Made by a program: the position numbers and the translations under genes. 64,000 nucleotides of DNA from Clostridia bacterium (GTDB taxonomy: Bacteria > Bacillota > TC1 > UBA5767), in assembly GCA_016887505.1 (NCBI GenBank), contig CP069393.1:806001-870000 (forward strand), given 5' to 3'. The first letter of the stretch is position 1. Each line of letters begins with the position of its first letter. The notes beneath the pieces are model-generated. The model was not told the origin of the DNA. It was given only the letters and a program-made list of their open reading frames with translations, and did not search any database. Positions 1 to 64,000 of this stretch are shown here, piece by piece.

Positions 1-258
1 TTTTACTATATTATTGCCGTTTTGTACTCTTTATTTTTCTTTTTTGTTCTTTATGTACTTTTGTATACATTCTATTTTATCTAACAATTTATTCTTCAAA
101 ATTTAATTTTCCGCATTATTTATTGCATTATCCCTTTGCCTTCAAAAGAATCTTATTGCAACTTTACTTACACATTTTCCCAAGTAATCTTAATTTATTG
201 AAGGGATGGCTAGTAAATCAATATTATTGATAAGCAATGGATACTAGGTCCACAAAAA
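1..258. other. AT-rich region with no gene recognised
   Basis: This is very AT-rich sequence downstream of the minus-strand sugar operon. I see no convincing open frame, RNA gene or repeat in it before the terminator hairpin that begins near 251. Confidence 0.6.
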
Positions 259-309
259 AAGAATCCTCATGGAAAATAACCAGAGATCGGCTCTTTCCAT
301 GAGGATTCT
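251..309 (-). terminator. Rho-independent terminator of the sugar-transport operon
   Basis: Perfect 16-bp arms at 260-275 and 294-309 enclose an 18-base loop. On the minus strand the stem is followed by a run of T (A run at 254-260 on the plus strand). It lies about 70 bases after the stop of the PsuG-like gene, the last gene of the operon. Confidence 0.85.
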
Positions 310-376
310 AAAATTGTATAGTTTAATATTTTCCACAACTAATTAAAAGCATTTTATCAGTTTGGAATACTTTCGA

Positions 377-1180
377 CTATAATGTTATATTTTTAGCAAT
401 GTTGATGTTTTCAATTAAAGCTTTTAATTGAATGAGTGATGAATATCCCTTACTGGATCTATCGAAAAAAGCATTTGCCGCAGGATGATAGGCCTCACCA
501 ATATTTTCTGCCTTCTTTCCCGCATCAATTCCACCTTCCAATAGTGTTGCATCATTCAATCTTTTATCAGGAAGAATAGGGTTTAGAATTAAATTGCAAC
601 CAGGAATAATATTCATTAAATCAGCCTCAGTAATTTCTTTTTCCAAGTAAATCGGTTCAAGTTCAAATATATATCCGGTACAGACTTCTGTATTAAACCC
701 ATACGTATGAACTTGATTTTCATGAAGCCAATTCAACGTGCCCCTGATATCAAGCATGTCTTTAGGAGATGTTGCAACTAGAGTAATACCCATTTCTGAT
801 AGGGCTGGCAGGTCATAGGAACATTGTTCCTCTTTTATATCCCCTATGCCTCCAATCCCTGCGGTTACGACTACCTGACAATTCATTTTTTGGGCAACAG
901 CCATTGTACCTGACGCAGTCAAAAAGGCATTTTCACCTTTGTAATCATGCTTTAGTACTGCTTCACCATCAAAGCGTTTCCATAGGTCATATTGCTTTCT
1001 GGCAAGAATAAACTTAGATATAGTATCTATTTTGATTTCACCATTTTCTATCCAGGCTAGCTGAGCATCTTTTGGGAAAAGTGATATTATCAAATCATCT
1101 TCTATAGATACTAAACCATGTCCCAACAAAGCAGTCTCTACTAGAAAATTTATTGTTTTATTCCCATCCGTTAAATTCAT
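377..1180 (-). CDS. PsuG-like (indigoidine synthase A family) glycosidase
   Basis: This is a 267-residue protein of the pseudouridine-5'-phosphate glycosidase family, which cleaves the C-glycosidic bond of pseudouridine 5'-phosphate to give uracil and ribose 5-phosphate. Numbered from an ATG two codons upstream, the features that match are an early VETALLGHG (Glu17), TASGTMAVA, VTAGIGGIGD, SYDLPAL (Asp125) and SPKDMLDI (Lys142, the position of the Schiff-base lysine in E. coli PsuG). It is shorter than typical PsuG and its N-terminal and middle parts diverge, so the substrate may differ. ATG codons lie at 1186 and 1180. The AAGGA ribosome binding site is correctly spaced only for 1180. The gene overlaps the end of the binding-protein gene, so it belongs to the ABC operon. 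No PsuK-like kinase is present. Confidence 0.75.
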   Translation of the reverse strand: MNLTDGNKTINFLVETALLGHGLVSIEDDLIISLFPKDAQLAWIENGEIKIDTISKFILARKQYDLWKRFDGEAVLKHDYKGENAFLTASGTMAVAQKMNCQVVVTAGIGGIGDIKEEQCSYDLPALSEMGITLVATSPKDMLDIRGTLNWLHENQVHTYGFNTEVCTGYIFELEPIYLEKEITEADLMNIIPGCNLILNPILPDKRLNDATLLEGGIDAGKKAENIGEAYHPAANAFFDRSSKGYSSLIQLKALIENINIAKNITL

Positions 1181-2252
1181 TGACATTATCCTTATTTACT
1201 ATAGCTAGTGGACAATAAACAGGATCTGTAATCTCTTGACCTTGAGATATTTTTAAAGCCAAAAGCAATCCAGCTCTAGTATAAACTGCCGGGGAATAAG
1301 TAATAGAGCCATCAAGTCTGCCAGAAATAATCGATTCTTGGGCTTCTCCAGTAAAATCTACACCGTATACAACTACTTGATCGTTTAATCCAGCCGCTTC
1401 TAAAGCCTCTACTGCAGCCAACGCCATTACATCATTACAAGCAAATATACCCTTAATATCAGGATGAGCTTGAATAAGGGCTGTCGTGATTTCATATGCC
1501 TTATTGCGATCCCAATCTCCCGGCTGTATGCTCACAAGATCTATTCCATCCGTATTTTCAAATACCTCTTTTGCACCATTCGTACGGCCCTCGCTTTGTC
1601 CTGCTCCGGCTAGTCCTTGAATTATAGCTACCTTACCACCATCAGGTAAATAGTTAAGCATATCGTTAGCAACCATTTCGCCTTGATTTTCAAAGTCTAC
1701 CGTAATAATACCGTCGAGATGTCCATCTTGTTCTCCTAGGGCTTCTTTATTTACTCCAGGTCCTAAGTTTATAACCGGAATATTAGCCTGGTTTGCTCGA
1801 ATTATTCCCGGAATCAGGTTATTTCCATCTATGGGGGAAAAAATTATGGAATCATAATCTTTAACCGCCATACCATCTAAAGTTTCTAATTGAGAAACAG
1901 TATCTCCTTCCGTCGGTGCTGATAAAACCTCAACATTGATTCCTAACTCTTCACCTGCTTTTTCATATTTTTCCTTCATGTTAGCCCAAAATGGATTCGT
2001 CAAAGAAATAATTAGAACACCTACGTTCTCGCCTTTACCAGTTTCTGGCATTGGGTCTAATTGATCCATAAGAATTGTTTCCATTTCTTTGATCTTTAGG
2101 TTTTCTTCACTAGATGCTGCTGAATTTTCCACATCCAAATTTGTTGGCTCATCTGCATCTGTATTTTCTTCTCCACGATCAGAGCAGCCAACAAATAGAC
2201 CCATTACCATAATTACCACTAACAATATTGATACAATTTTTTTACCTTTCAT
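1158..2252 (-). CDS. Sugar-type ABC transporter substrate-binding lipoprotein (RbsB/PBP1 family)
   Basis: This is a 364-residue lipoprotein. A lysine-rich start and hydrophobic helix end in the lipobox LFVGC, giving a lipidated Cys23. A Ser/Glu-rich linker follows and then a two-lobed periplasmic-binding-protein type 1 domain, recognised by VGVLIISLTNPFWANMKE, DSIIFSPIDGN, GGKVAIIQG and KGIFACNDVMALAAVEAL. It would capture a pentose, hexose or nucleoside at the cell surface and hand it to the permease encoded just upstream. GGAGG with 6-base spacing supports the ATG at 2252. Ligand specificity cannot be read from the sequence. The PsuG-like partner suggests a ribosyl compound (inference). Confidence 0.88.
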   Translation of the reverse strand: MKGKKIVSILLVVIMVMGLFVGCSDRGEENTDADEPTNLDVENSAASSEENLKIKEMETILMDQLDPMPETGKGENVGVLIISLTNPFWANMKEKYEKAGEELGINVEVLSAPTEGDTVSQLETLDGMAVKDYDSIIFSPIDGNNLIPGIIRANQANIPVINLGPGVNKEALGEQDGHLDGIITVDFENQGEMVANDMLNYLPDGGKVAIIQGLAGAGQSEGRTNGAKEVFENTDGIDLVSIQPGDWDRNKAYEITTALIQAHPDIKGIFACNDVMALAAVEALEAAGLNDQVVVYGVDFTGEAQESIISGRLDGSITYSPAVYTRAGLLLALKISQGQEITDPVYCPLAIVNKDNVNEFNGWE

Positions 2253-3199
2253 TTTAAACCTCCAATTATTATATTATAAATTTATCTGTAGCTGTCTTCT
2301 TTGTCTTATTTGAGAAATAGATACAGATATTAAAATGATAAGCCCTATAAAAAGCTGTTGATAATAAGAAGAAATACTTAGAATTGTCAATCCATTTCTC
2401 ATTACTGATAAAAGGATACAAGCAATTATCGTTCCACCAAGACTGGCCTTACCGCCATTCATGGATGTGCCACCTAAAATAACAGCTGCAATTATATTGG
2501 TTTCCAGCATGAAACCAGCATTTGGTTCTGCTGCATTCAATCTCGATGCTAAAATTAGTCCACCAATTCCAGCACAAATACCAGAAAACATATATATGCA
2601 TGATTTATAAATGTTGATGTTTACGCCTACTCTTCTCAGTGCCTCTTCATTTCCTCCAATAGATAACGTATATTGCCCAAATTTGGTGTATTTCAGTAGT
2701 AAAAAAGCAATGCATGTTATAACGAAAGCCAATTTGATTGGAAAGTTAATTTCTCCTAAATTTCCCTTTCCAAAAAACGTAAAAGCTGCAGGAAAACCGT
2801 AGATTGGTTGACCTTTTGTTATTACTAGACTAAGTCCCCTAAATAAGGACATACTACCTATTGTTACTACGAAAGAAGCAATTTTGAATTTTGAAATTAT
2901 GAAACCATTAAATAAACCTAACATTCCTCCAATTAAGACACCGATTAGAGCAGATGCTATTATCGGTATACCAGCATTCAGCATTAGTCCAATTGATATA
3001 CCGCTTAATGCCACAATACTTCCGATAGATAAATCTATTCCGCCACTTGCAATAACAAAAGTCATCCCTATAGCCATTATTAGCTGTAGAGATGTATTAT
3101 CAAGAATATTAATTATATTGATCCTAGTAAAGAAAAATGGCGATCTGTTCGATAAAAATGCAACTAACAAAATTAAAACAAAAAAAAGAAAGACCTGGG

Positions 3200-3207
3200 C
3201 AAAAGAC
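3200..3207. repeat. Target-site duplication, left copy
   Basis: The sequence caaaagac directly borders the left end of the insertion sequence and is identical to 4559-4566. Confidence 0.93.
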
Positions 3208-3222
3208 GAGGGTGTAAAATAA

Positions 3223-3250
3223 TTGGTGTAAACTCCTGAGATTGTATAAA
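3223..3250 (+). promoter_or_regulatory. Probable transposase promoter overlapping the left inverted repeat
   Basis: A TTGGTG -35 element (3223-3228) that is part of the terminal-repeat core is followed after 16 bases by a TATAAA -10 element (3245-3250). The AAGGAGG ribosome binding site of the transposase follows at 3265-3271. Confidence 0.5.
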
Positions 3251-3280
3251 CTAAATCTATCTTCAAGGAGGAACACTATA

Positions 3281-4495
3281 ATGGCCCAGAAAAAACTCAT
3301 CGACAAACAACTGATCCGCGAACTCATGAAAGAAGGCGAGCTTAAGGATGTCAAAGACATCCAGTCCCTACTAAAAGCACAATTCAAAGACATCATGCAA
3401 GAAATGCTGGAAGCTGAACTGGATCATGAACTCGGATATAGCAAGTATGACTATAAGAACAAGGATACTACAAACAGCCGTAACGGCATTCGTTCTAAAA
3501 AGGTTCGTTCCGATTATGGAGAAATGGAAATTGACATACCTAGAGACCGTAATGGGGATTTTGAACCTGTAATCATTAAGAAAAACCAACGTGATGTTTC
3601 AAGTATTGATGACCAGGTCATAAGCATGTATGCCAAAGGGATGACTGTCAGAGACATTCAGGATCATCTACATAACCTTTACGGAATTGATGTATCACCA
3701 ACCATGATTTCACAGATTACTGAGAAAATATTACCTGTAATAAAGGAATGGCAGCAACGCCCACTACAAGAGGTTTATGCCCACCTAATCATGGATGCCA
3801 TCCACTACAAAGTCCGTCAGGATGGAAAGATAGTCAACAAAGCAGTCTACATCATACTAGGTATTGATTTGGACGGTAAAAAGGACGTTGTAGGTATGTG
3901 GGTCGGAGAAAATGAGACCAGTAAATTTTGGCTTAAAGTGTTAACTGATTTGCAGCATCGTGGTGTTAAGGATGTGCTGATAGTGTCTATCGATGGACTG
4001 AATGGCTTTAAAGAAGCAATACAGGCTGTTTATCCAGACACCAGAATTCAGCGGTGCATCGTTCATATGATTCGCAATTCAACGAAATACCTGTCCTGGA
4101 AGGACCGTAAAGCATTCGTCAATGATCTTAAACCAATCTACAAAGCAATCAACGAAGATTCCGCTTTGAACGCTCTACAAGATTTAGAAGACAAGTGGGG
4201 CGAGAAGTATTATATCGCGGTAAAACCTTGGAAAGACAACTGGGATGAAGTAGCAACAATGTTCGAGTATCCGGCTGAAATCAGAAGGATGATATACACA
4301 ACAAACGCCATCGAAAGCTTTAACCGCCAGCTACGCAAAGTCACGAAATCCAAGAGTGTGTTTCCAACCGATGATGCCCTGTTGAAAATGCTGTATCTGG
4401 CAATGATTGATATAACCAAGAAATGGACTATGAGGACTCGGGACTGGGGTAAAATTATTAATCAGCTAGCAATTCACTTCGAGGGACGTATTTGA
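3281..4495 (+). CDS. IS256-family transposase
   Basis: This is a 404-residue mutator-type (PF00872) DDE transposase. Candidate catalytic residues are Asp172 in IMDAIHYK, Asp238 in VSIDGLNGF and Glu345 in NAIESFNRQLRK. The conserved RCIVHMIRN block (Cys259, His262) lies between the second Asp and the Glu. The length is normal for the family and there is no frameshift. The start at 3281 (MAQKK) is chosen because AAGGAGG lies at 3265-3271 with good spacing. The frame is open further upstream but has no second binding site. The gene lies inside perfect 8-bp duplications, so the element is probably active or recently active. Confidence 0.95.
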   Translation: MAQKKLIDKQLIRELMKEGELKDVKDIQSLLKAQFKDIMQEMLEAELDHELGYSKYDYKNKDTTNSRNGIRSKKVRSDYGEMEIDIPRDRNGDFEPVIIKKNQRDVSSIDDQVISMYAKGMTVRDIQDHLHNLYGIDVSPTMISQITEKILPVIKEWQQRPLQEVYAHLIMDAIHYKVRQDGKIVNKAVYIILGIDLDGKKDVVGMWVGENETSKFWLKVLTDLQHRGVKDVLIVSIDGLNGFKEAIQAVYPDTRIQRCIVHMIRNSTKYLSWKDRKAFVNDLKPIYKAINEDSALNALQDLEDKWGEKYYIAVKPWKDNWDEVATMFEYPAEIRRMIYTTNAIESFNRQLRKVTKSKSVFPTDDALLKMLYLAMIDITKKWTMRTRDWGKIINQLAIHFEGRI

Positions 4496-4531
4496 CCTTC
4501 CACGAATTGAGTTAAGAAAAATCTTTAAGGA

Positions 4532-4558
4532 AGTTTACACCAATTTCTTGACAGACTC
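4532..4558. repeat. Right terminal inverted repeat of the insertion sequence
   Basis: The reverse complement of this stretch aligns with 3208-3234. The inner 12 bases are identical and 8 of the 12 before them also match. Confidence 0.85.
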
Positions 4559-4616
4559 CAAAAGACCGATCTACTCCTTCATTTTTCCCTATTACTCTCC
4601 TGTATGGTATTTTCAA
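4559..4616 (-). pseudogene. 5' end of the interrupted RbsC-type permease gene
   Basis: A TTG start at 4616 follows a GAGGTGG ribosome binding site (4624-4630), 19 bases after the ATPase stop. It opens a frame of 19 codons that runs into the insertion point. Joining this piece to 2274-3207 through the shared 8-bp target copy gives an uninterrupted permease. The start is therefore inferred to be the native one. Confidence 0.75.
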
Positions 4617-4635
4617 CTTGTATCCACCTCGTTCT

Positions 4636-5376
4636 TTAATATGTTTCTTTAATCCCAGTCTTCAACTCTGTAAGTGTGATATCGTTTTTAACAGCATCCT
4701 TAATGATTTCCCCATTCCTCATAACATATATTCGGTCAGCAGTATCAAATACTTGATTTAAATCATGACTAATCATTAAAACAGTGAATCCTTTCGCAGG
4801 CAATGATTGAATCATCTTATTGGTTGCTGCTGACTCTTTTATTCCCATTGCCGCCGTTGGTTCATCAAATATTATCAGCTTTTCCCCTTGAAAAATACTT
4901 CTTGCTATTGCGATAGATTGCCTTTGCCCACCTGATAGATAGCCTACTGAAGTTCCAAGGTAAGGTATATCTATTTCAAGTTTTTCAAGAAGTTTTTCAG
5001 TTTGTTTTTGCATCTTCGGATAATCGATAATAAAACCAAATCTGGTGATTTCTTGTCCGAGGAAAATATTTTCTACAACATCTTTATAGTTATCAAGTGA
5101 CAAGTCCTGATATACAGTAGATATGCCACACTGTTTTGCTATCTTTGGAAGTAAATAATTATACGCTTTTCCATTAATATAAATTGTTCCACCGTTCGGC
5201 TTCAAATTTCCAGATAAAATTTTAATCAATGTACTCTTACCTGAACCGTTATCCCCCACTAATGATGTAATTTTATTTCTTTCTATTTTTAAAGATACAT
5301 TTTTAAGTGCTTCTAGTTTCCCAAAACGCTTCGAAATATCTTCGAGTACAATGAATTCATCACTTATGCTACCCAT
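4636..5376 (-). CDS. Sugar-type ABC transporter ATP-binding protein (single domain)
   Basis: This is a 246-residue ATPase of the carbohydrate-uptake class. It shows Walker A GDNGSGKST, Q-loop STVYQD, signature LSGGQRQS, Walker B LIIFDEP and switch His in MISHD. RbsA-type proteins usually carry two ATPase domains in about 500 residues. This one has a single domain, as in the FrcA-like subgroup, and would act as a dimer. An in-frame TTG at 5409 would add 11 residues. The ATG at 5376 begins just before the conserved start of the domain, but neither has a strong ribosome binding site. It is the first gene of the interrupted operon. Confidence 0.85.
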   Translation of the reverse strand: MGSISDEFIVLEDISKRFGKLEALKNVSLKIERNKITSLVGDNGSGKSTLIKILSGNLKPNGGTIYINGKAYNYLLPKIAKQCGISTVYQDLSLDNYKDVVENIFLGQEITRFGFIIDYPKMQKQTEKLLEKLEIDIPYLGTSVGYLSGGQRQSIAIARSIFQGEKLIIFDEPTAAMGIKESAATNKMIQSLPAKGFTVLMISHDLNQVFDTADRIYVMRNGEIIKDAVKNDITLTELKTGIKETY

Positions 5377-5409
5377 ACCTATACAACTCTCTTTCAGAAC
5401 TATTCGCAA

Positions 5410-5688
5410 TATTCAATCCATCCCATAAGTCAAATGAAAATTATTCCTAGGCTTTCTTATCTTATCGCAATGTAGCCATCACAAGAATTATCTTTTATAC
5501 ACTGAATTATAAACATTGTATAAGCCCAAAAATATCTTCCTAGTTTCCTCATTACTATAACTAAGGCAGCACTAAATATCCAATAAATATTGCAAATGTA
5601 CTCCACAATATTATCAATTTATTTTATTTTGATAGGTAAATGAATACTTTCACCTATTTACAATTCTTGTTATTAGTCGATTGGATAT
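5410..5688. other. Intergenic AT-rich region, probable promoter area of the sugar operon
   Basis: I see no gene or stable RNA here. It separates the ABC operon from the terminator hairpin at 5689. A promoter for the operon must lie here, but I do not see a convincing -35/-10 pair. Confidence 0.4.
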
Positions 5689-5726
5689 AAAAAAAGCCTT
5701 TTCCATGTTATCTCATGGTCAAGGCT
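5689..5726 (-). terminator. Rho-independent terminator
   Basis: Arms at 5695-5707 and 5714-5726 pair over 13 positions with an internal mismatch. On the minus strand they are followed by a T run (A run at 5689-5695). It would end transcription from the membrane-protein gene at 5896-6504. Confidence 0.7.
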
Positions 5727-5895
5727 CAGTATGAAATATTCATATTTACAATATTCTGCGAAACGGATGCAATCTTTCTGTATTCAAAACACAAGTAAGA
5801 CAATAAGCATTCAGAAAACGGCTGTTCTGATTTGCTTAGTATGCCTCCACTTTTTATTCAATTCATCGAGTGGATTATTATGCTACAATCACGCT

Positions 5896-6504
5896 TTACG
5901 GCTTTGAACTAACAGCATCTCTTCCGTAGGAGTAGATGATTTTTGAATTATTTAGTCTTTCAAAGTGCTTACCCTTATTAATTATCTTTTTCATATCAAA
6001 GAACCAGGCAGAAAACATCTCCCAGAGCATAACCCATCCACCAATGAATAGGCCCTCATCTAGTACCGAAAAAAATATCGATTCCGACCCGTGGCTTTCT
6101 AAATAGTAGCCAGCTGTTAACAATATCCCACCGATAAATGTATAGGAAACGATTTCACGTAGCACTCTCAACTTATTCTTTTTTATTCTTCTCAGCTGAT
6201 ATTCAAAATAATTATGCATACCCTTTATGCTTCTATCTTCCCTTTTCTGATTAATTTCCTGATTTAAAATATAGAATTTAATCAGTAGATCATACTTCAT
6301 TGGAATCTCATACGAACACTCTAGTAAATACTCCGTTAGGTCTTCATCAAGATCTCTATTCGTAAAAGGAGAAAAATCCCAATCACTATATGCATCCCGG
6401 TAGTCTTCTAGCTGTACATCCAGTATAAAACGTTTATTGATTTCATCATACTCATAGCTTTTTCCAAGATCCCTTTTATCCATTTCACTCTCAGTCCTTT
6501 TCAT
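5896..6504 (-). CDS. Unknown protein with two C-terminal membrane helices
   Basis: I do not recognise this protein of up to 202 residues. It has a charged soluble N-terminal part with DYRDAYSDWDFSPF, a basic stretch (RRIKKNKLRVLRE) and then two hydrophobic segments at roughly residues 118-132 and 145-165 joined by a short acidic loop. The N-terminus would probably be cytoplasmic by the positive-inside rule (inference). The ATG at 6504 lacks a well-placed ribosome binding site. The ATG at 6483 has AAAAGGA upstream and may be the real start. The same frame is open back to 6630 with no standard start codon, which suggests a truncated or frameshifted 5' end. Confidence 0.6.
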   Translation of the reverse strand: MKRTESEMDKRDLGKSYEYDEINKRFILDVQLEDYRDAYSDWDFSPFTNRDLDEDLTEYLLECSYEIPMKYDLLIKFYILNQEINQKREDRSIKGMHNYFEYQLRRIKKNKLRVLREIVSYTFIGGILLTAGYYLESHGSESIFFSVLDEGLFIGGWVMLWEMFSAWFFDMKKIINKGKHFERLNNSKIIYSYGRDAVSSKP

Positions 6505-6728
6505 TTTATCTGATTCTTTGGATATTCTCCTATTAGGATAGATATTCCTTTCTGCATGCTGATAATTGTTAATAATAAGCCATTTTTCAACCTCTGAAAT
6601 AGTATATCCAAATATTTTGTTGCTAAAACCTTATATCAACCGAGCTTCTAGATACCTGTTCCTTGCTATACTCATTTTTTTTACATGTATTGAACAGCGT
6701 CAATTTCTTCAACATGCAATTTAAAATT

Positions 6729-6769
6729 AGTGCAGATAGAAATCCTCATCAAGATTCTCCACCTGCACT
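6729..6769 (-). terminator. Possible terminator hairpin of the subtilase gene
   Basis: Seven-base outer arms (6729-6735 and 6763-6769) and an inner AGAATC/GATTTCT pairing form a long imperfect hairpin. It lies about 100 bases after the subtilase stop on the minus strand, followed by the weak T-rich stretch AATTTTAAATT. Confidence 0.4.
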
Positions 6770-6866
6770 AGATTGTATGCCTATCTTTTTCAGATATCGT
6801 ACCTGTTAGATTACAATTCATCGTTTCCAGCTTCTTTGGTTATATATTTTCAGCTAAAAAATCAGT

Positions 6867-7595
6867 CTATCTATCCAATAATTCTTCAACCAACTCTTGC
6901 TTGAATATTGGAGCGCCCCAACCTGTATATCTAGATTTAATTACACTGCTGTTTTCAGCATCATCCCGTAAGAGCTTGCTATGATGTTGGCTAAGCACTC
7001 TAAAAACTTCAATCATTTCCTGTTGCTCAATTCGGCCATAGCCACTAAGTAGACGCGCAGCTAGGCCAGCCGCCATTGGCGAGGCAAAGCTAGTTCCATG
7101 TCCAGCAATATGGTCTGGTGGTCTTAAAAAGATAAAGTCAAGATAAGAAGTAATTGCAGAGCTATCATCTCTTTTACATACTTCTTCTTCGATAAGGCTA
7201 GCTGCCCCAATGGTGATTGCTACATCCATGGCCAAGCCGAAAGGGCCCTTGTCTCTATCGTTACCAGCTGCACAAAAAACCAATAAACCGCGTTCAATAA
7301 AGTCTTCCAACATTTGGACAAATTCGGAAGGATAACCCTCCGCAGACAAGCTTATATTTATAATGTGAATTTCTTTTTCCACAATATATTGAACCATCTC
7401 TATCAGCTTGAAATTTCTAAGATTATACCAGGCATGATATACGTTGACCTCCGGAGCCATATACCGAAGAGAGGCTTCCACTCTGCTGGCATGGTCTGTT
7501 CCTGGTACCTCGAAAATGAGCACATTGACCTTTTGGCCTTTGTATCCCATCTCATCTAACCTTTTTATCCCATGAAATAATAATTCCTTATCCAT
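6867..7595 (-). CDS. Minimal intracellular subtilisin-like serine peptidase (S8 family)
   Basis: This is a 242-residue S8-type protein without signal peptide or propeptide, close to the bare catalytic domain. Visible motifs are the oxyanion Asn112 in FCAAGND and the nucleophile Ser169 in GHGTSFASPMAAGLAA. His35 in TDHASRVEASL stands in the place of the catalytic histidine. The strand that normally carries the catalytic Asp reads VNVLIFEVPG, so Glu29 may replace Asp. A GAGG site precedes the ATG. The neighbours give no clue to its substrate. It may be a housekeeping or regulatory protease, or a degenerate inactive one. Confidence 0.75.
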   Translation of the reverse strand: MDKELLFHGIKRLDEMGYKGQKVNVLIFEVPGTDHASRVEASLRYMAPEVNVYHAWYNLRNFKLIEMVQYIVEKEIHIINISLSAEGYPSEFVQMLEDFIERGLLVFCAAGNDRDKGPFGLAMDVAITIGAASLIEEEVCKRDDSSAITSYLDFIFLRPPDHIAGHGTSFASPMAAGLAARLLSGYGRIEQQEMIEVFRVLSQHHSKLLRDDAENSSVIKSRYTGWGAPIFKQELVEELLDR

Positions 7596-7662
7596 ACCTA
7601 CCTCATACCTATTTTGTCTACTAGCTTTACGCTGTTTATCTAATTGCTACAAATAAACCCAA

Positions 7663-7884
7663 TTATATTTCAATCTCATTTAATAATTCTCTAAGTTTCT
7701 TTACTTCATCTACAGTCAAGGTGACGCCCTTGCCCATCTTTTCGTGATTTGGATCCCATTCCCTGAGATCGTACTTAGCTTCCCTACCATTCCAACTAAC
7801 AAGGTTCATTTCCTTGGACCAGCCTTTTGCTGATTCAGATAACGTACCAATATTTTCCTTAATTTCAAACTTTATCTCTTTCAT
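7663..7884 (-). CDS. YdbC-like PC4/DUF2128 single-stranded DNA-binding protein
   Basis: This is a 73-residue protein with the whirly PC4-like pattern of the DUF2128 family: FEIKENIGTLSES, then GWSKEMNLVSWNG, YDLREWDPNHEKMGKG and a C-terminal helix. The Lactococcus YdbC structure shows this family to be a PC4-like dimer that binds single-stranded DNA. The start at 7884 is chosen because GGAGG precedes it. An upstream in-frame extension to 7956 has no binding site and does not fit the family. It is a single gene between two unrelated genes. Confidence 0.85.
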   Translation of the reverse strand: MKEIKFEIKENIGTLSESAKGWSKEMNLVSWNGREAKYDLREWDPNHEKMGKGVTLTVDEVKKLRELLNEIEI

Positions 7885-8064
7885 AATTCTACCTCCAAAT
7901 ATTAACCATTCTGCCGAATGAACTTTACTTGTCAACCTTAGCTTCTTAAATGCCATCTACTAAAATTCTACAGCAGGCGTAAGGACTTCATCAAATGAAT
8001 ATGCTTTTGATTTCTAAAGATTATATACAATTCAATCTTTCGATTCTAGTTCATATGCTTTTCA

Positions 8065-8094
8065 TTGTCTATTATCACATAAAAATGATAGAAT
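8065..8094 (+). promoter_or_regulatory. SigA-type promoter of the holin-like gene
   Basis: A TTGTCT -35 element (8065-8070) and TAGAAT -10 element (8089-8094) are separated by 18 bases, about 45 bases before the start codon at 8139. Confidence 0.6.
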
Positions 8095-8138
8095 AGCGTA
8101 CATACATAGGAATTCATTTTGCTTATAAGGAGGTATTT

Positions 8139-8474
8139 ATGTCTAAACTTATAACTCGTTATCTGATTTACTTATCTACAATTGCCGTAATTTCCTACTT
8201 TTATTCTGGATTTCAGGTAAGCTCTATCTCGGCAATGGTGGTATTCTCATTGGTACTATTCTTAATCAACCTGATTGTGAAGCCACTCGTGCAGCTTTTA
8301 ACCATTCCCATTACAGTGATGACACTTGGATTGTTCTTACTAGTAATTAACACCTGGATGATTATGCTCGCATCCTCACTAGTAAATGGTGTCTACGTAA
8401 ATGGTTTTATGAGCGCTTTCTTGGTATCTTTGATGCTTGCTATTTTGCAAAGTCTTGTTAAAAGTAAAAAATAA
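8139..8474 (+). CDS. Small four-helix membrane protein, phage holin family 4 / YvlD-like
   Basis: This is a 111-residue, almost wholly hydrophobic protein with four predicted membrane helices. It has the family hallmark NLIVKPLVQLLTIPITVMTLGLF, which places it in PF04020. The name comes from a mycobacteriophage holin, but chromosomal members such as YvlD are common in Firmicutes and tied to envelope stress in some species. AAGGAGG precedes the ATG. Its own promoter and terminator make it a single-gene unit. No phage genes are near, so a lytic role is unlikely. Confidence 0.85.
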   Translation: MSKLITRYLIYLSTIAVISYFYSGFQVSSISAMVVFSLVLFLINLIVKPLVQLLTIPITVMTLGLFLLVINTWMIMLASSLVNGVYVNGFMSAFLVSLMLAILQSLVKSKK

Positions 8475-8480
8475 CGAATT

Positions 8481-8520
8481 AAGGAAGATTTCCTAAATCA
8501 GGGAATCTTCCTTATATTTT
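8481..8520 (+). terminator. Terminator of the holin-like gene
   Basis: Arms 8481-8493 and 8502-8513 form a 12-13 bp stem directly after the stop codon and are followed by tatatttt. Confidence 0.75.
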
Positions 8521-8616
8521 AATCTCAAACTTTTCTAGGTACATTTATTGGATTATTTTCACTTCTACGACTTCGTTCATTTCGATTAATCCAATTTCAA
8601 CTGTCAATCCAATACT

Positions 8617-9081
8617 CTAATCCACAAAAGGAAGCAAATAGCCATAACCCTCTTCTTCCATATTTTCTTTGGGTATGAATCTCATTGCTGCACTGTTTAT
8701 ACAATAACGTAGACCACCCATTTCCTTGGGACCATCGGTAAACACATGTCCTAAATGTGAATCTGCCGTTTTACTCCGCACTTCTGTTCGATTCATACCA
8801 TGAGCCATATCCGTTTTCTCCTGGACCAAAGATTCCTCTATCGGCTTAGAAAAGCTAGGCCAACCGCATCCTGAATCAAACTTATCTTTCGAAAAGAACA
8901 AGGGCTCATCGCTTACCACATCCACATAGATGCCGACTTTGTTTTGACTCCAATAGTCATTCATAAACGGTGTTTCCGTGCCCGACATTTGTGTTACCCT
9001 GAATTGCTCTTGACTCAGTTTTTTACGAATTTCATCTTTGGAAGGTTTACTGTATTTCTTGGAGACAATTTTCTTAGTCAT
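8617..9081 (-). CDS. msrB: Peptide-methionine (R)-S-oxide reductase MsrB
   Basis: This is a 154-residue SelR-domain enzyme that reduces the R epimer of methionine sulfoxide in proteins. It shows [28 protein letters not shown] and [16 protein letters not shown], with catalytic Cys127 and a probable resolving Cys72. The pairs of zinc-binding CxxC motifs are absent, as in several Firmicutes MsrB proteins. The gene starts two bases after msrA, so the two are cotranscribed at the end of the OpuC-type transporter operon. It probably depends on thioredoxin (family knowledge). It is cytoplasmic, with no signal peptide. Confidence 0.96.
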
Positions 9082-9083
9082 GC

Positions 9084-9563
9084 CTATACCCCCGCCTTAC
9101 TTAAGTCAATATGGCAATATCCGCCTGGATGCTTTTTCAAATAGTCTTGATGTTCCTCCTCCGCAATCACATAATTACGAACTAACTTTACATCTACTAC
9201 AATTGGTTTTGTATACTTTTCAGACATTTCCTTCAAAAATTCTTCCACTGTAGGAATTTCCGACTCCTCTGTCACATAGATGCCAGTACGGTATTGTCTA
9301 CCTTTGTCATTACCTTGTTTGTTCACGCTAGTTGGATCAATAATCTTAAAATACTCCGTCAGCAAAGTCACAAGTGGCAACCTTAGTTCATCGTACTCCA
9401 CCTTCACCGTCTCCGCATGATCTGTACGATGTAATTCCATATAGCTGGTACTCTCCGTGATTCCATTGCTGTAGCCTACTTCAGTACGCAAGACACCTTC
9501 AATACGATCAAAATAGGCTTGTACTCCCCAAAAACAACCGCCTGCTAGATAGATGGTACTCAT
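9084..9563 (-). CDS. msrA: Peptide-methionine (S)-S-oxide reductase MsrA
   Basis: This 159-residue enzyme has the catalytic GCFWG motif close to its N-terminus and the family block GYSNGITES...[11 protein letters not shown], and reduces the S epimer of methionine sulfoxide. The usual GRTGHAE reads HRTDHAE here, and the loop cysteine often found there is absent. The start at 9563 (MSTIYLAGG) is preferred because GAGGAG lies 8 bases before it. The ATG at 9572 lies only 2 bases from that site. It closely follows the OpuCA-type ATPase gene and precedes msrB, making an osmoprotection plus oxidative repair operon. Confidence 0.95.
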
Positions 9564-9568
9564 TAACA

Positions 9569-10414
9569 TCACTCCTCACAACTATTTTCTACACGTAAGT
9601 TGTTATAGACCTCATTTAGTGTCATAGAGCCACATAAGATGTTTTCATATACCTGTTCCATCAAGGAACCGTCCAAAATAGAGCGGAACCCTTTAAGTCC
9701 AAAAAATTCTTTTACAAAAGGTGTCTTAGGATTAAATATTAACTCTCTGCCCGTACCCTGCTGTTCAATCTTCCCGTTGTTTAAAAGAATAATCCTTGTT
9801 CCCAGCTTTAAAGCCTCTGCAATATCATGCGTTACAAAGATAACTGTTTTCCCCAGCTTTGCATGCAGTGACTTCAGTTCGTCCTGCAAGGTACCCCTCG
9901 CAATCTCATCCACTGCACCAAATGGCTCATCCATCAATATGATATCTGGATCCGCCGCAAGTGCTCTTGCTACACCAATCCTTTGGCGTTGCCCTCCACT
10001 CAGTTCCCGTGGATACCGTGTTAAAAAGCTTCTTTCAAAGCCGAGTAAGTCAATCAGCTCTTCTGCTCTTTTCCTTCTTGTTCCCTTTGCAACCTTCATA
10101 AGTGACAACACGTAAGTAATGTTGTTTTCTATGGTCAAATGTGGCAAAAGTCCAATATGTTGAATCACATACCCGATACTTCTTCTTAGTTCAATCGTAT
10201 CCCACTCTTGAATATTCCGACCATTTACAATAATTTGACCGGACTCAAAAGTAAGAAGCTTATTAATCATTTTAAGCAGCGTCGTCTTACCACAGCCCGA
10301 GGCCCCTAAAAGTACCACAAACTCACCCTTTTCTACATCCAAAGATAAATGATCAATGACAAGTTGATCCTTCTGATATGATTTCACTATGTCTTGAATC
10401 TGGATAACTTGCAT
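9569..10414 (-). CDS. Glycine betaine/carnitine/choline-type ABC transporter ATPase (OpuCA-like)
   Basis: This is a 281-residue ATPase with Walker A GASGCGKTT, Q-loop VIQHIGLLPH, signature LSGGQRQRIG, Walker B IILMDEP and HD switch VTHD. The QHIGLLPHLTIENNI segment is typical of the osmoprotectant (OpuC/ProV) subclass. The tandem CBS domains that many OpuCA proteins carry at the C-terminus are absent. Only a short tail of about 40 residues follows the ATPase, so ionic-strength sensing through CBS domains is not expected. It lies one base after the binding-protein gene in the operon. Confidence 0.9.
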   Translation of the reverse strand: MQVIQIQDIVKSYQKDQLVIDHLSLDVEKGEFVVLLGASGCGKTTLLKMINKLLTFESGQIIVNGRNIQEWDTIELRRSIGYVIQHIGLLPHLTIENNITYVLSLMKVAKGTRRKRAEELIDLLGFERSFLTRYPRELSGGQRQRIGVARALAADPDIILMDEPFGAVDEIARGTLQDELKSLHAKLGKTVIFVTHDIAEALKLGTRIILLNNGKIEQQGTGRELIFNPKTPFVKEFFGLKGFRSILDGSLMEQVYENILCGSMTLNEVYNNLRVENSCEE

Positions 10415-10415
10415 A

Positions 10416-11321
10416 TTACAGCAATCCCTTTTGAGTCAAGAAATCCATTGCCACCTGTTTGGGATCCATATCTTCTATTTCTACCAAATAGTTCATCTCT
10501 GTCATTTCTTCATTGCTAATAAGGCCGTCCATCATTGCCAAAATACTAGTTAGCTCAGGATACATATCTAGCGTTTCTTGACGAACCAGCGTTGCTGCAA
10601 AATAGGAAGGGAAGAAATTCATATCATCCTCTAGGACAACCAAACCAAATTCTTTCAAACGTCCATCTGTCGAAAAAATGTTAATTGCATCAACTTGATC
10701 AGAGCCAATTGCTTGATATTTAAGACCTATATCCAATTCCACCTTATCATCAAAATCAAATCCATACGCTGCCTCTAATCCTGGATAACCATCCTCACGC
10801 TCATAAAAATCATATTCCGCACCCAACGCAAGTTGGTCACTTACTTTTGCAAGATCACTATACGTTTTAATATTCATAGCTTCTGCTACTTCTTTCTTCA
10901 TAGCAATGCCATACGTATCGTTAAAGCCATAGAGCTCTGACCAAACAATATCAAAATCACTCTTGTATTGTTCCTTCACAGCTTCATATAAGGCTTGTGG
11001 ATCATTAATCAAATCCTGTTTTAAAACAAACAGCCAACCTGTTCCAGTGTATTCTGGATAGATATCTATTTCTCCATTAATCATACCTGGATGGATGTTT
11101 GATGTACCACCACCGATGCCCAACTTTTGTTCAACCACAATATCTGAATTAGACTCAATCAGCTGGGTCAGCATTTCCACCAAGATATACTGTTCCGTCA
11201 TTGGCTTTGAAGCAATGACTACCGTCTTTTCATCCTTTGCACATCCAATTATACTTAGTGATATTACGAGCACAAGCAACAATACAAATATTTTTTTCGT
11301 TAAACCTACTCTACCGTTCAT
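10416..11321 (-). CDS. Osmoprotectant ABC transporter substrate-binding lipoprotein (OpuCC-like)
   Basis: This is a 301-residue lipoprotein. The signal helix ends in the lipobox SIIGC (Cys27) and an OpuAC-type binding domain follows. Recognised blocks are VIASKPMTEQYILVEML, GGGTSNIHPGMINGEIDIYPEYTGTG, and VDAINIFSTDGRLKEFGLVVLEDD. The IDIYPEYTGT stretch is characteristic of the OpuCC/OsmF quaternary-ammonium-binding group. GGGAGG supports the ATG at 11321. It would bind betaine, choline or a related solute at the membrane surface for the adjacent permease and ATPase. Confidence 0.92.
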   Translation of the reverse strand: MNGRVGLTKKIFVLLLVLVISLSIIGCAKDEKTVVIASKPMTEQYILVEMLTQLIESNSDIVVEQKLGIGGGTSNIHPGMINGEIDIYPEYTGTGWLFVLKQDLINDPQALYEAVKEQYKSDFDIVWSELYGFNDTYGIAMKKEVAEAMNIKTYSDLAKVSDQLALGAEYDFYEREDGYPGLEAAYGFDFDDKVELDIGLKYQAIGSDQVDAINIFSTDGRLKEFGLVVLEDDMNFFPSYFAATLVRQETLDMYPELTSILAMMDGLISNEEMTEMNYLVEIEDMDPKQVAMDFLTQKGLL

Positions 11322-11325
11322 ACTT

Positions 11326-11988
11326 TTACCTCCCTGTTGATTCTTTTCCTAAAACCCTACTATATAGTCTTTTTTCCAATAGACCCAGCAATGCATCCGC
11401 TATGATTGCCAGTAGGGCAACCAATAAACTACCCGCAATCGTCATCTCGGGGAAATAGGTCGTTATGCCCCGCCACAGTGCATTTCCTAAACCGCCCGCA
11501 CCTATAAAACTTGCAACTCCTGCCAAAGCAATGGTCATCACGACCATAGTCCGTATGCCTGTTATAATCACCGGCATTGCTAGTGGCAATTGAACCCGTA
11601 GCAACAATTGACTTGGCGTGCTTCCCATGCCAATCGCTGATTCAATAATTTGGTCATCTACCTCCATAATCCCCACATATGTATTTTTAACGATTGGAAG
11701 CATCCCGTAAATCACCAAGGCGATAATTGCACTTTTATTACCGATGCCAGTGATGGCTACTAAGAATCCAAACAGAGCAATCGATGGAATCGTATAAAGA
11801 AAATTGTTGATGCCCATCACAATGGAAGCTAGATTCCGATTCTTTGTTATTAGAACACCTACCGTTAAACCAATGATTAAAATAAAAAATACAGATACCC
11901 CTGTTAAAAAGATATGATCCAATGTCAATTCTAGAAAATAGGGCCACCGTTCTGTGTAAACACGTATTACTCCTTTTATGACTTCCAT
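11326..11988 (-). CDS. Osmoprotectant ABC transporter permease (OpuCB-like)
   Basis: This is a 220-residue BPD-type permease with about five to six membrane helices. It carries the EAA-loop-like segment ESAIGMGSTPSQLLLRVQLPLAMP, which contacts the ATPase, and the family motif GAGGLGNALWRGI. The start at 11988 is chosen because AGGAGG lies 5 bases upstream. An extended frame to 12036 lacks a site. Only one permease gene is present, whereas many OpuC systems have two (OpuCB and OpuCD), so it would act as a homodimer. It is the first gene of the operon opuCB-opuCC-opuCA-msrA-msrB. Confidence 0.92.
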   Translation of the reverse strand: MEVIKGVIRVYTERWPYFLELTLDHIFLTGVSVFFILIIGLTVGVLITKNRNLASIVMGINNFLYTIPSIALFGFLVAITGIGNKSAIIALVIYGMLPIVKNTYVGIMEVDDQIIESAIGMGSTPSQLLLRVQLPLAMPVIITGIRTMVVMTIALAGVASFIGAGGLGNALWRGITTYFPEMTIAGSLLVALLAIIADALLGLLEKRLYSRVLGKESTGR

Positions 11989-12131
11989 TGCACCTCCTGC
12001 TATTGTATAAACTATTCCTATACCTACATATTCCACTCTTTACCCCTGCTTCCTCTTAAGCATACCGAATAAAATGACATATTGCATATTTTTTAGTACC
12101 CCTCATTAAATTTCAAGCTCGAGCTGCTTAG

Positions 12132-12140
12132 TGCTATGAT
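12132..12140 (+). promoter_or_regulatory. Possible extended -10 promoter of the molybdopterin lipoprotein gene
   Basis: TGCTATGAT matches an extended -10 element and lies about 40 bases before the start codon at 12179. The -35 region is weak. Confidence 0.4.
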
Positions 12141-12178
12141 TAATAAGTAAGAAGTAGCACCAAAACAAGGAGGCTAAA

Positions 12179-12856
12179 ATGAAACAGTTTAAACTAATAA
12201 GCATATTGCTCATTGTAATGCTCGCTTTCAGTGCCTGCTCATCAGGTGAAGACCCTGCTGAACAACCCCCGATAGACACCCCAGAAGGGCCCACAATCAA
12301 CGAACTTGCAGAAGTGGAAGTACGAGAATATGAAGGAGAAGATCTTTCGTCTATCCTCGATTTTAGAGAAAACTCTATCAAGGGACCACAGGATGTCGAT
12401 ATTGACGCATATAGACTTACTGTTGATGGCTTGGTAGATAACCCGATGGAATACACTTATGATGAAGCGCTCGGATTTGACCGATATTCCAAAGTCGTAA
12501 ACATGTATTGTGTAGAAGGTTGGAGCGTAAATCTTCTTTGGGAAGGGATAAAAGTTGCTGATCTTTTGGAACAAGCTGGTATTGATCCATCCGCCAAAAC
12601 TGTCATCTTTCATGCTGTAGATGAGTACACAACTTCTGTACCCTTGGATTTCATTTTAGACAATGATATCTTATTAGCCTATAAAATGAATGACGTAGTC
12701 CTGCCTAAAGAAAGAGGATTTCCTTTCCAATTGGTAGCACAAGACAAGCTTGGTTACAAATGGATTAAATGGGTAACAAGAATAGAGCTTTCCGATGATG
12801 AGAACTATAAGGGCTTCTGGGAAAGCAGAGGTTACAACAATGAAGCTGATATCTAG
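12179..12856 (+). CDS. Exported molybdopterin-dependent oxidoreductase lipoprotein (sulfite oxidase/MsrP-like fold)
   Basis: This is a 225-residue lipoprotein with lipobox AFSAC (Cys20), then an acidic linker and an oxidoreductase molybdopterin-binding domain (PF00174). YRLTVDGLVDNP opens the domain. MYCVEGWS holds the candidate Mo ligand Cys111, matching the CVEAWS motif of E. coli MsrP (YedY). GFPFQLVAQDKLGYKWIKWV closes the cofactor pocket. It would be anchored outside the cytoplasmic membrane. The substrate is unknown. A sulfoxide or similar oxide is plausible, given that msrA and msrB are encoded in the divergent operon (inference). AAGGAGG precedes the ATG. The next gene overlaps its 3' end by 17 bases. 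Confidence 0.88.
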   Translation: MKQFKLISILLIVMLAFSACSSGEDPAEQPPIDTPEGPTINELAEVEVREYEGEDLSSILDFRENSIKGPQDVDIDAYRLTVDGLVDNPMEYTYDEALGFDRYSKVVNMYCVEGWSVNLLWEGIKVADLLEQAGIDPSAKTVIFHAVDEYTTSVPLDFILDNDILLAYKMNDVVLPKERGFPFQLVAQDKLGYKWIKWVTRIELSDDENYKGFWESRGYNNEADI

Positions 12857-13142
12857 GCTCAATAAAATTGCCGCTTGGGCCTTGATTCCCTTATTTATGC
12901 TATTTATTATTTCTGGTTTGGATTCGGTTAGCAGACAGTTTATTCCCATCTTATCCAGTCTATGGCATATTAAATACTTGTTTATACCCACTATGATTGC
13001 TTTTTTAATCCACTCTAGCTATGTAATTTACACTCGGGTTGTAAAAAAAGCAAAACACAAAATGCTTGCAAAACTAATACTGCCATTTTACTTGTTGCTA
13101 AACCTGTTAATTATCGTTTGGTTTGTAATGGCCATATATTAA
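12840..13142 (+). CDS. Small three-helix membrane protein, probable partner of the molybdopterin lipoprotein
   Basis: This is a 100-residue protein with three hydrophobic segments (about residues 10-27, 45-64 and 78-99). Histidines at 43 and 58 lie in or near the second helix and could hold a heme b or contact quinol (inference). It overlaps the Mo-lipoprotein gene by 17 bases, with AGAGG inside that gene, which implies translational coupling. In proteobacteria the equivalent partner MsrQ is a six-helix heme protein of about 200 residues. This one is half that size and shows no obvious sequence match, so the role is suggested by position only. Confidence 0.65.
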   Translation: MKLISRLNKIAAWALIPLFMLFIISGLDSVSRQFIPILSSLWHIKYLFIPTMIAFLIHSSYVIYTRVVKKAKHKMLAKLILPFYLLLNLLIIVWFVMAIY

Positions 13143-13148
13143 ATAAAC

Positions 13149-13190
13149 CGGAGTGCCAGAAGATTCTATACTCTTCCGTCACTCCGATTT
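13149..13190. terminator. Bidirectional terminator between convergent units
   Basis: CGGAGTG (13149-13155) pairs with CACTCCG (13180-13186), with further pairing inside. The plus strand continues attttta and the minus strand gtttattt, so it can serve both the Mo-lipoprotein operon and the rhodanese operon. Confidence 0.65.
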
Positions 13191-13202
13191 TTAGTTATTA
13201 TG

Positions 13203-13310
13203 CTAGCTTGCCAGCCTATTAAAATTTCCAAAAGCAGCACATCGGCCACCTATCGTTACTTTATCCCTATTATTTTTGAAATCATCCATGCGATATTTAC
13301 AAGGAGCCAT
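13203..13310 (-). CDS. Possible 35-residue small protein
   Basis: An ATG at 13310, 20 bases after the rhodanese stop, opens a frame of 35 codons ending just before the shared terminator. It encodes a basic peptide with two cysteines, in APCKYRMDD and GGRCAAFG. I see no good ribosome binding site, so translation would need coupling to the rhodanese gene. I do not recognise it, and it may be a chance frame. Confidence 0.25.
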   Translation of the reverse strand: MAPCKYRMDDFKNNRDKVTIGGRCAAFGNFNRLAS

Positions 13311-13329
13311 AGCAAGGAAACGAATTAAT

Positions 13330-13686
13330 TTACCAGTTTGCCCTACGACCAAAATCATAGACATCAGTATATCCCAAAGAACTTAGTATCTTAACTGCCT
13401 TCATGCTTCTAGAACCGCTCTCACAATAGACTATTACCGGCTGATCCTTCCTACTAATCTTTTTCGGTGCAACCGATTTAATGGTATGGAGTGACATTAA
13501 TTTACTTCCCTTAATGTGACCAGCTTGATATTCTTTTGCAGTACGTACATCTAGCAATACTGCTTTTTCTTCTCTAATCTTTTTCTTCGCTTCTTCCTTG
13601 CCAATCTTCTTTCTACCACGATAATATATCTTTTTATACAAACTAAATACAACCAAAGCTGCTAACGCCGGTATCAGTATATCCAT
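13330..13686 (-). CDS. Membrane-anchored rhodanese-like sulfurtransferase
   Basis: This is a 118-residue protein. One N-terminal membrane helix (about residues 3-15) and a basic stretch are followed by a single rhodanese domain with LLDVRTAKEYQAGHIKGS and the active-site loop VIVYCESGSRS, whose Cys would carry a persulfide. The start at 13686 has AGGAG 6 bases upstream. A longer frame to 13737 would overlap the ferredoxin gene. It follows the ferredoxin gene by 8 bases under one promoter with a CsoR/CstR-like operator, so a role in reactive sulfur handling is likely (inference). Confidence 0.87.
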   Translation of the reverse strand: MDILIPALAALVVFSLYKKIYYRGRKKIGKEEAKKKIREEKAVLLDVRTAKEYQAGHIKGSKLMSLHTIKSVAPKKISRKDQPVIVYCESGSRSMKAVKILSSLGYTDVYDFGRRANW

Positions 13687-13694
13687 GTTTACTC

Positions 13695-13877
13695 CTATAC
13701 ACTCTGAAATGCGCCATAAGGACACATCATCAAGCATTTACCACATTGTACACACTTCGCCTTATCAATAGTTGGTGCTTCAAATCCCTGCTGCTCAATT
13801 GCTCCAGTTGGACAATACGCGATAGAGGGGCAACGGTGGTTTTTAGGACAGCGTTGTCCTTCAACAATTATGCTCAT
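13695..13877 (-). CDS. Small ferredoxin-like iron-sulfur protein with an incomplete first cluster motif
   Basis: This is a 60-residue protein with seven cysteines. The C-terminal half holds a full 4Fe-4S pattern (Cys42, 45, 48, then Cys52-Pro). The N-terminal half has only three cysteines in a C-x5-C-x5-CP arrangement (Cys10, 16, 22), so the first cluster site is atypical. It may bind a 3Fe-4S cluster, use a non-cysteine ligand, or be reshaped for sulfur transfer. AAGGAG lies upstream of the ATG. It is cotranscribed with the membrane rhodanese gene. Confidence 0.85.
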   Translation of the reverse strand: MSIIVEGQRCPKNHRCPSIAYCPTGAIEQQGFEAPTIDKAKCVQCGKCLMMCPYGAFQSV

Positions 13878-13905
13878 TTTATTCTCCTTTACTCTTCACA
13901 AGTTT

Positions 13906-13928
13906 CATATACCCCAGTGGGGTATATG
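13906..13928. promoter_or_regulatory. CsoR/CstR-type operator palindrome
   Basis: Ten-base perfect arms, catatacccc and ggggtatatg, flank a 3-base centre. The C-tract/G-tract form TACCCC-n-GGGGTA is typical of operators for CsoR-family repressors, including persulfide-sensing CstR. It sits just downstream of the -10 element and covers the predicted transcription start of the ferredoxin-rhodanese operon. No regulator gene lies in the window. Confidence 0.7.
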
Positions 13929-13931
13929 AGA

Positions 13932-13960
13932 AGAATAACAGAATTATCTTTTTCTGTCAA
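13932..13960 (-). promoter_or_regulatory. Promoter of the ferredoxin-rhodanese operon
   Basis: On the minus strand a consensus TTGACA (13955-13960) is followed after 17 bases by TATTCT (13932-13937), directly next to the palindromic operator. Confidence 0.7.
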
Positions 13961-14077
13961 AATAATTCTAATCGCTTTTATCCCTTTAGAGATTAGGAAA
14001 AACAAATCATTCCTATTTTGCATATAATGAACTATTTGGTCAGAACAATATGTAGACAATCCTATAAATAATTAATG

Positions 14078-14107
14078 ATTACACACAATCTAAAAATCTG
14101 TTATACT
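14078..14107 (+). promoter_or_regulatory. Possible promoter upstream of the palindrome and MATE gene
   Basis: ATTACA (14078-14083) and TATACT (14102-14107) are 18 bases apart. Transcription would begin near 14114, a few bases before the 36-bp palindrome. Confidence 0.45.
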
Positions 14108-14127
14108 GTAAAACATAGCGAGTAGCG

Positions 14128-14170
14128 AAAGCGTAAGTCCAGTTATAACTGGACTTACGCTTTTTTATTT
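14128..14170 (+). terminator. Perfect 36-bp palindrome with T run: terminator or attenuator
   Basis: Positions 14128-14145 and 14146-14163 are perfect reverse complements, and T follows to 14166. It has the form of a strong plus-strand terminator, yet no plus-strand gene lies between 13142 and it. It sits between a candidate promoter and the MATE gene, so it may attenuate that gene, end a short RNA, or bind a dimeric regulator. Confidence 0.6.
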
Positions 14171-14230
14171 GCAAAAAGCAGTATTTTTCACACACTTTTA
14201 GTAATTCAGAACTATTTTATGGAGGTTGTC

Positions 14231-15634
14231 ATGAACAAAAACTATTTAGCAGAAGAAAAACTAGGAACACTTTTACTGAAATTCTCTATTCCTTGCATTC
14301 TCTCCCTTCTAATTTCATCCCTGTACAATATCGTTGACCAAATATTTATAGGTCACGCTGTTGGTTATCTTGGAAATGGAGCTACAAATGTAGTCTTCCC
14401 CATTACGATTATAGCCTTATCCTTAGCCTTATTCATTGGCGATGGTAGTGCCGCACTTCTCAGTATATGTTCTGGGAAAAAAGATTATGAATCTGGACGA
14501 AAAAGTGTTGGATCAGCAGTAACCCTAATGATTATGGTAAGCATTGCGCTGACCTTGGTTGCTGTTTTGAATAAAGAAGCTATCCTATGGCGCTTTGGCG
14601 CTACTGAAAATAACATTCGCTATGCTATTGAATATATGAATTATATTCTAATCGGTATCCCCTTCTTTATATTGGCAAACTCGATAAATTCAATTATTCG
14701 AGCGGACGGAAGCCCACAATATGCAATGGGATCCATGTTTATTGGTGCAATCGTAAACATCGTATTAGACGCCATCTTTATATTTGTATTCAATTGGGGC
14801 ATGATGGGTGCTGGACTTGCCACATCGATTGGCCAAGTAATTTCTGCAGCAGTGTCCTGTCGGTACTTATTCAGAATGAATACATTTACATTAGGATTAC
14901 AGGACCTTGTCCCCAATGCAATAATTGGGAAATTCTTGCCACTGGGGGTTAGTAGCTTCATAACGCAAATATCCATTGTGATTACTTTTACGGTCATGAA
15001 CAATGTATTGGTTACGCAGGGAGCACTATCAAAATATGGTAGTGATATTCCTTTGACTGCTTTTGGTATTGTTACAAAAGTCTTTCAAATCGTAATTTCT
15101 GTTATCGTGGGAATCGCAATTGGTGCACAACCCATTGTCGGCTTTAATTTAGGTGCTGGCAAATATGACCGAATTAAGTCCTTATATGCCTTAGTCCTAA
15201 AAGCTGAAATTATATTTGCGACCATTAGTACTTTAGCTTTTGAACTGTTTCCTAGTCAAATACTAGGTTTATTCGGTACAGAAAATAACCTGTATTTGGC
15301 ATTTGGCGTTAAAGCTTTTAGAATCTACTTGGCTTTTGTCATTTTATGTGCGGTGCAAAAATCATCGTCCATCTTTTTACAAGCGCTAGGAAAGCCAGTA
15401 CTCTCTATGGGGTTATCCCTTCTAAGAGACATCGTCTTAGTCTTACCGTTAATATTCATAATGACCAATATTATGGGTGTTGAAGGTATTCTCTTTACAG
15501 CACCAATAGCAGATCTTATCTCCTTTCTTGCAACCGCTCTTGTCATGATATACATCATGAAAGGCTTAGGAAAAGAAAGCGAAGAAAACAAGATTAATAT
15601 AGTTGCTCTTAAGAAAGCTGAAAATTTGTTATAG
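14231..15634 (+). CDS. MATE-family multidrug/cation efflux transporter
   Basis: This is a 467-residue membrane protein with about twelve hydrophobic helices in two similar halves. It begins with the family pattern LLKFSIPCILSLLISSLYNIVDQIFIG, and GVSSFITQISIVITF marks the second half. MATE proteins export drugs or metabolites in exchange for sodium or protons. The start at 14231 is preferred because GGAGG lies 7 bases upstream. An ATG at 14219 would overlap that site. The gene stands alone. The preceding palindrome may control it. The substrate cannot be inferred. Confidence 0.93.
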   Translation: MNKNYLAEEKLGTLLLKFSIPCILSLLISSLYNIVDQIFIGHAVGYLGNGATNVVFPITIIALSLALFIGDGSAALLSICSGKKDYESGRKSVGSAVTLMIMVSIALTLVAVLNKEAILWRFGATENNIRYAIEYMNYILIGIPFFILANSINSIIRADGSPQYAMGSMFIGAIVNIVLDAIFIFVFNWGMMGAGLATSIGQVISAAVSCRYLFRMNTFTLGLQDLVPNAIIGKFLPLGVSSFITQISIVITFTVMNNVLVTQGALSKYGSDIPLTAFGIVTKVFQIVISVIVGIAIGAQPIVGFNLGAGKYDRIKSLYALVLKAEIIFATISTLAFELFPSQILGLFGTENNLYLAFGVKAFRIYLAFVILCAVQKSSSIFLQALGKPVLSMGLSLLRDIVLVLPLIFIMTNIMGVEGILFTAPIADLISFLATALVMIYIMKGLGKESEENKINIVALKKAENLL

Positions 15635-15679
15635 ATTCAGCCATCTTGGTATCTAACATATTCTCTTCAAACAGCAGTA

Positions 15680-15709
15680 TGAGATGAACCAAACGAATGA
15701 TTCATCTCA
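15680..15709. terminator. Hairpin between convergent MATE and peptidase genes
   Basis: TGAGATGAA (15680-15688) pairs with TTCATCTCA (15701-15709). Neither strand shows a clear T run, so termination is only suggested by position. Confidence 0.35.
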
Positions 15710-15736
15710 CACTGACTTCACTTTAAAACCCAACCA

Positions 15737-16438
15737 CTACTCAACATATAGCATGCCACCAAATCCAAACCATTGCACCACTTCGTCCAAATCAAGGGTT
15801 GCCATAGAGCCCCAGGAGGAAACATCCATTGTGGTTTTCATGGTTTCCGGATTCTCATGAAGTGCTGTAATCGTGACCCAGTGCCGTTGGAAGTCTTCTT
15901 CTCTTTGATGTCCCCCATGATCTATAAAGCCTACATTCTTTAAACTTCTATTCAAGTAGATTAACAATAGAACGGGTGAGTCGGATTGCAGGCCTTCTTG
16001 AATAAATTGAATAACGTTGTCCATATTTCCAATTCTCTTCTTGGAACGAATTAGTAGGTCAATCCCCCTACTCTTGCCATATTGCCTTATCCCGTTTGAA
16101 AGCATAGACAGGGTTGGCAAACCTAGTGTTACAGGCATACCATGAACTTGATGAATTGGTTTAAATACTTTAATGGGCGTAATATACTCGTATACATCTT
16201 GCATATGCCTTCTAAATTCTTCTATGGTAGGGTTCAAGATATCGTACTGGTATAATCCGCGAAAACTCTCCTTGTTTATGGCTAGATAGGCTAGCAAATT
16301 TGCTGCTGCAACGGTCCCACAACCACCAAACATGCCAACTTGATTTGGTTGAAACCACAATTGATTGCCACCGTAATATGTGTGATCTCCATCAACAATT
16401 TTGATAAAATTCTCATTCCCTAAGCTTCTTGTTTTCAT
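15737..16438 (-). CDS. Papain-like cysteine peptidase-like protein (C39-like), unknown role
   Basis: This is a 233-residue cytoplasmic protein (no signal peptide). GGCGTVAAANLLAYLA carries a candidate nucleophile Cys40 at the start of a helix, as in papain-fold and C39-type peptidases. HWVTITAL carries a candidate His186 on a strand, and an Asp/Ser-rich DVSSWG motif around residue 205 could supply the third residue. This order and spacing fits a C39-like fold, but no bacteriocin or double-glycine substrate gene is nearby. The ribosome binding site is weak (GGAG, 13 bases away). It may be a peptidase, an amidase or a transglutaminase-like enzyme. Confidence 0.6.
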   Translation of the reverse strand: MKTRSLGNENFIKIVDGDHTYYGGNQLWFQPNQVGMFGGCGTVAAANLLAYLAINKESFRGLYQYDILNPTIEEFRRHMQDVYEYITPIKVFKPIHQVHGMPVTLGLPTLSMLSNGIRQYGKSRGIDLLIRSKKRIGNMDNVIQFIQEGLQSDSPVLLLIYLNRSLKNVGFIDHGGHQREEDFQRHWVTITALHENPETMKTTMDVSSWGSMATLDLDEVVQWFGFGGMLYVE

Positions 16439-16684
16439 AGGCCAGTAAACTCCAAATTCATCGGTCTCTTTTGAGATATTTCAATGGTATCCCAATCGAA
16501 CGTTCATACCTTAGTTCTGTCTAGATATTGTTTTCCATCCCAAGAACTTTTTTGCTATTGTCTTCGAATACTATTCCTAGTAGCAATAAGATAGAAGGAT
16601 TGCATGTTTAGACAGGCAATCCTTCAGTATTCAAGGCGATTTTCTTATTATTACACATAGCTGTACCAGCTATTCACAACTGCC

Positions 16685-17497
16685 TCAACCCGAAGCAGGT
16701 TTTTCTTCTTGCATCTTATTCTCTTCATTCTGTGTAATTCTCTCACGAGCTTCAGTTTGGGCGATTACCCTATTTAAAACAACAACCACTTCGGCTCTTG
16801 TAATCTCTCTATTAGGATAGAATCTGTTATTAGATCCACTAATCAAGCCCATTTCTCTAAGCGCTAACACATATCCCAATTCAGAAGTAGGTATCTCATC
16901 CTGGTCTAAGTAATAGGTCTTATCCTCATCAAAGTCCATCTTATCAATTTTCAGACTTTTGGCTAGCAGAAGAGCAAATTGTAGCCTGCTACTATTTGCT
17001 TTACCATAGTTTTGGCTCATTTGAGCAATCTGCATGGTTGTTTTTTCCTGCATGAGCTCTCTAGCCCAAATTGGAACAAGGTCCCAATCGATTTCATCTA
17101 GATCTTGGTCATCATATGAAATACCATCCAGGCTCCGGAGTAGCTGTTTTACCATAAGCACACTTTGTGTGCCTGTCGTGGGGCTATTGGGCGAAAAAGA
17201 ACCATCTGGAAATCCACCTGCAAGGCCCCAATAAAATGATGAACGAATCTGTTCCTGAGCCCAATGTCCCTCTATATCATTAAAACAAGGTTGATCATTG
17301 TCATGTAGTCTAATACGTTCCTGCAACTGTTCTCGTGCTTCATCACGTATCTGAATCCTATCTTGTAGCATAGTACGCATCTGTTCTTTAAGCTCTTGGT
17401 TAATTGGTTCTACCACCAAATTTTCAGCATACGCCATCGTGGAAACACTAAAAACCAGTAGCGTGGCAAGTAGAATAATGAGTAATTTTTGTTTCAT
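16685..17497 (-). CDS. Secreted SLH-domain protein
   Basis: This is a 270-residue exported protein. The signal peptide ends near AYAEN, and a charged helix rich in Gln/Arg/Glu follows (about residues 30-70). The first SLH repeat comes next (CFNDIEGHWAQEQI...GGFPDGSFSPNSPTTG), then a degenerate middle repeat and a last one (LALREMGLISGS...FYPNREITRAEVVVVLNRV). SLH domains attach proteins to pyruvylated wall polymers. The gene is followed by a loose hairpin (16594-16625) that lacks a T run. No S-layer or export partner lies nearby. The short tail after the last repeat suggests a small surface protein, not an enzyme. Confidence 0.85.
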   Translation of the reverse strand: MKQKLLIILLATLLVFSVSTMAYAENLVVEPINQELKEQMRTMLQDRIQIRDEAREQLQERIRLHDNDQPCFNDIEGHWAQEQIRSSFYWGLAGGFPDGSFSPNSPTTGTQSVLMVKQLLRSLDGISYDDQDLDEIDWDLVPIWARELMQEKTTMQIAQMSQNYGKANSSRLQFALLLAKSLKIDKMDFDEDKTYYLDQDEIPTSELGYVLALREMGLISGSNNRFYPNREITRAEVVVVLNRVIAQTEARERITQNEENKMQEEKPASG

Positions 17498-17691
17498 TTT
17501 CTTTTCCCCCTACTCTTACTATCATAGCTTTAACCTATTATGCCAAGCCTTCCACTGCTGCAACAAAACTAAGAATATCTTCTCCATCCTGCTTCATCTG
17601 TTCTTCTTTATTATTATATCATGCCATGGTATGAGTTGCCTCATCTTCACACCCCGAATTATCACTTGCCTTTTATTTCCTGTAGCCTATC

Positions 17692-17718
17692 AAAAAAAGC
17701 CCGCCAAGGCGGGCTTTT
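17692..17718 (-). terminator. Terminator of the pyr operon
   Basis: GCCCGCC (17699-17705) and GGCGGGC (17708-17714) form a GC-rich stem. On the minus strand it is followed by seven T, ten bases after the pyrE stop. Confidence 0.93.
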
Positions 17719-17727
17719 GAATCCATC

Positions 17728-18309
17728 TTAATCTACTTTTCTAGAGCCTGGTTTTACAATGGGAACGCCATCTTTACACAAAGGACATTCTTCTGCATCA
17801 AAGCTGACCACGTCTAAAGTTAGAGCACTTACCTGTTTATCCACGCCCAAATCCAATGTTCCGCCGGAACGGTCTACTAGCACAGCAGTGCCTACTACCA
17901 CGCCACCAGCTTCTCGCACTAAGTTAATCACTTCGATTACTGAGCCACCCGTCGTCGTCACATCTTCAGTGACCAAGACTCTTGCACCCTTAGGTATAAA
18001 AAAGTTCCTTCTTAGGGTCATTTTGTTGTCCACACGTTCTGTAAAAAGACTAGGTGTACCCAGTTGGCGTGCCATCTCATAAGAAAGAGTCACCCCACCC
18101 ATTGCCGGGCCTACCACCAAATCTACTTCATCATCTACAAAAGACTCTGCCATATGTTCGCAGAGTGCTTCCGTGTATTCTGGGAACTTGAGTACTTGAG
18201 CACATTGTACATATTGTCCACTATGTCTACCTGAAGTTAATCTGAAATGCCCATTCAGTAAAGCTTCGGATTCCTCAAAGATTTCAATTATTTGTTCATT
18301 CGTTAACAT
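17728..18309 (-). CDS. pyrE: Orotate phosphoribosyltransferase
   Basis: This is a 193-residue PRTase that joins orotate to PRPP, making orotidine 5'-phosphate. It shows FRLTSGRHSGQYVQCA at the N-terminus, VVGPAMGGVTLSYEMA, and the PRPP loop VLVTEDVTTTGGS. The C-terminal CPLCKDGVPIVKPGSR is typical of the Thermus-type PyrE clade, and its cysteine pair may bind metal. It overlaps pyrF by 14 bases, has GGAGG upstream, and is the last gene of the operon. Confidence 0.96.
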   Translation of the reverse strand: MLTNEQIIEIFEESEALLNGHFRLTSGRHSGQYVQCAQVLKFPEYTEALCEHMAESFVDDEVDLVVGPAMGGVTLSYEMARQLGTPSLFTERVDNKMTLRRNFFIPKGARVLVTEDVTTTGGSVIEVINLVREAGGVVVGTAVLVDRSGGTLDLGVDKQVSALTLDVVSFDAEECPLCKDGVPIVKPGSRKVD

Positions 18310-19024
18310 ATGCTTCCTCCATTTCCTTTACAATGCTTCTAGCCGCAGCTACTGGGTCATCTGCTTTTGTAATAGGTCTTCCCACTACTAAATAATGAGA
18401 ACCAGCTGCTATGGCTTTCTTAGGTGTCATAATCCGTTTTTGGTCTGCTACATCTGAATTTGCCGGTCTTACACCTGGCGTCACACTGATAAAGTCTTTA
18501 CCACAAACCTCACGAATCAAAGTTGCCTCCAAGGGTGAACAAACAACGCCATCGAGACCTGCCTTTTTAGATAAGGCACCCAGCCTTTTAACCATGTTTG
18601 TTGGGTCTTCTGCATACCCTATGGCTTGCATATCCTCATCTGATAGACTCGTCAGGATGGTCACTGCAATAACCATTGGAGAGGGGATATTTAGACGTTT
18701 TGCTTCTTCACGAGCTGCTTGAGCAGCTTTTCGCATCATCTCTTCACCACCAGACGCATGAACATTGAATATATCCACACCTAAACTCGTAAGTACTCTG
18801 GTAGCTTGAGCAACCGTGTTGGGAATATCGTGTAACTTGAGATCCAAGAATACTTTTCCGCCCAACTCTTTGACTCGGCTCACTACTTCTTTCCCTAGGC
18901 TGTTGTAGACTTGCATGCCAATCTTGAACATACCCACTTCGTCCTTCAAAAGATTAACATAATATTCTACTTCTTGCATTGTATCCACATCCAGTGCCAC
19001 AATGAGTTTTTCCTTAGCCATCAT
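18296..19024 (-). CDS. pyrF: Orotidine 5'-phosphate decarboxylase
   Basis: This is a 242-residue class I decarboxylase converting OMP to UMP. It has LIVALDVD near the start and the catalytic Lys/Asp block VFLDLKLHDIPNTV. VTPGVRP and the phosphate-binding YLVVGRPITKADDP lie towards the C-terminus. Two ATG codons (19024 and 19021) follow AGGAGG, and either may be used. It lies 5 bases after pyrD and overlaps pyrE. Confidence 0.96.
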   Translation of the reverse strand: MMAKEKLIVALDVDTMQEVEYYVNLLKDEVGMFKIGMQVYNSLGKEVVSRVKELGGKVFLDLKLHDIPNTVAQATRVLTSLGVDIFNVHASGGEEMMRKAAQAAREEAKRLNIPSPMVIAVTILTSLSDEDMQAIGYAEDPTNMVKRLGALSKKAGLDGVVCSPLEATLIREVCGKDFISVTPGVRPANSDVADQKRIMTPKKAIAAGSHYLVVGRPITKADDPVAAARSIVKEMEEAYVNE

Positions 19025-19029
19025 TCCTC

Positions 19030-19950
19030 CTATCTATGTGCCTTGCCTACCAAGGACTTGATATCTTTTATGTTCTTTTGTTTCATATACCTTTCAATAC
19101 CATCGATGACTTCTAGGCCTACTGCTGGATTCACCAGATTGGCTGTACCCAATTGGATGGCGGTAGCACCTGCCAGCATATATTCAATAGCATCTTTAGC
19201 ATTCATGATCCCACCCAATCCAACAATGGGAATACTAACTTTTTGGTAGACCTGATAAACCATCCTTAGACCTACCGGTTTTACAGCAGGACCAGACAGC
19301 CCTCCAAATGTATTGGATAGCGACGCTTTCATAGTCTCACTATCTATAGCCATACCCAACAAGGTGTTAATCAGACTGATTCCATCTGCACCACCGTCCT
19401 CAACCGCCTGAGCGATTGCGGTAATATCGGTAACGTTTGGTGAAAGTTTGACCAGAACCTTTTTGCTAGTATGCTTTTTGACCTCCTCGGTAACAGCACG
19501 TGCATCTTCTGGTATCGTACCGAAAGCCAAGCCACCAGACTTAACATTAGGACATGAAATATTCACTTCAAGCCCTGAAATACCCTCCACATCTAGTTTT
19601 TCAGCCAATATTCCATACTCTTCTACCGTGTTGCCAGAAATATTTGCAAAAAAATGGGTATCTAGTTTCCCTACCTCCGGTAGAATATTTGCTAAGAAAT
19701 AGTCCACTCCTTGGTTTTGAAGACCAATACAATTTAGAAGTCCTCCAGATGTTTGCATCAATCTTCCAGGAGGATTTCCTTTTTTATTATTCAAAGTTGT
19801 ACCCTTCCCTACTATAGCACCCAAGGAGGATACATCCATATAGGGCAAAAGCTCAACACCAGAGCCACAAGTTCCCGAAGCAGTCATAACAGGATTCTTT
19901 AAGTGAAGTCCCATCAAATCAATCGATAAGTCTACTTGTTGATCAGTCAT
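19030..19950 (-). CDS. pyrD: Dihydroorotate dehydrogenase, class 1B catalytic subunit
   Basis: This 306-residue FMN enzyme oxidises dihydroorotate to orotate. It has NPVMTASGTCGSG at the N-terminus and NISCPNVKSGG with the catalytic Cys. VKLSPNVTDI and GLGGIMNAKDAIEYMLAGA at the C-terminus bind FMN. A class 1B enzyme works with PyrK and passes electrons to NAD, and pyrK is directly upstream. The start at 19950 is set by GAGAGGTGG. It overlaps pyrK by 8 bases. A longer frame to 20061 overlaps pyrK coding sequence and is rejected. Confidence 0.96.
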   Translation of the reverse strand: MTDQQVDLSIDLMGLHLKNPVMTASGTCGSGVELLPYMDVSSLGAIVGKGTTLNNKKGNPPGRLMQTSGGLLNCIGLQNQGVDYFLANILPEVGKLDTHFFANISGNTVEEYGILAEKLDVEGISGLEVNISCPNVKSGGLAFGTIPEDARAVTEEVKKHTSKKVLVKLSPNVTDITAIAQAVEDGGADGISLINTLLGMAIDSETMKASLSNTFGGLSGPAVKPVGLRMVYQVYQKVSIPIVGLGGIMNAKDAIEYMLAGATAIQLGTANLVNPAVGLEVIDGIERYMKQKNIKDIKSLVGKAHR

Positions 19951-20731
19951 CGAAAACCACCTCTCTGCTTGAAAAAACAGGCCCCTCCACACAGACTCGT
20001 TCATAGGTCTCTTCTTGGTTTTGGTTAAGAATTCTTGTAACGCAACCCAAACATACCCCAATACCGCACGCCATATATTCCTCCATGGAAAGACTACAAG
20101 GAATATGTCTTGTGTTACAAATCTTGGCTAGGGCCTTCAACATGGGTTTTGGTCCGCAGGCGTAGACATGGTCGTATTCTGAAATAGACACTAGGCCTTC
20201 AAGTGGCGTACAAGCATGTCCCTTAATACCACATGTACCGTCCATGGTAGTCACCCATAGTTTCTTGCTCCATTTTGCAAGTTGCTCTTGCGAAAAGACA
20301 TCTTTTTGAGAATTAAAGCCCAAAATAGTATGGATTTCTACCTGTTCTTCATATAGTGCTTCTGCCAAAGCGTGTAACGGCGCAACACCAATACCCCCTC
20401 CAACTAGTAGGACTTTTTTCATTTCTGCTGTCCAGCTAAATCCATGACCCAACGGTCCAATAATCTTTAGCTTGTCTTCTTCTTGCTTTCGAGAAAGCTG
20501 CAGGGTGCCAGGCCCTACTACAGCATACATAATTTGTAAACCACCCGGGATAATTCGAGCAATACTTATCGGTCGATTCAGAAGCGGTGAAGCTTCATTA
20601 CTAGATCCAATCTGTATAAACTGTCCAGGATACGCTTCGTTAGCAATATCCGGACATTCTATTTCCATCCGGTATACCTGGTGGTTTAAGGAAACATTAC
20701 TAATTACTTTTCCTTGTATCGCATAAGGCAT
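19943..20731 (-). CDS. pyrK: Dihydroorotate dehydrogenase electron-transfer subunit
   Basis: This is a 262-residue FAD and 2Fe-2S protein. The N-terminal FAD domain has LLNRPISIARI. The NAD domain has GGGIGVAPLHALAEAL and YACGPKPMLKAL. The C-terminal CGIGVCLGC plus a distant Cys in VCVEGP ligates the 2Fe-2S cluster. It carries electrons from PyrD to NAD. GAGGAG precedes the ATG. It lies between pyrC and pyrD in the operon. Confidence 0.96.
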   Translation of the reverse strand: MPYAIQGKVISNVSLNHQVYRMEIECPDIANEAYPGQFIQIGSSNEASPLLNRPISIARIIPGGLQIMYAVVGPGTLQLSRKQEEDKLKIIGPLGHGFSWTAEMKKVLLVGGGIGVAPLHALAEALYEEQVEIHTILGFNSQKDVFSQEQLAKWSKKLWVTTMDGTCGIKGHACTPLEGLVSISEYDHVYACGPKPMLKALAKICNTRHIPCSLSMEEYMACGIGVCLGCVTRILNQNQEETYERVCVEGPVFSSREVVFDD

Positions 20732-20742
20732 AAGTATCTCCT

Positions 20743-22035
20743 CTAAAATGTGACGTTATCGTCTCTCATAGCCAAGTCTCCTCCAGCTATGGTCATCAGC
20801 ACTTTCCCATAAAGCTCTGTGCCTAAAAATGGTGAGTTAATCGATTTAGAATAGAAGTCTTCACGTCGGACTTCCCACTTTCTTTCGGGGTCAATAAGTA
20901 CTAGATTGGCAAGTCCTTCCATTGGATTGCCACATTGCTCCGGTAAACTAAAACGAGTATATGGTGCTATGGTCAACATCTCAATGGCCTTCACCAAATC
21001 GATAACCCCTTTTCTGACCAATTCCGTATTGATAACCCCAAAACATGTCTCAAGACCAATCATACCTTTGGGTGCATTTTCTAGCCCCTTTGCCTTCTCC
21101 TCTTGGCTATGTGGTGCATGGTCCGTAGTAAACATATCTATGGTACCATCCTTTATTGCTTCCACAACAGCCAAACGGTCCATTTCACCCCGGAGAGGAG
21201 GACTTACTTTGTAGTTGGCATCATTCGTCAGGAGACTCTCGTCGGTTAAAGAAAAGTGGTGCGGAGTCGCTTCAGCAGTCACATCAACCCCCTCTGCCTT
21301 AGCATGCCTAATCAAGTCTACGGAGGTTTTGGTACTTACATGGGCAATATGAATAGGAAGATCATACTCCTTGGCAAGTAAAATATCTCTTGCTGTCATA
21401 ATGTCTTCCGCTGCCCTAGGAATACCCGGTAAACCTAGTTGTTCAGAGATGGGGCCTTTGTTCAATACACCATTTTTGGTGAGCGAAAGATCCTCGCAGT
21501 GGTCGATAACTACAGCACCCAATCCTTTTGAAATTTGCATGGCATTTTTCATGGTTTCTGAATCCATGACAGCCATACCATCATCGGAGAAAGCCACAAC
21601 ACCAGCCTTCTTCAATTCAGCCAAATCGGTCAACTTTTCCCCTTTCAGTCCTTGTGTTATCGCCCCTATGGGTAAGACTTCTACCGGGCCTGCCTCGCTT
21701 TTATCCAATATGTAGCGAATCGTCTTTGCGGAGTCTGCTGCCGGCTTAGAATTGGGCATAGGCGCAATCGCTGTGAAACCGCCATGGGCAGCAGCCTGCA
21801 TCCCGGTAAGAATTGTTTCCTTATGCTCATACCCTGGTTCTCGCAAATGTACATGCATATCAATAAATCCTGGGCATAATACCAACCCATCTCCATCGAT
21901 GGTCTCCACTCTTTCCGGATTGAGGTTATTTCCGACGATAGCAATCTCGCCTTCACGAATATAGATATCCTTAATCTCATCCGTTTGCTCATAAGGATTT
22001 ACCCAGCGGACCTGTTTAATCAATAGATTAACCAT
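20743..22035 (-). CDS. pyrC: Dihydroorotase
   Basis: This is a 430-residue class I dihydroorotase of the amidohydrolase fold that cyclises carbamoyl-aspartate. It has the metal-binding DMHVHLREPGYEHKE, IDHCEDLSL and HIAHVSTKTSVDLIRHAK, and the catalytic Asp in MFTTDHAPHSQEEK. Its start overlaps the pyrR end by 8 bases and AAAGGAAG lies upstream. pyrB and carAB, needed for the first two steps, are not in this window. Confidence 0.96.
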   Translation of the reverse strand: MVNLLIKQVRWVNPYEQTDEIKDIYIREGEIAIVGNNLNPERVETIDGDGLVLCPGFIDMHVHLREPGYEHKETILTGMQAAAHGGFTAIAPMPNSKPAADSAKTIRYILDKSEAGPVEVLPIGAITQGLKGEKLTDLAELKKAGVVAFSDDGMAVMDSETMKNAMQISKGLGAVVIDHCEDLSLTKNGVLNKGPISEQLGLPGIPRAAEDIMTARDILLAKEYDLPIHIAHVSTKTSVDLIRHAKAEGVDVTAEATPHHFSLTDESLLTNDANYKVSPPLRGEMDRLAVVEAIKDGTIDMFTTDHAPHSQEEKAKGLENAPKGMIGLETCFGVINTELVRKGVIDLVKAIEMLTIAPYTRFSLPEQCGNPMEGLANLVLIDPERKWEVRREDFYSKSINSPFLGTELYGKVLMTIAGGDLAMRDDNVTF

Positions 22036-22570
22036 TTTTCTTCCTTTCTGTAATAATGACGTGGCTTCCAGACATATCCTTATGAATCAATACATCCACA
22101 TTTTCTTTATGTGCAGTAGGTACATTTTTGCCCACAAAATCTGCGCGTATGGGCAATTCTCTGTGCCCACGGTCTATTAAGACTGCAAGCTCTACTTTCC
22201 GCGGTCGGCCTAGCGTGTTCAAGGCATCCAAGGCTGCTCGGACAGTACGCCCAGTATATAAGACGTCGTCAACCAATATGACCACCTTGCCATCCACCGA
22301 TTCACTTACATCCAGCGTTAAATCCAAGTTTTCTTTGTTAACATCATCTCTATATGCCTTTGTTTGCAAATAGATCAAAGGAATCTCCACCCCTTCAATC
22401 CTTTTGATATTTGCTTGTATAATCTCACCTATTGCATTACCGCCACGATGAATGCAAACAATAACCAATTCGTCTAGTTCCCTATTTTTTTCAATTATTT
22501 CATGTGTAATACGGGTCAATGTCTTGCGGATCTTCTCACCATCCATAACTGTCGCTTTTTCCTGTAACAT
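22028..22570 (-). CDS. pyrR: Bifunctional pyr operon RNA-binding attenuator / uracil phosphoribosyltransferase
   Basis: This is a 180-residue PyrR with the PRPP-binding loop VILVDDVLYTGRTVRAAL and the N-terminal block VMDGEKIRKTLTRITHEI. In Firmicutes it binds the leader RNA when UMP is high and favours termination. The terminator hairpin and T run at 22580-22608 end just before its GGAGGGCTT-ATG. That arrangement places the whole operon pyrR-C-K-D-F-E under attenuation. Confidence 0.96.
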   Translation of the reverse strand: MLQEKATVMDGEKIRKTLTRITHEIIEKNRELDELVIVCIHRGGNAIGEIIQANIKRIEGVEIPLIYLQTKAYRDDVNKENLDLTLDVSESVDGKVVILVDDVLYTGRTVRAALDALNTLGRPRKVELAVLIDRGHRELPIRADFVGKNVPTAHKENVDVLIHKDMSGSHVIITERKKNG

Positions 22571-22579
22571 AAGCCCTCC

Positions 22580-22608
22580 AAAAAAAAGAATCTGCCGAAG
22601 ACAGATTC
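22580..22608 (-). terminator. Attenuator terminator in the pyr leader
   Basis: GAATCTG/CAGATTC arms (22588-22594 and 22602-22608) are followed on the minus strand by eight T, directly before the pyrR ribosome binding site. Confidence 0.88.
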
Positions 22609-22655
22609 ATTCATATCTCTCTTGATGGCATCTCGTACCAATTTAAAGAAATTAT
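22609..22655 (-). promoter_or_regulatory. Candidate PyrR-binding segment of the leader RNA
   Basis: Reading the minus strand, ATCAAGAGAGATAT (about 22614-22627) resembles the PyrR-binding loop consensus ATCCAGAGAGGTT and precedes the attenuator stem. The antiterminator pairing was not modelled. Confidence 0.55.
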
Positions 22656-22661
22656 CATAAA

Positions 22662-22691
22662 ATTATACTTCTTTTAACCCCATATCGTCAA
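22662..22691 (-). promoter_or_regulatory. Promoter of the pyr operon
   Basis: TTGACG (22686-22691) and a perfect TATAAT (22662-22667) are 18 bases apart. The start would be near 22655, giving a leader of about 85 bases. The -35 box begins right after the stop codon of the preceding gene. Confidence 0.85.
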
Positions 22692-22696
22692 CCTTG

Positions 22697-24457
22697 CTAA
22701 AAACTCATACAGCGAGCAAATTCTGAATTAAAGTCCTTGTCTGTAGATAACTCAATATATTTGGATTTAACAGATATTTTTTCAGCTCTCTTACGCTCAT
22801 CCGCAGATAGTAGATTGATGATTGCTCCTTGTCCTGCACTATTGCCTACAGCCACAATTCGCTCTAAAGCGATATCTGGAAACATAGAGATTTCTAGTGC
22901 ACTCTTGGTATTCACGTAACTACCGAAAGCACCTGCTAAATAAATAGCTTTAATATCTTTGTTCGTTATACCTGCACGCTTCATAAGCACATTCATGCCA
23001 GCCAAGAGAGCGCCCTTTGCCAATTGCAACTCTCGGATATCTTTTTGAGTCAACCAGATTTCCTTGTCGGGTTCTTCTAAATTTTCATAAAGCTTGATTG
23101 CTCTCTGACCATTAAAGGTACCTAACCACCGACTTAAGGGATTTTCATCTGGTAAAGCTGCTACCCTTCCATTTTTCAGTATCAGGCCATGATTCAGCAA
23201 TTTGGCAGCACCATCAATTAAACCAGAGCCACAAATCCCTACCGGTGTTCCGTCATCAATGGTTTTTAAGACAATTTCATTGTCAATAATATCCAAAGAT
23301 TCAATAGCCCCAACATCAGCACGCATACCATATTCTATGGAAGCTCCTTCTAGAGCTGGCCCTGCTGCTGTGGCACAGGTTAAGATCTTGCCACCTACTG
23401 CTAAGGCAAGTTCTCCATTGGTACCCAAGTCTAGTGCCATTATGGTTTTTTTCGTCTTATCCAATTTGTTGGCCTGAATTACAGAAACTGTATCTGCTCC
23501 TACAAAGCCAGCAATGTTGGGTATTATATGTAATATTGCTTCCCCATTCCACTTCATACCAACAGATGAGGCTTTAACTGGCTGTATTGTCCGATAAGTA
23601 GCTAGATACGGTGCCAGTGCAATATGTCTCGGTTCCAATCCTAGGAAAAGATGCATCATGGTGGTGTTGCCACACACAGTTGCCTTAAAGATATATTCAG
23701 CGTTAAGCCCCGTCATTTTCAATACCCTATCGGTTAGTTCTTTCACACCTGCTTGCACAGCATCTTTTAACTCTTTACGCTTTTCAACAGACTCTGTACA
23801 ATATGCAATCCTAGAAATCACATCTGCTCCGTGAACGGCCTGAGGATTGCTGGCACTTGAAATTCCCTCTACTTTACCATTTTCAAGATTCACCAAGTAT
23901 AGCACCATCGTTGTGGTTCCGATGTCTATGGCTGCTCCCAGCAGGGGAATATCTTCTGTCGTTATGGTAAGCAGTCGATCGCCTTCAATAATTGCATATC
24001 CTTTGTAGGCACCAGTTCCGATGTCGGAACAAAGTTTATGCAGTAAATCTATCGATATCTTCAGTGATTGACCTACCGCTTTCTCAAGCCGGTCAACGAT
24101 GGAGGCATCGTGTTTTAGGGTTGCCTTATCAAACTCGAAGGGAACCTTTTTAATCTGTTTTTGAACCTTATATACCTGGTTCTTCACAAGAGAAGATTTC
24201 TTATCCACAAATTTGGTAGCGTCCTTGATGCGAATACAGATGTCTTTATCCAACTTGTATTTGCACGTAAGAATATCCTCATAGCTCTCTATGCCATTTT
24301 GGAAAACTTGCAGACTCGCTTTGCATTTCTTACAGGTACCCTTGCCACCACACGGACTGCTTATTTTAATGTCATTCTTTTTCAAAACCTTGAGTAGATT
24401 ACTTCCTTTTTTTGCAGTTATAATTCTTCCATTATCCAGAATAGTTACTTTTATCAT
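22697..24457 (-). CDS. RACo-type ATP-dependent corrinoid protein reductive activator (2Fe-2S plus ASKHA domain)
   Basis: This is a 586-residue protein. The N-terminal 2Fe-2S ferredoxin domain has SPCGGKGTCKKCK and a later Cys in ILTCKYK. A linker follows, then the DUF4445/ASKHA ATPase region with AAIDIGTTTMVLYLV, VCGNTTMMHLFLG, ALDLGTNGELAL and AGAFGSYVN. Such proteins use ATP to return oxidised cobalamin in corrinoid methyltransferase proteins to the Co(I) state. No corrinoid protein or methyltransferase gene lies in the window, so its client is elsewhere. It overlaps hslO by 4 bases and is the last gene of the lspA-rluD-hslO unit. Confidence 0.85.
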   Translation of the reverse strand: MIKVTILDNGRIITAKKGSNLLKVLKKNDIKISSPCGGKGTCKKCKASLQVFQNGIESYEDILTCKYKLDKDICIRIKDATKFVDKKSSLVKNQVYKVQKQIKKVPFEFDKATLKHDASIVDRLEKAVGQSLKISIDLLHKLCSDIGTGAYKGYAIIEGDRLLTITTEDIPLLGAAIDIGTTTMVLYLVNLENGKVEGISSASNPQAVHGADVISRIAYCTESVEKRKELKDAVQAGVKELTDRVLKMTGLNAEYIFKATVCGNTTMMHLFLGLEPRHIALAPYLATYRTIQPVKASSVGMKWNGEAILHIIPNIAGFVGADTVSVIQANKLDKTKKTIMALDLGTNGELALAVGGKILTCATAAGPALEGASIEYGMRADVGAIESLDIIDNEIVLKTIDDGTPVGICGSGLIDGAAKLLNHGLILKNGRVAALPDENPLSRWLGTFNGQRAIKLYENLEEPDKEIWLTQKDIRELQLAKGALLAGMNVLMKRAGITNKDIKAIYLAGAFGSYVNTKSALEISMFPDIALERIVAVGNSAGQGAIINLLSADERKRAEKISVKSKYIELSTDKDFNSEFARCMSF

Positions 24458-25341
24458 GACAATTCTCTCTTCTTTTCCTGGAGCATTATTTTTAGTTCCT
24501 CCTCGCTGAACTGGTAGCGTTTATTGCAAAAACTGCAAACAGCTTCGGCTCCATGATCCTCGCGGATCATTTCTTCGATAGCTTCCGTTTTTAGCGTTCC
24601 CAATATTTCGCTATACTTTTCCTTACTGCAAACACACTGAAATGCTACTTCTTTTTTCTCATTGATTTTGTATTCCAATCCTGAAAACAACAACGTCAAA
24701 ACATACTCTGGGGTTTTGCCTTCTTTAAAAAGTTCACTCAAAACTGGCATTGCCAAAGCATTCTTTTCCAATTGCTTGGCAAATTCCTCATCTGCTCCTG
24801 GAAGAAGCTGCACTAAAAATCCACCAGCCCCTTGTACTGTTCCATCCGTCTCAATATATACGCCTAGACCACAAGCAGTTGGTATTTGTTCACTACTCAA
24901 ATAGTACTCACTTATATCCGAAGCGATTTCACCTGAGGTTAATGGGACACTGCCAGTGTAAGGCTCTTTCAATCCAAGGTCTCTAGTAACAAAAAGGTTT
25001 CCCATCCCCACTGCATTGGCAAATGCAAATTTACCATATTCTTCAATTGGCATAGTTACATGCGGGTTATTTACATAACCGCGAACGTTTAAGTCTTTAT
25101 CCCCAACTGAAATTATTGCACCCAGGGGTCCATCACCCATCACTCGAAGTGTAATGCTATCTTCTTTCGATTTTAGTGTATGACCCATCAGTGCAGTTGC
25201 AGTCAATAGCCGACCTAATGCATCTGCTGATGTGGGGTATAAGTCATGAATTATCCTAGCATGCTCTACGATTTCTGTGGACTGAATTACAAAGGCTCTA
25301 GCTTGCCCTTCTGCTGTCGCACTAATTAGATAATCCGCCAT
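24454..25341 (-). CDS. hslO: Redox-regulated molecular chaperone Hsp33
   Basis: This is a 295-residue chaperone that is activated when its zinc centre is oxidised. The C-terminal zinc cysteines lie in CVCS and CSFC. The N-terminal domain has LISATAEGQARAFVIQST and GRLLTATALMGHTLK. The start at 25341 (MADYLIS) follows AGGGAAG with good spacing. Upstream TTG readings are rejected. It overlaps rluD and the RACo gene, so it is cotranscribed. Its place beside an oxygen-sensitive corrinoid activator fits a stress-protection theme (inference). Confidence 0.95.
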   Translation of the reverse strand: MADYLISATAEGQARAFVIQSTEIVEHARIIHDLYPTSADALGRLLTATALMGHTLKSKEDSITLRVMGDGPLGAIISVGDKDLNVRGYVNNPHVTMPIEEYGKFAFANAVGMGNLFVTRDLGLKEPYTGSVPLTSGEIASDISEYYLSSEQIPTACGLGVYIETDGTVQGAGGFLVQLLPGADEEFAKQLEKNALAMPVLSELFKEGKTPEYVLTLLFSGLEYKINEKKEVAFQCVCSKEKYSEILGTLKTEAIEEMIREDHGAEAVCSFCNKRYQFSEEELKIMLQEKKRELS

Positions 25342-26293
25342 CTTCAACTTCCCTTTCCTCTAAATAATCCCATTGATCCAAAATTTGTTGAAAGTAATCC
25401 GGTAGCGGTGAGGTAAATCTCATTCTTTCCCCAGACTTAGGATGGTCAAAAGCAAGAACACCAGCATGAAGCATCTGTTCAGTGGTATCAAAGGGATTGG
25501 CACGTTTCGTATATCTAGTATCACCCACTAATGGATGCTTTATGTAGCTCATGTGTACCCGAATCTGATGTGTGCGTCCCGTTTCCAACTTCATTTCCAC
25601 TAGCGTGAAACCAGGAAAACGTTTCAAAACCCTATAGTGGGTAATGGCTGCTTTACCATTCTTATGATTTACGGCCATGCGTTTTCGATCCCTTGGGTCA
25701 CGTCCAATGGGTGCTTCAATTCGCCCACCATTTTCTTCCATCTGTTCATATACCAGAGCTGTGTATAGCCTTTCGACACTATGTGCCTTAAACTGCTCGG
25801 CAAGGTTACGGTGTGCCTCATCATTCTTCGCGACCACCAATACACCCGTGGTATCCTTGTCAATCCTATGCACAATACCTGGTCGCATCTTTCCATTAAT
25901 ACCAGAAAGATCCGCACAGTGAAACAAAAGTGCATTAACCAAGGTTCCAGTGTAGTTACCCGGTGCTGGATGCACAGACATTCCTTTTCCCTTGTTTATG
26001 ACAATGACACTTGCATCTTCATACAAAATATCCAATGGGATATTTTCAGGTTCCACAGACAGTTCCTCTGGCTTCGGTATTTCTACTATAACCGTCTCAC
26101 CTGCTTTAAGCTTATAGTTCTTTTTCACCTTTTTTCCATCTACTAGAATATGGCCAGACTCAATAAGCTCCACTACATACTGTCGAGAAATATCTAGGTA
26201 GGTATCAGCCAAATACCGGTCGATTCGAATATCCTTTTCAGCTTCATCTATAATAAATTTATTTTCTATACCACTCTTCATTTTTTCTTTCAT
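25322..26293 (-). CDS. RluD-type 23S rRNA pseudouridine synthase
   Basis: This is a 323-residue RluA-family enzyme. The N-terminal S4 RNA-binding domain (IRIDRYLADTYLDISRQYVVELIESGHILVDG) is followed by the catalytic domain with GIVHRIDKDTTGVLVVAK (catalytic Asp) and ETGRTHQIRVHM. It probably modifies 23S rRNA uridines, as RluD does. The exact site is not readable. The ATG shares a base with the lspA stop (TGATG), which implies coupling. Confidence 0.92.
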   Translation of the reverse strand: MKEKMKSGIENKFIIDEAEKDIRIDRYLADTYLDISRQYVVELIESGHILVDGKKVKKNYKLKAGETVIVEIPKPEELSVEPENIPLDILYEDASVIVINKGKGMSVHPAPGNYTGTLVNALLFHCADLSGINGKMRPGIVHRIDKDTTGVLVVAKNDEAHRNLAEQFKAHSVERLYTALVYEQMEENGGRIEAPIGRDPRDRKRMAVNHKNGKAAITHYRVLKRFPGFTLVEMKLETGRTHQIRVHMSYIKHPLVGDTRYTKRANPFDTTEQMLHAGVLAFDHPKSGERMRFTSPLPDYFQQILDQWDYLEEREVEDGGLSN

Positions 26294-26745
26294 CAATTTA
26301 CTTTTTCATCCTTTTTCTTTTCCAAATACAGCAATCTAGCCACCAAAGCAATCATACCTAAAACTATAAAAATATCCGCAACATTGAATACGGCAAAAAA
26401 TTTGACATCAATGAAATCTCGAACATAACCAAATCGAATTCGATCATAGAGATTTCCTAGTGCTCCAGCCAAGGTCACTAAGATAATATAGTAGGTAATC
26501 CGGTCTTTTCTCATAGAATAGGCCACAATACCCAAGCCCAATATGGCTAGAATTGTAAAGATTTGGAACAGCAAGAGTTTTCCCTCAAGCATACTAAATG
26601 CGGCCCCGGTATTGTGCACAAATGTAATATGTAGCCATCCCTTGATTACCGGTATGCTTTGGTATAGAACAAGTGATTGACTCACCAAATATTTTGTAAA
26701 AAGATCCAAGGCCAATAGGCCCAGTACCAAGAATATACTTATCAT
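26293..26745 (-). CDS. lspA: Lipoprotein signal peptidase (signal peptidase II)
   Basis: This is a 150-residue aspartic membrane protease with four helices. The catalytic dyad lies in GNLYDRIRFGYVRDFID and FNVADIFIV, and FVHNTGAAFSML is conserved. It cleaves lipoprotein precursors before the lipidated Cys. Several such lipoproteins are encoded in this window. GGAGG precedes the ATG. The gene heads the unit lspA-rluD-hslO-RACo. Confidence 0.96.
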   Translation of the reverse strand: MISIFLVLGLLALDLFTKYLVSQSLVLYQSIPVIKGWLHITFVHNTGAAFSMLEGKLLLFQIFTILAILGLGIVAYSMRKDRITYYIILVTLAGALGNLYDRIRFGYVRDFIDVKFFAVFNVADIFIVLGMIALVARLLYLEKKKDEKVN

Positions 26746-27022
26746 TCTGCCTCCATTCTATCGCTTATTGTATCATATTTCAGGGCTTCGCTCATGTGTA
26801 AAAACGAACAAAAAGGAAATGGTTAAACAAGCATTTTTGTATAAAGTTCCATAAGTAACCTGCGGTAAAACAGCCTTATTCCGTTTCTAGCCTTTCTTTT
26901 TCACACTATGACATCGTCTATTTTTTGATGTAATCATCAAAAGCATCACTTATTATGTACAATTTTTTCTACTAGGTAAGTATATAGTATCCTTACTCAA
27001 ACATCCAAAATGATTCTTCAGT
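26746..27022. other. Intergenic region before lspA, weak promoter only
   Basis: I see no gene or RNA here. An extended -10 match TGATACAAT (minus strand, -10 hexamer at 26767-26772) lies about 20 bases upstream of the lspA start and may be its promoter. There is no good -35. Confidence 0.4.
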
Positions 27023-27023
27023 A

Positions 27024-27057
27024 AAAAAACGGTATAGCATTTGCTATACCGTTTTTA
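27024..27057. terminator. Terminator of the ileS-pduL unit
   Basis: ACGGTATAGCA and TGCTATACCGT form an 11-bp stem with A and T runs on both sides, so it can act in either direction. It lies 25 bases after the pduL stop. Confidence 0.9.
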
Positions 27058-27081
27058 TCAATCATTCCTATTCTATTGTTG

Positions 27082-27660
27082 CTATTTACTAATTGTAACC
27101 ATCATGCCGGTTTTCAACATACCAGCATTGGCTTCATCTACGTCCAGATGCAATTCTGCCGCATATTGGTCGCTTACTCTAACCAAGACGTTGCCATACA
27201 CCATAGGACGGTATTCATCTTCTGTAGTCAAAGTTACATGTTGCTTATCTTCTACACCGAATTCCTTTGCTTCAGAAGTATGCAAGTGTACGTGTCTAGC
27301 AGCTACAAGTACGCCTTGTGTCAGGGTTACTTCACCTTTCGGGCCAATCAGCTTAAGACCCGGGGTTCCTTCATGTATACCGGAATCCCGCACCACAGCA
27401 GGTACACCCAACTTAAAGGAATCTGTAACCGAAATCTCCACTTGGGTGGCTGAACGAAAAGGTCCAAGTACGCGGACTCTCTCGATGGAACCTTTCGGTC
27501 CCTCTATGGTTACTGTTTCATCACATGCATATTGTCCTGGTTGTCCTAAATCCTTAATATTGTGCAATTCAGCACCTTCACCAAACAATACATCCATGTC
27601 TTTTCTTGACAAGTGCAGGTGATGGTTACTTACGCCCAATACTACCTTCATTTCCTTCAT
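27082..27660 (-). CDS. pduL: PduL-type phosphate acyltransferase
   Basis: This is a 192-residue PduL enzyme, which exchanges phosphate and CoA on acetyl or propanoyl groups. Two similar halves carry metal-binding histidines in SNHHLHLS and AARHVHLHTSEA. It starts directly at the catalytic domain, so it lacks the N-terminal encapsulation peptide of microcompartment PduL. A role as soluble phosphotransacetylase for acetate formation or use is likely (inference). ATG codons at 27663 and 27660 follow GGGGAG. The first shares bases with the ileS stop. It shares the T-box-controlled transcript of ileS. Confidence 0.92.
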   Translation of the reverse strand: MKEMKVVLGVSNHHLHLSRKDMDVLFGEGAELHNIKDLGQPGQYACDETVTIEGPKGSIERVRVLGPFRSATQVEISVTDSFKLGVPAVVRDSGIHEGTPGLKLIGPKGEVTLTQGVLVAARHVHLHTSEAKEFGVEDKQHVTLTTEDEYRPMVYGNVLVRVSDQYAAELHLDVDEANAGMLKTGMMVTISK

Positions 27661-27662
27661 CA

Positions 27663-30449
27663 TTACTCCCCTTCCGTAATTACTTTCGTACAGCGTGGGC
27701 ATAGTGTAGGATGCTCAGGGTTCGTTCCCAATTCTTCAGAATAAATCCAACATCTTTCGCATTTTTCGCCCTTCGCTGGTTCAATTTTACATTTTAAGTC
27801 TTTCATATTCATTGCATCTAATGCATCATCTGGTGCATCAGATAGGTTCAAGATGCGGACCTGAGATACAATAAACCAAGTGGCCAAATCATCCTTACAG
27901 CTTTCAACAAAGTCTTTAATCTCTCCGTCTACATATAGGATTACTTCAGCTTGCAAGGCATTACCAATTTTTTTGTCGCCTCTCGCTAATTCCAATGCCT
28001 TGTTGACTTCTTCTCTTAATTCTAACACAGTATTAAACTTCGTACGAAGCGTCTCGTTATCATATTGTGAATCTATTTCTGGAAATTCGCAAAGTTGAAC
28101 ACTAACCGGTTCTCCTGCTTCCTTCGGAATATAATTCCAGATTTCTTCTGTAGTATAGGCCAAAATTGGTGTTAACAAGATGGTAAGGTTGTATACAATT
28201 TTGTGTAACACAGTCTGTATAGCTCTTCTTTCTACAGACTCCTTACCGGAAGCATACGCTCTATCCTTAATAACATCCATGTATAGGGCACTCAAATCCA
28301 GCACGCAGTAGTTGTGGATATGTTGTAGTACCATATAGAAATCGTAATTGTCGTAGGCCTTAATAACCTTAGCAATCATGGTGTTCATTCTTAATAATGC
28401 GTATTGGTCTATTTCCCGCAATTGATCGTATTCTACCTTGTTTTTGTTTGGATCATAGTCATATAGATTACCCAAGGCAAAACGAACAGTGTTACGAATC
28501 TTGCGGTACATCTCAGTCATTTGCTTAAAGATTTCATCTGAAGCCGAAATGTCTTTTTTGTAATCTGCTGAAGCAGCCCAAAGCCTCAAGATATCCGCAC
28601 CCATGCGTTTGATTACATCCTTGGGATCAACTCCATTACCAACAGACTTGGACATTTTTCGTCCCTTACCATCCACAACATAGCCATGCGTTAAAACTGC
28701 TTTGTATGGTGCTTTTCCATTGGTTGCAATTGATGTAGACAAGGAAGAATTAAACCAACCACGATGCTGGTCGCTACCTTCTAGATACAAATCTGCAGGT
28801 CTTTGAAGCTCTTTGCGATTCATCAAGACTGCCTCATGGCTTGAACCGGAGTCGAACCATACATCCATAATATCTGTTTCCTTGCGGAAGGTACTTCCTC
28901 CACAAGACGGACAAGTTAAACCCTTAGGTACTAGTTCTTCAGCTGGTTTATCAAACCAAATATTGGAGCCGTGCTCTCTTACGAGTCCTTCAATGTGATT
29001 GATTACATTTTTATCGATAATGGCTTCGCCACAATCTTTGCAGAAGAAAATTGGAATAGGCACGCCCCAAATTCTCTGTCTGGAAATGCACCAGTCAGAT
29101 CTGTCAGCCACCATGTTGTAAATCCTATCCTTACCCCAGGATGGAATCCACTCAACATCATTTTCAATTGCGTTCAAGGCTTCTTTGCGGAATCCTTCTA
29201 TAGAAGCAAACCACTGTTCTGTCGCTCTATACAGTAAGGGTGTCTTACAACGCCAGCAATGAGGATATTGGTGTTTTATGAAAATCAGGTTTAATAAAGC
29301 CTTTTTCTCTTCCAATTCCTTGGTCACTGCTTTGTTGGCTTCATCGGTTGTCATGCCTGCAAACTGTGCGCCTTCTTCGGTGAATACACCTTGGTCGTCC
29401 AATGGCGAAATCACAGGCAGCCCTTCGTATTTTCTACACACTTCATAGTCTTCAAGACCATGTCCCGGTGCAGTATGAACACAACCAGTACCAGCTTCCA
29501 AGGTTACATGATCTCCATTGAGTACCAATGATTCACGATCCAACAAAGGATTTTCAGCCACTACATATTCTAGTTCACTACCTTTAAAAGTACCCAGTAC
29601 TTCCGGAGTAGTTAGCTCGCATTCAGCAATTACGTTATCCTTTAACTCTTTTGCCATAAGATACTTTTCATCACCAAACTGCAGCAACTCATACTCATAG
29701 TCCGGATGCAAGGAAATAGCCACGTTTGCTGGCAAAGTCCAAGGTGTAGTTGTCCAAATTACGATATACGTATTATCTTCTGGCAACTTACCTTTTCCAT
29801 CTTTTACTTTAAATTTCACATAGATGGACGGTGATCTGTGATCATGGTACTCCACCTCTGCTTCTGCTAACGCGGTCTCACAAGATTTGCACCAGTAGAC
29901 TGGCTTAAGGCCCTTGTAGATATATCCTTTGTCAGCCATTTCACCAAAAACCTTAATTTGGGAGGCCTCATATTCTTTGGTAAGCGTCAGATAAGGATTC
30001 TCCCAGTCTGCACGTACACCCAAACGTTTAAAGGAATTACGCTGGATATCCACAAATTTCATGGCATATTTTGCACACTCGTTCCTGAAGTTTACGCTTC
30101 CAACCTCATGGCGATTGATTCCTAGTGTTTTCGTAACCTGTTGAGCAATGGGGAGACCATGGGTATCCCAACCAGGAATGTACGGAGCGTCATAACCACT
30201 CATAGATTTATATTTTACAATAATATCCTTAAGAATCTTATTGAGTGTCGTACCTAAATGAATATCACCATTGGCATATGGAGGCCCATCATGCAAGATC
30301 CATTTTTCCCTGCCTTGATTCTTTTCCTGTACCAACTTGTAAATATCTTGTTGCTCCCACCAATCCAACGTTTCTGGTTCCCGTTTCGGTAAATTGGCCC
30401 GCATTGGAAATTCTGTTTTTGGTAGATTCATCGTCTTATCGTATTCCAT
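27663..30449 (-). CDS. ileS: Isoleucyl-tRNA synthetase
   Basis: This is a 928-residue class I synthetase with the HIGH-type motif in PPYANGDIHLG, the editing region, WGVPIP and the KMSKS motif in GRKMSKSVGN. The C-terminal zinc site is CERCWIY...CPRC. The length is that of the typical bacterial mupirocin-sensitive type (inference from length and zinc domain). AAGGAG precedes the ATG. Expression is controlled by the T-box leader immediately upstream. Confidence 0.97.
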   Translation of the reverse strand: MEYDKTMNLPKTEFPMRANLPKREPETLDWWEQQDIYKLVQEKNQGREKWILHDGPPYANGDIHLGTTLNKILKDIIVKYKSMSGYDAPYIPGWDTHGLPIAQQVTKTLGINRHEVGSVNFRNECAKYAMKFVDIQRNSFKRLGVRADWENPYLTLTKEYEASQIKVFGEMADKGYIYKGLKPVYWCKSCETALAEAEVEYHDHRSPSIYVKFKVKDGKGKLPEDNTYIVIWTTTPWTLPANVAISLHPDYEYELLQFGDEKYLMAKELKDNVIAECELTTPEVLGTFKGSELEYVVAENPLLDRESLVLNGDHVTLEAGTGCVHTAPGHGLEDYEVCRKYEGLPVISPLDDQGVFTEEGAQFAGMTTDEANKAVTKELEEKKALLNLIFIKHQYPHCWRCKTPLLYRATEQWFASIEGFRKEALNAIENDVEWIPSWGKDRIYNMVADRSDWCISRQRIWGVPIPIFFCKDCGEAIIDKNVINHIEGLVREHGSNIWFDKPAEELVPKGLTCPSCGGSTFRKETDIMDVWFDSGSSHEAVLMNRKELQRPADLYLEGSDQHRGWFNSSLSTSIATNGKAPYKAVLTHGYVVDGKGRKMSKSVGNGVDPKDVIKRMGADILRLWAASADYKKDISASDEIFKQMTEMYRKIRNTVRFALGNLYDYDPNKNKVEYDQLREIDQYALLRMNTMIAKVIKAYDNYDFYMVLQHIHNYCVLDLSALYMDVIKDRAYASGKESVERRAIQTVLHKIVYNLTILLTPILAYTTEEIWNYIPKEAGEPVSVQLCEFPEIDSQYDNETLRTKFNTVLELREEVNKALELARGDKKIGNALQAEVILYVDGEIKDFVESCKDDLATWFIVSQVRILNLSDAPDDALDAMNMKDLKCKIEPAKGEKCERCWIYSEELGTNPEHPTLCPRCTKVITEGE

Positions 30450-30474
30450 CTAATTACTCCTTTCATGGTCTTTC

Positions 30475-30707
30475 ATAATTCAAAAAAAATAAACCCGTCC
30501 AAAAGGACGAGTTCTACTCGCTATACCACCCTAAGTGTACATCGGCATAACGGTACCGCCCGGAGGTTCCTACTGTCAATTTCAGAACTCTGCTCCAAAG
30601 TGATTTTCCCTTCTTCTCTTGGCCCAGCTTCCACCTTCCTGGACTCGCTCTGCAAGTAAATGAACAAGGTACGTCTTTATCATCGCATTTATTTCTTATC
30701 TATATTT
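30475..30707 (-). promoter_or_regulatory. T-box leader (tRNA-Ile sensing riboswitch) of ileS
   Basis: On the minus strand the T-box sequence AGGGTGGTATAGCGAG (30517-30532) precedes a terminator stem (30492-30500 with 30505-30513) and a T run (30482-30491). Upstream is a structured region in which AAAATCACTTTGGAG offers the isoleucine codon ATC as specifier. Uncharged tRNA-Ile would stabilise the antiterminator and allow ileS-pduL transcription. Confidence 0.9.
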
Positions 30708-30714
30708 CTTCAAA

Positions 30715-30742
30715 ATTATAACACATCGGCCATTATTGTCAA
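30715..30742 (-). promoter_or_regulatory. Promoter of the ileS T-box transcript
   Basis: Consensus TTGACA (30737-30742) and TATAAT (30715-30720) with a 16-base spacer. Confidence 0.85.
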
Positions 30743-30756
30743 AGCCTATCCGATGA

Positions 30757-31218
30757 TTATTCTTCCTCTTCTTCAGCTTCCTCCTCTAGAATATCTAGAA
30801 GCGTCTTCAAATCTGCCTTCATCTTCGTCTTATGGTTGCTAACCTTACGCTTTAACTGAGCATAATATGCTTCCATCTCGTCTATTTCTTTTTGGCCATC
30901 CACCAAAATCTTTTCTACTTTAAGCTCATTTTCTTTAATCAGCATTTCGCTTTCTTTGACTGCATTCTCACGAATTTCACCGGCTGATTGTTGGGCAAGG
31001 ATAAAGGTATTCTTCAGATCTTCCTCTAAATTACGGTAATTGTCTATTCTTTCAGCCTGTTCCGAAATATCTGCTTTTAGCTCCTCAATCTCCCTGCACA
31101 TGGCCTGTACAGAAATAGACAATTCCTCTAAATAGCTATCCACTTCTTCCTTTTTATATCCTAGTGCTCCCGTATGAAAACTGGCTTTTTGAATATCTTC
31201 CGGTTTGATATGATTCAT
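30757..31218 (-). CDS. divIVA: DivIVA-domain cell division/polarity protein
   Basis: This 153-residue protein has the N-terminal DivIVA motif (IQKASFHTGALGYKKEEVDSYLEEL), which binds curved membrane. A long coiled coil follows, ending in an almost purely acidic tail (EEEAEEEEE). It marks poles and division sites in Firmicutes. The start at 31218 follows GGAGG with 6-base spacing. It lies at the end of the ylm cluster after ylmH, the usual Firmicutes order. Confidence 0.93.
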   Translation of the reverse strand: MNHIKPEDIQKASFHTGALGYKKEEVDSYLEELSISVQAMCREIEELKADISEQAERIDNYRNLEEDLKNTFILAQQSAGEIRENAVKESEMLIKENELKVEKILVDGQKEIDEMEAYYAQLKRKVSNHKTKMKADLKTLLDILEEEAEEEEE

Positions 31219-31233
31219 TTTTTCCTCCAACGT

Positions 31234-32010
31234 CTATCGATATCTTCTCAGTTTTACCTGATTCTTTCCTTTTTTACTTTTCCCAATCTGTTCCATGAAA
31301 GCCACACGTCCATATCCCCTGCAAGATATCATGCTCCCTGCATTTACTTGACAACCTGGCTTGTTCACAGTTTTCCAGTCCACTTTTACCGACTCACCTC
31401 GAATCAGTTTTTCTGCTTTATTTCTTGGTATATGAAAACCTTGAGCTACGATCAAGTCAAGTCTCAGACTAGTTACTGTACATACATTTTCTTGGTAATC
31501 AATCCATGAAGAATCTACTGTATCAATCTGTTTCAAACTAGCATTTGCCCTGGCTATCTTCGTTAAGTTCATGCATAAGAAATCTGCCATTTCTTCCTGC
31601 ACAATCACAGCAGCGCTCATCTCGTCAATCACTACAATATCTCCGAGTTTCTCACGTACAATGCCCAAGCCCATGATAGAACCTAGATAGTCCCTATGCG
31701 ACAACGATGGGTTCCCAGATTTAACTGCAACGCGGTAAATCTGTATCGGATACGTTTGTGGCTCATTTTTAAAATCCGGGTAGATGGAAAGTATCTTTCT
31801 TTCTGCCTCTAGGTATCCACCAGAGCTGCTCACAGAAAGGCCTGGCATGCCTCGTATAATATCTTCTGCCATTGATACATGTAGTGGCGATAAAAAGTCT
31901 GAATAAACAATTTTCTTACTTACCATAGCCTTCTCTGCAAGGTCTAGGACACGGGACAGTATCTGTCTATCGGCAGAATCTTTGATATGATTCAAACGTT
32001 TATCCATCAT
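31234..32010 (-). CDS. ylmH: YlmH-family S4-domain RNA-binding protein
   Basis: This is a 258-residue protein. The N-terminal YlmH region contains SLSHRDYLGSIMGLGI and IVVIDEMSAAVIVQ, and a C-terminal S4 RNA-binding domain (LRLDLIVAQGFHIPRNKAEKLIRG) follows. Relatives bind the ribosome and have been linked to rescue of stalled translation and to division-site function. It lies between ylmG and divIVA in one unit. The ribosome binding site is weak, so coupling to ylmG is likely. Confidence 0.92.
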   Translation of the reverse strand: MMDKRLNHIKDSADRQILSRVLDLAEKAMVSKKIVYSDFLSPLHVSMAEDIIRGMPGLSVSSSGGYLEAERKILSIYPDFKNEPQTYPIQIYRVAVKSGNPSLSHRDYLGSIMGLGIVREKLGDIVVIDEMSAAVIVQEEMADFLCMNLTKIARANASLKQIDTVDSSWIDYQENVCTVTSLRLDLIVAQGFHIPRNKAEKLIRGESVKVDWKTVNKPGCQVNAGSMISCRGYGRVAFMEQIGKSKKGKNQVKLRRYR

Positions 32011-32011
32011 A

Positions 32012-32260
32012 CTAAAGTATGCCCATTACCAAATTTTCCAACAAAATGATAATAACGATTGTAACCATCGGCGCAATATCGATCATACTGTTATTAGCAG
32101 GCAATAGTTTCCGAATCGGTGATATAAAGGTTTCTGTCAATTCAACCAAACTACGATACCACCGGTTACTTCTAGCATTCGGTAACCAGCTTAATATGGC
32201 TCTTGCGACAATTAACCATGTCAACACATTGAAAGCAAACTGCACAAAATCTCGTATCAT
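32012..32260 (-). CDS. ylmG: YggT/YlmG family small membrane protein
   Basis: This is an 82-residue protein with two membrane helices and the motif ILSWLPNARSNRWYRSLVELTETFISPIRKLLP, which is diagnostic for the family. It influences division or envelope assembly in several lineages. The start at 32260 lies one base after the proC stop with GGGAG in the proC end. A longer frame to 32341 has no site. Confidence 0.92.
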   Translation of the reverse strand: MIRDFVQFAFNVLTWLIVARAILSWLPNARSNRWYRSLVELTETFISPIRKLLPANNSMIDIAPMVTIVIIILLENLVMGIL

Positions 32261-32261
32261 T

Positions 32262-33062
32262 CTATTCTCCCAATTCCTTAGATTTTTGGGCCGCAGCTGC
32301 AACCGCTTTGATGACTGCATTACGCAATCCCAATTCCTCAAAAATCTCTACTGCTCGAATGGTTGTTCCACCCGGCGAGGTTACCATGTCTCTTAACTCA
32401 GCAGGATGTTTCCCAGTCACATCCACCATCATAGCACTACCAATCACTGTATCGATTGAAAGCTTTCGTGCTATATCACGTGGCAGACCTTGATTTACAC
32501 CTGCGTCAATTAGTGCTTCTATAAACAAATAGATATATGCAGGACCGCTGCCCGAAATTGCAGTAACAGAATCAAAATACTTTTCTTCCATCCAATACGC
32601 GTGACCGACAGATAGGAAGATGTCCGTGGCTAGCTCTTTGTCTGCATCATTTGCTGTCTCGGTGCATAGCACGCTTGAAGCTTGACCAATCAATGCTGGT
32701 GTGTTGGGCATAACCCGTATGACCCTAGATTCTTGAGCTAAAGATTGTATCTTTGACAGAGGAATACCCGCCGCTATAGAAATAAGCAAATGGTTTTCTG
32801 TGAAAAGTTGTTGACTTCCTTCAAGCACTTTTCCCAATACCTGGGGTTTCACTGCCAGCAAAACTACGGAACTCTCTTGAAGCAAGGCATCAATGGAAGA
32901 AACAGCCTTTACGCCATAACTTTCTTCAAGAATAATAATCCTTTTTTCATCAATATCATAAACATATACTTCAAGCTCAGGTCGTTTCTCAGTGATACCA
33001 GCAATGATGGCCTCCGCCATTTTACCGCCACCAATGAAACCAATTCTCTGGTTGGTTATCAT
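32262..33062 (-). CDS. proC: Pyrroline-5-carboxylate reductase
   Basis: This 266-residue NAD(P)H enzyme makes proline from pyrroline-5-carboxylate. It begins with the Rossmann motif IGFIGGGKMAEAIIAGI. ISGSGPAYIYLFIEALIDAGV lies in the middle, and the C-terminal MVTSPGGTTIRAVEIFEE is the family signature. It sits inside the sepF-ylmG division cluster, an arrangement known in several Clostridia. Confidence 0.96.
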   Translation of the reverse strand: MITNQRIGFIGGGKMAEAIIAGITEKRPELEVYVYDIDEKRIIILEESYGVKAVSSIDALLQESSVVLLAVKPQVLGKVLEGSQQLFTENHLLISIAAGIPLSKIQSLAQESRVIRVMPNTPALIGQASSVLCTETANDADKELATDIFLSVGHAYWMEEKYFDSVTAISGSGPAYIYLFIEALIDAGVNQGLPRDIARKLSIDTVIGSAMMVDVTGKHPAELRDMVTSPGGTTIRAVEIFEELGLRNAVIKAVAAAAQKSKELGE

Positions 33063-33066
33063 AGTC

Positions 33067-33621
33067 CTAAAATTCTCCTTCTTCTTCGATAGGTCCTGAT
33101 GGTTTGGTTCCAGTAATTTTTTCTATTTCCGGTGCACTCTTGTCTGCTGTATCCTGCTTCTTCTTTAGAGACTCTACACCTAAGGTATCTGGTGCAAAGA
33201 GAATAATACCTGCACTGATTTTATGTACTGTCCCACCCAAGGCATAGATATTACCAGACATAAAGTCAATAATCTTTCTGGCATCTTCATACTCAACTTC
33301 TTCCAAATTGATGATGATGGCCTTTTTTTCTTTCAGAAAATCAGCCGCCTCACGAACCTGGTCAAAATTATCTGGTTCAACAATAAACAGCTTCATCGTG
33401 TGAATCTTTTGTCTACCATTTCGAAAGAAATCCTCTGCTGGTGATTCAGGGTCCACTACGGGAATCGACGGTTCACTGGCTACACGTCTTTTTTGTTTAG
33501 GCTTTCCTTTGCTGAGCACCTTGACGTCTCCATACACAGATTCTTCCATTTCATCGGTTTCCTTATCATCAACAACCTCCAAGCCCAAAGCCGAAGTGAT
33601 TCCATCAATAAACTTAGCCAT
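33067..33621 (-). CDS. sepF: Cell division protein SepF
   Basis: This is a 184-residue protein with a short N-terminal amphipathic helix (FIDGITSALGLEV), a variable linker and the SepF core (AADFLKEKKAIIINLEEV...RKIIDFMSGNIYALGGTVHKI). An unusually long charged C-terminal tail of about 35 residues follows. SepF binds membrane and FtsZ. Because no ftsA lies in this cluster, SepF may be an important FtsZ anchor here (inference). Confidence 0.94.
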   Translation of the reverse strand: MAKFIDGITSALGLEVVDDKETDEMEESVYGDVKVLSKGKPKQKRRVASEPSIPVVDPESPAEDFFRNGRQKIHTMKLFIVEPDNFDQVREAADFLKEKKAIIINLEEVEYEDARKIIDFMSGNIYALGGTVHKISAGIILFAPDTLGVESLKKKQDTADKSAPEIEKITGTKPSGPIEEEGEF

Positions 33622-33632
33622 CGTATACCTCC

Positions 33633-34319
33633 CTATTTCGAATAATCTCTTTTCCCGAGAATTGCAGTACCTACGCGTATGTGTGTTGCACCTTCTTCAA
33701 TAGCGATTGCATAATCGTTGCTCATCCCCATCGATAGGACATCCAATTCTTTCCCCTTCTCGTTCAATTCGTCAAGCAGTGTTTTTAATCCTTTAAAAAC
33801 AGGTCTTGTTTTTTCAATTTCTTTATAATGAGGTGCCATAGTCATAAGTCCGCGAACCTTTACACCTGCTAATTGCTCAACTTGCTCTAGAAATTCTGGC
33901 ACATCCGTCGGTGTGAGTCCATACTTACTTTCCTCACCTGATATGTTTACTTCAAGTAAAATCGGCATCACCTTATCAAGTTTCAATGCTCGTTTGGATA
34001 TTTCCTCAGCCAACGACAGACTCTCAACTGCATGAATCATGCATACCTTGTCGATGATGTACTTTACCTTGTTTTTTTGTAAATGTCCGATAAAATGCCA
34101 ATTGGCCTCACGCTCAAGTACTGGGTATTTTTCTCGAATTTCTTGTGCCTTGTTCTCACCCAGGTCTCGGATACCCAAATCGATCAGCTCTCTCATGGGT
34201 TCCACTGGATGGTTTTTGGTCACCCCAATCAAGGTAATTTCAGATGCATCCCGGCCAGAACGTTCAATGGCCTGATTTACTTTTTCCTGCACAATTTGTA
34301 AGTTTTCCTTGATGCTCAT
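33633..34319 (-). CDS. YggS/YlmE family PLP-binding protein
   Basis: This is a 228-residue PLP-dependent barrel protein involved in vitamin B6 balance. It has ITLIGVTKNHPVEPMRELI (Lys for PLP), WHFIGHLQKNKVKYI and LSMGMSNDYAIAIEEGATHIRVGTAIL. The start at 34319 overlaps the upstream stop as ATGA, which argues for coupling. The upstream reading to 34337 lies within the ylmD end and is rejected. Confidence 0.94.
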   Translation of the reverse strand: MSIKENLQIVQEKVNQAIERSGRDASEITLIGVTKNHPVEPMRELIDLGIRDLGENKAQEIREKYPVLEREANWHFIGHLQKNKVKYIIDKVCMIHAVESLSLAEEISKRALKLDKVMPILLEVNISGEESKYGLTPTDVPEFLEQVEQLAGVKVRGLMTMAPHYKEIEKTRPVFKGLKTLLDELNEKGKELDVLSMGMSNDYAIAIEEGATHIRVGTAILGKRDYSK

Positions 34320-35140
34320 TTTTCTATTTCTCTCCAATCCATCATTATGACTCCTGCCATCCTGCCAGTTTGTCCCTTATCTCTCCTATGTGAAAAAAAC
34401 AAGGTTTCCTCTCTATAGGTACAATGCGTAGAAACGCATACATTCTTTCTTGCTATACCAAATTCAAGCAATGCCTCGGCGAGACAGTTTCTCAAATCAA
34501 TATAATGCAACCCGTTTCGTTCTGCAATATTTTTTCCATACCCTGCGTCTTCAAATCGTCTTTTCACATTTTCATCTACCCCATAATAGTCTTGACTAAT
34601 ACAAGGTCCTACATAGATTTGTAGGTTCTCCCGTTTAACGCCCACAAGCGTTTCCATGCCTTCTATGGTTCTTTCTGTATTGTGGGCCACTATACCCCTC
34701 CAACCTGCATGTACGACACCTATGCAGCCTGCTGAACGGTCATACAATAGGACTGGTACACAATCCGCAAAAACGGCTACCAGCGGTATACCCGGTTGAT
34801 TGGTGAACAGTGCATCTACACCTGGCATTGTACTAGCAAAGGTTCTAGCTCCACGACCGCAATGTTCTTTCGTAACATAGACTGAATTGCTTCCGTGTAC
34901 CTGCTCGCCCCAAACACTCTTATCAAGATCAAATCCCAGGGCACTAGCCCAAGCTTCCCGGTTTTTCAGCACTCTTTCTTGAACATCATTTACATGAAGG
35001 CCTAAATTCAAGCTTTCATAAAAACCTCTACTCGTTCCACCTAAACGAGTGCTAAAACCATGCAATAGCCCTTTTTGCAACAATGGCTCAGCTTGTATCC
35101 AAGCAAAGCCATCTTTTTTAACTATTATTTCATCCATCAT
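34316..35140 (-). CDS. YlmD/YfiH family protein (PgeF, peptidoglycan editing / purine nucleoside phosphorylase)
   Basis: This is a 274-residue LACC1-like protein. Zinc ligands are visible in [18 protein letters not shown] and [26 protein letters not shown]. Members have been described as polyphenol oxidase, as nucleoside phosphorylase or deaminase, and as PgeF, which removes mis-added L-serine from wall precursors. Its place in a wall/division cluster fits the PgeF role (inference). It overlaps nrdR and ylmE by 4 bases each. Confidence 0.9.
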
Positions 35141-35604
35141 TTTTCATTGTGCCTTTTTTCTACCAAGCTTTCAAGTTCAGTCATGAATGTCTCTACGTCT
35201 TTAAACTCACGATAGACTGAAGCGAAACGAACATAAGCTACAGGATCGATGCCTTTGAGTTTTTCCATCACCTTTTCACCAATCTTTATGCTGCTAATTT
35301 CCCGTTCAGAATCGTTCATGAACTCCCGTTCAATCTCGAGTGCTGTTTTCTCCAAAGTTTCCAAAGAAATCTCACGTTTTTCACAGGCCTTCAACAATCC
35401 AGTCAACAGCTTATTCCGGTTAAAAATATCCCTGGTGCCATCCTTTTTAACTACAACCAAGGGTACATTTTCAACTCGCTCATACGTTGTAAAACGACGG
35501 CCACATTTCAAACATTCCCGCCTTCTTCGTATGGCTTGATTATCTTCAACTGGCCTGGAATCCAATACTTTGGAATCCTCATGCCCACAATAGATACATT
35601 TCAT
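35137..35604 (-). CDS. nrdR: Transcriptional repressor NrdR
   Basis: This is a 155-residue repressor of ribonucleotide reductase genes. The N-terminal zinc ribbon ([15 protein letters not shown]...[12 protein letters not shown]) is followed by an ATP-cone that senses ATP/dATP. It lies 15 bases after ftsZ. The usual sporulation genes spoIIGA-sigE-sigG are not between them. Confidence 0.96.
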
Positions 35605-35619
35605 GATTTTCTCCTGTTA

Positions 35620-36732
35620 CTACAGTTTTTCAAGAAAGTCTGCAAAGTCAATTGTCTTCGCTCCAAATGGGTTCTCGTTACTTTTCTTAGCGAAATCCCT
35701 TTCTCCTTGGCTCAGCAATTCTGTTTCTGGTTTGCTTTTGCTTACCGGTGCTTCAATCGTCCGAACCACTTCTGCTTCGGTGTTGAATCCTGTCGCAATA
35801 ACGGTAACCTTGATTTCCTCATCCATGTCCTTGTTTACCTGAGCACCGAAAATAATGTTGGCATCTTCATCCGTGGCCTCGGTTACCAAATCAGCAATTT
35901 GACTCACTTCAAAGATTGTCATATCTTCGCCACCTGTGATGTTAAGCAAAACCCCTTTGGCTCCTTCAATGCTGGTTTCCAACAATTTACTGGAAATAGC
36001 CATCTTGGCAGCCGCTTCTGCTCTGTTCTCCCCTTTTGCAACACCGATACCCATTAAGGCAGAGCCACGTTCATTCATGATGGTCCGCACATCCGCAAAG
36101 TCAAGGTTAATCATGGCCGGAACCACAATCAAGTCGGAAATACCCTGAACCCCTTGGCGCAGTACATCATCCGCCATGCAAAAAGCAGCCGTCATTGGTG
36201 TATTTTTATCCGCTATTTCTAGTAGTCGATCGTTCTTGATTGTAATCAGCGTGTCCACTTCTTCTTGAAAATTCTTTATGCCTTGGTCGGCAAAACGTCC
36301 CCGACGGTTTCCTTCAAAGCGGAACGGTTTCGTCGCAACACCTACTGTCAACGCACCTAGTTCTTTACTTATCCTAGCTACAGCAGGAGCAGCACCAGTT
36401 CCGGTACCTCCACCCATACCACAGGTAATAAAAACCATGTCGGCACCTTGCAATGCTTTGTTAATCTCATCACTGCTTTCTTCCGCTGCAGCCAAACCAA
36501 CATTAGGATTCGCACCAGCACCCAATCCCCTGGTTAATTTCATTCCTATTTGTATCTTCTTTGATGCTCTTGACATCTGTAGTGCCTGAGCATCTGTGTT
36601 AATTGCAATGAATTCCACTCCCTGCAGACCCGCCTCGATCATCCGGTTGATGGCATTGGATCCACCGCCACCGACTCCGACAACCTTTATGGTTGCATAT
36701 TGTTCAAAACTTACATCTTCGAATTCCAGCAT
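35620..36732 (-). CDS. ftsZ: Cell division GTPase FtsZ
   Basis: This is a 370-residue tubulin homologue with the GTP-binding GGGTGTG signature (residues 107-113), the N-terminal [19 protein letters not shown] and a T7-loop region in [12 protein letters not shown] short linker and a C-terminal tail follow ([11 protein letters not shown]), which departs from the common IPxFLRR end and may reflect different binding partners. It is downstream of sbp, not of ftsA. Confidence 0.97.
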
Positions 36733-36746
36733 GTCATGCTCCTTTT

Positions 36747-37097
36747 CTATTTCTCTTTTCTTCCTTCGATAATCAAGATTCTCAGTGTTGATACGTTTTG
36801 GAAAATTCGGACACCGAAAGCTACGATGGCCGCCATATACAACTCAACGCCCAGTTTATCACCCATATAGGCAATTGAAGCTGCTACCAATCCATTGATT
36901 AAAAAACCTGATAGGAATATCTTGTAGTCAAATCTTGACTGCATTCCAGCCTTAGCTCCGCCCACAACTGTATCTAGCGCTGCCAAGGCAGCTAGTGCTA
37001 CATATTTACTCACTGAAGCCGGTATCTCTAAGGGAAAGCGTGTCCCAATGAGAATCCCTGCCAACAGTCCCAGCAATGGGATAAAAATCTTTTTCAT
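36747..37097 (-). CDS. sbp: Small basic membrane protein Sbp (DUF1290)
   Basis: This is a 116-residue protein with three to four helices and the DUF1290 blocks [17 protein letters not shown] and [15 protein letters not shown]. It is usually found between ftsQ/divIB and ftsZ in Firmicutes, as here. Its function is not established. It lies 9 bases after ftsQ. Confidence 0.88.
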
Positions 37098-37106
37098 ACA
37101 TTACCT

Positions 37107-37841
37107 CTATTCATATTTAACAACAGGCTTTTCTGGATCCGATAAATCGAAATATTGGATTTCAGGATAACGCTCCATCAATTCAGAGTCTTGCAATAAT
37201 CCTACTAAGAGTTCCAATTTTTTCTCAATTTGCTCATCTTGTCCTAACGAAATCTTTAGCCCGTCCTCTAAATAAATATTCCAAGTGTTTAGCATCGGTT
37301 CAATCTCATAGACTAAGTATCTATAGCTTTCGGGAATCTTTTGTTGAAAAGCCAAGACCTCTTGGGTCTCCTTTTCCACAATTTTCTGTCCAAGATAAAC
37401 AGGTTCATCCAATGAAGTACCTGCATAATAAGCTAAATGTTCCACCGGTAAGGTACGAACCACTTCCATGACCACTCCGTCAGAATCCAAAACCACGAAT
37501 CGGCCGTTGCTAGCCATTAAAAGACTGGCTTTTCGTTCCCAGATTTGAATGTTAACAGCATCAGGAACTACCCGTACCACCAAGGCATCCTTAATTAGGA
37601 CGTGGCTTTTCAATTTTTCCTCAATGCCAGCTGCAGGAATCTTCCACAAGGCCTCTCCCAACTCAATGCCACTAAGAATGACAAGGTCCTCTCGGTCAAT
37701 CTGTTCAATGCCTTCCAACCGGATTTCTTTCACCTTGAATACTTTGGCCGTATAATCTTTAAGATACAGCCAAGACACTACTAGGATTACGAAAATCAAT
37801 AGGACAAGCCAAATATTTAATTTTCTTTTGTGCTTCCCCAT
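37107..37841 (-). CDS. ftsQ: Cell division protein FtsQ/DivIB
   Basis: This is a 244-residue bitopic protein. A basic N-terminus and one membrane helix (about residues 9-26) precede the extracellular POTRA domain (FKVKEIRLEGIEQIDREDLVILSGI). The FtsQ domain follows, with KDALVVRVVPDAVNIQIWERKA. It joins FtsL and DivIC in the divisome. Confidence 0.92.
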   Translation of the reverse strand: MGKHKRKLNIWLVLLIFVILVVSWLYLKDYTAKVFKVKEIRLEGIEQIDREDLVILSGIELGEALWKIPAAGIEEKLKSHVLIKDALVVRVVPDAVNIQIWERKASLLMASNGRFVVLDSDGVVMEVVRTLPVEHLAYYAGTSLDEPVYLGQKIVEKETQEVLAFQQKIPESYRYLVYEIEPMLNTWNIYLEDGLKISLGQDEQIEKKLELLVGLLQDSELMERYPEIQYFDLSDPEKPVVKYE

Positions 37842-37876
37842 AACTTCCTCCCATTATATCAGATATCAACGGTCCT

Positions 37877-40093
37877 TCATATACGATAGTCGATAAGAAG
37901 CACTTCTGTTTCCAAGGAAATTCCAAATTGTTCTAGAACCCTATTCTGACAAATCTTAATCAAACTCAAAATATCTTTCGCACTAGCATTACCCAAGTTA
38001 ATGATAAAATTGGCGTGTTCGCTAGATATTTGCGCATCCCCAACCTTATAGCCTTTCAGACCACATTCTTCTATGAGCTGTCCGGCACTCTTTCCCGGTG
38101 GATTTTTAAAAGTACTACCAGCACTAAAACCAGACGGTTGAGTTTTACGCATCTTTTTGGCCGCCTTCATACGACCTTCAATTCTGCTCACATCGTCTTT
38201 GTACATTCTAAGGCGAACATCCAATACTATTGTTGGTATCGTATTATCCATGAACTTTGTATGCCGGTATGTGGCATTTGCCTCTGTACAGGAAAGGTTA
38301 TGGATTCGACCCTTATCGGCCACTCGAACCTGCTCTACCAAATCCCAGATGCAGACATCCTTAACACCTGCATTCATATATATCGCCCCACCCAGTGTGC
38401 CTGGTATACAAGATAAAGCCTCCAGCCCGCTAAGGCCTTCCAGCATGGCTTTCTGAGACAGTAAGGCCATTGATATACCTGCTTGGGCAACCATGCAATC
38501 TCCATCCAACTTCCATTTGGATAAAGCACTTCCAATATGAACCAAAGGCCTTGTCAACAAATCATCGGAAAATAGTACATTTGAACCGTTGCCCAGAATA
38601 ATCCATTTCTCATCCACCAGACCACTTATTTCTACTAGTTCCGTTTCATTTTTCGGTTCAAGGAATATTGCACTAGTCCCCCCCACGTGCCAACTATTCA
38701 AAGAAACTAGCTTCTTAATCCCAGCGTTGAGACCTGTCCTATGGCAAAATTGCATGTTGGCTACTATGGCGTCACCAATTTCTGTGATATTTCCAGCGCC
38801 GATAGTCAAAATCAGATCGTTTGGCTCTGCCTCTTTGATTGCAGCCATGGCCATCTCTTCGATGGTCCCAATATAGGTCACATTGTTTTTCTTGCATAAC
38901 TCAACTAATTTTTGACTACTGACTCCTGGTATACTCTCCTCACCCGCTGAATATATATCCGAAACATAAGCAATATCGCAGAGTGTCAACACGTCAGCAA
39001 ATTCTTGCATCAGCTGTTTTGTTCTTGAATATCGATGCGGTTGAAACAAACCAATAATACGCTTAAAGCCAATTTCCCTTGCTCCCCTTAACAAAGAACC
39101 AATTTCTGATGGATGATGTGCATAGTCATCTACTACTGTAACACCGGATTCTTTACCTTTTAATTGAAAACGCCGACCCACACCAAGGTAATTTAAAAAA
39201 TATTGACTAATTTCCTCAGACTCAAGTCCTATGTACCTTGCGCAGATATATGCACAAAGTGCATTTAGTACATTATGGCGTCCCGGCATATGAATCGATA
39301 AGGTTGCGATAATCTCTTGATCATATTGTATGTCGAATACTTGGCGCCCTTTTACATAATGCACATTCTTCGCAGTATAGTCTGCTGGTTCATCCAAGGC
39401 AAAGGTAATTTTCTTATCTAAACCTTGCGCCAAGCGTCTTACCCTAGGACAGTCAATTCCCAAAACCGCAATGCCGGGCTCGTCTGTGGCAAAAAGAAAC
39501 GCATTAAAAGCATTTTCCATGTTTTCCATGTTTCCATAATGTTCTAGATGGTCATTTTCTATGTTGGTAACGACCGCGATATGGGAGTGTAGATTCAAAA
39601 AAGACCCATCGGATTCATCCGCTTCGGCGACCATATATTTTCCTTTTCCATAAATGCCATTGCCTTGCATCCGTTCCATATATCCACCAACAACGCACGT
39701 GGCATCAATTGAAGACTGCATAAGCAATGAGCTTAGCATAGAACTAGTCGTCGTCTTACCATGGGAGCCAGCAATATTTACTGATTTTTTTTCTTCAGTC
39801 AACATTTGCAGTACTTGGGAACGGTGCAATATTGGTATACCCATTTCTTTGGCGCGCACATATTCCGCATTGTTCTCACGAATCGCCGTAGATACCACCA
39901 CATAATCGATATCTTCAGTAATATGCTCAGCATTATGTCCAATGTTAATAATGGCGCCTTGCTTACGTAAGCGCTCTATAACTGGAGATTCCATCATGTC
40001 TGAACCCCGGACGATATCTTGCTTTTCTATATAAATTTTTGCTAATGCAGCCATGCCGCATCCACCTATTCCAATATAATACCAGGTTTTCAT
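37877..40093 (-). CDS. murC-murB: MurC-MurB fusion: UDP-MurNAc-L-alanine ligase joined to UDP-MurNAc dehydrogenase
   Basis: This is a 738-residue fusion. Residues 1 to about 445 are MurC: GIGGCGMAALA, the ATP loop GSHGKTTT (109-116), TNIENDHLEHYG, MPGRHNVLNAL and DDYAHHPSEI. Residues from about 450 are MurB: GNGSNVLFSDD (501-511), IPGTLGGAIYMNAG, YRHTKF, the proton-donor Ser660 in SAGSTFKNP and Glu730 near the end, all FAD or catalytic positions of type I MurB. No stop or frameshift separates them. MurB makes the MurC substrate UDP-MurNAc, so the fusion joins two consecutive wall-precursor steps. It lies between murG and ftsQ, where murB often stands alone. Confidence 0.93.
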   Translation of the reverse strand: MKTWYYIGIGGCGMAALAKIYIEKQDIVRGSDMMESPVIERLRKQGAIINIGHNAEHITEDIDYVVVSTAIRENNAEYVRAKEMGIPILHRSQVLQMLTEEKKSVNIAGSHGKTTTSSMLSSLLMQSSIDATCVVGGYMERMQGNGIYGKGKYMVAEADESDGSFLNLHSHIAVVTNIENDHLEHYGNMENMENAFNAFLFATDEPGIAVLGIDCPRVRRLAQGLDKKITFALDEPADYTAKNVHYVKGRQVFDIQYDQEIIATLSIHMPGRHNVLNALCAYICARYIGLESEEISQYFLNYLGVGRRFQLKGKESGVTVVDDYAHHPSEIGSLLRGAREIGFKRIIGLFQPHRYSRTKQLMQEFADVLTLCDIAYVSDIYSAGEESIPGVSSQKLVELCKKNNVTYIGTIEEMAMAAIKEAEPNDLILTIGAGNITEIGDAIVANMQFCHRTGLNAGIKKLVSLNSWHVGGTSAIFLEPKNETELVEISGLVDEKWIILGNGSNVLFSDDLLTRPLVHIGSALSKWKLDGDCMVAQAGISMALLSQKAMLEGLSGLEALSCIPGTLGGAIYMNAGVKDVCIWDLVEQVRVADKGRIHNLSCTEANATYRHTKFMDNTIPTIVLDVRLRMYKDDVSRIEGRMKAAKKMRKTQPSGFSAGSTFKNPPGKSAGQLIEECGLKGYKVGDAQISSEHANFIINLGNASAKDILSLIKICQNRVLEQFGISLETEVLLIDYRI

Positions 40094-40126
40094 TGTTTCC
40101 CCGCTTTTCTTGTTACAGTTCTTCGA

Positions 40127-41215
40127 TTATAAATATGGTGCTAGGACCTCCATGATCCTGTCTACTGCATTAATTTGTGCATAGGATTGGGATGATGCAG
40201 ACATCCGCTCTATCGTTTCTTTGTTAAAAGTCTTAATGGTATTGATTAGTTTTTCAGCGCTCAATTCTTTTTCTTCTAATAGTAGCGCTGCACCCGCTTC
40301 TTGTTCAGCCTGTGCATTAAATCTTTGGTGGTCTGAAGCAGCGTGGGGAAATGGTATTAAAATCCCTGTTAGACCCACTGCATTCATTTCTGCTAAAAAT
40401 GAAGCGCCTGCACGTGAAATCACCAAGTCTGCTTGGTGCATCAGCTTTGGCATATCATCGCTGAAGGATAGCAATTTTATTTGGGTTGGTATTGTCCCCG
40501 AAAAGCGCTCCTTAAGCTGTTCTTCTACGATTAGGTAGTTTTTTTCACCTGTTAAGAGAATCATTCGGTATCCATCAGATATTAAATCTGCTGACGCTGC
40601 AAGCACTGCATCATTTATGGGCTTGGCTCCTTGGCTACCGCCAGAAACCAAGATCGTAATCCCATCCTTATCTTTTTTGCTGCTTCCTTCTGCTTGTCTA
40701 TGAAAGGCACCCCGAATTGGAAGCCCCGTATGTATAATACCCTTCTTTTTCCAAAAATGTGCTTTGCTTTCCACAAAAGTTACACAAATATTCTTAGAAA
40801 ACAGACTGCCTAGTCTGTTTACCAATCCTGGAAAAGCATTTTGCTCATGCAGTACCACAGGAATGCCCAATGTCCAGCCGGCCACAATGACAGGTAAACT
40901 CACATAACCACCTGTTGCAAAAATTAGCTTGGGTTGTTTTTGCTTTAAGATGGACCTAGCCTCTCCGATACCAATGAAAGCTTGGTGCAATGCTTTTAAC
41001 TGTTTTCGAACGCTCTTATTCATAACACCAGCAGCGCTCACCGGAATAAAACAATAGCCCATTTGACTTACAATTTTTTCTTCCATTCCACCGCGACTCC
41101 CGAGATAACAAATCTCCAAATCGCCTCGTCCCATTAGGGCTTCTGCTACTGAAATAGCAGGGTAAATATGGCCTCCTGTTCCTCCACCTGTTACTGCAAT
41201 GCAATTTTGCTGCAT
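40127..41215 (-). CDS. murG: Undecaprenyl-PP-MurNAc-pentapeptide GlcNAc transferase MurG
   Basis: This 362-residue GT28 glycosyltransferase makes lipid II from lipid I on the inner membrane face. It has the N-terminal TGGGTGGHIYPA and PVIVAGWTLGIPVVLHEQNAFPG. The sugar-nucleotide pocket is VISRAGASFLAEMNAVG and GILIPFPHAASDHQRFNAQ. The start at 41215 lies one base after the ftsW stop and follows GAGGAG. Confidence 0.96.
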   Translation of the reverse strand: MQQNCIAVTGGGTGGHIYPAISVAEALMGRGDLEICYLGSRGGMEEKIVSQMGYCFIPVSAAGVMNKSVRKQLKALHQAFIGIGEARSILKQKQPKLIFATGGYVSLPVIVAGWTLGIPVVLHEQNAFPGLVNRLGSLFSKNICVTFVESKAHFWKKKGIIHTGLPIRGAFHRQAEGSSKKDKDGITILVSGGSQGAKPINDAVLAASADLISDGYRMILLTGEKNYLIVEEQLKERFSGTIPTQIKLLSFSDDMPKLMHQADLVISRAGASFLAEMNAVGLTGILIPFPHAASDHQRFNAQAEQEAGAALLLEEKELSAEKLINTIKTFNKETIERMSASSQSYAQINAVDRIMEVLAPYL

Positions 41216-41216
41216 A

Positions 41217-42338
41217 TCAACTCTCCTCTGAATATCTGGAAACATTTAAAATTAGTCCCGATGCCGCTAGCGTAATCAAAAGGGATGTACCGCCATAACT
41301 GATGAATGGCAAGGTAATGCCCGTTGTAGGAATCATATTCGTCACAACAGCAATATTGATAAATCCCTGCATGGATATAAGGTAGGTTAACCCAATAGCC
41401 AAATAGCGCATGTAAAGACTGGGTGCTTTTTTGGCAATACTAAATCCACGATATGTAAATAGGATAAACATGGCAATTACCAAGCTGGCTCCTATGAAAC
41501 CCGTTTCCTCTGCAAGTATAGCAAATATAAAATCCGTATGTTGCTGAGGTACCCAATAGATTTGTCTACTATTGCCTAAACCTAGTCCACGTATTCCCCC
41601 AGATCCGATAGCATACAACCCTTGTAGGATTTGGTATCCACCGTCTAGTGGTTCCAGCTTAGGGTTCTTAAAAATCTCCCACCGGCGCATCTGGTAGGCA
41701 CTCTTCGAAATAGTTAGGATTCCTAATCCTAAACCACCAAAGCCCATCATACCCAAATGCATAATTTTCGACTTAGCAATAAAAAGCATAAAAAAGCCAG
41801 TGGTCGCAATCATAAAGGTCGTTCCCAAATCAGGCTCCGCCAAGACTAATCCAGAGATTAGGCCAATAATCAGTATCGCTACCAAAAAATTGGGCCAAAA
41901 TTTCCGAATATTTTCCTTCCAGCTACTTAAAATGCCAGCCATTAAAAACACCATAGCAAGTTTAGCAAGCTCTGACGGTTGAAAACGGACGGGACCAATA
42001 AACATCCATCTAGCTGCTCCATACTCCTCTGCCCCAACACCGATATAGAGCACTGCAATCAAAGTACCCAACACAAATAGGCAAAACAAAGGGGTAAAAC
42101 GCTTTACGAGCGTAAGTGGCAAAAACATGGCAATGAAAAATACAAAAAGTCCCAGTATCGCCCATTTAAGCTGCTGGCTAAAGTAATAAAAAATCTTTCC
42201 CTCATCCCCTAGGCTTCCACCGCCTAATGAGCTCGAAGAAAATACCATCAGCAAGCCAAATATTAACAGGATCATGATAGATAAAATCATGAGGAAATCT
42301 GGATTTTTTTTATTGGATACTTCCTTTTTCGATACCAT
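41217..42338 (-). CDS. ftsW: Septal peptidoglycan polymerase FtsW
   Basis: This is a 373-residue SEDS protein with about ten membrane helices. It has RFQPSELAKLAMV, GWVL-type loop residues in GLVLAEPDLGTTFMIA, the AILAEETGFIG motif and the C-terminal PTTGITLPFISYGGTS. It polymerises glycan strands with its partner PBP, encoded upstream in this cluster. AAGGAG precedes the ATG at 42338, which lies inside the murD end (29-base overlap). Confidence 0.95.
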   Translation of the reverse strand: MVSKKEVSNKKNPDFLMILSIMILLIFGLLMVFSSSSLGGGSLGDEGKIFYYFSQQLKWAILGLFVFFIAMFLPLTLVKRFTPLFCLFVLGTLIAVLYIGVGAEEYGAARWMFIGPVRFQPSELAKLAMVFLMAGILSSWKENIRKFWPNFLVAILIIGLISGLVLAEPDLGTTFMIATTGFFMLFIAKSKIMHLGMMGFGGLGLGILTISKSAYQMRRWEIFKNPKLEPLDGGYQILQGLYAIGSGGIRGLGLGNSRQIYWVPQQHTDFIFAILAEETGFIGASLVIAMFILFTYRGFSIAKKAPSLYMRYLAIGLTYLISMQGFINIAVVTNMIPTTGITLPFISYGGTSLLITLAASGLILNVSRYSEES

Positions 42339-43674
42339 GCACGATCTCCTTAAAGGCCTCACCGCGGTGCTCAAAATTGCGGAAAAAGTCAAAACTTGGG
42401 CAGGCTGGTGACAGCAGTACTATATCGCCCCTTTTGGCTTTCTTTCTAGCTAGTAGAACCGCTTCAAGCATCTCATTTACCTTATAATAGCGACTCATGC
42501 CAGCTTTCTCAAGAGCCTCAGCAATTTCATCTTTTGTCTGACCAAAGAGAATTACCTCTACATCTCTACTTACAATAGTCTTAGCCAACTGGGAATAGTC
42601 TGCTTTTTTAGGACTTCCACCCAACAGTATAAATACTTTAGAATTATAACTATTCAATGCCATCATGGCTGAATCAGAATTAGTAGCCTTTGAGTCATTT
42701 ATATACCGAACACCATCAATACTGCAAACCTCTTCTTGTCGATGCTCTACACCCTTGAAGCTTCGAATTCCTTCTGCAATTTCCATGGTATTCAATCCCA
42801 AAGCATGGCAGATACAGATCGCACAAAGTGCATTTTCAACATTGTGTTTTCCAGGAAGTTTTAGCTCACTTCTAGGCATAATGGAAGCCACATGATTTCC
42901 CCGCCGCAGCCACAAAACCTCTTCCTCTAAATAAGCGCCCTCCACATGCTGCTTGGTACTGAAAAAAAGCACCTTTGCTTTGGTTTCACCAGCCATCATT
43001 CTAAGTTCTGAATCATCATAATTCAAAACCGTATAATCTGAATCTGTTTGATTTAAATAAATTCTTTTCTTAAGTTTTATGTATTTTTCCATCGTTTTAT
43101 GACGAGCCAAATGGTCTTCTGTTATGTTGGTGATGGCTGCCACCACTGGATGGAATTGACGAACTGTTTCCAGTTGATAGCTAGAAACTTCAAAAACACC
43201 AATGGTATCTTCCTTTGCTTGGTCAACCAATAAAGAAAGTGGATCGCCAATGTTGCCAGCCATCAAGGAATCTTTCTTTGCACCTTTCAAGATATGATCT
43301 ACCAAGGTAGTCGTGGTGGATTTTCCATTGGTACCAGTTACAGCAACATAGTTTCCAGGAAAATATCGTGTTGAGAGTTCCATTTCTCCAAGCAATTCTA
43401 TCCCTTGCGACTGTATTTGCCTAACAATAGGGCGGTCCAACGAAATCCCAGGAGAAATTACGCAAAAATTATATTTTGTAGCTTCAACATTGAAAGAATC
43501 ATCTGAAAAAAACAAATTCAGATTCTTCTGCTTAACAGATAATTGATTTAGATCTGCCTCGCCCCTCTTAATTTCATCATATAAATCAACATCGGCACCC
43601 GAACGGCTTAGTAGATTCGCCACAGCTAAGCCACTTTTGCCCATCCCGAGAACCAATATTTTCTGCTTCTTCAT
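42310..43674 (-). CDS. murD: UDP-MurNAc-L-alanine:D-glutamate ligase
   Basis: This 454-residue Mur ligase adds D-Glu to the wall precursor. It has VLGMGKSGLAVANLL, the ATP loop GTNGKSTTTTLVDH, NITEDHLARH, LPGKHNVENALCAI and YINDSKATNSDSAMMAL. It lies between mraY and ftsW in the usual order. Confidence 0.96.
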   Translation of the reverse strand: MKKQKILVLGMGKSGLAVANLLSRSGADVDLYDEIKRGEADLNQLSVKQKNLNLFFSDDSFNVEATKYNFCVISPGISLDRPIVRQIQSQGIELLGEMELSTRYFPGNYVAVTGTNGKSTTTTLVDHILKGAKKDSLMAGNIGDPLSLLVDQAKEDTIGVFEVSSYQLETVRQFHPVVAAITNITEDHLARHKTMEKYIKLKKRIYLNQTDSDYTVLNYDDSELRMMAGETKAKVLFFSTKQHVEGAYLEEEVLWLRRGNHVASIMPRSELKLPGKHNVENALCAICICHALGLNTMEIAEGIRSFKGVEHRQEEVCSIDGVRYINDSKATNSDSAMMALNSYNSKVFILLGGSPKKADYSQLAKTIVSRDVEVILFGQTKDEIAEALEKAGMSRYYKVNEMLEAVLLARKKAKRGDIVLLSPACPSFDFFRNFEHRGEAFKEIVHGIEKGSIQ

Positions 43675-43703
43675 AATGTCCGTTTATCCTCCATTACCAA
43701 TCC

Positions 43704-44660
43704 TTATAAAATAATAAGAACACCCAGTAGGCAAAATACTAGTGATACCAAAAAGAACACACCAACAATCTTTACTTCCGTCCAACCTTTCAACTCAAAA
43801 TGATGATGTATTGGACTCATGAGAAAAAGACGTTTCCCCCCAGAATATTTAAAATACATCACCTGTAAGATAACCGATAGCGTCTCACTTACAAACAGGC
43901 CACAAAGAATAATCAGCAGAAGTTCCAGTCCCATTTGAATCGCCATCACTCCGATCAAGCCGCCTAAGGCCAATGACCCGGTGTCACCCATAAACACCTT
44001 GGCTGGATATCGGTTGTAAAAAAGAAATCCCAAAAGAGCACCAACGGCAATAACTGCTACGCCTGCCAAGGAGACATTCCCAAAGCGTGTGGCAATAAAT
44101 GCCATGGCCAGAAAAACAGGAAGGCTACTTGTTGCTGCCAAACCATCTAGGCCGTCCGTCAAATTCAAAGCATTCGGTACCGCAAGTAGCACCAGGATAT
44201 CTATCGCGAATTTTATCCAAAATGAATCCACAACCCAGGTTCTACTAAACAAATATAGGTAGTCGGATGACTGTCCAGCCAGCGCCAGTGATAGTACGAT
44301 AGCAAGAATTAACTGTCCTATGAATTTTTGTTTTGGTGTTAAGCCTTCATTTTCTTTTTTGCGAATTTTTAAATAATCATCAGCAAAGCCCAGTATGGCA
44401 AAGCCAATAAAGCCAATCATAGGGATTAATTGTTTACTATAGCATCCTAGTGCAAGCACAACAATTGGTATGATAAATATAAAGCCACCCATGGTTGGAG
44501 TACCAGCCTTTTTCAAATGCCCTTGGGGGCCATCCAATCTTATTTCTTGCCCAAATTTTAAGTGTGTTAGAAACGGTATCAAAATTTTTCCTGTTACCAA
44601 AGCCCAAAGTAGGGCCAGACTAGCGGCTATCAGATACCCTCTTATCTCAAGGTTATTCAT
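43704..44660 (-). CDS. mraY: Phospho-MurNAc-pentapeptide translocase
   Basis: This 318-residue membrane enzyme makes lipid I. It has GTPTMGGFIFI, the Asp pair in GFADDYLKI, NLTDGLDGLA and FMGDTGSLALGG, and the cytoplasmic loop SPIHHHFEL. The start at 44660 follows GAGG with 6-base spacing and overlaps the murF end by 8 bases. Confidence 0.96.
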   Translation of the reverse strand: MNNLEIRGYLIAASLALLWALVTGKILIPFLTHLKFGQEIRLDGPQGHLKKAGTPTMGGFIFIIPIVVLALGCYSKQLIPMIGFIGFAILGFADDYLKIRKKENEGLTPKQKFIGQLILAIVLSLALAGQSSDYLYLFSRTWVVDSFWIKFAIDILVLLAVPNALNLTDGLDGLAATSSLPVFLAMAFIATRFGNVSLAGVAVIAVGALLGFLFYNRYPAKVFMGDTGSLALGGLIGVMAIQMGLELLLIILCGLFVSETLSVILQVMYFKYSGGKRLFLMSPIHHHFELKGWTEVKIVGVFFLVSLVFCLLGVLIIL

Positions 44661-46056
44661 TATTGTCCTCATTTACAATCTTATCGATAATCTCTTCTAG
44701 TTTCATGCTCCTTGATCCCTTGACTAGCACTGTATCTCCCAGTTTCAATTGCGTCAAAAGATACTCCGCTGCTTCATCATTATTGATACAGTGAATTGCC
44801 ATGCCTGGCTTGTAATCATTTGCTCCCTCTACTATATACTTGGCTAAGGGGCCCACACCAACTAGCAGGGCTACACCTTTTTGAGCAGCCATTCTTCCAA
44901 TCTTTCTATGCTCTTCTTGTTCTATTTCTCCTAATTCTCGCATATCGGCAAGCACGGCTATTTTTCTTCCTGGATGCATCTCTAAGATACCTAATGATGC
45001 ACTCATCGAATCTGGATTGGCATTGTAACAGTCATTGATAATCTGACTGTTTCCTACCCCCTTTTGATAAGATAATCGTTTGTCACTTAACTTTAAATTT
45101 TCTATACCATGGACACATACATCTAGACTCATTCCCATCTTAAGTCCAACTAGTATGGCACTTAAGGCATCAAGCACATTGTGTTTGCCGAGAAGTGGCA
45201 AACGGCATTGATGGCTTTGACTTTGGTACGTAACGTCAAAAATTGTGCTTGTACCCTCTTGAAGTATGTTTTTGGCTTGAATACTATCCGATTCTGAAAA
45301 GCCATAGGTTAGAACCTGTCCATTGCATTTTGTTTTCGCTTTATTTGTCCATTGGTCTGTTCCGTTTAGAATACAAATACCATCCTGGGGAATAGACAAG
45401 AGCAACTCCGTTTTCGCTCTAAAAATATTTTCTTGCGTTTTTAACAGTTCCATATGCGTCAAGCCTATGTTGGTTATAATGCCAATTGTAGGTAAGGCAA
45501 TATCACATAACTTCTCAATCTGTCCCAGCCCTCGCATACCCATTTCCAAAACTAGTACTTGATGTTCCGGGGCCAGGCCTAGAATTGTAAGTGGTAAACC
45601 TAGCTCGTTGTTAAAACTACCATGGTTGGCTTTAACTTTAAACGACTGTGACAAAACATCCCGGACCATGTCCTTCGTGGTAGTCTTACCACTAGAACCG
45701 GTCACCGCCACGACTGGAATATTGAATTTCTTTCTGTACCACCTAGCAAGCTGGTGCATAGCGTCTAACACGTTTTCCACCGGAATCAGTCGTGTGCTAT
45801 ACTTATCCAATTCTTTTAAAGCTTTATGCCCTTTTTCTACAATAGCTATGGAGCCTTCCTTTTTTAGGATATCCGTTAGGTATAGATGCCCATCCGTTCG
45901 CTCTCCTCTGATAGCAAAAAAGAGGGCCCCTGGTACCACAGCCCTACTATCCGTGACTACGGATGAAATCTGGTCACGCCCATATTCTTCATACTTGTCG
46001 CACCCCAGCAGCTGTGCAATTTCTCGCACAGTGCCTATGGTTCTTTCTTTACTCAT
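44653..46056 (-). CDS. murF: UDP-MurNAc-tripeptide:D-alanyl-D-alanine ligase
   Basis: This 467-residue ligase adds D-Ala-D-Ala. It has TDSRAVVPGALFFAIRGERTDGH, the ATP loop GSSGKTTTKDMV, NNELGLPLTIL, NIGLTHMELL, GKHNVLDALSAI and INDCYNANPDSM. The ATG at 46056 follows AGGAGAG and overlaps murE by 8 bases. Confidence 0.96.
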   Translation of the reverse strand: MSKERTIGTVREIAQLLGCDKYEEYGRDQISSVVTDSRAVVPGALFFAIRGERTDGHLYLTDILKKEGSIAIVEKGHKALKELDKYSTRLIPVENVLDAMHQLARWYRKKFNIPVVAVTGSSGKTTTKDMVRDVLSQSFKVKANHGSFNNELGLPLTILGLAPEHQVLVLEMGMRGLGQIEKLCDIALPTIGIITNIGLTHMELLKTQENIFRAKTELLLSIPQDGICILNGTDQWTNKAKTKCNGQVLTYGFSESDSIQAKNILQEGTSTIFDVTYQSQSHQCRLPLLGKHNVLDALSAILVGLKMGMSLDVCVHGIENLKLSDKRLSYQKGVGNSQIINDCYNANPDSMSASLGILEMHPGRKIAVLADMRELGEIEQEEHRKIGRMAAQKGVALLVGVGPLAKYIVEGANDYKPGMAIHCINNDEAAEYLLTQLKLGDTVLVKGSRSMKLEEIIDKIVNEDNNE

Positions 46057-47533
46057 CTCTCTCCTTGATCGCTTCTCTCGCAATTAGTAAATCACTAAAA
46101 GGATATTTTTTTGTTCCTATAATTTGGTAATCTTCATGTCCTTTTCCAGCAATAAGCACTAAGTCACCTTTTTTAGCCATGGCAATTCCCTTTTGAATAG
46201 CCTTTCTGCGATCAGTAATCGTCTCATACCTTCTCGCTGGAACGGTTACACCTGCCAGTATGTCCTTGATGATTTCGGTGGGTTCTTCTGTCCGTGGATT
46301 ATCCGACGTAATAATCGCATAGTCACTTTCTTCAGTTCCAATTTTTCCCATAATAGATCGCTTGCTGCGGTCACGATCACCGCCACAACCAAAGATGCTG
46401 ATTACGCGATGCTCCGCTACCTGTTTGGCAGTACGGATGGCATTCTGCAGGCTATCTGGAGTATGGGCATAGTCTACCACAACAGCAAAGTCCTGCCCTT
46501 CCTGGACTGGTTCAAACCGACCAGGAACCTTGGTTTCTGCCAAAGACCTCTTAATTATATCAGTTTCGATTCCCTCTTCAAGAGCTATGGCGACCGCTGC
46601 CAAACAATTATACACGGTAAACTCTCCTGTCATCCTTAGATGCATTTGCAAGGAACCCAAGGGATGGATTAATTCAAAATCTATGCCATTTAAGCCGACG
46701 TGAATATTCTTAGCCATATAGTCAGATTCCGCATGAATCCCATAGGTAAGCACTTTACATGATACGGTATCGGCTATTCTTTTGGAATAAGAATCGTCAT
46801 TATTTAGTACAATATAGCGACCTTTTGGGTTTTTTATTTCCATTTCATCAATCTGCTTAAAAAGGCTAAGCTTTGCTTGGAAATACTCTTCCATATTTGG
46901 GTGAAAATCTAAGTGGTCCTGGGTTAAATTCGTGTAGACACCAACCTGAAAGTCACAGCCATATACTCGTTCCAATGCCAATGCGTGGCTCGAAACCTCC
47001 ATCACTGTATATTCTGCGCCCTTATTTCGTAGTATTCCAAGCATCTCTTGGAGTTCCCGCGATTCTGGGGTGGTATGGTGGGCCGGCAAAATTTCATCAT
47101 CTAATGAATTCTCAATGGTACCAAACAGTCCAGTCTTATGCCCAGCTGTTCGAAGAATGGTTTTCAGTAGCATCGTAGTCGAAGTTTTTCCATTGGTTCC
47201 GGTAACGCCAATAAGGCCTAAACTTTGAGAGGGATTCTCGAAGAAATTGGCGGAAAGAATTGCCAATGCTCTTCTGGAATTTTTCGTATGCAAGCATCGT
47301 TTAGCAGAACACGATTCCAGTTTTGCCCTATCTTCTCCTATGACTGCAGAGGCACCATTTTGGATAGCACTTTCAATAAAATCATGGCCATCCACAACTA
47401 GACCTTTAATTGCTATAAACAGATATCCTTCTCTAACATTTCGGGAGTCATAAGCAATACCCTCGACTTCCATTTCTGTATTTCCGTGTACGATACTGTG
47501 TTCTACGTTTATTAATAATTGATCGAGTTGCAT
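46049..47533 (-). CDS. murE: UDP-MurNAc-L-Ala-D-Glu:meso-diaminopimelate ligase
   Basis: This 494-residue ligase adds the third stem-peptide residue. It has AYDSRNVREGYLFIAIKG, the ATP loop GTNGKTSTTMLLK, NLTQDHLDFH and VDYAHTPDSLQNAI. The motif DNPRTEEP marks specificity for meso-diaminopimelate, as opposed to lysine, and so predicts an A1gamma-type wall. The start at 47533 follows AGGAG, one base after the PBP stop. Confidence 0.95.
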   Translation of the reverse strand: MQLDQLLINVEHSIVHGNTEMEVEGIAYDSRNVREGYLFIAIKGLVVDGHDFIESAIQNGASAVIGEDRAKLESCSAKRCLHTKNSRRALAILSANFFENPSQSLGLIGVTGTNGKTSTTMLLKTILRTAGHKTGLFGTIENSLDDEILPAHHTTPESRELQEMLGILRNKGAEYTVMEVSSHALALERVYGCDFQVGVYTNLTQDHLDFHPNMEEYFQAKLSLFKQIDEMEIKNPKGRYIVLNNDDSYSKRIADTVSCKVLTYGIHAESDYMAKNIHVGLNGIDFELIHPLGSLQMHLRMTGEFTVYNCLAAVAIALEEGIETDIIKRSLAETKVPGRFEPVQEGQDFAVVVDYAHTPDSLQNAIRTAKQVAEHRVISIFGCGGDRDRSKRSIMGKIGTEESDYAIITSDNPRTEEPTEIIKDILAGVTVPARRYETITDRRKAIQKGIAMAKKGDLVLIAGKGHEDYQIIGTKKYPFSDLLIAREAIKERDE

Positions 47534-47534
47534 A

Positions 47535-49661
47535 TTACTCCTTTCCACACGTTACTATAACGGTAGATCCTCTGGGGGCCAAGGTGCCTGGTTTGGGATC
47601 TTGTTCCAAAATAATCCCTTCACCCACCACAGAAATCAATAACTCATCTTGGTCTAATCGGTCCATCGCCTGATATACCCGAAGCCCTTTAATATCTGGA
47701 ACGATAATTTTTGTCTCTAGGGCATCAATATGTGAAAGCGTAAGCTGAACAATACTTCCTTCTTCAACGAGACTGCCCACCGTTGGTTCTTGATAGGTAA
47801 CGATATTCCCCTCTTCAATATACTCTGGTTCTAAATTCATATCTAAGAGCGTCGATGCCGCCACTTCTACTTTGGTCCCAATCAAATCTGGCACGGCCAC
47901 TACAGCTGGTATTTCCTCGGTTGAATTGGATTCTGTTTCTTCCGAAGAATTGTAAATCTGTTGGTAATCTGGCGCAATTTCCAGCTGTTCCAAGGATTCC
48001 TTAAGCACCATGGCACAAGTTGGACCAGCTGTATTTCCTCCCGAAGCATCCGGGTCAGATGGTGCATCTACAATCACAATGCAGACGACTGCAGGATCTT
48101 CCATCGGCGCGACTCCTACAAATGAGCAGATAAATTTATCTTTATAATACCCTCCTGATTCAGAAGGTTTTTGAGCTGTTCCTGTTTTCCCACCAGTACG
48201 GTAGCCTTCAATAGCGCCATTTTTGCCCGTCGCATCTGTCACTGTGTATTCCATCATTTTACGCATATCCATCACAGTATCCATTTGGATAACCTGTGTA
48301 TTGGTTCTTCCGCTATGTTCTTCTACGATATTACCGTTTTCATCTAAAATAGCCTTTACGAGTACTGGTTCGATTTTTGTTCCATCCCCGATAACAGTAG
48401 ATACTGCCGCTGCCAATTGAACTGGTGTAACGGCTATGCCTTGACCAATGGCCGAGGTGGCAATGTAGATATCTCTATTGTCTTCAGGCATGATACCCGC
48501 TGCTTGAGCTGCATAGGGCATACTGGTCTTTTGGCCAAATCCTAGTTTCTTGTAATATTCATATAGTAGACCCTCATTTTTTTCCTTGGTTCTTAGCGCG
48601 GCTTCAACAAATACTGGATTGCAAGAATTCCCCAAAGCCTCCATAAAGGTCTCATCACCATGCGGTCGATAGTAGCGCCAACATTTAATCGATAGTCCAC
48701 CAGCACTGGCAAAACCGTCACAATAAAAATGATCTGTTATTTCCAAATCCGTACCGTCTAGCATGGCGGCTGCAGACATCAGCTTAAACGTTGAACCTGG
48801 TTCATAGACCTCTTGAACTGCAGGGTTCAGCCAATTCTCTGCTGGATAATTGCCATAATCTGCAGGATCGAAATCCGGCATGCCCGTCATGGCTAAGATT
48901 TCTCCATTCTTTACGTTCATAACAACGATGGTAACTTTCTCAGCCTCTTCGCCAAGGAGGAGCTCAGCAGCTCGTTTTTCGACCTTATACTGCAAATTAG
49001 AATTAATGCTCAGTTGCAAGTTGAGTCCCTGGGTCGGTTCCTCATAAGAATGAACTGTTTCTGGAATCTCCCGATTTAGTGAGTCTGTTTCAATACTGAT
49101 TTTTCCTGGTTTACCAACCAACATTTCATCATAGGTGAGTTCCAGTCCCGAAAGCCCTTGATTGTCAAGGCCAGCGAAGCCTAGGGTCTGCGAAGCGGTT
49201 CTACCCTTTGGGTAATAGCGTTGTGCTTCTTCAAATAACTCTACACCTGGAAAGTCATAGGCCTCAATCTTTGGACCCGTCTCAAAAGGAATCTTTCGTT
49301 TTAGCCACACAAAACTACTGTTGCTCGTCAACTTCTTGAAGACAGTTCCTTCATCCATCCCCAATAGTTCTGCTAGCGTGGCAGCCATTTGTTGCACATC
49401 AAACTTGCTTTCGCTGATTTCTATTGGAAATACCGCAACAGATTCGCCATAGGTACTCGTCGCCAAAAGTTCCATATTGCGGTCAAATATATCTCCCCTA
49501 TTTGATTCTATGGTTACCTCTTTTAAACGATTATTAAGGGCAGTTTCCTTATAGGACTGCCCTTGAACGATTTGTAAATTTGCCAATCTATATATAAGAA
49601 CACAAAACAACAGTATAAATGTTACAGTAGCAAATGTAATACGGTCATGTTTACAGCGCAT
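47535..49661 (-). CDS. Class B penicillin-binding protein with PASTA domains (FtsI/SpoVD-like)
   Basis: This is a 708-residue transpeptidase. One N-terminal membrane helix (about residues 9-26) is followed by the PBP dimerisation domain (RGDIFDRNMELLATS) and the transpeptidase domain. The latter has Ser290 in PGSTFKLMS, SCN (346-348) and KTGTAQ (from 492). Two PASTA repeats lie from about 580 to the end. The PASTA pair resembles SpoVD and the septal PBP2B of Firmicutes. It is the only such gene here, so it probably serves vegetative division with FtsW. Confidence 0.94.
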   Translation of the reverse strand: MRCKHDRITFATVTFILLFCVLIYRLANLQIVQGQSYKETALNNRLKEVTIESNRGDIFDRNMELLATSTYGESVAVFPIEISESKFDVQQMAATLAELLGMDEGTVFKKLTSNSSFVWLKRKIPFETGPKIEAYDFPGVELFEEAQRYYPKGRTASQTLGFAGLDNQGLSGLELTYDEMLVGKPGKISIETDSLNREIPETVHSYEEPTQGLNLQLSINSNLQYKVEKRAAELLLGEEAEKVTIVVMNVKNGEILAMTGMPDFDPADYGNYPAENWLNPAVQEVYEPGSTFKLMSAAAMLDGTDLEITDHFYCDGFASAGGLSIKCWRYYRPHGDETFMEALGNSCNPVFVEAALRTKEKNEGLLYEYYKKLGFGQKTSMPYAAQAAGIMPEDNRDIYIATSAIGQGIAVTPVQLAAAVSTVIGDGTKIEPVLVKAILDENGNIVEEHSGRTNTQVIQMDTVMDMRKMMEYTVTDATGKNGAIEGYRTGGKTGTAQKPSESGGYYKDKFICSFVGVAPMEDPAVVCIVIVDAPSDPDASGGNTAGPTCAMVLKESLEQLEIAPDYQQIYNSSEETESNSTEEIPAVVAVPDLIGTKVEVAASTLLDMNLEPEYIEEGNIVTYQEPTVGSLVEEGSIVQLTLSHIDALETKIIVPDIKGLRVYQAMDRLDQDELLISVVGEGIILEQDPKPGTLAPRGSTVIVTCGKE

Positions 49662-49674
49662 CCATCATTTCTCC

Positions 49675-50160
49675 TTAGAAATTCCACCTCAACAGTATAT
49701 CACTGATTGACTGTTGTGCACTAGTTAGCAACGGAAACTCCTGATTATTTCCACTAATATCCGCTAAGGATGGATAGTTTGATTCTTGTGATACTTCTGG
49801 TGCCGTGTAAGCCATGTTAATCAGTATGCACTGTTCTTTTTGGGGCGTGACCATGCTCATTTCTTCAATGGCCTTCTGCTCTACTAAGTCTAAAGAATCT
49901 AGATAACCAATTTCTAAGCGCAACCGTTCATTTTCAGTTTGAATAGTCGCAATTTCATTTTGTAAATAGGCCCGTTCCTGATATCTAGCGTCTACAATTC
50001 CTATACTACCTAAGTAAAAAAAGCAGCAAACGAAGGTTAGAAATACTAGAAGCAAGGTATCTAGTTTCAATTTATTCCGTCGTAAAATAGAATCCGGTGA
50101 TTTAGACTTTGTGATTTTCCTTTTAGGAGCATCATGTTTTCCGCTTTTCTTTCTATTCAT
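49675..50160 (-). CDS. ftsL: FtsL-like divisome protein
   Basis: This is a 161-residue bitopic protein. A strongly basic N-terminal tail of about 30 residues and one membrane helix precede a leucine-zipper-like coiled coil (AYLQNEIATIQTENERLRLEIGYLDSL), followed by a low-complexity tail. The sequence is poorly conserved, and the call rests on this architecture and on the position between rsmH and the PBP gene. The start at 50160 overlaps rsmH by 8 bases. Confidence 0.82.
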   Translation of the reverse strand: MNRKKSGKHDAPKRKITKSKSPDSILRRNKLKLDTLLLVFLTFVCCFFYLGSIGIVDARYQERAYLQNEIATIQTENERLRLEIGYLDSLDLVEQKAIEEMSMVTPQKEQCILINMAYTAPEVSQESNYPSLADISGNNQEFPLLTSAQQSISDILLRWNF

Positions 50161-51094
50161 AGGATTCAATCCTTTCAGCACCCCGCAGTTTAGCACTTCT
50201 TGCCCTGCGGTTGTCTAATAATTCCTTTTCTGATGGTACGATTGGTTTGCGGTTCACAATACTAAGCTTTGGCTTATTTCCACATACGCAAATTGGGAAA
50301 TCCGGAGGACAGGTGCACCCTTTCGCTTGTTGTTTGAAAAAGTCTTTTATCAGTCGGTCTTCCAACGAATGGAACGTAATAATACTCAGTCTGCCATGCG
50401 GAGCCAAATAATCTACTGTTTTCTCAAGTGCTGCTTCCAGTGAGCCCAATTCATCATTCACACTGATTCTAAGTGCCTGAAACGTTTTTCGCGCAGGATG
50501 ACCGCCCTCCTGCCTAACTTTTTTGGGTATAGCCATCTTGATAACGCGCACCAAATCTGTCGTAGTTTGAATTGGCTTAATCTGTCTTTCTTGAACAATA
50601 AATTCTGCAATTCTTTTTGCCCAACGTTCTTCCCCATATCGAAATATGATATTTGTCAGTTTTTCAGCCGAATAGCTGTTCACAATATTTGCAGCATTCA
50701 ACGTCTGGCGTTGGTCCATTCTCATATCCAGCGGAGCTTCCAAGTGATAACTAAATCCTCGCTCCCCTTGGTCGAGTTGTGGGGAGGAAACACCTAGGTC
50801 AAACAAAAATCCATCTACTTTATCTATTTCCAACTTTTCAAGTACATCATCCAAATCTCTGAAATTTGAACGTACTGCCAAGAAATTGGGGTTTTTTATA
50901 AATCGCTTATTCGCATTTTCGATTGCTGTTTGATCTTGATCTAATCCAATCAATCTGCCACTGCCATTCAGTTTCTCTAATATTAGAGTAGAATGACCAC
51001 CGCCACCCAAGGTGCAATCTACATAAATCCCACCTTTTTTGACATTCAGCATATCCACTGTCTCTTGCAAGAGTACTGTCGTATGTTGAAACAT
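50153..51094 (-). CDS. rsmH: 16S rRNA (cytosine1402-N4)-methyltransferase
   Basis: This is a 313-residue enzyme with the SAM-binding YVDCTLGGGGHS, FLFDLGVSSPQLD, RGFSYHLEAPLDMRMD, ISVNDELGSLEAAL and IITFHSLEDRLIK. It methylates C1402 of 16S rRNA. AAAGGAG precedes the ATG. It follows mraZ by 11 bases. Confidence 0.96.
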   Translation of the reverse strand: MFQHTTVLLQETVDMLNVKKGGIYVDCTLGGGGHSTLILEKLNGSGRLIGLDQDQTAIENANKRFIKNPNFLAVRSNFRDLDDVLEKLEIDKVDGFLFDLGVSSPQLDQGERGFSYHLEAPLDMRMDQRQTLNAANIVNSYSAEKLTNIIFRYGEERWAKRIAEFIVQERQIKPIQTTTDLVRVIKMAIPKKVRQEGGHPARKTFQALRISVNDELGSLEAALEKTVDYLAPHGRLSIITFHSLEDRLIKDFFKQQAKGCTCPPDFPICVCGNKPKLSIVNRKPIVPSEKELLDNRRARSAKLRGAERIESYE

Positions 51095-51105
51095 CGTATT
51101 CTCCT

Positions 51106-51543
51106 TTATAAATCTAAATCAAACTCAGACATCTTTTCTGCTAAGGAGTCGTAGTCCATGTTCTCCGACTGATTATACTCATTCCAGTTTTCAGTAGCCC
51201 ATAACTCAACTCGAGTAGAAACTCCAATGATGGTTGCCTCCTTGAGCAACTTTGCATGTTTAATCAAATTCGCAGAAATTGTGACCCGTCCTTGTTTATC
51301 GAGTTCACACTCAATAGCGCCAGAAAAGAACATCCTATGAAAATCTCTAACGCTCTTTTTGGTAAAAGATAGAGCTTTCAGTTTTTCCTCAATGGTTTTC
51401 CATTCCTTCATAGGATAGATAAATAGGGAATTGTCCATTCCCTTGGTCATCACAAAGTGAGTACCCAGCCCATCCCTAAATTTCGCGGGGATAATAATTC
51501 TATTTTTGCTGTCCAAACTATGCTGGTATTCACCAATAAACAT
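51106..51543 (-). CDS. mraZ: Transcriptional regulator MraZ
   Basis: This is a 145-residue AbrB-like DNA-binding protein with the two tandem MraZ repeats (FIGEYQHSLDSKNRIIIPAKFRDGL and ECELDKQGRVTISANLIKHAKL). It forms rings and represses the dcw operon by binding direct repeats in its own promoter. Such repeats are visible upstream. It is the first gene of the cluster. Confidence 0.95.
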   Translation of the reverse strand: MFIGEYQHSLDSKNRIIIPAKFRDGLGTHFVMTKGMDNSLFIYPMKEWKTIEEKLKALSFTKKSVRDFHRMFFSGAIECELDKQGRVTISANLIKHAKLLKEATIIGVSTRVELWATENWNEYNQSENMDYDSLAEKMSEFDLDL

Positions 51544-51552
51544 CTTTTACCC

Positions 51553-51600
51553 CCACTTTCTACCAATATTATACTACTTTCCTCCACTTTACACCACATT
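51553..51600 (-). promoter_or_regulatory. mraZ promoter with MraZ-type direct repeats
   Basis: A TATAAT -10 (51568-51573, minus strand) lies next to three direct repeats at 10-base spacing whose plus-strand forms are CTACTTT (51574), CCACTTT (51584) and CCACATT (51594). A further CCACTTT lies at 51553. Tandem AAAGTGG-like boxes upstream of mraZ are the known MraZ binding sites. Confidence 0.7.
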
Positions 51601-51649
51601 TATTATTGCTTCGCCCACTATAAAAGTCTTGTACAATAAAAATAGGTAT

Positions 51650-51675
51650 AAAAAAACATAGGCCCTTGGCCTATG
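51650..51675 (-). terminator. Terminator of the small export protein gene
   Basis: CATAGGCC (51657-51664) pairs with GGCCTATG (51668-51675) around a 3-base loop. A T run follows on the minus strand (51650-51656). Confidence 0.85.
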
Positions 51676-51748
51676 TTGGGAAAAAATATATTATCTTTTC
51701 ATCGTTTTGTCTGTTGTTGTGTTTTTAAATACTGTCCTAGCGATAACC

Positions 51749-52306
51749 CTATTGTTTCGACTGATGCCATATGCCGAGTGCTAGTATTGCAAGCCCTGCT
51801 CCTATCGCCAATACAATATGTTCTCCAGATAATGAAAGGATACCCATAGAAATACCTGTCATTAAGAGACCGACTACTATTACCCCTAACGATATGGCCA
51901 AAAAAGCCTTCAAGCGATTTACCCTAAGAAGATAGGCTAGCAAGGTCCCGGTCCAGGCTCCGGTACCTGGTGCTGGGATACTTACAAAAACGGTTAGCCC
52001 AAAGATTTCATACTTTTCATAGCGTTCTTTTTTTCGCTCAGCAGAACTAAGAATCCGGTCGATGAACCGCTTCATCGTCGCATTCTTAGATAGAATGCGT
52101 ATCGCTGGGTCCAAAAATAGTAGTATTGGTAGTACTGGCAAAATATTACCAGCAACCGCATAAATATAATTTGTCATCGGAGCAATACCCCAAGCAATTC
52201 CCAAAGGAATGGCTACCCTAAGCTCTGTAATGGGTAGCATTGAAAGAAGGAATACTCGCCACTCTACTGGCAAGCCCGTGACAGCATTTATTATCCATTC
52301 ACTCAT
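51749..52306 (-). CDS. Small multidrug export family membrane protein (COG2426)
   Basis: This is a 185-residue protein with about four hydrophobic helices. It carries the family pattern MLPITELRVAIPLGIAWG near the N-terminus and the cytoplasmic YEKYEIFGLTVFVSIPAPGTGAWTG, which place it in PF06695. Despite the family name, transport activity is poorly supported. It is a single-gene unit between mraZ and the molybdenum enzyme gene, with its own terminator. Confidence 0.82.
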   Translation of the reverse strand: MSEWIINAVTGLPVEWRVFLLSMLPITELRVAIPLGIAWGIAPMTNYIYAVAGNILPVLPILLFLDPAIRILSKNATMKRFIDRILSSAERKKERYEKYEIFGLTVFVSIPAPGTGAWTGTLLAYLLRVNRLKAFLAISLGVIVVGLLMTGISMGILSLSGEHIVLAIGAGLAILALGIWHQSKQ

Positions 52307-52438
52307 TCATTTCTCCTTACCTTGATGCTCATTAATAAAGTTGAGAATATTAGATGCTCAAAAGAGCATATTTTGCAAGCAATATACCTATGCTAGCACG
52401 GTGCAAAAACTTGGTTTTAGCACAAACACACTATACCA

Positions 52439-54592
52439 CTATACCCTATCCATGAATTCTTGAATTGGTAACATATCAATCGTCCTATTCAAAGCCACAG
52501 CTACCGCATTACACACTGCTGCTACACTAGGTACTGCAGAAATTTCGCCGATGCTTTTGGCTCCAAATGGGCCAGCTTTTTCATTGCTTTCAATTAATTT
52601 CACTTGGATATTTGGCATTTCTTTTGCATGGACTAGCGGATACTTTTTAAAGTTATCATTTATTAGTTTCCCCACATTGTCATATCGGAGTCCTTCTTTA
52701 AGAGCCATGCCGATACCCATCTGGACAGCTCCTTCAATTTGGCCTTCTAGGCTTAAAGGGTTAATCGCTCGACCAATATCATGGGCAGCCAAATAATCCA
52801 GTACTTGGACAACCTGCGTTTTCTTATGTACACGCACTCGCGCAAAATGAGCAGCGTAGCTCATGGGGTCTGCTTGGGAGACAAAGGTTTCTGAGCAACA
52901 AATATCTTTGCCACATCTCGTAAAAGCATCGAGTGCATAAACAGCAAGATCCACCTGCTCTAATTCTAAGCCCGTGTCCTTTTCCACCATTTTTTTCATG
53001 CTGGTAGCAACCTTGACAGCTGCATTTCCCGCTACAAATATGCTCCGGCTGGCATAGCATCCTAAATCATAAGGGCATGCCGTAGTATCGCCATGCATGA
53101 TTCCAATTTTTTCCATCGGAACACCCAATATAGCAGAAACCATCATCCGAAAGCTAGTGTTGGCACCTGTTCCCATATCTACCGTACCTGTAGATAAGAT
53201 TAGACTTCCATCCATATTCAATTTAAGTCCCATGGTCGTGAGGTCAGTATGTACTGGATACATTCCGTTGCCATGTATACCCAAGGCTAAGGAGGCACCA
53301 TACCAATACTCTTCATCCTCACTAGAAATACCCAATGGCCAATTAAAAGCGTTTAATCCTTCATCGATACATTGTTTGAGTCCAATACTGCCGAAAGACT
53401 TTTCATCCCTCAAATCTTTGTCTTCAGGACCCAAGGCATACTCTTTTCGCCATTCACCAGGATCTTGTGACAGATGTCTGGCCAGCGCATCAACATGATG
53501 TTCGAGTGCAGTAATTAGTTGGGTAGAACCATAACCTCGCATCGCAGAAGCTGTCGTTTTATTGGTAAGAACTGATTTTGCCCGATATCTCACATGCGGG
53601 ATTTTATATAGGCGAAAGGGTTTGGCGCTCATAGCCCAAATAAAATCCTGCCCACTTGAGCAATAGGCACCCGCGTCGGCCACAATGTCGATATCCATTC
53701 CAATCCATTTTCCAGATTGTATATAACTACATATATCTGCCTGAATGCCATAACTCCTGCGGCTTGCCACCATGGTTTGCTTGCGCGTCAACACCAGCTT
53801 CACAGGACGTTTCAACTGGTAAGCCGCATAGGCGCATAGCGGTTCCAGGATGATTTCTAGTTTGGAACCGAAAGATCCCCCCATCGTCGTCTGCACGACC
53901 CTCACTTGGGCTTCACTAATGCCAAGCACCTTGGCACAAATCATGCGCGCTGAAAATATATTCTGAGTAGGTGTGTACACGACAACCCCACCCAGCTCAT
54001 CGCAATCAGCCACGACACCATGGGGTTCCATCGCCGCTTGATGGTAAGAAGGAATTAATATTTTTGTTCTGAATTCCTTATCAGCATTTCCTTGGGCCAC
54101 CTCCATGTCCCCACTCATCATTTCGCAGGTTCCGACTAGATTTCCCGATGGGTCAATCTTAGGCGCATCTTTTTTTAAGGCCTCTTCAATACTAAGCACG
54201 CTCGGCAAGGGCGTAATCTCATAACTAATCTCTTTTGCCGCTAGCTTTGCTTGTTCTTTCGTTTCGGCAATAACCATGGCGATGCGATCACCTTGGTGGC
54301 GAATCTTTTTAGAAAAAAGACATTCCTGAGCTGGAAAATCCTTTGTATCAAATGGAGCTGCACTATTATATACAGTATTCGGTGTATTAAAGAAGGTGTA
54401 CACTGCCATTACACCTTCTGTTTCAAGCGCTTTTTCTATATCTACATGAATTAGTTCTGCATGCGCTACAGTACTGAGTACTAGAGCAGCATAAGCCATT
54501 TCCTTAAAACGCAAATCATCCACATAAGTAGCTCTACCCCTAGTCTTCACTTCTGCATCTTCTATGGGTATACGCTTTCCTATTATTTCCAC
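52439..54592 (-). CDS. Xanthine dehydrogenase-family molybdenum-binding subunit (orphan)
   Basis: This 717-residue protein matches the large Mo subunit of the xanthine oxidase family. The aldehyde oxidase hammerhead domain lies at about 1-120 (GRATYVDDLRF). Mo-cofactor motifs include TTMGGSFGSK, AMRGYGSTQ, DMGTGANTSF and the active-site Glu in GAKSIGEIS. The partner FAD and 2Fe-2S subunits and XdhC are not encoded near it. The substrate may be a purine or another N-heterocycle. It lies 15 bases after the TPR gene and is probably cotranscribed with fdhD, ylbF and that gene. Confidence 0.88.
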   Translation of the reverse strand: MEIIGKRIPIEDAEVKTRGRATYVDDLRFKEMAYAALVLSTVAHAELIHVDIEKALETEGVMAVYTFFNTPNTVYNSAAPFDTKDFPAQECLFSKKIRHQGDRIAMVIAETKEQAKLAAKEISYEITPLPSVLSIEEALKKDAPKIDPSGNLVGTCEMMSGDMEVAQGNADKEFRTKILIPSYHQAAMEPHGVVADCDELGGVVVYTPTQNIFSARMICAKVLGISEAQVRVVQTTMGGSFGSKLEIILEPLCAYAAYQLKRPVKLVLTRKQTMVASRRSYGIQADICSYIQSGKWIGMDIDIVADAGAYCSSGQDFIWAMSAKPFRLYKIPHVRYRAKSVLTNKTTASAMRGYGSTQLITALEHHVDALARHLSQDPGEWRKEYALGPEDKDLRDEKSFGSIGLKQCIDEGLNAFNWPLGISSEDEEYWYGASLALGIHGNGMYPVHTDLTTMGLKLNMDGSLILSTGTVDMGTGANTSFRMMVSAILGVPMEKIGIMHGDTTACPYDLGCYASRSIFVAGNAAVKVATSMKKMVEKDTGLELEQVDLAVYALDAFTRCGKDICCSETFVSQADPMSYAAHFARVRVHKKTQVVQVLDYLAAHDIGRAINPLSLEGQIEGAVQMGIGMALKEGLRYDNVGKLINDNFKKYPLVHAKEMPNIQVKLIESNEKAGPFGAKSIGEISAVPSVAAVCNAVAVALNRTIDMLPIQEFMDRV

Positions 54593-54607
54593 AATAGTGT
54601 CCCCTTT

Positions 54608-55231
54608 TTAGGAAGGATTAACCATACCTTCCAATTGTTCCACAACTTGTTGGTCTTCTTCACTAGTAGCTAAATCTCTTGTTTTCTCAAGCCAATCTTT
54701 CGCTTCGGACAGTTCGTCGGAAACTACCAACAACTGCGTATACAAGGCGTTGGCCTCAAATGAATCTGGATATTGTTCTAAGAAAGTCTCATAATAGTCA
54801 GCCGCATCAGCATAATTATTCAATGCCGTTTCCAACATACCTATGGAAAGCAGTAAGTTTACCCTACTGTCATCTAATTCTAATGCTTTTTGGTAATTAT
54901 CCTTTGCTACAGTTAGATAGTCACTTACGTCCTCACCCTTGTAGCTATTCCTTAGATTCGCTAAATTGTAATAGCTATCAGCAAGTAAAATGTAATTGTC
55001 CACATTTTCTGGTTCGGCAACAGTAGCATTTTGGTAATACTCTATATCTCCTTCGTAGCTACTAATCGCATTATCCAATTCATCAGCAAAGTCATTTTCT
55101 TGCGCTTCAGATTGACCTACTTGGCCTAATGACCTAAGGGCATACGAACCTACAAACCCTCCAAGAAAAGAAAAAGCCACAAAAGCAACAACTACCCTCA
55201 TGACTTTTTTGTTGCGTAATAATTTAAACAT
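54608..55231 (-). CDS. Membrane-anchored TPR protein
   Basis: This is a 207-residue protein. One N-terminal membrane helix (about residues 12-33) is followed by a Gln/Glu-rich linker and at least two or three tetratricopeptide repeats (AEPENVDNYILLADSYYNLANL, KDNYQKALELDDSRVNLLLSIG, ADYYETFLEQYPDSFEANA). The TPR domain would face outside, because the short N-terminus is basic. TPR domains mediate protein contacts, and the partner is unknown. It is 22 bases after ylbF. Confidence 0.8.
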   Translation of the reverse strand: MFKLLRNKKVMRVVVAFVAFSFLGGFVGSYALRSLGQVGQSEAQENDFADELDNAISSYEGDIEYYQNATVAEPENVDNYILLADSYYNLANLRNSYKGEDVSDYLTVAKDNYQKALELDDSRVNLLLSIGMLETALNNYADAADYYETFLEQYPDSFEANALYTQLLVVSDELSEAKDWLEKTRDLATSEEDQQVVEQLEGMVNPS

Positions 55232-55253
55232 ATTTTTCTCCTATGGTATTCTA

Positions 55254-55610
55254 CTAATGCAAAGCAATGTTCTCATTGTTATCTTTCGGTGTTTCAATGG
55301 ACTCGAGTAAGATATTCTGAACCTCAGTAAGAACCTTGGTAAATCGATATTCAGCTAATAAAAACTGGTTGATTTTCTCATTATCGACGACACTTGAGTA
55401 AATTTCATCTACTTCTTCCGTGTCCGCAAACGGTGCTTCCTTGCCTAGCAAGGCATCCAGCTGTATTTCCCATTGTCTCTGTCTTAATTCCTCCAAAAGC
55501 TCGAAATTAGCCTCATCGTGTTCCAGCGCTGCCCTGGCCTTTTTATATTCCATGTATTCTTTGGAACCAACAATAGCATCCGCCAGTTCCTTCGCTATAT
55601 CTTTAATCAC
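55254..55610 (-). CDS. YlbF/YmcA family protein
   Basis: This is a 118-residue helical protein with the Com_YlbF pattern (AKELADAIVGSKEYMEYKKARAALEHDE and LEELRQRQWEIQ). In Bacillus, YlbF with YmcA and YaaT forms an iron-sulfur complex that affects RNase Y and competence, biofilm and sporulation decisions. Here it stands alone between fdhD and the TPR gene. It overlaps fdhD by 8 bases. Confidence 0.83.
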   Translation of the reverse strand: MIKDIAKELADAIVGSKEYMEYKKARAALEHDEANFELLEELRQRQWEIQLDALLGKEAPFADTEEVDEIYSSVVDNEKINQFLLAEYRFTKVLTEVQNILLESIETPKDNNENIALH

Positions 55611-56298
55611 ACTTTTCCCCTTTTCCTATCCTATCTCCCGCATAGATATTCATTCTATTCCCACGAGCAAAACCCGCCAATGTCATTCCACGTTCGTTGG
55701 CTATTTCTATCGCTTTATCCGTCACTGCAGACATAGATACGGCAATAGGAAATCCAGCTGCAACTAATTTACGCATGATACTTTCAGATACCCGGCAACT
55801 TAACAAAATGGCTATCTTAGAAAAATCCCAACCATTTTTTAGAACCACTCCAATCAGTTTATCTAACATGCAGTGGCGGCTAATATCTTCCGTACAAGCG
55901 GTGAGTTCGCCTTGATAAATCAAGGCTCCATTATGTGTTCCCCCGGTCAGTGCGAATAATCCAGGCCTATCTCGTAGTTGTTGCATCCTATTCAATAAAT
56001 CATCTGCATCGTAACGTAAGTCTGATATTATGCAATCCGCTTGAGTACGTTTCGCAATTTCAGGTAAAAGGACCTTGTTATCTTCTAGTACGACTGGGGT
56101 GTTCGCATTCACCTGATAGCCATTGCAATAGGCTAGACCTAGGGCGAGTAAGTCCCGTTCCTTATTCGTGCAAGGATAGCTTCCTAACCGTGTTTTTCCA
56201 CAAATCACTTCGATCTCGTCCTCCATGATTACCTTGTCACGAACCGGTATATAGTGTCCTTTTTCATATCGAATAATATCTTTATTAGTATAGTACAT
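55603..56298 (-). CDS. Divergent FdhD-like sulfurtransferase lacking the CGxCG motif
   Basis: This is a 231-residue protein of the FdhD family, which passes sulfur to the molybdenum cofactor of formate dehydrogenase. It keeps LFALTGGTHNGALI, the EDxxRH block (TEDISRHCMLDKLIG), ILLSCRVSESIMRKL, FPIAVSMSAVTDKAIEIA and GFARGNRMNIY. The CGxCG loop that carries sulfur in E. coli FdhD (Cys121/Cys124) is absent, and that region reads QADCIISDLRYDADD. Two normally non-Cys positions are Cys here (RHC for RHN and SCR for SGR). No formate dehydrogenase is near. The next Mo enzyme is the XDH-type subunit three genes downstream, which would need a sulfido ligand. Confidence 0.82.
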   Translation of the reverse strand: MYYTNKDIIRYEKGHYIPVRDKVIMEDEIEVICGKTRLGSYPCTNKERDLLALGLAYCNGYQVNANTPVVLEDNKVLLPEIAKRTQADCIISDLRYDADDLLNRMQQLRDRPGLFALTGGTHNGALIYQGELTACTEDISRHCMLDKLIGVVLKNGWDFSKIAILLSCRVSESIMRKLVAAGFPIAVSMSAVTDKAIEIANERGMTLAGFARGNRMNIYAGDRIGKGEKCD

Positions 56299-56336
56299 GT
56301 CTACTTCTCCTGCAATTAATCAATTCTAGGCTTATT

Positions 56337-56936
56337 CTATATGACGTTAGCTTGCTTGGCAAACATTCTAAGCTGTTCTACAAAAGGCTCTGCCTGATTT
56401 TTAGCAATGCTAACCTGAATTTCAACATCTGCAAGGAATACTTCCTGTAAAATTTTCGCTCCATTATCCTTAATCAAATAATGAATTCTATCCACATGTT
56501 TATAATCGGTTAGAATACGAATCTCGCTGGTGACAAGAAGACAGGTAATCTCACTGCTTTCAAGCGCATCACGCGCTACCTGACTATAGGCATCGATTAA
56601 ACCTCGGACACCCAACTTCTTACCCCCAAAATAGCGAGTAACTACGATTGCCACATTGGTTACATCTAAGGAATCGATGGCACCTAGGATTGGTCGACCA
56701 GCCGTGCCATGTGGTTCGCCGTTATCATCATAAAATTTGTGTTCCTTTTGGATCCCAACAACGTAGGCACTGCAGTTATGAGTAGCATCCTTGTACTTTA
56801 TTTTCATCTCTTTAATCCAAGTCTTAGCCTCATCCTCAGTTTCCACCATTTTCGTTCTAGCAATAAATTCTGAACGTTCTACTACCAGTCTTTGCTCACT
56901 ACTTTTACCAATCGTTCTATAAGATTCTGCGCTAAT
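56337..56936 (-). CDS. YigZ/IMPACT family protein with a probable ATT start codon
   Basis: This protein belongs to the YigZ (UPF0029/IMPACT) family: GEPHGTAGRPIL, VVTRYFGGKKLGVRGLI and a C-terminal ferredoxin-like domain. The first standard ATG (56849) would cut off conserved N-terminal residues. The frame continues upstream through SYRTI and ERSEFIARTKMVETEDEA, which match the family N-terminus, to a stop at 56943-56945 with no ATG, GTG or TTG. AGGGGTG (56944-56950) is ideally spaced for ATT at 56936 (ATA at 56939 is closer). An ATT start gives 199 residues, the usual family length. Its cellular role is not settled. Confidence 0.82.
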   Translation of the reverse strand: MSAESYRTIGKSSEQRLVVERSEFIARTKMVETEDEAKTWIKEMKIKYKDATHNCSAYVVGIQKEHKFYDDNGEPHGTAGRPILGAIDSLDVTNVAIVVTRYFGGKKLGVRGLIDAYSQVARDALESSEITCLLVTSEIRILTDYKHVDRIHYLIKDNGAKILQEVFLADVEIQVSIAKNQAEPFVEQLRMFAKQANVI

Positions 56937-56956
56937 TATGACTCACCCCTTTTAGT

Positions 56957-56985
56957 TTGCATTGAAACTCTCTAGCATATATAAT
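56957..56985 (+). promoter_or_regulatory. Promoter of the plus-strand orphan gene
   Basis: TTGCAT (56957-56962) and a perfect TATAAT (56980-56985) are 17 bases apart, ending 26 bases before the start codon. Confidence 0.7.
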
Positions 56986-57011
56986 GAATTATATACTGAA
57001 AGGAGGCTCAT

Positions 57012-57377
57012 ATGAAACAAAAGTATCTTATTAATTTCGTTTGTACTAATAACCTGAACTCCGTCGAAAATATTGATTTCGAGTTCACTGTCGACAGAAA
57101 CTTCCTTCCTTCCGGCACAATGTATGTCGGTGGCGTCTTCATGGTTATAAAAGACAGTGTCTACGACGTAGCCAAGGATGAAGCAGAAATTTACGCCACC
57201 TGTTACTATCCTAAAAATAAGGCAACAGACGCATTCGGTGAAGTGGATATTGAGGCAGCACAAAAGGTTACTTACGATGTAATTGCAATGCTTTCAGATA
57301 AGTACAAGCTGAAGGGCACTTATACTACTCGTAATGCAACTTGCAGACCTTACCGCACCGTTATTGAAAAAATGTAG
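57012..57377 (+). CDS. Unknown 121-residue protein
   Basis: I do not recognise this protein. It is soluble with no signal peptide. It has a beta-rich first half (YLINFVCTNN, IDFEFTVDRN, GTMYVGGVFMVIKDSVYDVAKDE) and a helical second half, with Cys at about 11, 64 and 112. AAGGAGG is well placed upstream, and it has its own strong promoter and a terminator, so it is clearly a real, independently expressed gene. It is the only plus-strand gene in the right half of the window. Confidence 0.7.
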   Translation: MKQKYLINFVCTNNLNSVENIDFEFTVDRNFLPSGTMYVGGVFMVIKDSVYDVAKDEAEIYATCYYPKNKATDAFGEVDIEAAQKVTYDVIAMLSDKYKLKGTYTTRNATCRPYRTVIEKM

Positions 57378-57391
57378 TATATGTAAGAAAA

Positions 57392-57420
57392 GCTGGTTCA
57401 TATGAACCAGCTATTTTTTT
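57392..57420. terminator. Bidirectional terminator between orphan gene and malic enzyme
   Basis: AGCTGGTTCAT and ATGAACCAGCT form a perfect 11-bp inverted repeat (57394-57415), followed by seven T on the plus strand and TTTTC on the minus strand. The malic enzyme stop codon overlaps its edge. Confidence 0.88.
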
Positions 57421-58589
57421 CGAGCTACACCACTTCGAATGGCCGCTTCCGCTACCTTTTCGCCAACCTTTATTCCGATTTCCTTATTCAATGCGTCAGG
57501 AATCACATATTCTGTCGATAATTCTTCAACTTTAACCAAATCCGCAATAGCATGAGCCGCAGCCACCTTCATTTCTTCATTAATGTCAGTAGCCATAACA
57601 TCAAGCGCACCTCTAAATATACCTGGGAATGCAAGTACATTGTTCACCTGATTTGGATAATCGCTCCGTCCTGTACATACGATAGCTGCCCCGGCTTTTT
57701 TGGCTAGGTCGGGATTTATTTCCGGGTCAGGATTGGCCATTGCCATGACGATTGCTCCATCGTTCATAGAGGCAACCATCTCCTCTTTCACCACGTCCTT
57801 TGAAGAAACACCGATAAATACGTCAGCACCCTTCATGGCTTCCGCCAGGGTTCCTTTTAGTTCGCCTTTATTGGTCTTAGCCGCGATTTCTCTTTTGGCC
57901 TCATTCATGCCTTCGATTCTTTTCTCATATAGTATTCCAGTACGGTCACAAAGCACCAAATGTTCTACACCTTCTTGGAGTAAAAGTTTGGCAATGGCAA
58001 TGCCAGCAGCACCGGCTCCATTAATAACGACTCTTACGTCACTCATCTCTTTTTCAACAACCCTAAGTGCATTGATCAGCGCTGCCAAGGTCACTACCGC
58101 CGTTCCATGCTGGTCATCATGAAATACTGGTATAGATAGCTCTTTCTTTAATCTGCGCTCTATCTCAAAGCAAGCCGGTGCGGCAATATCCTCGATGTTG
58201 ATCCCACCGAATGTAGGCGCTATGGCTTTTACAACAGCTACAATTTCATCTGGATTTTTAGTTGAAAGACAAATGGGGAATGCATCTACATCACCAAATT
58301 CTTTAAAAAGAATGGCTTTCCCCTCCATGACAGGCATACTCGCCTGGCCTCCAATATCTCCCAGCCCTAGGACAGCTGTTCCATCGCTCACAATAGCTAC
58401 AAGGTTCCCTTTGTTGGTATAATCATAAGCTAGCATTTCATCCTTGGCGATGTGGCGACACGGTTCTGCTACACCTGGCGTATATGCAATACTCAAATCC
58501 TTGTTGCTCTCAAGCGGCATCTTGCTCTTTATGGCAATTTTCCCTTTTGCTTTTTTGTGTGCTAATAATGATTCTTCGAATATGTTCAT
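57411..58589 (-). CDS. NAD(P)-dependent malic enzyme
   Basis: This is a 392-residue short-form malic enzyme that decarboxylates malate to pyruvate. It has LSIAYTPGVAEPCRHI, VSDGTAVLGLGDIGG, MEGKAILFKEFGDVDAFPICL, the metal-binding FHDDQHGTAVV and the dinucleotide-binding VVINGAGAAGIAIAKLL. It lacks the C-terminal phosphotransacetylase-like domain of long MaeB. It follows a two-CBS protein gene by 8 bases. Confidence 0.94.
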   Translation of the reverse strand: MNIFEESLLAHKKAKGKIAIKSKMPLESNKDLSIAYTPGVAEPCRHIAKDEMLAYDYTNKGNLVAIVSDGTAVLGLGDIGGQASMPVMEGKAILFKEFGDVDAFPICLSTKNPDEIVAVVKAIAPTFGGINIEDIAAPACFEIERRLKKELSIPVFHDDQHGTAVVTLAALINALRVVEKEMSDVRVVINGAGAAGIAIAKLLLQEGVEHLVLCDRTGILYEKRIEGMNEAKREIAAKTNKGELKGTLAEAMKGADVFIGVSSKDVVKEEMVASMNDGAIVMAMANPDPEINPDLAKKAGAAIVCTGRSDYPNQVNNVLAFPGIFRGALDVMATDINEEMKVAAAHAIADLVKVEELSTEYVIPDALNKEIGIKVGEKVAEAAIRSGVARKK

Positions 58590-58597
58590 TTATCCAC

Positions 58598-58999
58598 CTA
58601 TTTAATCTGATCAAAACAATATGATATAATCTCACTTCTTCTAACAATACCAATGAATACGTTCTGGTCATCCACCACTGGAACAAAGTTCTGTTTTTTG
58701 GCTAATTCCAACAAATCCATCATATCAGAATTAATCGAGACCGCCATCATTTGGCGTTTTCTTTCAACATCCTTAATATAATACTTGCTTGTCGTTTCAA
58801 AGGTCAATCCTTTGGTATGTTTGATTTTCCAAAGAATATCGCCTTCTGTTAACGTATCTACATATTTCCCATCTGAGTCAATAACGGGAATCGCTGTATA
58901 GCCATGATATTCCATCTTTTCCAAAGCTTGTCTAATGGTTGATTCCTTATCGATAACAATAACGTCATTCTTCGGCAACAGAAAAAAAGCTATGTTCAT
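58598..58999 (-). CDS. Tandem CBS-domain protein
   Basis: This is a 133-residue protein made of two CBS domains (VIVIDKESTIRQALEKMEYHGYTAIPVID and MMDLLELAKKQNFVPVVDDQNVFIGIVRRSEII), a module that usually binds adenosine nucleotides. It is translated from AAAGGAGG and sits directly before malic enzyme under one promoter, so it may sense energy state for that enzyme or another one (inference). Confidence 0.88.
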   Translation of the reverse strand: MNIAFFLLPKNDVIVIDKESTIRQALEKMEYHGYTAIPVIDSDGKYVDTLTEGDILWKIKHTKGLTFETTSKYYIKDVERKRQMMAVSINSDMMDLLELAKKQNFVPVVDDQNVFIGIVRRSEIISYCFDQIK

Positions 59000-59024
59000 T
59001 TCTACCCCTCCTTTGCCACTCTGA

Positions 59025-59053
59025 ATTATATTAGAGAACCTATTCTTTTACAA
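59025..59053 (-). promoter_or_regulatory. Promoter of the CBS-malic enzyme operon
   Basis: TTGTAA (59048-59053) and TATAAT (59025-59030) with a 17-base spacer, upstream of the CBS gene. Confidence 0.7.
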
Positions 59054-59086
59054 GTCAAAGAGTCATATCGATAATATACAGTCAAA

Positions 59087-59114
59087 ATAAAATGGCTATC
59101 CGAAGATAGCCATT
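59087..59114 (-). terminator. Terminator of the aldehyde oxidoreductase operon
   Basis: AATGGCTATC (59091-59100) pairs with GATAGCCATT (59105-59114) over a CGAA/TTCG tetraloop. On the minus strand TTTATTTT follows. Confidence 0.87.
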
Positions 59115-59128
59115 CACTCAGTTACATA

Positions 59129-61033
59129 TTACTCACCTTGCGGCAAGTCCTTCAGGCATTCGTCCAGTCCAAGTTCACGCAACCGCTCTTCACGCGGTAT
59201 ACCTTCCTCGTTCCATTTGCCCAGTTGATAGTATTCATCAAGCATAGGCTCCAAATTCACCATCAGACCTTTGTGAACCAACTCTGCGTCTTCCTTTGGT
59301 ATCTTCTCAATATCTTCCGGATGTACGTAAACATCCAATGGTTCTTCTAAGAATCTCTTGGGCAGCATATCGTCTTTCTTTCTAAAACCATGTCTCACAT
59401 TGTACATACGTTCTATATTGATAATTCTCTGCCCAGCTTTAAACAAATCTTCATTCGAAATGTCTATGCCCATAGCGCGTAGTCCTTCTGCTAAGTCCTC
59501 TGGCATTATCGCATAGGTCTCAGTGAATGCAAACTTGCAGATACCAAGTGCATCAGCCAAGGCATTGCATACTTCCGTCCAACGCACCATAACAGCTTTG
59601 TAATCTTCCTTGGTAGTATCCATCAGTTCAGGACCACATGCTGCTAACTCAGGAACTTTTCCCACAACATCCATGTTACCCGTCAAATCAATCGTTGCAA
59701 GAGCATACAAATGATCTGCCCCTCTATTAGAGGTAGCATGTCCTAAAGCCATACCCTTGAGAACACGTCCATCCTGTCTAGGAATCTCCACATTTTTGCA
59801 TTGTAGCGCAAAATCTTCTGCACCACCACCTACGGTTTCACCTGCATTTTTAACGCCGTCTGCCAAAAGCTGTCCGACCTTACCTTCTCTTTTCGCGATA
59901 TCTTCAATCAATCCCTTGATTGTATCTGGATCGCCCCATTCTAGATTATATTTATCGTCAACGAGCAAACCTTTTTGATGTGCTTCCATCGCAAAAGCAA
60001 TTAATACGCCCACCGATATGGTATCTATTCCCATCTCGTTGCATAGCTTATTGCAGTATATTAGCAGTTCTGGATTTTTATTCCATACATTTGGCCCCAG
60101 CGCATTGGCTGTTTCATATTCAGGGCCTTCCTGTAGAGGTGTTTTATAGGGTCCATCTTTCACTTCAGTAAAGCGAGCACACTTTATGGAACAAGCATAG
60201 CAACCACCCGATTTTTTTGTATACTTCTTGATTGCTTGTGCATTCAGTTCATCCCCATAGGGAAATTGTCCATAAGCATGGTTTTTAGTTGGGTTATCAC
60301 CACTCTTATTTTTGTAGTTCAGCAGGATAACCGTTCCCCATTCCGTATAGTCGCGTGCACCTGGATGATTTTTGACCAAGGGCGTTACCCGTCGAACTAC
60401 ATTCATAAAGTTTCTATCTATCACTTTTTTTGCGTTGGATTTAACTACAATCGCCTTGAGCTTCTTATCTCCCATGACTGCACCCATGCCGGTTCTTCCA
60501 GCAGCACGGCCGTAATCATTGATAATCGAGGCACAAGAAACTAAATTCTCTCCGGCAGGTCCAATGGAGGCTACCCTGCTTCCGGCATATGTTTCCCGAA
60601 GTTCTTTTTCTACTGCTCCGGTTTCCATCCCCCAAAAATCGCTAGCATCAAGAATCTCAATCTGGTCATCTTCCACTTTCAAATAAACAGGACTGGAAGA
60701 CTTGCCCTTAAAAATGAGTAAATCATAGCCTGCATGCTTCAACTCCGGTCCAAAAAATCCTGAACTATTGGAGTATCCATACGCACCGGTTGCCGGTGAT
60801 TTCGACGTTACTGTATAGCGTGCAGCAGATGGCCACGGCGTACCTGTAAACGGACCGGTAGAGAATATCAACAAATTTTCCGGGTCGTATGGTTTTACGT
60901 CGGGTCCGACGTTGTCATACAAGATTTTAGCCGCAATCCCTCGGCTACCAACATAATCATGAAATAATTGAGGATCGGTTTCCTTTACAGTTACAGATTT
61001 ATCTGTCAAATCGATCCAAGCAGTTTTTGCCAT
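59129..61033 (-). CDS. aor: Aldehyde:ferredoxin oxidoreductase (tungsten/molybdenum)
   Basis: This 634-residue AOR-family enzyme oxidises aldehydes to acids, or the reverse, with ferredoxin. The N-terminal domain has STGPFTGTPWPSAARYTVTSKSP and IGPAGENLVSCASIINDYGRAAGRTGMGAVMG. The 4Fe-4S ligands are CYACSIKC and a later Cys in DALGICKF. AFTETYAI and the other pterin loops are in place. In anaerobes it links acids and alcohols through aldehydes. A MoaD-like gene precedes it, probably for its pterin cofactor. GGGGGAAG precedes the ATG. Confidence 0.93.
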   Translation of the reverse strand: MAKTAWIDLTDKSVTVKETDPQLFHDYVGSRGIAAKILYDNVGPDVKPYDPENLLIFSTGPFTGTPWPSAARYTVTSKSPATGAYGYSNSSGFFGPELKHAGYDLLIFKGKSSSPVYLKVEDDQIEILDASDFWGMETGAVEKELRETYAGSRVASIGPAGENLVSCASIINDYGRAAGRTGMGAVMGDKKLKAIVVKSNAKKVIDRNFMNVVRRVTPLVKNHPGARDYTEWGTVILLNYKNKSGDNPTKNHAYGQFPYGDELNAQAIKKYTKKSGGCYACSIKCARFTEVKDGPYKTPLQEGPEYETANALGPNVWNKNPELLIYCNKLCNEMGIDTISVGVLIAFAMEAHQKGLLVDDKYNLEWGDPDTIKGLIEDIAKREGKVGQLLADGVKNAGETVGGGAEDFALQCKNVEIPRQDGRVLKGMALGHATSNRGADHLYALATIDLTGNMDVVGKVPELAACGPELMDTTKEDYKAVMVRWTEVCNALADALGICKFAFTETYAIMPEDLAEGLRAMGIDISNEDLFKAGQRIINIERMYNVRHGFRKKDDMLPKRFLEEPLDVYVHPEDIEKIPKEDAELVHKGLMVNLEPMLDEYYQLGKWNEEGIPREERLRELGLDECLKDLPQGE

Positions 61034-61047
61034 AGTTCTTCCCCCTT

Positions 61048-61311
61048 TTAGCCACCACCCATTTGGGTTAGGAGATCCACCTCATCTCCGTCGTGCAGCA
61101 GAACACCGGGCCAATCTTGAACATACTTATATTCTCCGTTCAAGGACATACCAGCAATTCTACTCATATCTTCCTTTTGTAACTGTACATACCGATTGAC
61201 CAGATTTTGCCAAAGGTCGTGCGCAGTACTTCCTTCCGGCAATTCCATATCTAGATACATCGTGCCCAGCATCATTTGGAAAAATCCCAATAGGCGCAGT
61301 TTTATCAGCAT
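61048..61311 (-). CDS. MoaD/ThiS-like sulfur carrier protein
   Basis: This is an 87-residue beta-grasp protein ending in MGGG, the C-terminal double glycine that is activated as thiocarboxylate. ELPEGSTAHDLWQNLVNRY and LLHDGDEVDLLTQMGGG match MoaD-like proteins often paired with AOR genes. It would donate sulfur for the dithiolene of the tungsten pterin. GAGGAG precedes the ATG, and it lies 14 bases before aor. Confidence 0.87.
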   Translation of the reverse strand: MLIKLRLLGFFQMMLGTMYLDMELPEGSTAHDLWQNLVNRYVQLQKEDMSRIAGMSLNGEYKYVQDWPGVLLHDGDEVDLLTQMGGG

Positions 61312-61336
61312 ATATATCTCCTCATAGCATGTATAT

Positions 61337-61345
61337 AGTATAGCA
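61337..61345 (-). promoter_or_regulatory. Extended -10 promoter of the moaD-like/aor operon
   Basis: On the minus strand TGCTATACT gives an extended -10 (hexamer 61337-61342) about 26 bases before the MoaD-like start. The -35 is weak. Confidence 0.5.
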
Positions 61346-61367
61346 CATCCGCGAAACGCTTCCGTGA

Positions 61368-62078
61368 CTATTCTTCAAAATTATAGAGCACTCTATCGCA
61401 GCTCTGGCAGCGCACACCTTCTTGGTTAGATTTAACTGCATGAATAGTATCCGACTCAAGAAGCATACTACAGTTTGAACAAAATCTACCCTTTTTAAGT
61501 ACACTCAGCATTCTAATACCATACTTGGTATTTTCTTTGTCATAAAACGCTCGGTCTGTCTCATCAAGTTCTGAAATGAACTCTGTAATCTGTTCATCTA
61601 GTAACTTTAATTTTTCCAACAAGCGGTTTCTTTCCTGGAGGTACTCCTCCACTTTGCCCTCATAATCCTTCATACGATCAACTAAAGAATTCTTTTTATC
61701 CTTCAAGTCTGCTTTTTTAGTCATTAACAAAGTATTTTCTTTATCAATTCTAGTATTGCGGTTGGCGAGTGTAGATTCAAGATTCTCCAGCCTATTTTGC
61801 AGGCTAGTCAATTCCTTAGGCGTAAAGCGGTTGGAATATAGATCTTCATTAATTTTACTAATTTCTTCTACAATGGTCTGCTTTTCATCCTGTAGTCTAT
61901 GGATGTCCTTCATCTGGCATCGCAATTTTTCTTCCAAAAGAATAAGGTCCTTTTTTTCCAACAATAATTCTTTTTTGCGTCTGCGAAGTTTCAATTCCCT
62001 TTCCCTAGGATAACTTTTTTCCATGGCCTCTCTACGAATGCGCATACATTGAAGCTCGTACAATTGATTATAATTCAT
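61368..62078 (-). CDS. Coiled-coil protein with C4 zinc ribbon (COG1579 type)
   Basis: This is a 236-residue protein. A long antiparallel coiled coil (residues about 15-180, rich in Lys/Glu/Leu) is followed by a C-terminal zinc ribbon (FCSNCSMLL...VRCQSCDRVLY). Such proteins are regularly encoded beside Nif3-like and TrmK genes, as here. Their role is unsettled. The start at 62078 follows GGGGTGAG. A longer frame to 62270 runs into the next gene and is rejected. Confidence 0.87.
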   Translation of the reverse strand: MNYNQLYELQCMRIRREAMEKSYPRERELKLRRRKKELLLEKKDLILLEEKLRCQMKDIHRLQDEKQTIVEEISKINEDLYSNRFTPKELTSLQNRLENLESTLANRNTRIDKENTLLMTKKADLKDKKNSLVDRMKDYEGKVEEYLQERNRLLEKLKLLDEQITEFISELDETDRAFYDKENTKYGIRMLSVLKKGRFCSNCSMLLESDTIHAVKSNQEGVRCQSCDRVLYNFEE

Positions 62079-62096
62079 ATTCTCACCCCGCTTGAA

Positions 62097-62123
62097 AACG
62101 AAAGAGTAGGACATCCCTACTCT
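62097..62123 (-). terminator. Possible terminator after the Nif3-like gene
   Basis: AGAGTAGG and CCTACTCT arms flank a short loop, and TTTCGTTTTC follows on the minus strand. The stem overlaps the end of the Nif3-like gene. Confidence 0.5.
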
Positions 62124-63214
62124 AAGATCTTGATCACATCTTGGCTGAAATCCGAAAAAGCACAAGGAATTGATACTTGTTCCCCTACATACCAACATAG
62201 CCATTCCATGGCAGGTCGTTCTGTAGCAAAATGCGTTGCATCTATTAGGCAAATTCCGGCTTCTTGGCAATCTAAGGCTGTATGGTAATCTACATCACCT
62301 GTAATGAGTACTTGGGCTCCCATACTAAGAGCATTCTTATAGTACTGTTTACCTGCACCTCCACAGACTGCCACCTTTGTTATCATTTGTTTTGCATCGC
62401 CCGCGATGCGGATATATTTTAGACGGAGTCGTTCTTTGACGACGCCTGCCAGAGATATCAATGTCATACTATCTTCTAAAGAACCAATGACCCCAATCCC
62501 AGTATTCAAGCTTTGATTACGTAATTCATACACGTCATAGGCAACTTCCTCATATGGGTGGTTCAATATGAGTGCCGATAAAACCGGTTCTAATCTGTTC
62601 TTGGGCACCAAAAGTTCAACTCGGCATTCTTCAACTGTCGTCAACTCACCAATCTTCCCTAAAGTAGGATTGGCCGTTTCTTGCGGTTGGAAAGAGCCTA
62701 GGCCCTGCGAACAAAAGGAAGCGTGGTCATATTTGTCAAATGTACCAGCGCCTGCTTCAAATAAACTTTCTAGTACTTTTTCTCTTTTCGATACCGGGAT
62801 AAAAAAGACCAACTTGTAAGCAAATAAAGGGCTAGCATCCAGTCTTTTTCGATCAGCAAGACCCAATAGGTCAGCCAACACTTCGCTAACACCTTTTGCG
62901 GCTGCATCAAAATTTGTATGAGCGCTATAAACCGCTATATCATGCTTAATCAATTTTCGAATCATTCTGCCCTTGGATGTTCCATAATCAATATTTTGAA
63001 GAGCCTTAAAAAGAAAGGGGTGATGCGTTACAATCAAAGAGTGTCGTTTGGAAATAGCTTCATCAATAATTTCATCTGTTATATCCATCGCAAATAACGC
63101 ACTTTCAACCTCTTGTTCTAGCTCACCTACCATCAGGCCTACATGATCCCAAGATTCTTTTAAATGCGTTGGTGCTATTTCTTCAATTGTTTGAACAATA
63201 CTTTTAATCTTCAT
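62117..63214 (-). CDS. Nif3-like dinuclear metal-centre protein (YqfO/DUF34)
   Basis: This is a 365-residue protein with the metal-binding HHPFLFKAL near the N-terminus and the distal DYHTALDCQEAGICLIDATHFATERPAM. An inserted CutA-like domain in the middle (about 130-230) makes the long YqfO form. Proposed roles include GTP cyclohydrolase I-like chemistry and metal handling, none settled. It overlaps trmK by 11 bases, so the two are coupled. Confidence 0.92.
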   Translation of the reverse strand: MKIKSIVQTIEEIAPTHLKESWDHVGLMVGELEQEVESALFAMDITDEIIDEAISKRHSLIVTHHPFLFKALQNIDYGTSKGRMIRKLIKHDIAVYSAHTNFDAAAKGVSEVLADLLGLADRKRLDASPLFAYKLVFFIPVSKREKVLESLFEAGAGTFDKYDHASFCSQGLGSFQPQETANPTLGKIGELTTVEECRVELLVPKNRLEPVLSALILNHPYEEVAYDVYELRNQSLNTGIGVIGSLEDSMTLISLAGVVKERLRLKYIRIAGDAKQMITKVAVCGGAGKQYYKNALSMGAQVLITGDVDYHTALDCQEAGICLIDATHFATERPAMEWLCWYVGEQVSIPCAFSDFSQDVIKILE

Positions 63215-63902
63215 ATCGTTCTATCAACCTTCCCAGTTTCTCGATTTCATCTTCCAAGGCTTTCATCTTTTCTTGCTCATTTGTTTTCGCTTGGCGTAAT
63301 GAATTAAGAATGAACTGTTTGTGGTGTAACATATCTCCCATATATTCTACTAAATAAAGAGACCCGTTTTCAAGTAAAACAGGCCCAATTTGCAGATTTT
63401 CCCAGGATAGTTCTTGGATACTTGTTTCTCGGGAGGCAGACAAGACAAGATACAATCTTTTATCTTCTTTTATTAGGCACTCGTTGGTGATCCCGAAGCC
63501 CAATTCCAGCAACAGTTTTCGTACTCTTTCAGGCGAACTTTGGGGCTGGAGAACCAACTGTTTGATCTTATCCGTTTTTTCCGGATACTCCGTAAGAATT
63601 TTACAAATAGTGTGCCCACCCATGCCGGCAATGGCAACTCGGTCCATCTCATCAACAGATACTGGGCCTAAACCATCTCCCAATCGAATCTCAATTGAAT
63701 CCTGAAGACCATGTGCCGCAACATTTTCAATGGCTGCCTTATAAGGACCTTTATGAATGTCCACACCCACCGCTTGTGCATATTTTTTTTCCTCTATCAA
63801 ATGTATGAGCAGATATGCATGATCAGTCCCAATGTCTACTATGGTTTGACCATCCGTTAACAAGTTTGCAATGGCCTTCAATCTATGGCTTATTTTCAAC
63901 AT
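63204..63902 (-). CDS. trmK: tRNA (adenine22-N1)-methyltransferase TrmK
   Basis: This is a 232-residue SAM-dependent enzyme that methylates A22 of tRNA. It has VDIGTDHAYLLIHLIE for SAM binding, the catalytic IAGMGGHTICKIL and LVLQPQSSPERVRKLL. A C-terminal coiled-coil helix completes the typical TrmK shape. GGAGGAGC precedes the ATG. It starts about 20 bases after the tRNA-Val terminator. Confidence 0.95.
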   Translation of the reverse strand: MLKISHRLKAIANLLTDGQTIVDIGTDHAYLLIHLIEEKKYAQAVGVDIHKGPYKAAIENVAAHGLQDSIEIRLGDGLGPVSVDEMDRVAIAGMGGHTICKILTEYPEKTDKIKQLVLQPQSSPERVRKLLLELGFGITNECLIKEDKRLYLVLSASRETSIQELSWENLQIGPVLLENGSLYLVEYMGDMLHHKQFILNSLRQAKTNEQEKMKALEDEIEKLGRLIERYED

Positions 63903-63923
63903 TCTGCTCCTCCATTTCTATAC

Positions 63924-63947
63924 AAAAAAACCCCGTATAAACGGGGT
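63924..63947 (-). terminator. Terminator of the tRNA gene
   Basis: ACCCCGT and ACGGGGT pair around TTAT, and seven T follow on the minus strand. It begins directly at the encoded CCA end of the tRNA. Confidence 0.9.
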
Positions 63948-64000
63948 TGGTGGGCGATGACGGGATCGAACCGCCGACATCCTGCTTGTAAGGCAGGCGC
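63948..64000 (-). tRNA. tRNA-Val (anticodon TAC), 3' part, cut by the window edge
   Basis: Reading the minus strand, the visible part has the anticodon arm CCTGC-CTTACAA-GCAGG with anticodon TAC, the T arm with GGTTCGATCC, the acceptor strand ATCGCCC, discriminator A and an encoded CCA. The 5' acceptor, D arm and any further tRNAs lie beyond 64,000. Confidence 0.93.

Follow-up and report, generated by a model that had tools for sequence, protein, structure and literature searches.

A Sec-type SUOX-fold lipoprotein that keeps its cysteine, and a very small, putatively haem-type membrane protein encoded beside it

Introduction

What does a lipid-anchored, molybdoenzyme-like protein do when its gene overlaps that of a 100-residue membrane protein, and does the pair belong with the stress genes that lie next to it? 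According to PMC4228395 and PMC5449189, Moco enzymes destined for export receive their cofactor in the cytoplasm and leave it in folded form, by way of Tat. The locus studied here lies in a 64,000-nucleotide stretch of contig CP069393.1 (positions 806,001 to 870,000), called the window, from the closed 2.56-Mb genome of a Clostridia bacterium. It encodes a SUOX-fold lipoprotein, called MoLP below, whose nearest named relative comes from 'Peptococcaceae bacterium UBA5767'. We put at about one in two the probability that the operon at 12179-13142 is a two-part extracytoplasmic redox module, made of a SUOX lipoprotein with pterin or Moco and a half-size b-type cytochrome.

Results

Two divergent operons

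The genes and sites of the locus, in window coordinates, are the following.

8617-9081, minus strand: msrB (SelR, 1.7e-48), just beyond the range 9084-13142 of the first-pass annotation; local neighbour
9084-9572, minus strand: msrA (PMSR, 1.4e-53); local neighbour
9569-10414, minus strand: ProV-type ATPase (ProV-like profile match); local neighbour
10416-11321, minus strand: OpuAC/OsmF-type glycine-betaine-family binding lipoprotein (OpuAC, 2e-64); local neighbour
11326-12036, minus strand: OpuC/ProW-type permease (BPD_transp_1, 5e-24); local neighbour outside the conserved module
12037-12178, no strand: intergenic region from which the OpuC-msr operon and MoLP diverge (promoter and repeat scan)
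12179-12856, plus strand: MoLP, SUOX-fold lipoprotein of 225 aa (Oxidored_molyb, PF00174, 1.7e-38), with Cys111 in CVEGWS
12840-13142, plus strand: half-size, b-type-cytochrome-like protein of 100 aa with three predicted helices and H43-x6-P50-x7-H58
13149-13193, plus strand: terminator-like hairpin and T-run at the end of the two-gene operon (stem 13149-13186, -18.7 kcal/mol, z -4.4)

All the genes listed are real. The arrangement described in the first-pass annotation, an OpuC-type transporter operon with msrA-msrB divergent from an exported lipoprotein and an overlapping gene, is thus confirmed; the overlap between the small gene and the end of MoLP amounts to 17 bp. A pattern scan for terminators listed none at 13149-13193, where folding gives the stem, and no promoter or repeat above chance was found in the divergent region.

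Among the loci compared, msr and OpuC genes adjoin MoLP in this genome only

We compared the window with 32 further MoLP loci (33 in all) from Bacillota, Chloroflexota, Actinomycetota and Bathyarchaeota. The flanks covered were mostly 4-6 kb per side, some contigs being shorter, and the proteins of two loci (L034 and L080) are identical. Neither msrA nor msrB, nor an OpuC binding protein or permease, was found in any of the 32 other loci. In a genome of the same genus (L005/L029) the neighbours of MoLP differ from those in the window, and in a related family (f2) the divergent neighbour of MoLP is, by sequence reading, a LeuC-like gene. Thus, the linkage is particular to this genome, and OpuC-msrAB, transcribed divergently, lies next to MoLP by chance or as a local arrangement. 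The methionine-sulfoxide/osmostress island proposed by the first-pass annotation is rejected on the absence of msr and OpuC genes from the other loci; neighbourhoods without msr genes are a finding that the annotation itself had set against the idea.

MoLP has a SUOX fold, an invariant cysteine and a Sec-type leader

In a profile search MoLP scores 132.3 bits against PF00174, for which the curated cut-off is 24. The profile of its family matches the solved structures of SorA (1.3e-21) and YedY/MsrP (1xdq, E 9.3e-16); in the alignment to these structures CVEGW of the family stands above CVEAW, and LPPERGFPFQLVAESKLGYKWIKW above a 24-letter segment, so that C111 of MoLP is aligned with the Cys of CVEAWS in 1xdq/MsrP. 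The AlphaFold model of MoLP has a mean pLDDT of 73 and is low in some loops. With this model Foldseek finds SorA and YedY closest (probability 1.00), followed by PruR structures at target TM-scores of 0.62-0.68 (0.68 for 7kom). Every one of the 33 MoLPs has C111, N65, G114, W115, D148 and N171, and K194 and W198 are shared by 97% of them. An apparently MoLP-like open reading frame in locus L005 (3711-4811) is a solute-binding protein by Pfam, its match probably arising from the leader. The window's genome also encodes PF00174 lipoproteins that lack the Cys, in an ECF-transporter/MobB cluster.

The leader of the window's MoLP is of the Sec type, with a lipobox-like FSAC and no twin Arg. Nearly all 33 MoLPs have Sec-like leaders, many with a lipobox, and the motif RRx(hydrophobic)2 occurs in only two. 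These leaders bear on the idea that the pair is a Gram-positive analogue of MsrPQ, repairing methionine sulfoxide outside the cytoplasm and co-regulated with msrA, msrB and osmoprotectant uptake. MsrP carries a Tat signal and MoLP does not; moreover, the MsrP equivalog model NF003767 gives MoLP 64.4 bits against a cut-off of 207, and the SorA and SoxC models score higher. The alignment of CVExWS with the Cys region of MsrP and the divergent msrA-msrB genes of the window speak for such an analogue; the other 32 loci, free of msr and OpuC genes, speak against it, as does a membrane partner that is not detectably MsrQ-like (below). We regard this reading as improbable.

The small partner is under selection and keeps two histidines in one helix

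The small open reading frame has a dN/dS of about 0.07-0.11 (from pairs with unsaturated dS), and between the window and the same-genus locus L005 its changes fall 24/16/66 at codon positions 1, 2 and 3. Because of both this ratio and this pattern, it is a real protein gene under purifying selection. The AlphaFold model (mean pLDDT 81) consists of three helices (residues 2-31, 36-68 and 74-99), and both H43 and H58 lie in the second, as a pair of His within one predicted transmembrane helix. Among 11 aligned small proteins the columns M1, L15, G26, H43, P50 and H58 are invariant; the spacing is H-x6-P-x7-H in Bacillota and H-x5-P-x7-H in Chloroflexota. The first-pass description of an overlapping 100-residue, three-helix protein with His43 and His58 therefore holds. 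The length varies from 80-87 aa in Chloroflexota to 119-121 aa in two loci (L073 and L077). In cytochromes b and in FdnI, too, the His of a di-haem helix stand 14-15 residues apart.

The Chloroflexota proteins match DUF4405 (PF14358) over the full length (2e-5; best score 25.5 bits, cut-off 26.7) and one half of PF01292, cytochrome b561 (1.1e-5; best score 25.7 bits, cut-off 30.1); their matches to the two families span 1e-5 to 1e-3, just below the curated cut-offs. A Pfam search gave no match for the window's protein or the other Bacillota copies. Foldseek of the window model against the PDB returned nothing significant, the best plausible hits being SdhD-type haem anchors (E about 1.7). In hhalign the small-protein family matched E. 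coli MsrQ with a probability of 0.2%, that is, with no detectable similarity, and descent from half of an MsrQ was rejected on this result; single-sequence hhalign is weak evidence here, as the comparison with E. coli YodB was also negative. The cytochrome link consequently rests on the Pfam matches of the Chloroflexota relatives. These lean the partner towards DUF4405/cytochrome b561: of the half-size membrane partner of the first-pass annotation, the recurrence and the two invariant His survive, and the resemblance to half of MsrQ does not.

The small protein might instead be a mere membrane anchor or assembly factor for MoLP, free of haem, with electrons coming from elsewhere. The missing family and fold matches of the window copy are in keeping with this, as are the many MoLP genes that have no such neighbour (below). 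An anchor, however, would not need H43, P50 and H58, which are invariant across two phyla; relatives of the protein match haem-cytochrome families, and MoLP is lipid-anchored already. We consider an anchor or assembly role very unlikely.

The pair recurs in two gene orders

Of the 33 loci, 12 encode the small partner right beside MoLP, mostly downstream of it; they belong to Bacillota and Chloroflexota. The order seen in the window, with the partner directly downstream, is repeated in four loci (L005 and L030-L032); a fifth (L006) shows part of it where the contig ends. Short versions lie downstream of MoLP in four Chloroflexota loci (L009, L010, L011 and L014), and the longer ones of L073 and L077 directly upstream. 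That the two genes keep together in two different orders and in two phyla suggests that they function as a pair. No partner was found next door at the remaining 21 MoLP loci; thus the partner either is not obligatory or is encoded elsewhere. In three Lactobacillales loci, a DUF3159 multi-helix protein is encoded directly upstream of MoLP instead. On the tree the presence of the partner is scattered and needs 8 changes, at least 5 of them forced by well-supported branches. A single origin of the linkage was rejected on this result, which implies repeated gain and loss, or relocation, of the partner.

Many carrier genomes lack TatC or Moco synthesis genes

Profile searches of the 30 carrier genomes found no TatC in 17 and no MoaC in 12. 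Some carriers are MAGs with gaps, and a gene missed by a single profile is not thereby proved absent; control genomes scored as expected. Near-complete, isolate and closed carriers are informative in this respect. Those without TatC include four near-complete genomes (G001, G004, G006 and G007), Trichococcus palustris and a closed 2.93-Mb Lactobacillales genome (G467). The last also lacks MoaC, as do two genomes (G673 and G683) that are contained almost entirely in their MoLP contigs. In T. palustris TatC, MoaC and MoeA are all missing, and in one further carrier (G044) MoeA is missing as well. A conventional Moco enzyme is difficult to reconcile with these absences. Consequently, of the lipid-anchored Moco protein with an MsrP motif named in the first-pass annotation, the SUOX fold, the lipobox and the alignment of CVExWS to the Mo-ligand region of MsrP stand, and the term Mo-enzyme has become uncertain. 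Here a classical enzyme is possible, since TatC is present in the window's own genome, together with a moaA-moaC-mogA-moeA cluster in which moaA and mogA were identified by sequence reading.

Does MoLP then bind something other than Moco? In PruR, a periplasmic protein of SUOX fold that binds pterin and has no Moco, Trp replaces the Mo-ligand Cys (PMC13259868). MoLP could likewise be a non-Moco SUOX lipoprotein: Sec would export it unfolded, and outside the cell it would take up a simple (tetrahydro)pterin or scavenged molybdopterin. It would act as a PruR-like redox sensor or binder, its redox state read or set by the small cytochrome or another membrane protein. The genomes without TatC or MoaC, above all T. 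palustris and the closed G467, fit this idea; so do the 31 of 33 leaders without RRx(hydrophobic)2, the Foldseek matches to PruR and the Cys-less lipoproteins of the window's genome. PruR is, however, defined by the missing Cys, and MoLP keeps it in 33 of 33 cases, Moco-less genomes included; the closest structures by E-value are true Moco enzymes, and Tat and a Moco operon are present in the window's genome. We view a pterin binder of this kind as possible, with the balance of probability against it. That the Cys persists in Moco-less genomes agrees well with neither a Moco module nor a pterin binder.

Discussion

The redox module that we favour would work as follows. MoLP would be exported by Sec, anchored by lipid and loaded with a pterin-based cofactor, most likely Mo-pterin on Cys111. 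A minimal b-type cytochrome would pass electrons between it and the quinone pool, where haem, quinone and the direction of electron flow are all presumptive. In a DUF4405/cytochrome-b561-like bundle the small protein may make up one half, with two His 15 residues apart (14 in Chloroflexota) on its second helix. Since one chain provides one His helix, two haems would need a dimer; a putative homodimer would offer four ligands to two bis-His haems, placed towards opposite faces of the membrane, much as the His helices of larger cytochromes b do in pairs. A positively charged N-terminus and the 62-76 loop, if both lie inside, would place H43 near the outer face beside the lipoprotein and H58 deeper. 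Candidate substrates of MoLP are small S- or N-oxides and sulfur oxyanions.

The pair resembles several known systems and differs from each. As in E. coli MsrP/MsrQ (YedY/YedZ), an extracytoplasmic SUOX-fold protein with CVExWS is paired with a gene for a membrane protein of the haem type, putatively so for MoLP, and hhalign relates MoLP to MsrP with a probability of 98.7%. MsrP, however, is a Tat substrate with a 334-aa precursor, whereas MoLP is a 225-aa Sec-type lipoprotein, and its partner, at 80-121 aa, shows no detectable similarity to MsrQ. Sco3746-type proteins, which occur in Firmicutes, Chloroflexi and Euryarchaeota, fuse a b-type cytochrome bundle to a Moco domain in a single polypeptide of five TMDs, the last of which is preceded by a conserved Tat motif (PMC5449189). 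The MoLP pair, also found in Firmicutes and Chloroflexi, would likewise couple such a bundle, with putative haem, to a Moco domain; in contrast to the fusion, it consists of separate genes, the partner has 2-3 helices and the Tat motif is absent.

With PruR, MoLP shares the SUOX fold in its model, a predicted N-terminal secretion signal and a similar small size; PruR is paired with DcpA-type signalling proteins, whereas MoLP retains Cys111 and is paired with a haem-like membrane protein. The sulfite dehydrogenases SorA and SoxC give the best sequence and fold matches to the SUOX core, but MoLP ends with this core, lacking the C-terminal dimerisation domain, and no c-type cytochrome partner gene is adjacent. 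Finally, the partners from Chloroflexota can be aligned along DUF4405 and along half of PF01292, yet they score under the curated cut-offs, the Bacillota copies are unmatched and the proteins would make up only half a four-helix bundle. In an open-licence library, searches on what DUF4405 does, on SUOX lipoproteins exported by Sec and on minimal cytochromes b that form homodimers turned up no account of the pair.

Judged from sequence, the unit found again and again in different phyla is an exported lipoprotein that resembles molybdoenzymes, often with a very small, putatively haem-type membrane protein next to it. As a b-type cytochrome this partner would be one of the smallest in nature, similar to designed helical dimers with two haems. 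A bolder proposal, which we think rather unlikely, is that Cys-bearing SUOX lipoproteins are exported unfolded by Sec and acquire a (Mo-)pterin or other cofactor outside the cytoplasm, in hosts without Tat and partly without Moco synthesis, and that in some lineages they are wired by a homodimeric two-haem half-cytochrome b. A family that keeps the Cys and a Sec leader in Tat-less and, in some cases, Moco-less genomes poses the question of what the SUOX fold binds there, and makes the rule of cytoplasmic loading and Tat export directly testable. If true, extracytoplasmic acquisition of the cofactor would break that rule for exported Moco enzymes.

Genes beside MoLP

In the window, the module formed by the SUOX-fold lipoprotein MoLP and its overlapping half-size cytochrome-like protein is adjoined by a convergent gene pair, homologues of which were not found beside MoLP at the other Bacillota MoLP loci.

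window 13330-13877, convergent with the module: rhodanese and small ferredoxin genes

At all three Lactobacillales MoLP loci (3/3), a DUF3159 multi-helix protein is encoded immediately 5' of MoLP.

L008:5082-5783: DUF3159/MoLP site
L066:6816-7571: DUF3159/MoLP site
L067:6587-7258: DUF3159/MoLP site

Shortly downstream in L066 and L067 lie folate genes resembling pabA-pabB-pabC, names which we assigned by reading the sequence, without a profile. In a more divergent MoLP clade (loci L034, L080 and L081, from genomes G044 and G339), MoLP is flanked by a TPR protein and an unannotated secreted protein of 257-262 aa; MoaC was undetected in these two genomes. By inspection of the Chloroflexota locus L070 (genome G885), a TatA/B-like gene (MEFLGIGPLELLLIIILALVVFSP...) was seen 90 bases downstream of MoLP (3276-4169).

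Cys-less PF00174 proteins in the same genome

Outside the window, its own genome carries a further operon with PF00174 proteins.

G000:C1:1442312-1449906 (L083:313-7907), minus strand: Cys-less PF00174 operon

Three PF00174 proteins without the CVExW-type Cys motif, two of them with lipobox leaders, are encoded there together with an FMN_bind lipoprotein, a phosphodiesterase, MobB and the parts of an ECF transporter, namely an S component of PF09819, CbiQ and two ATPases. This operon looks like a system for (molybdo)pterin uptake with SUOX-fold binding lipoproteins.
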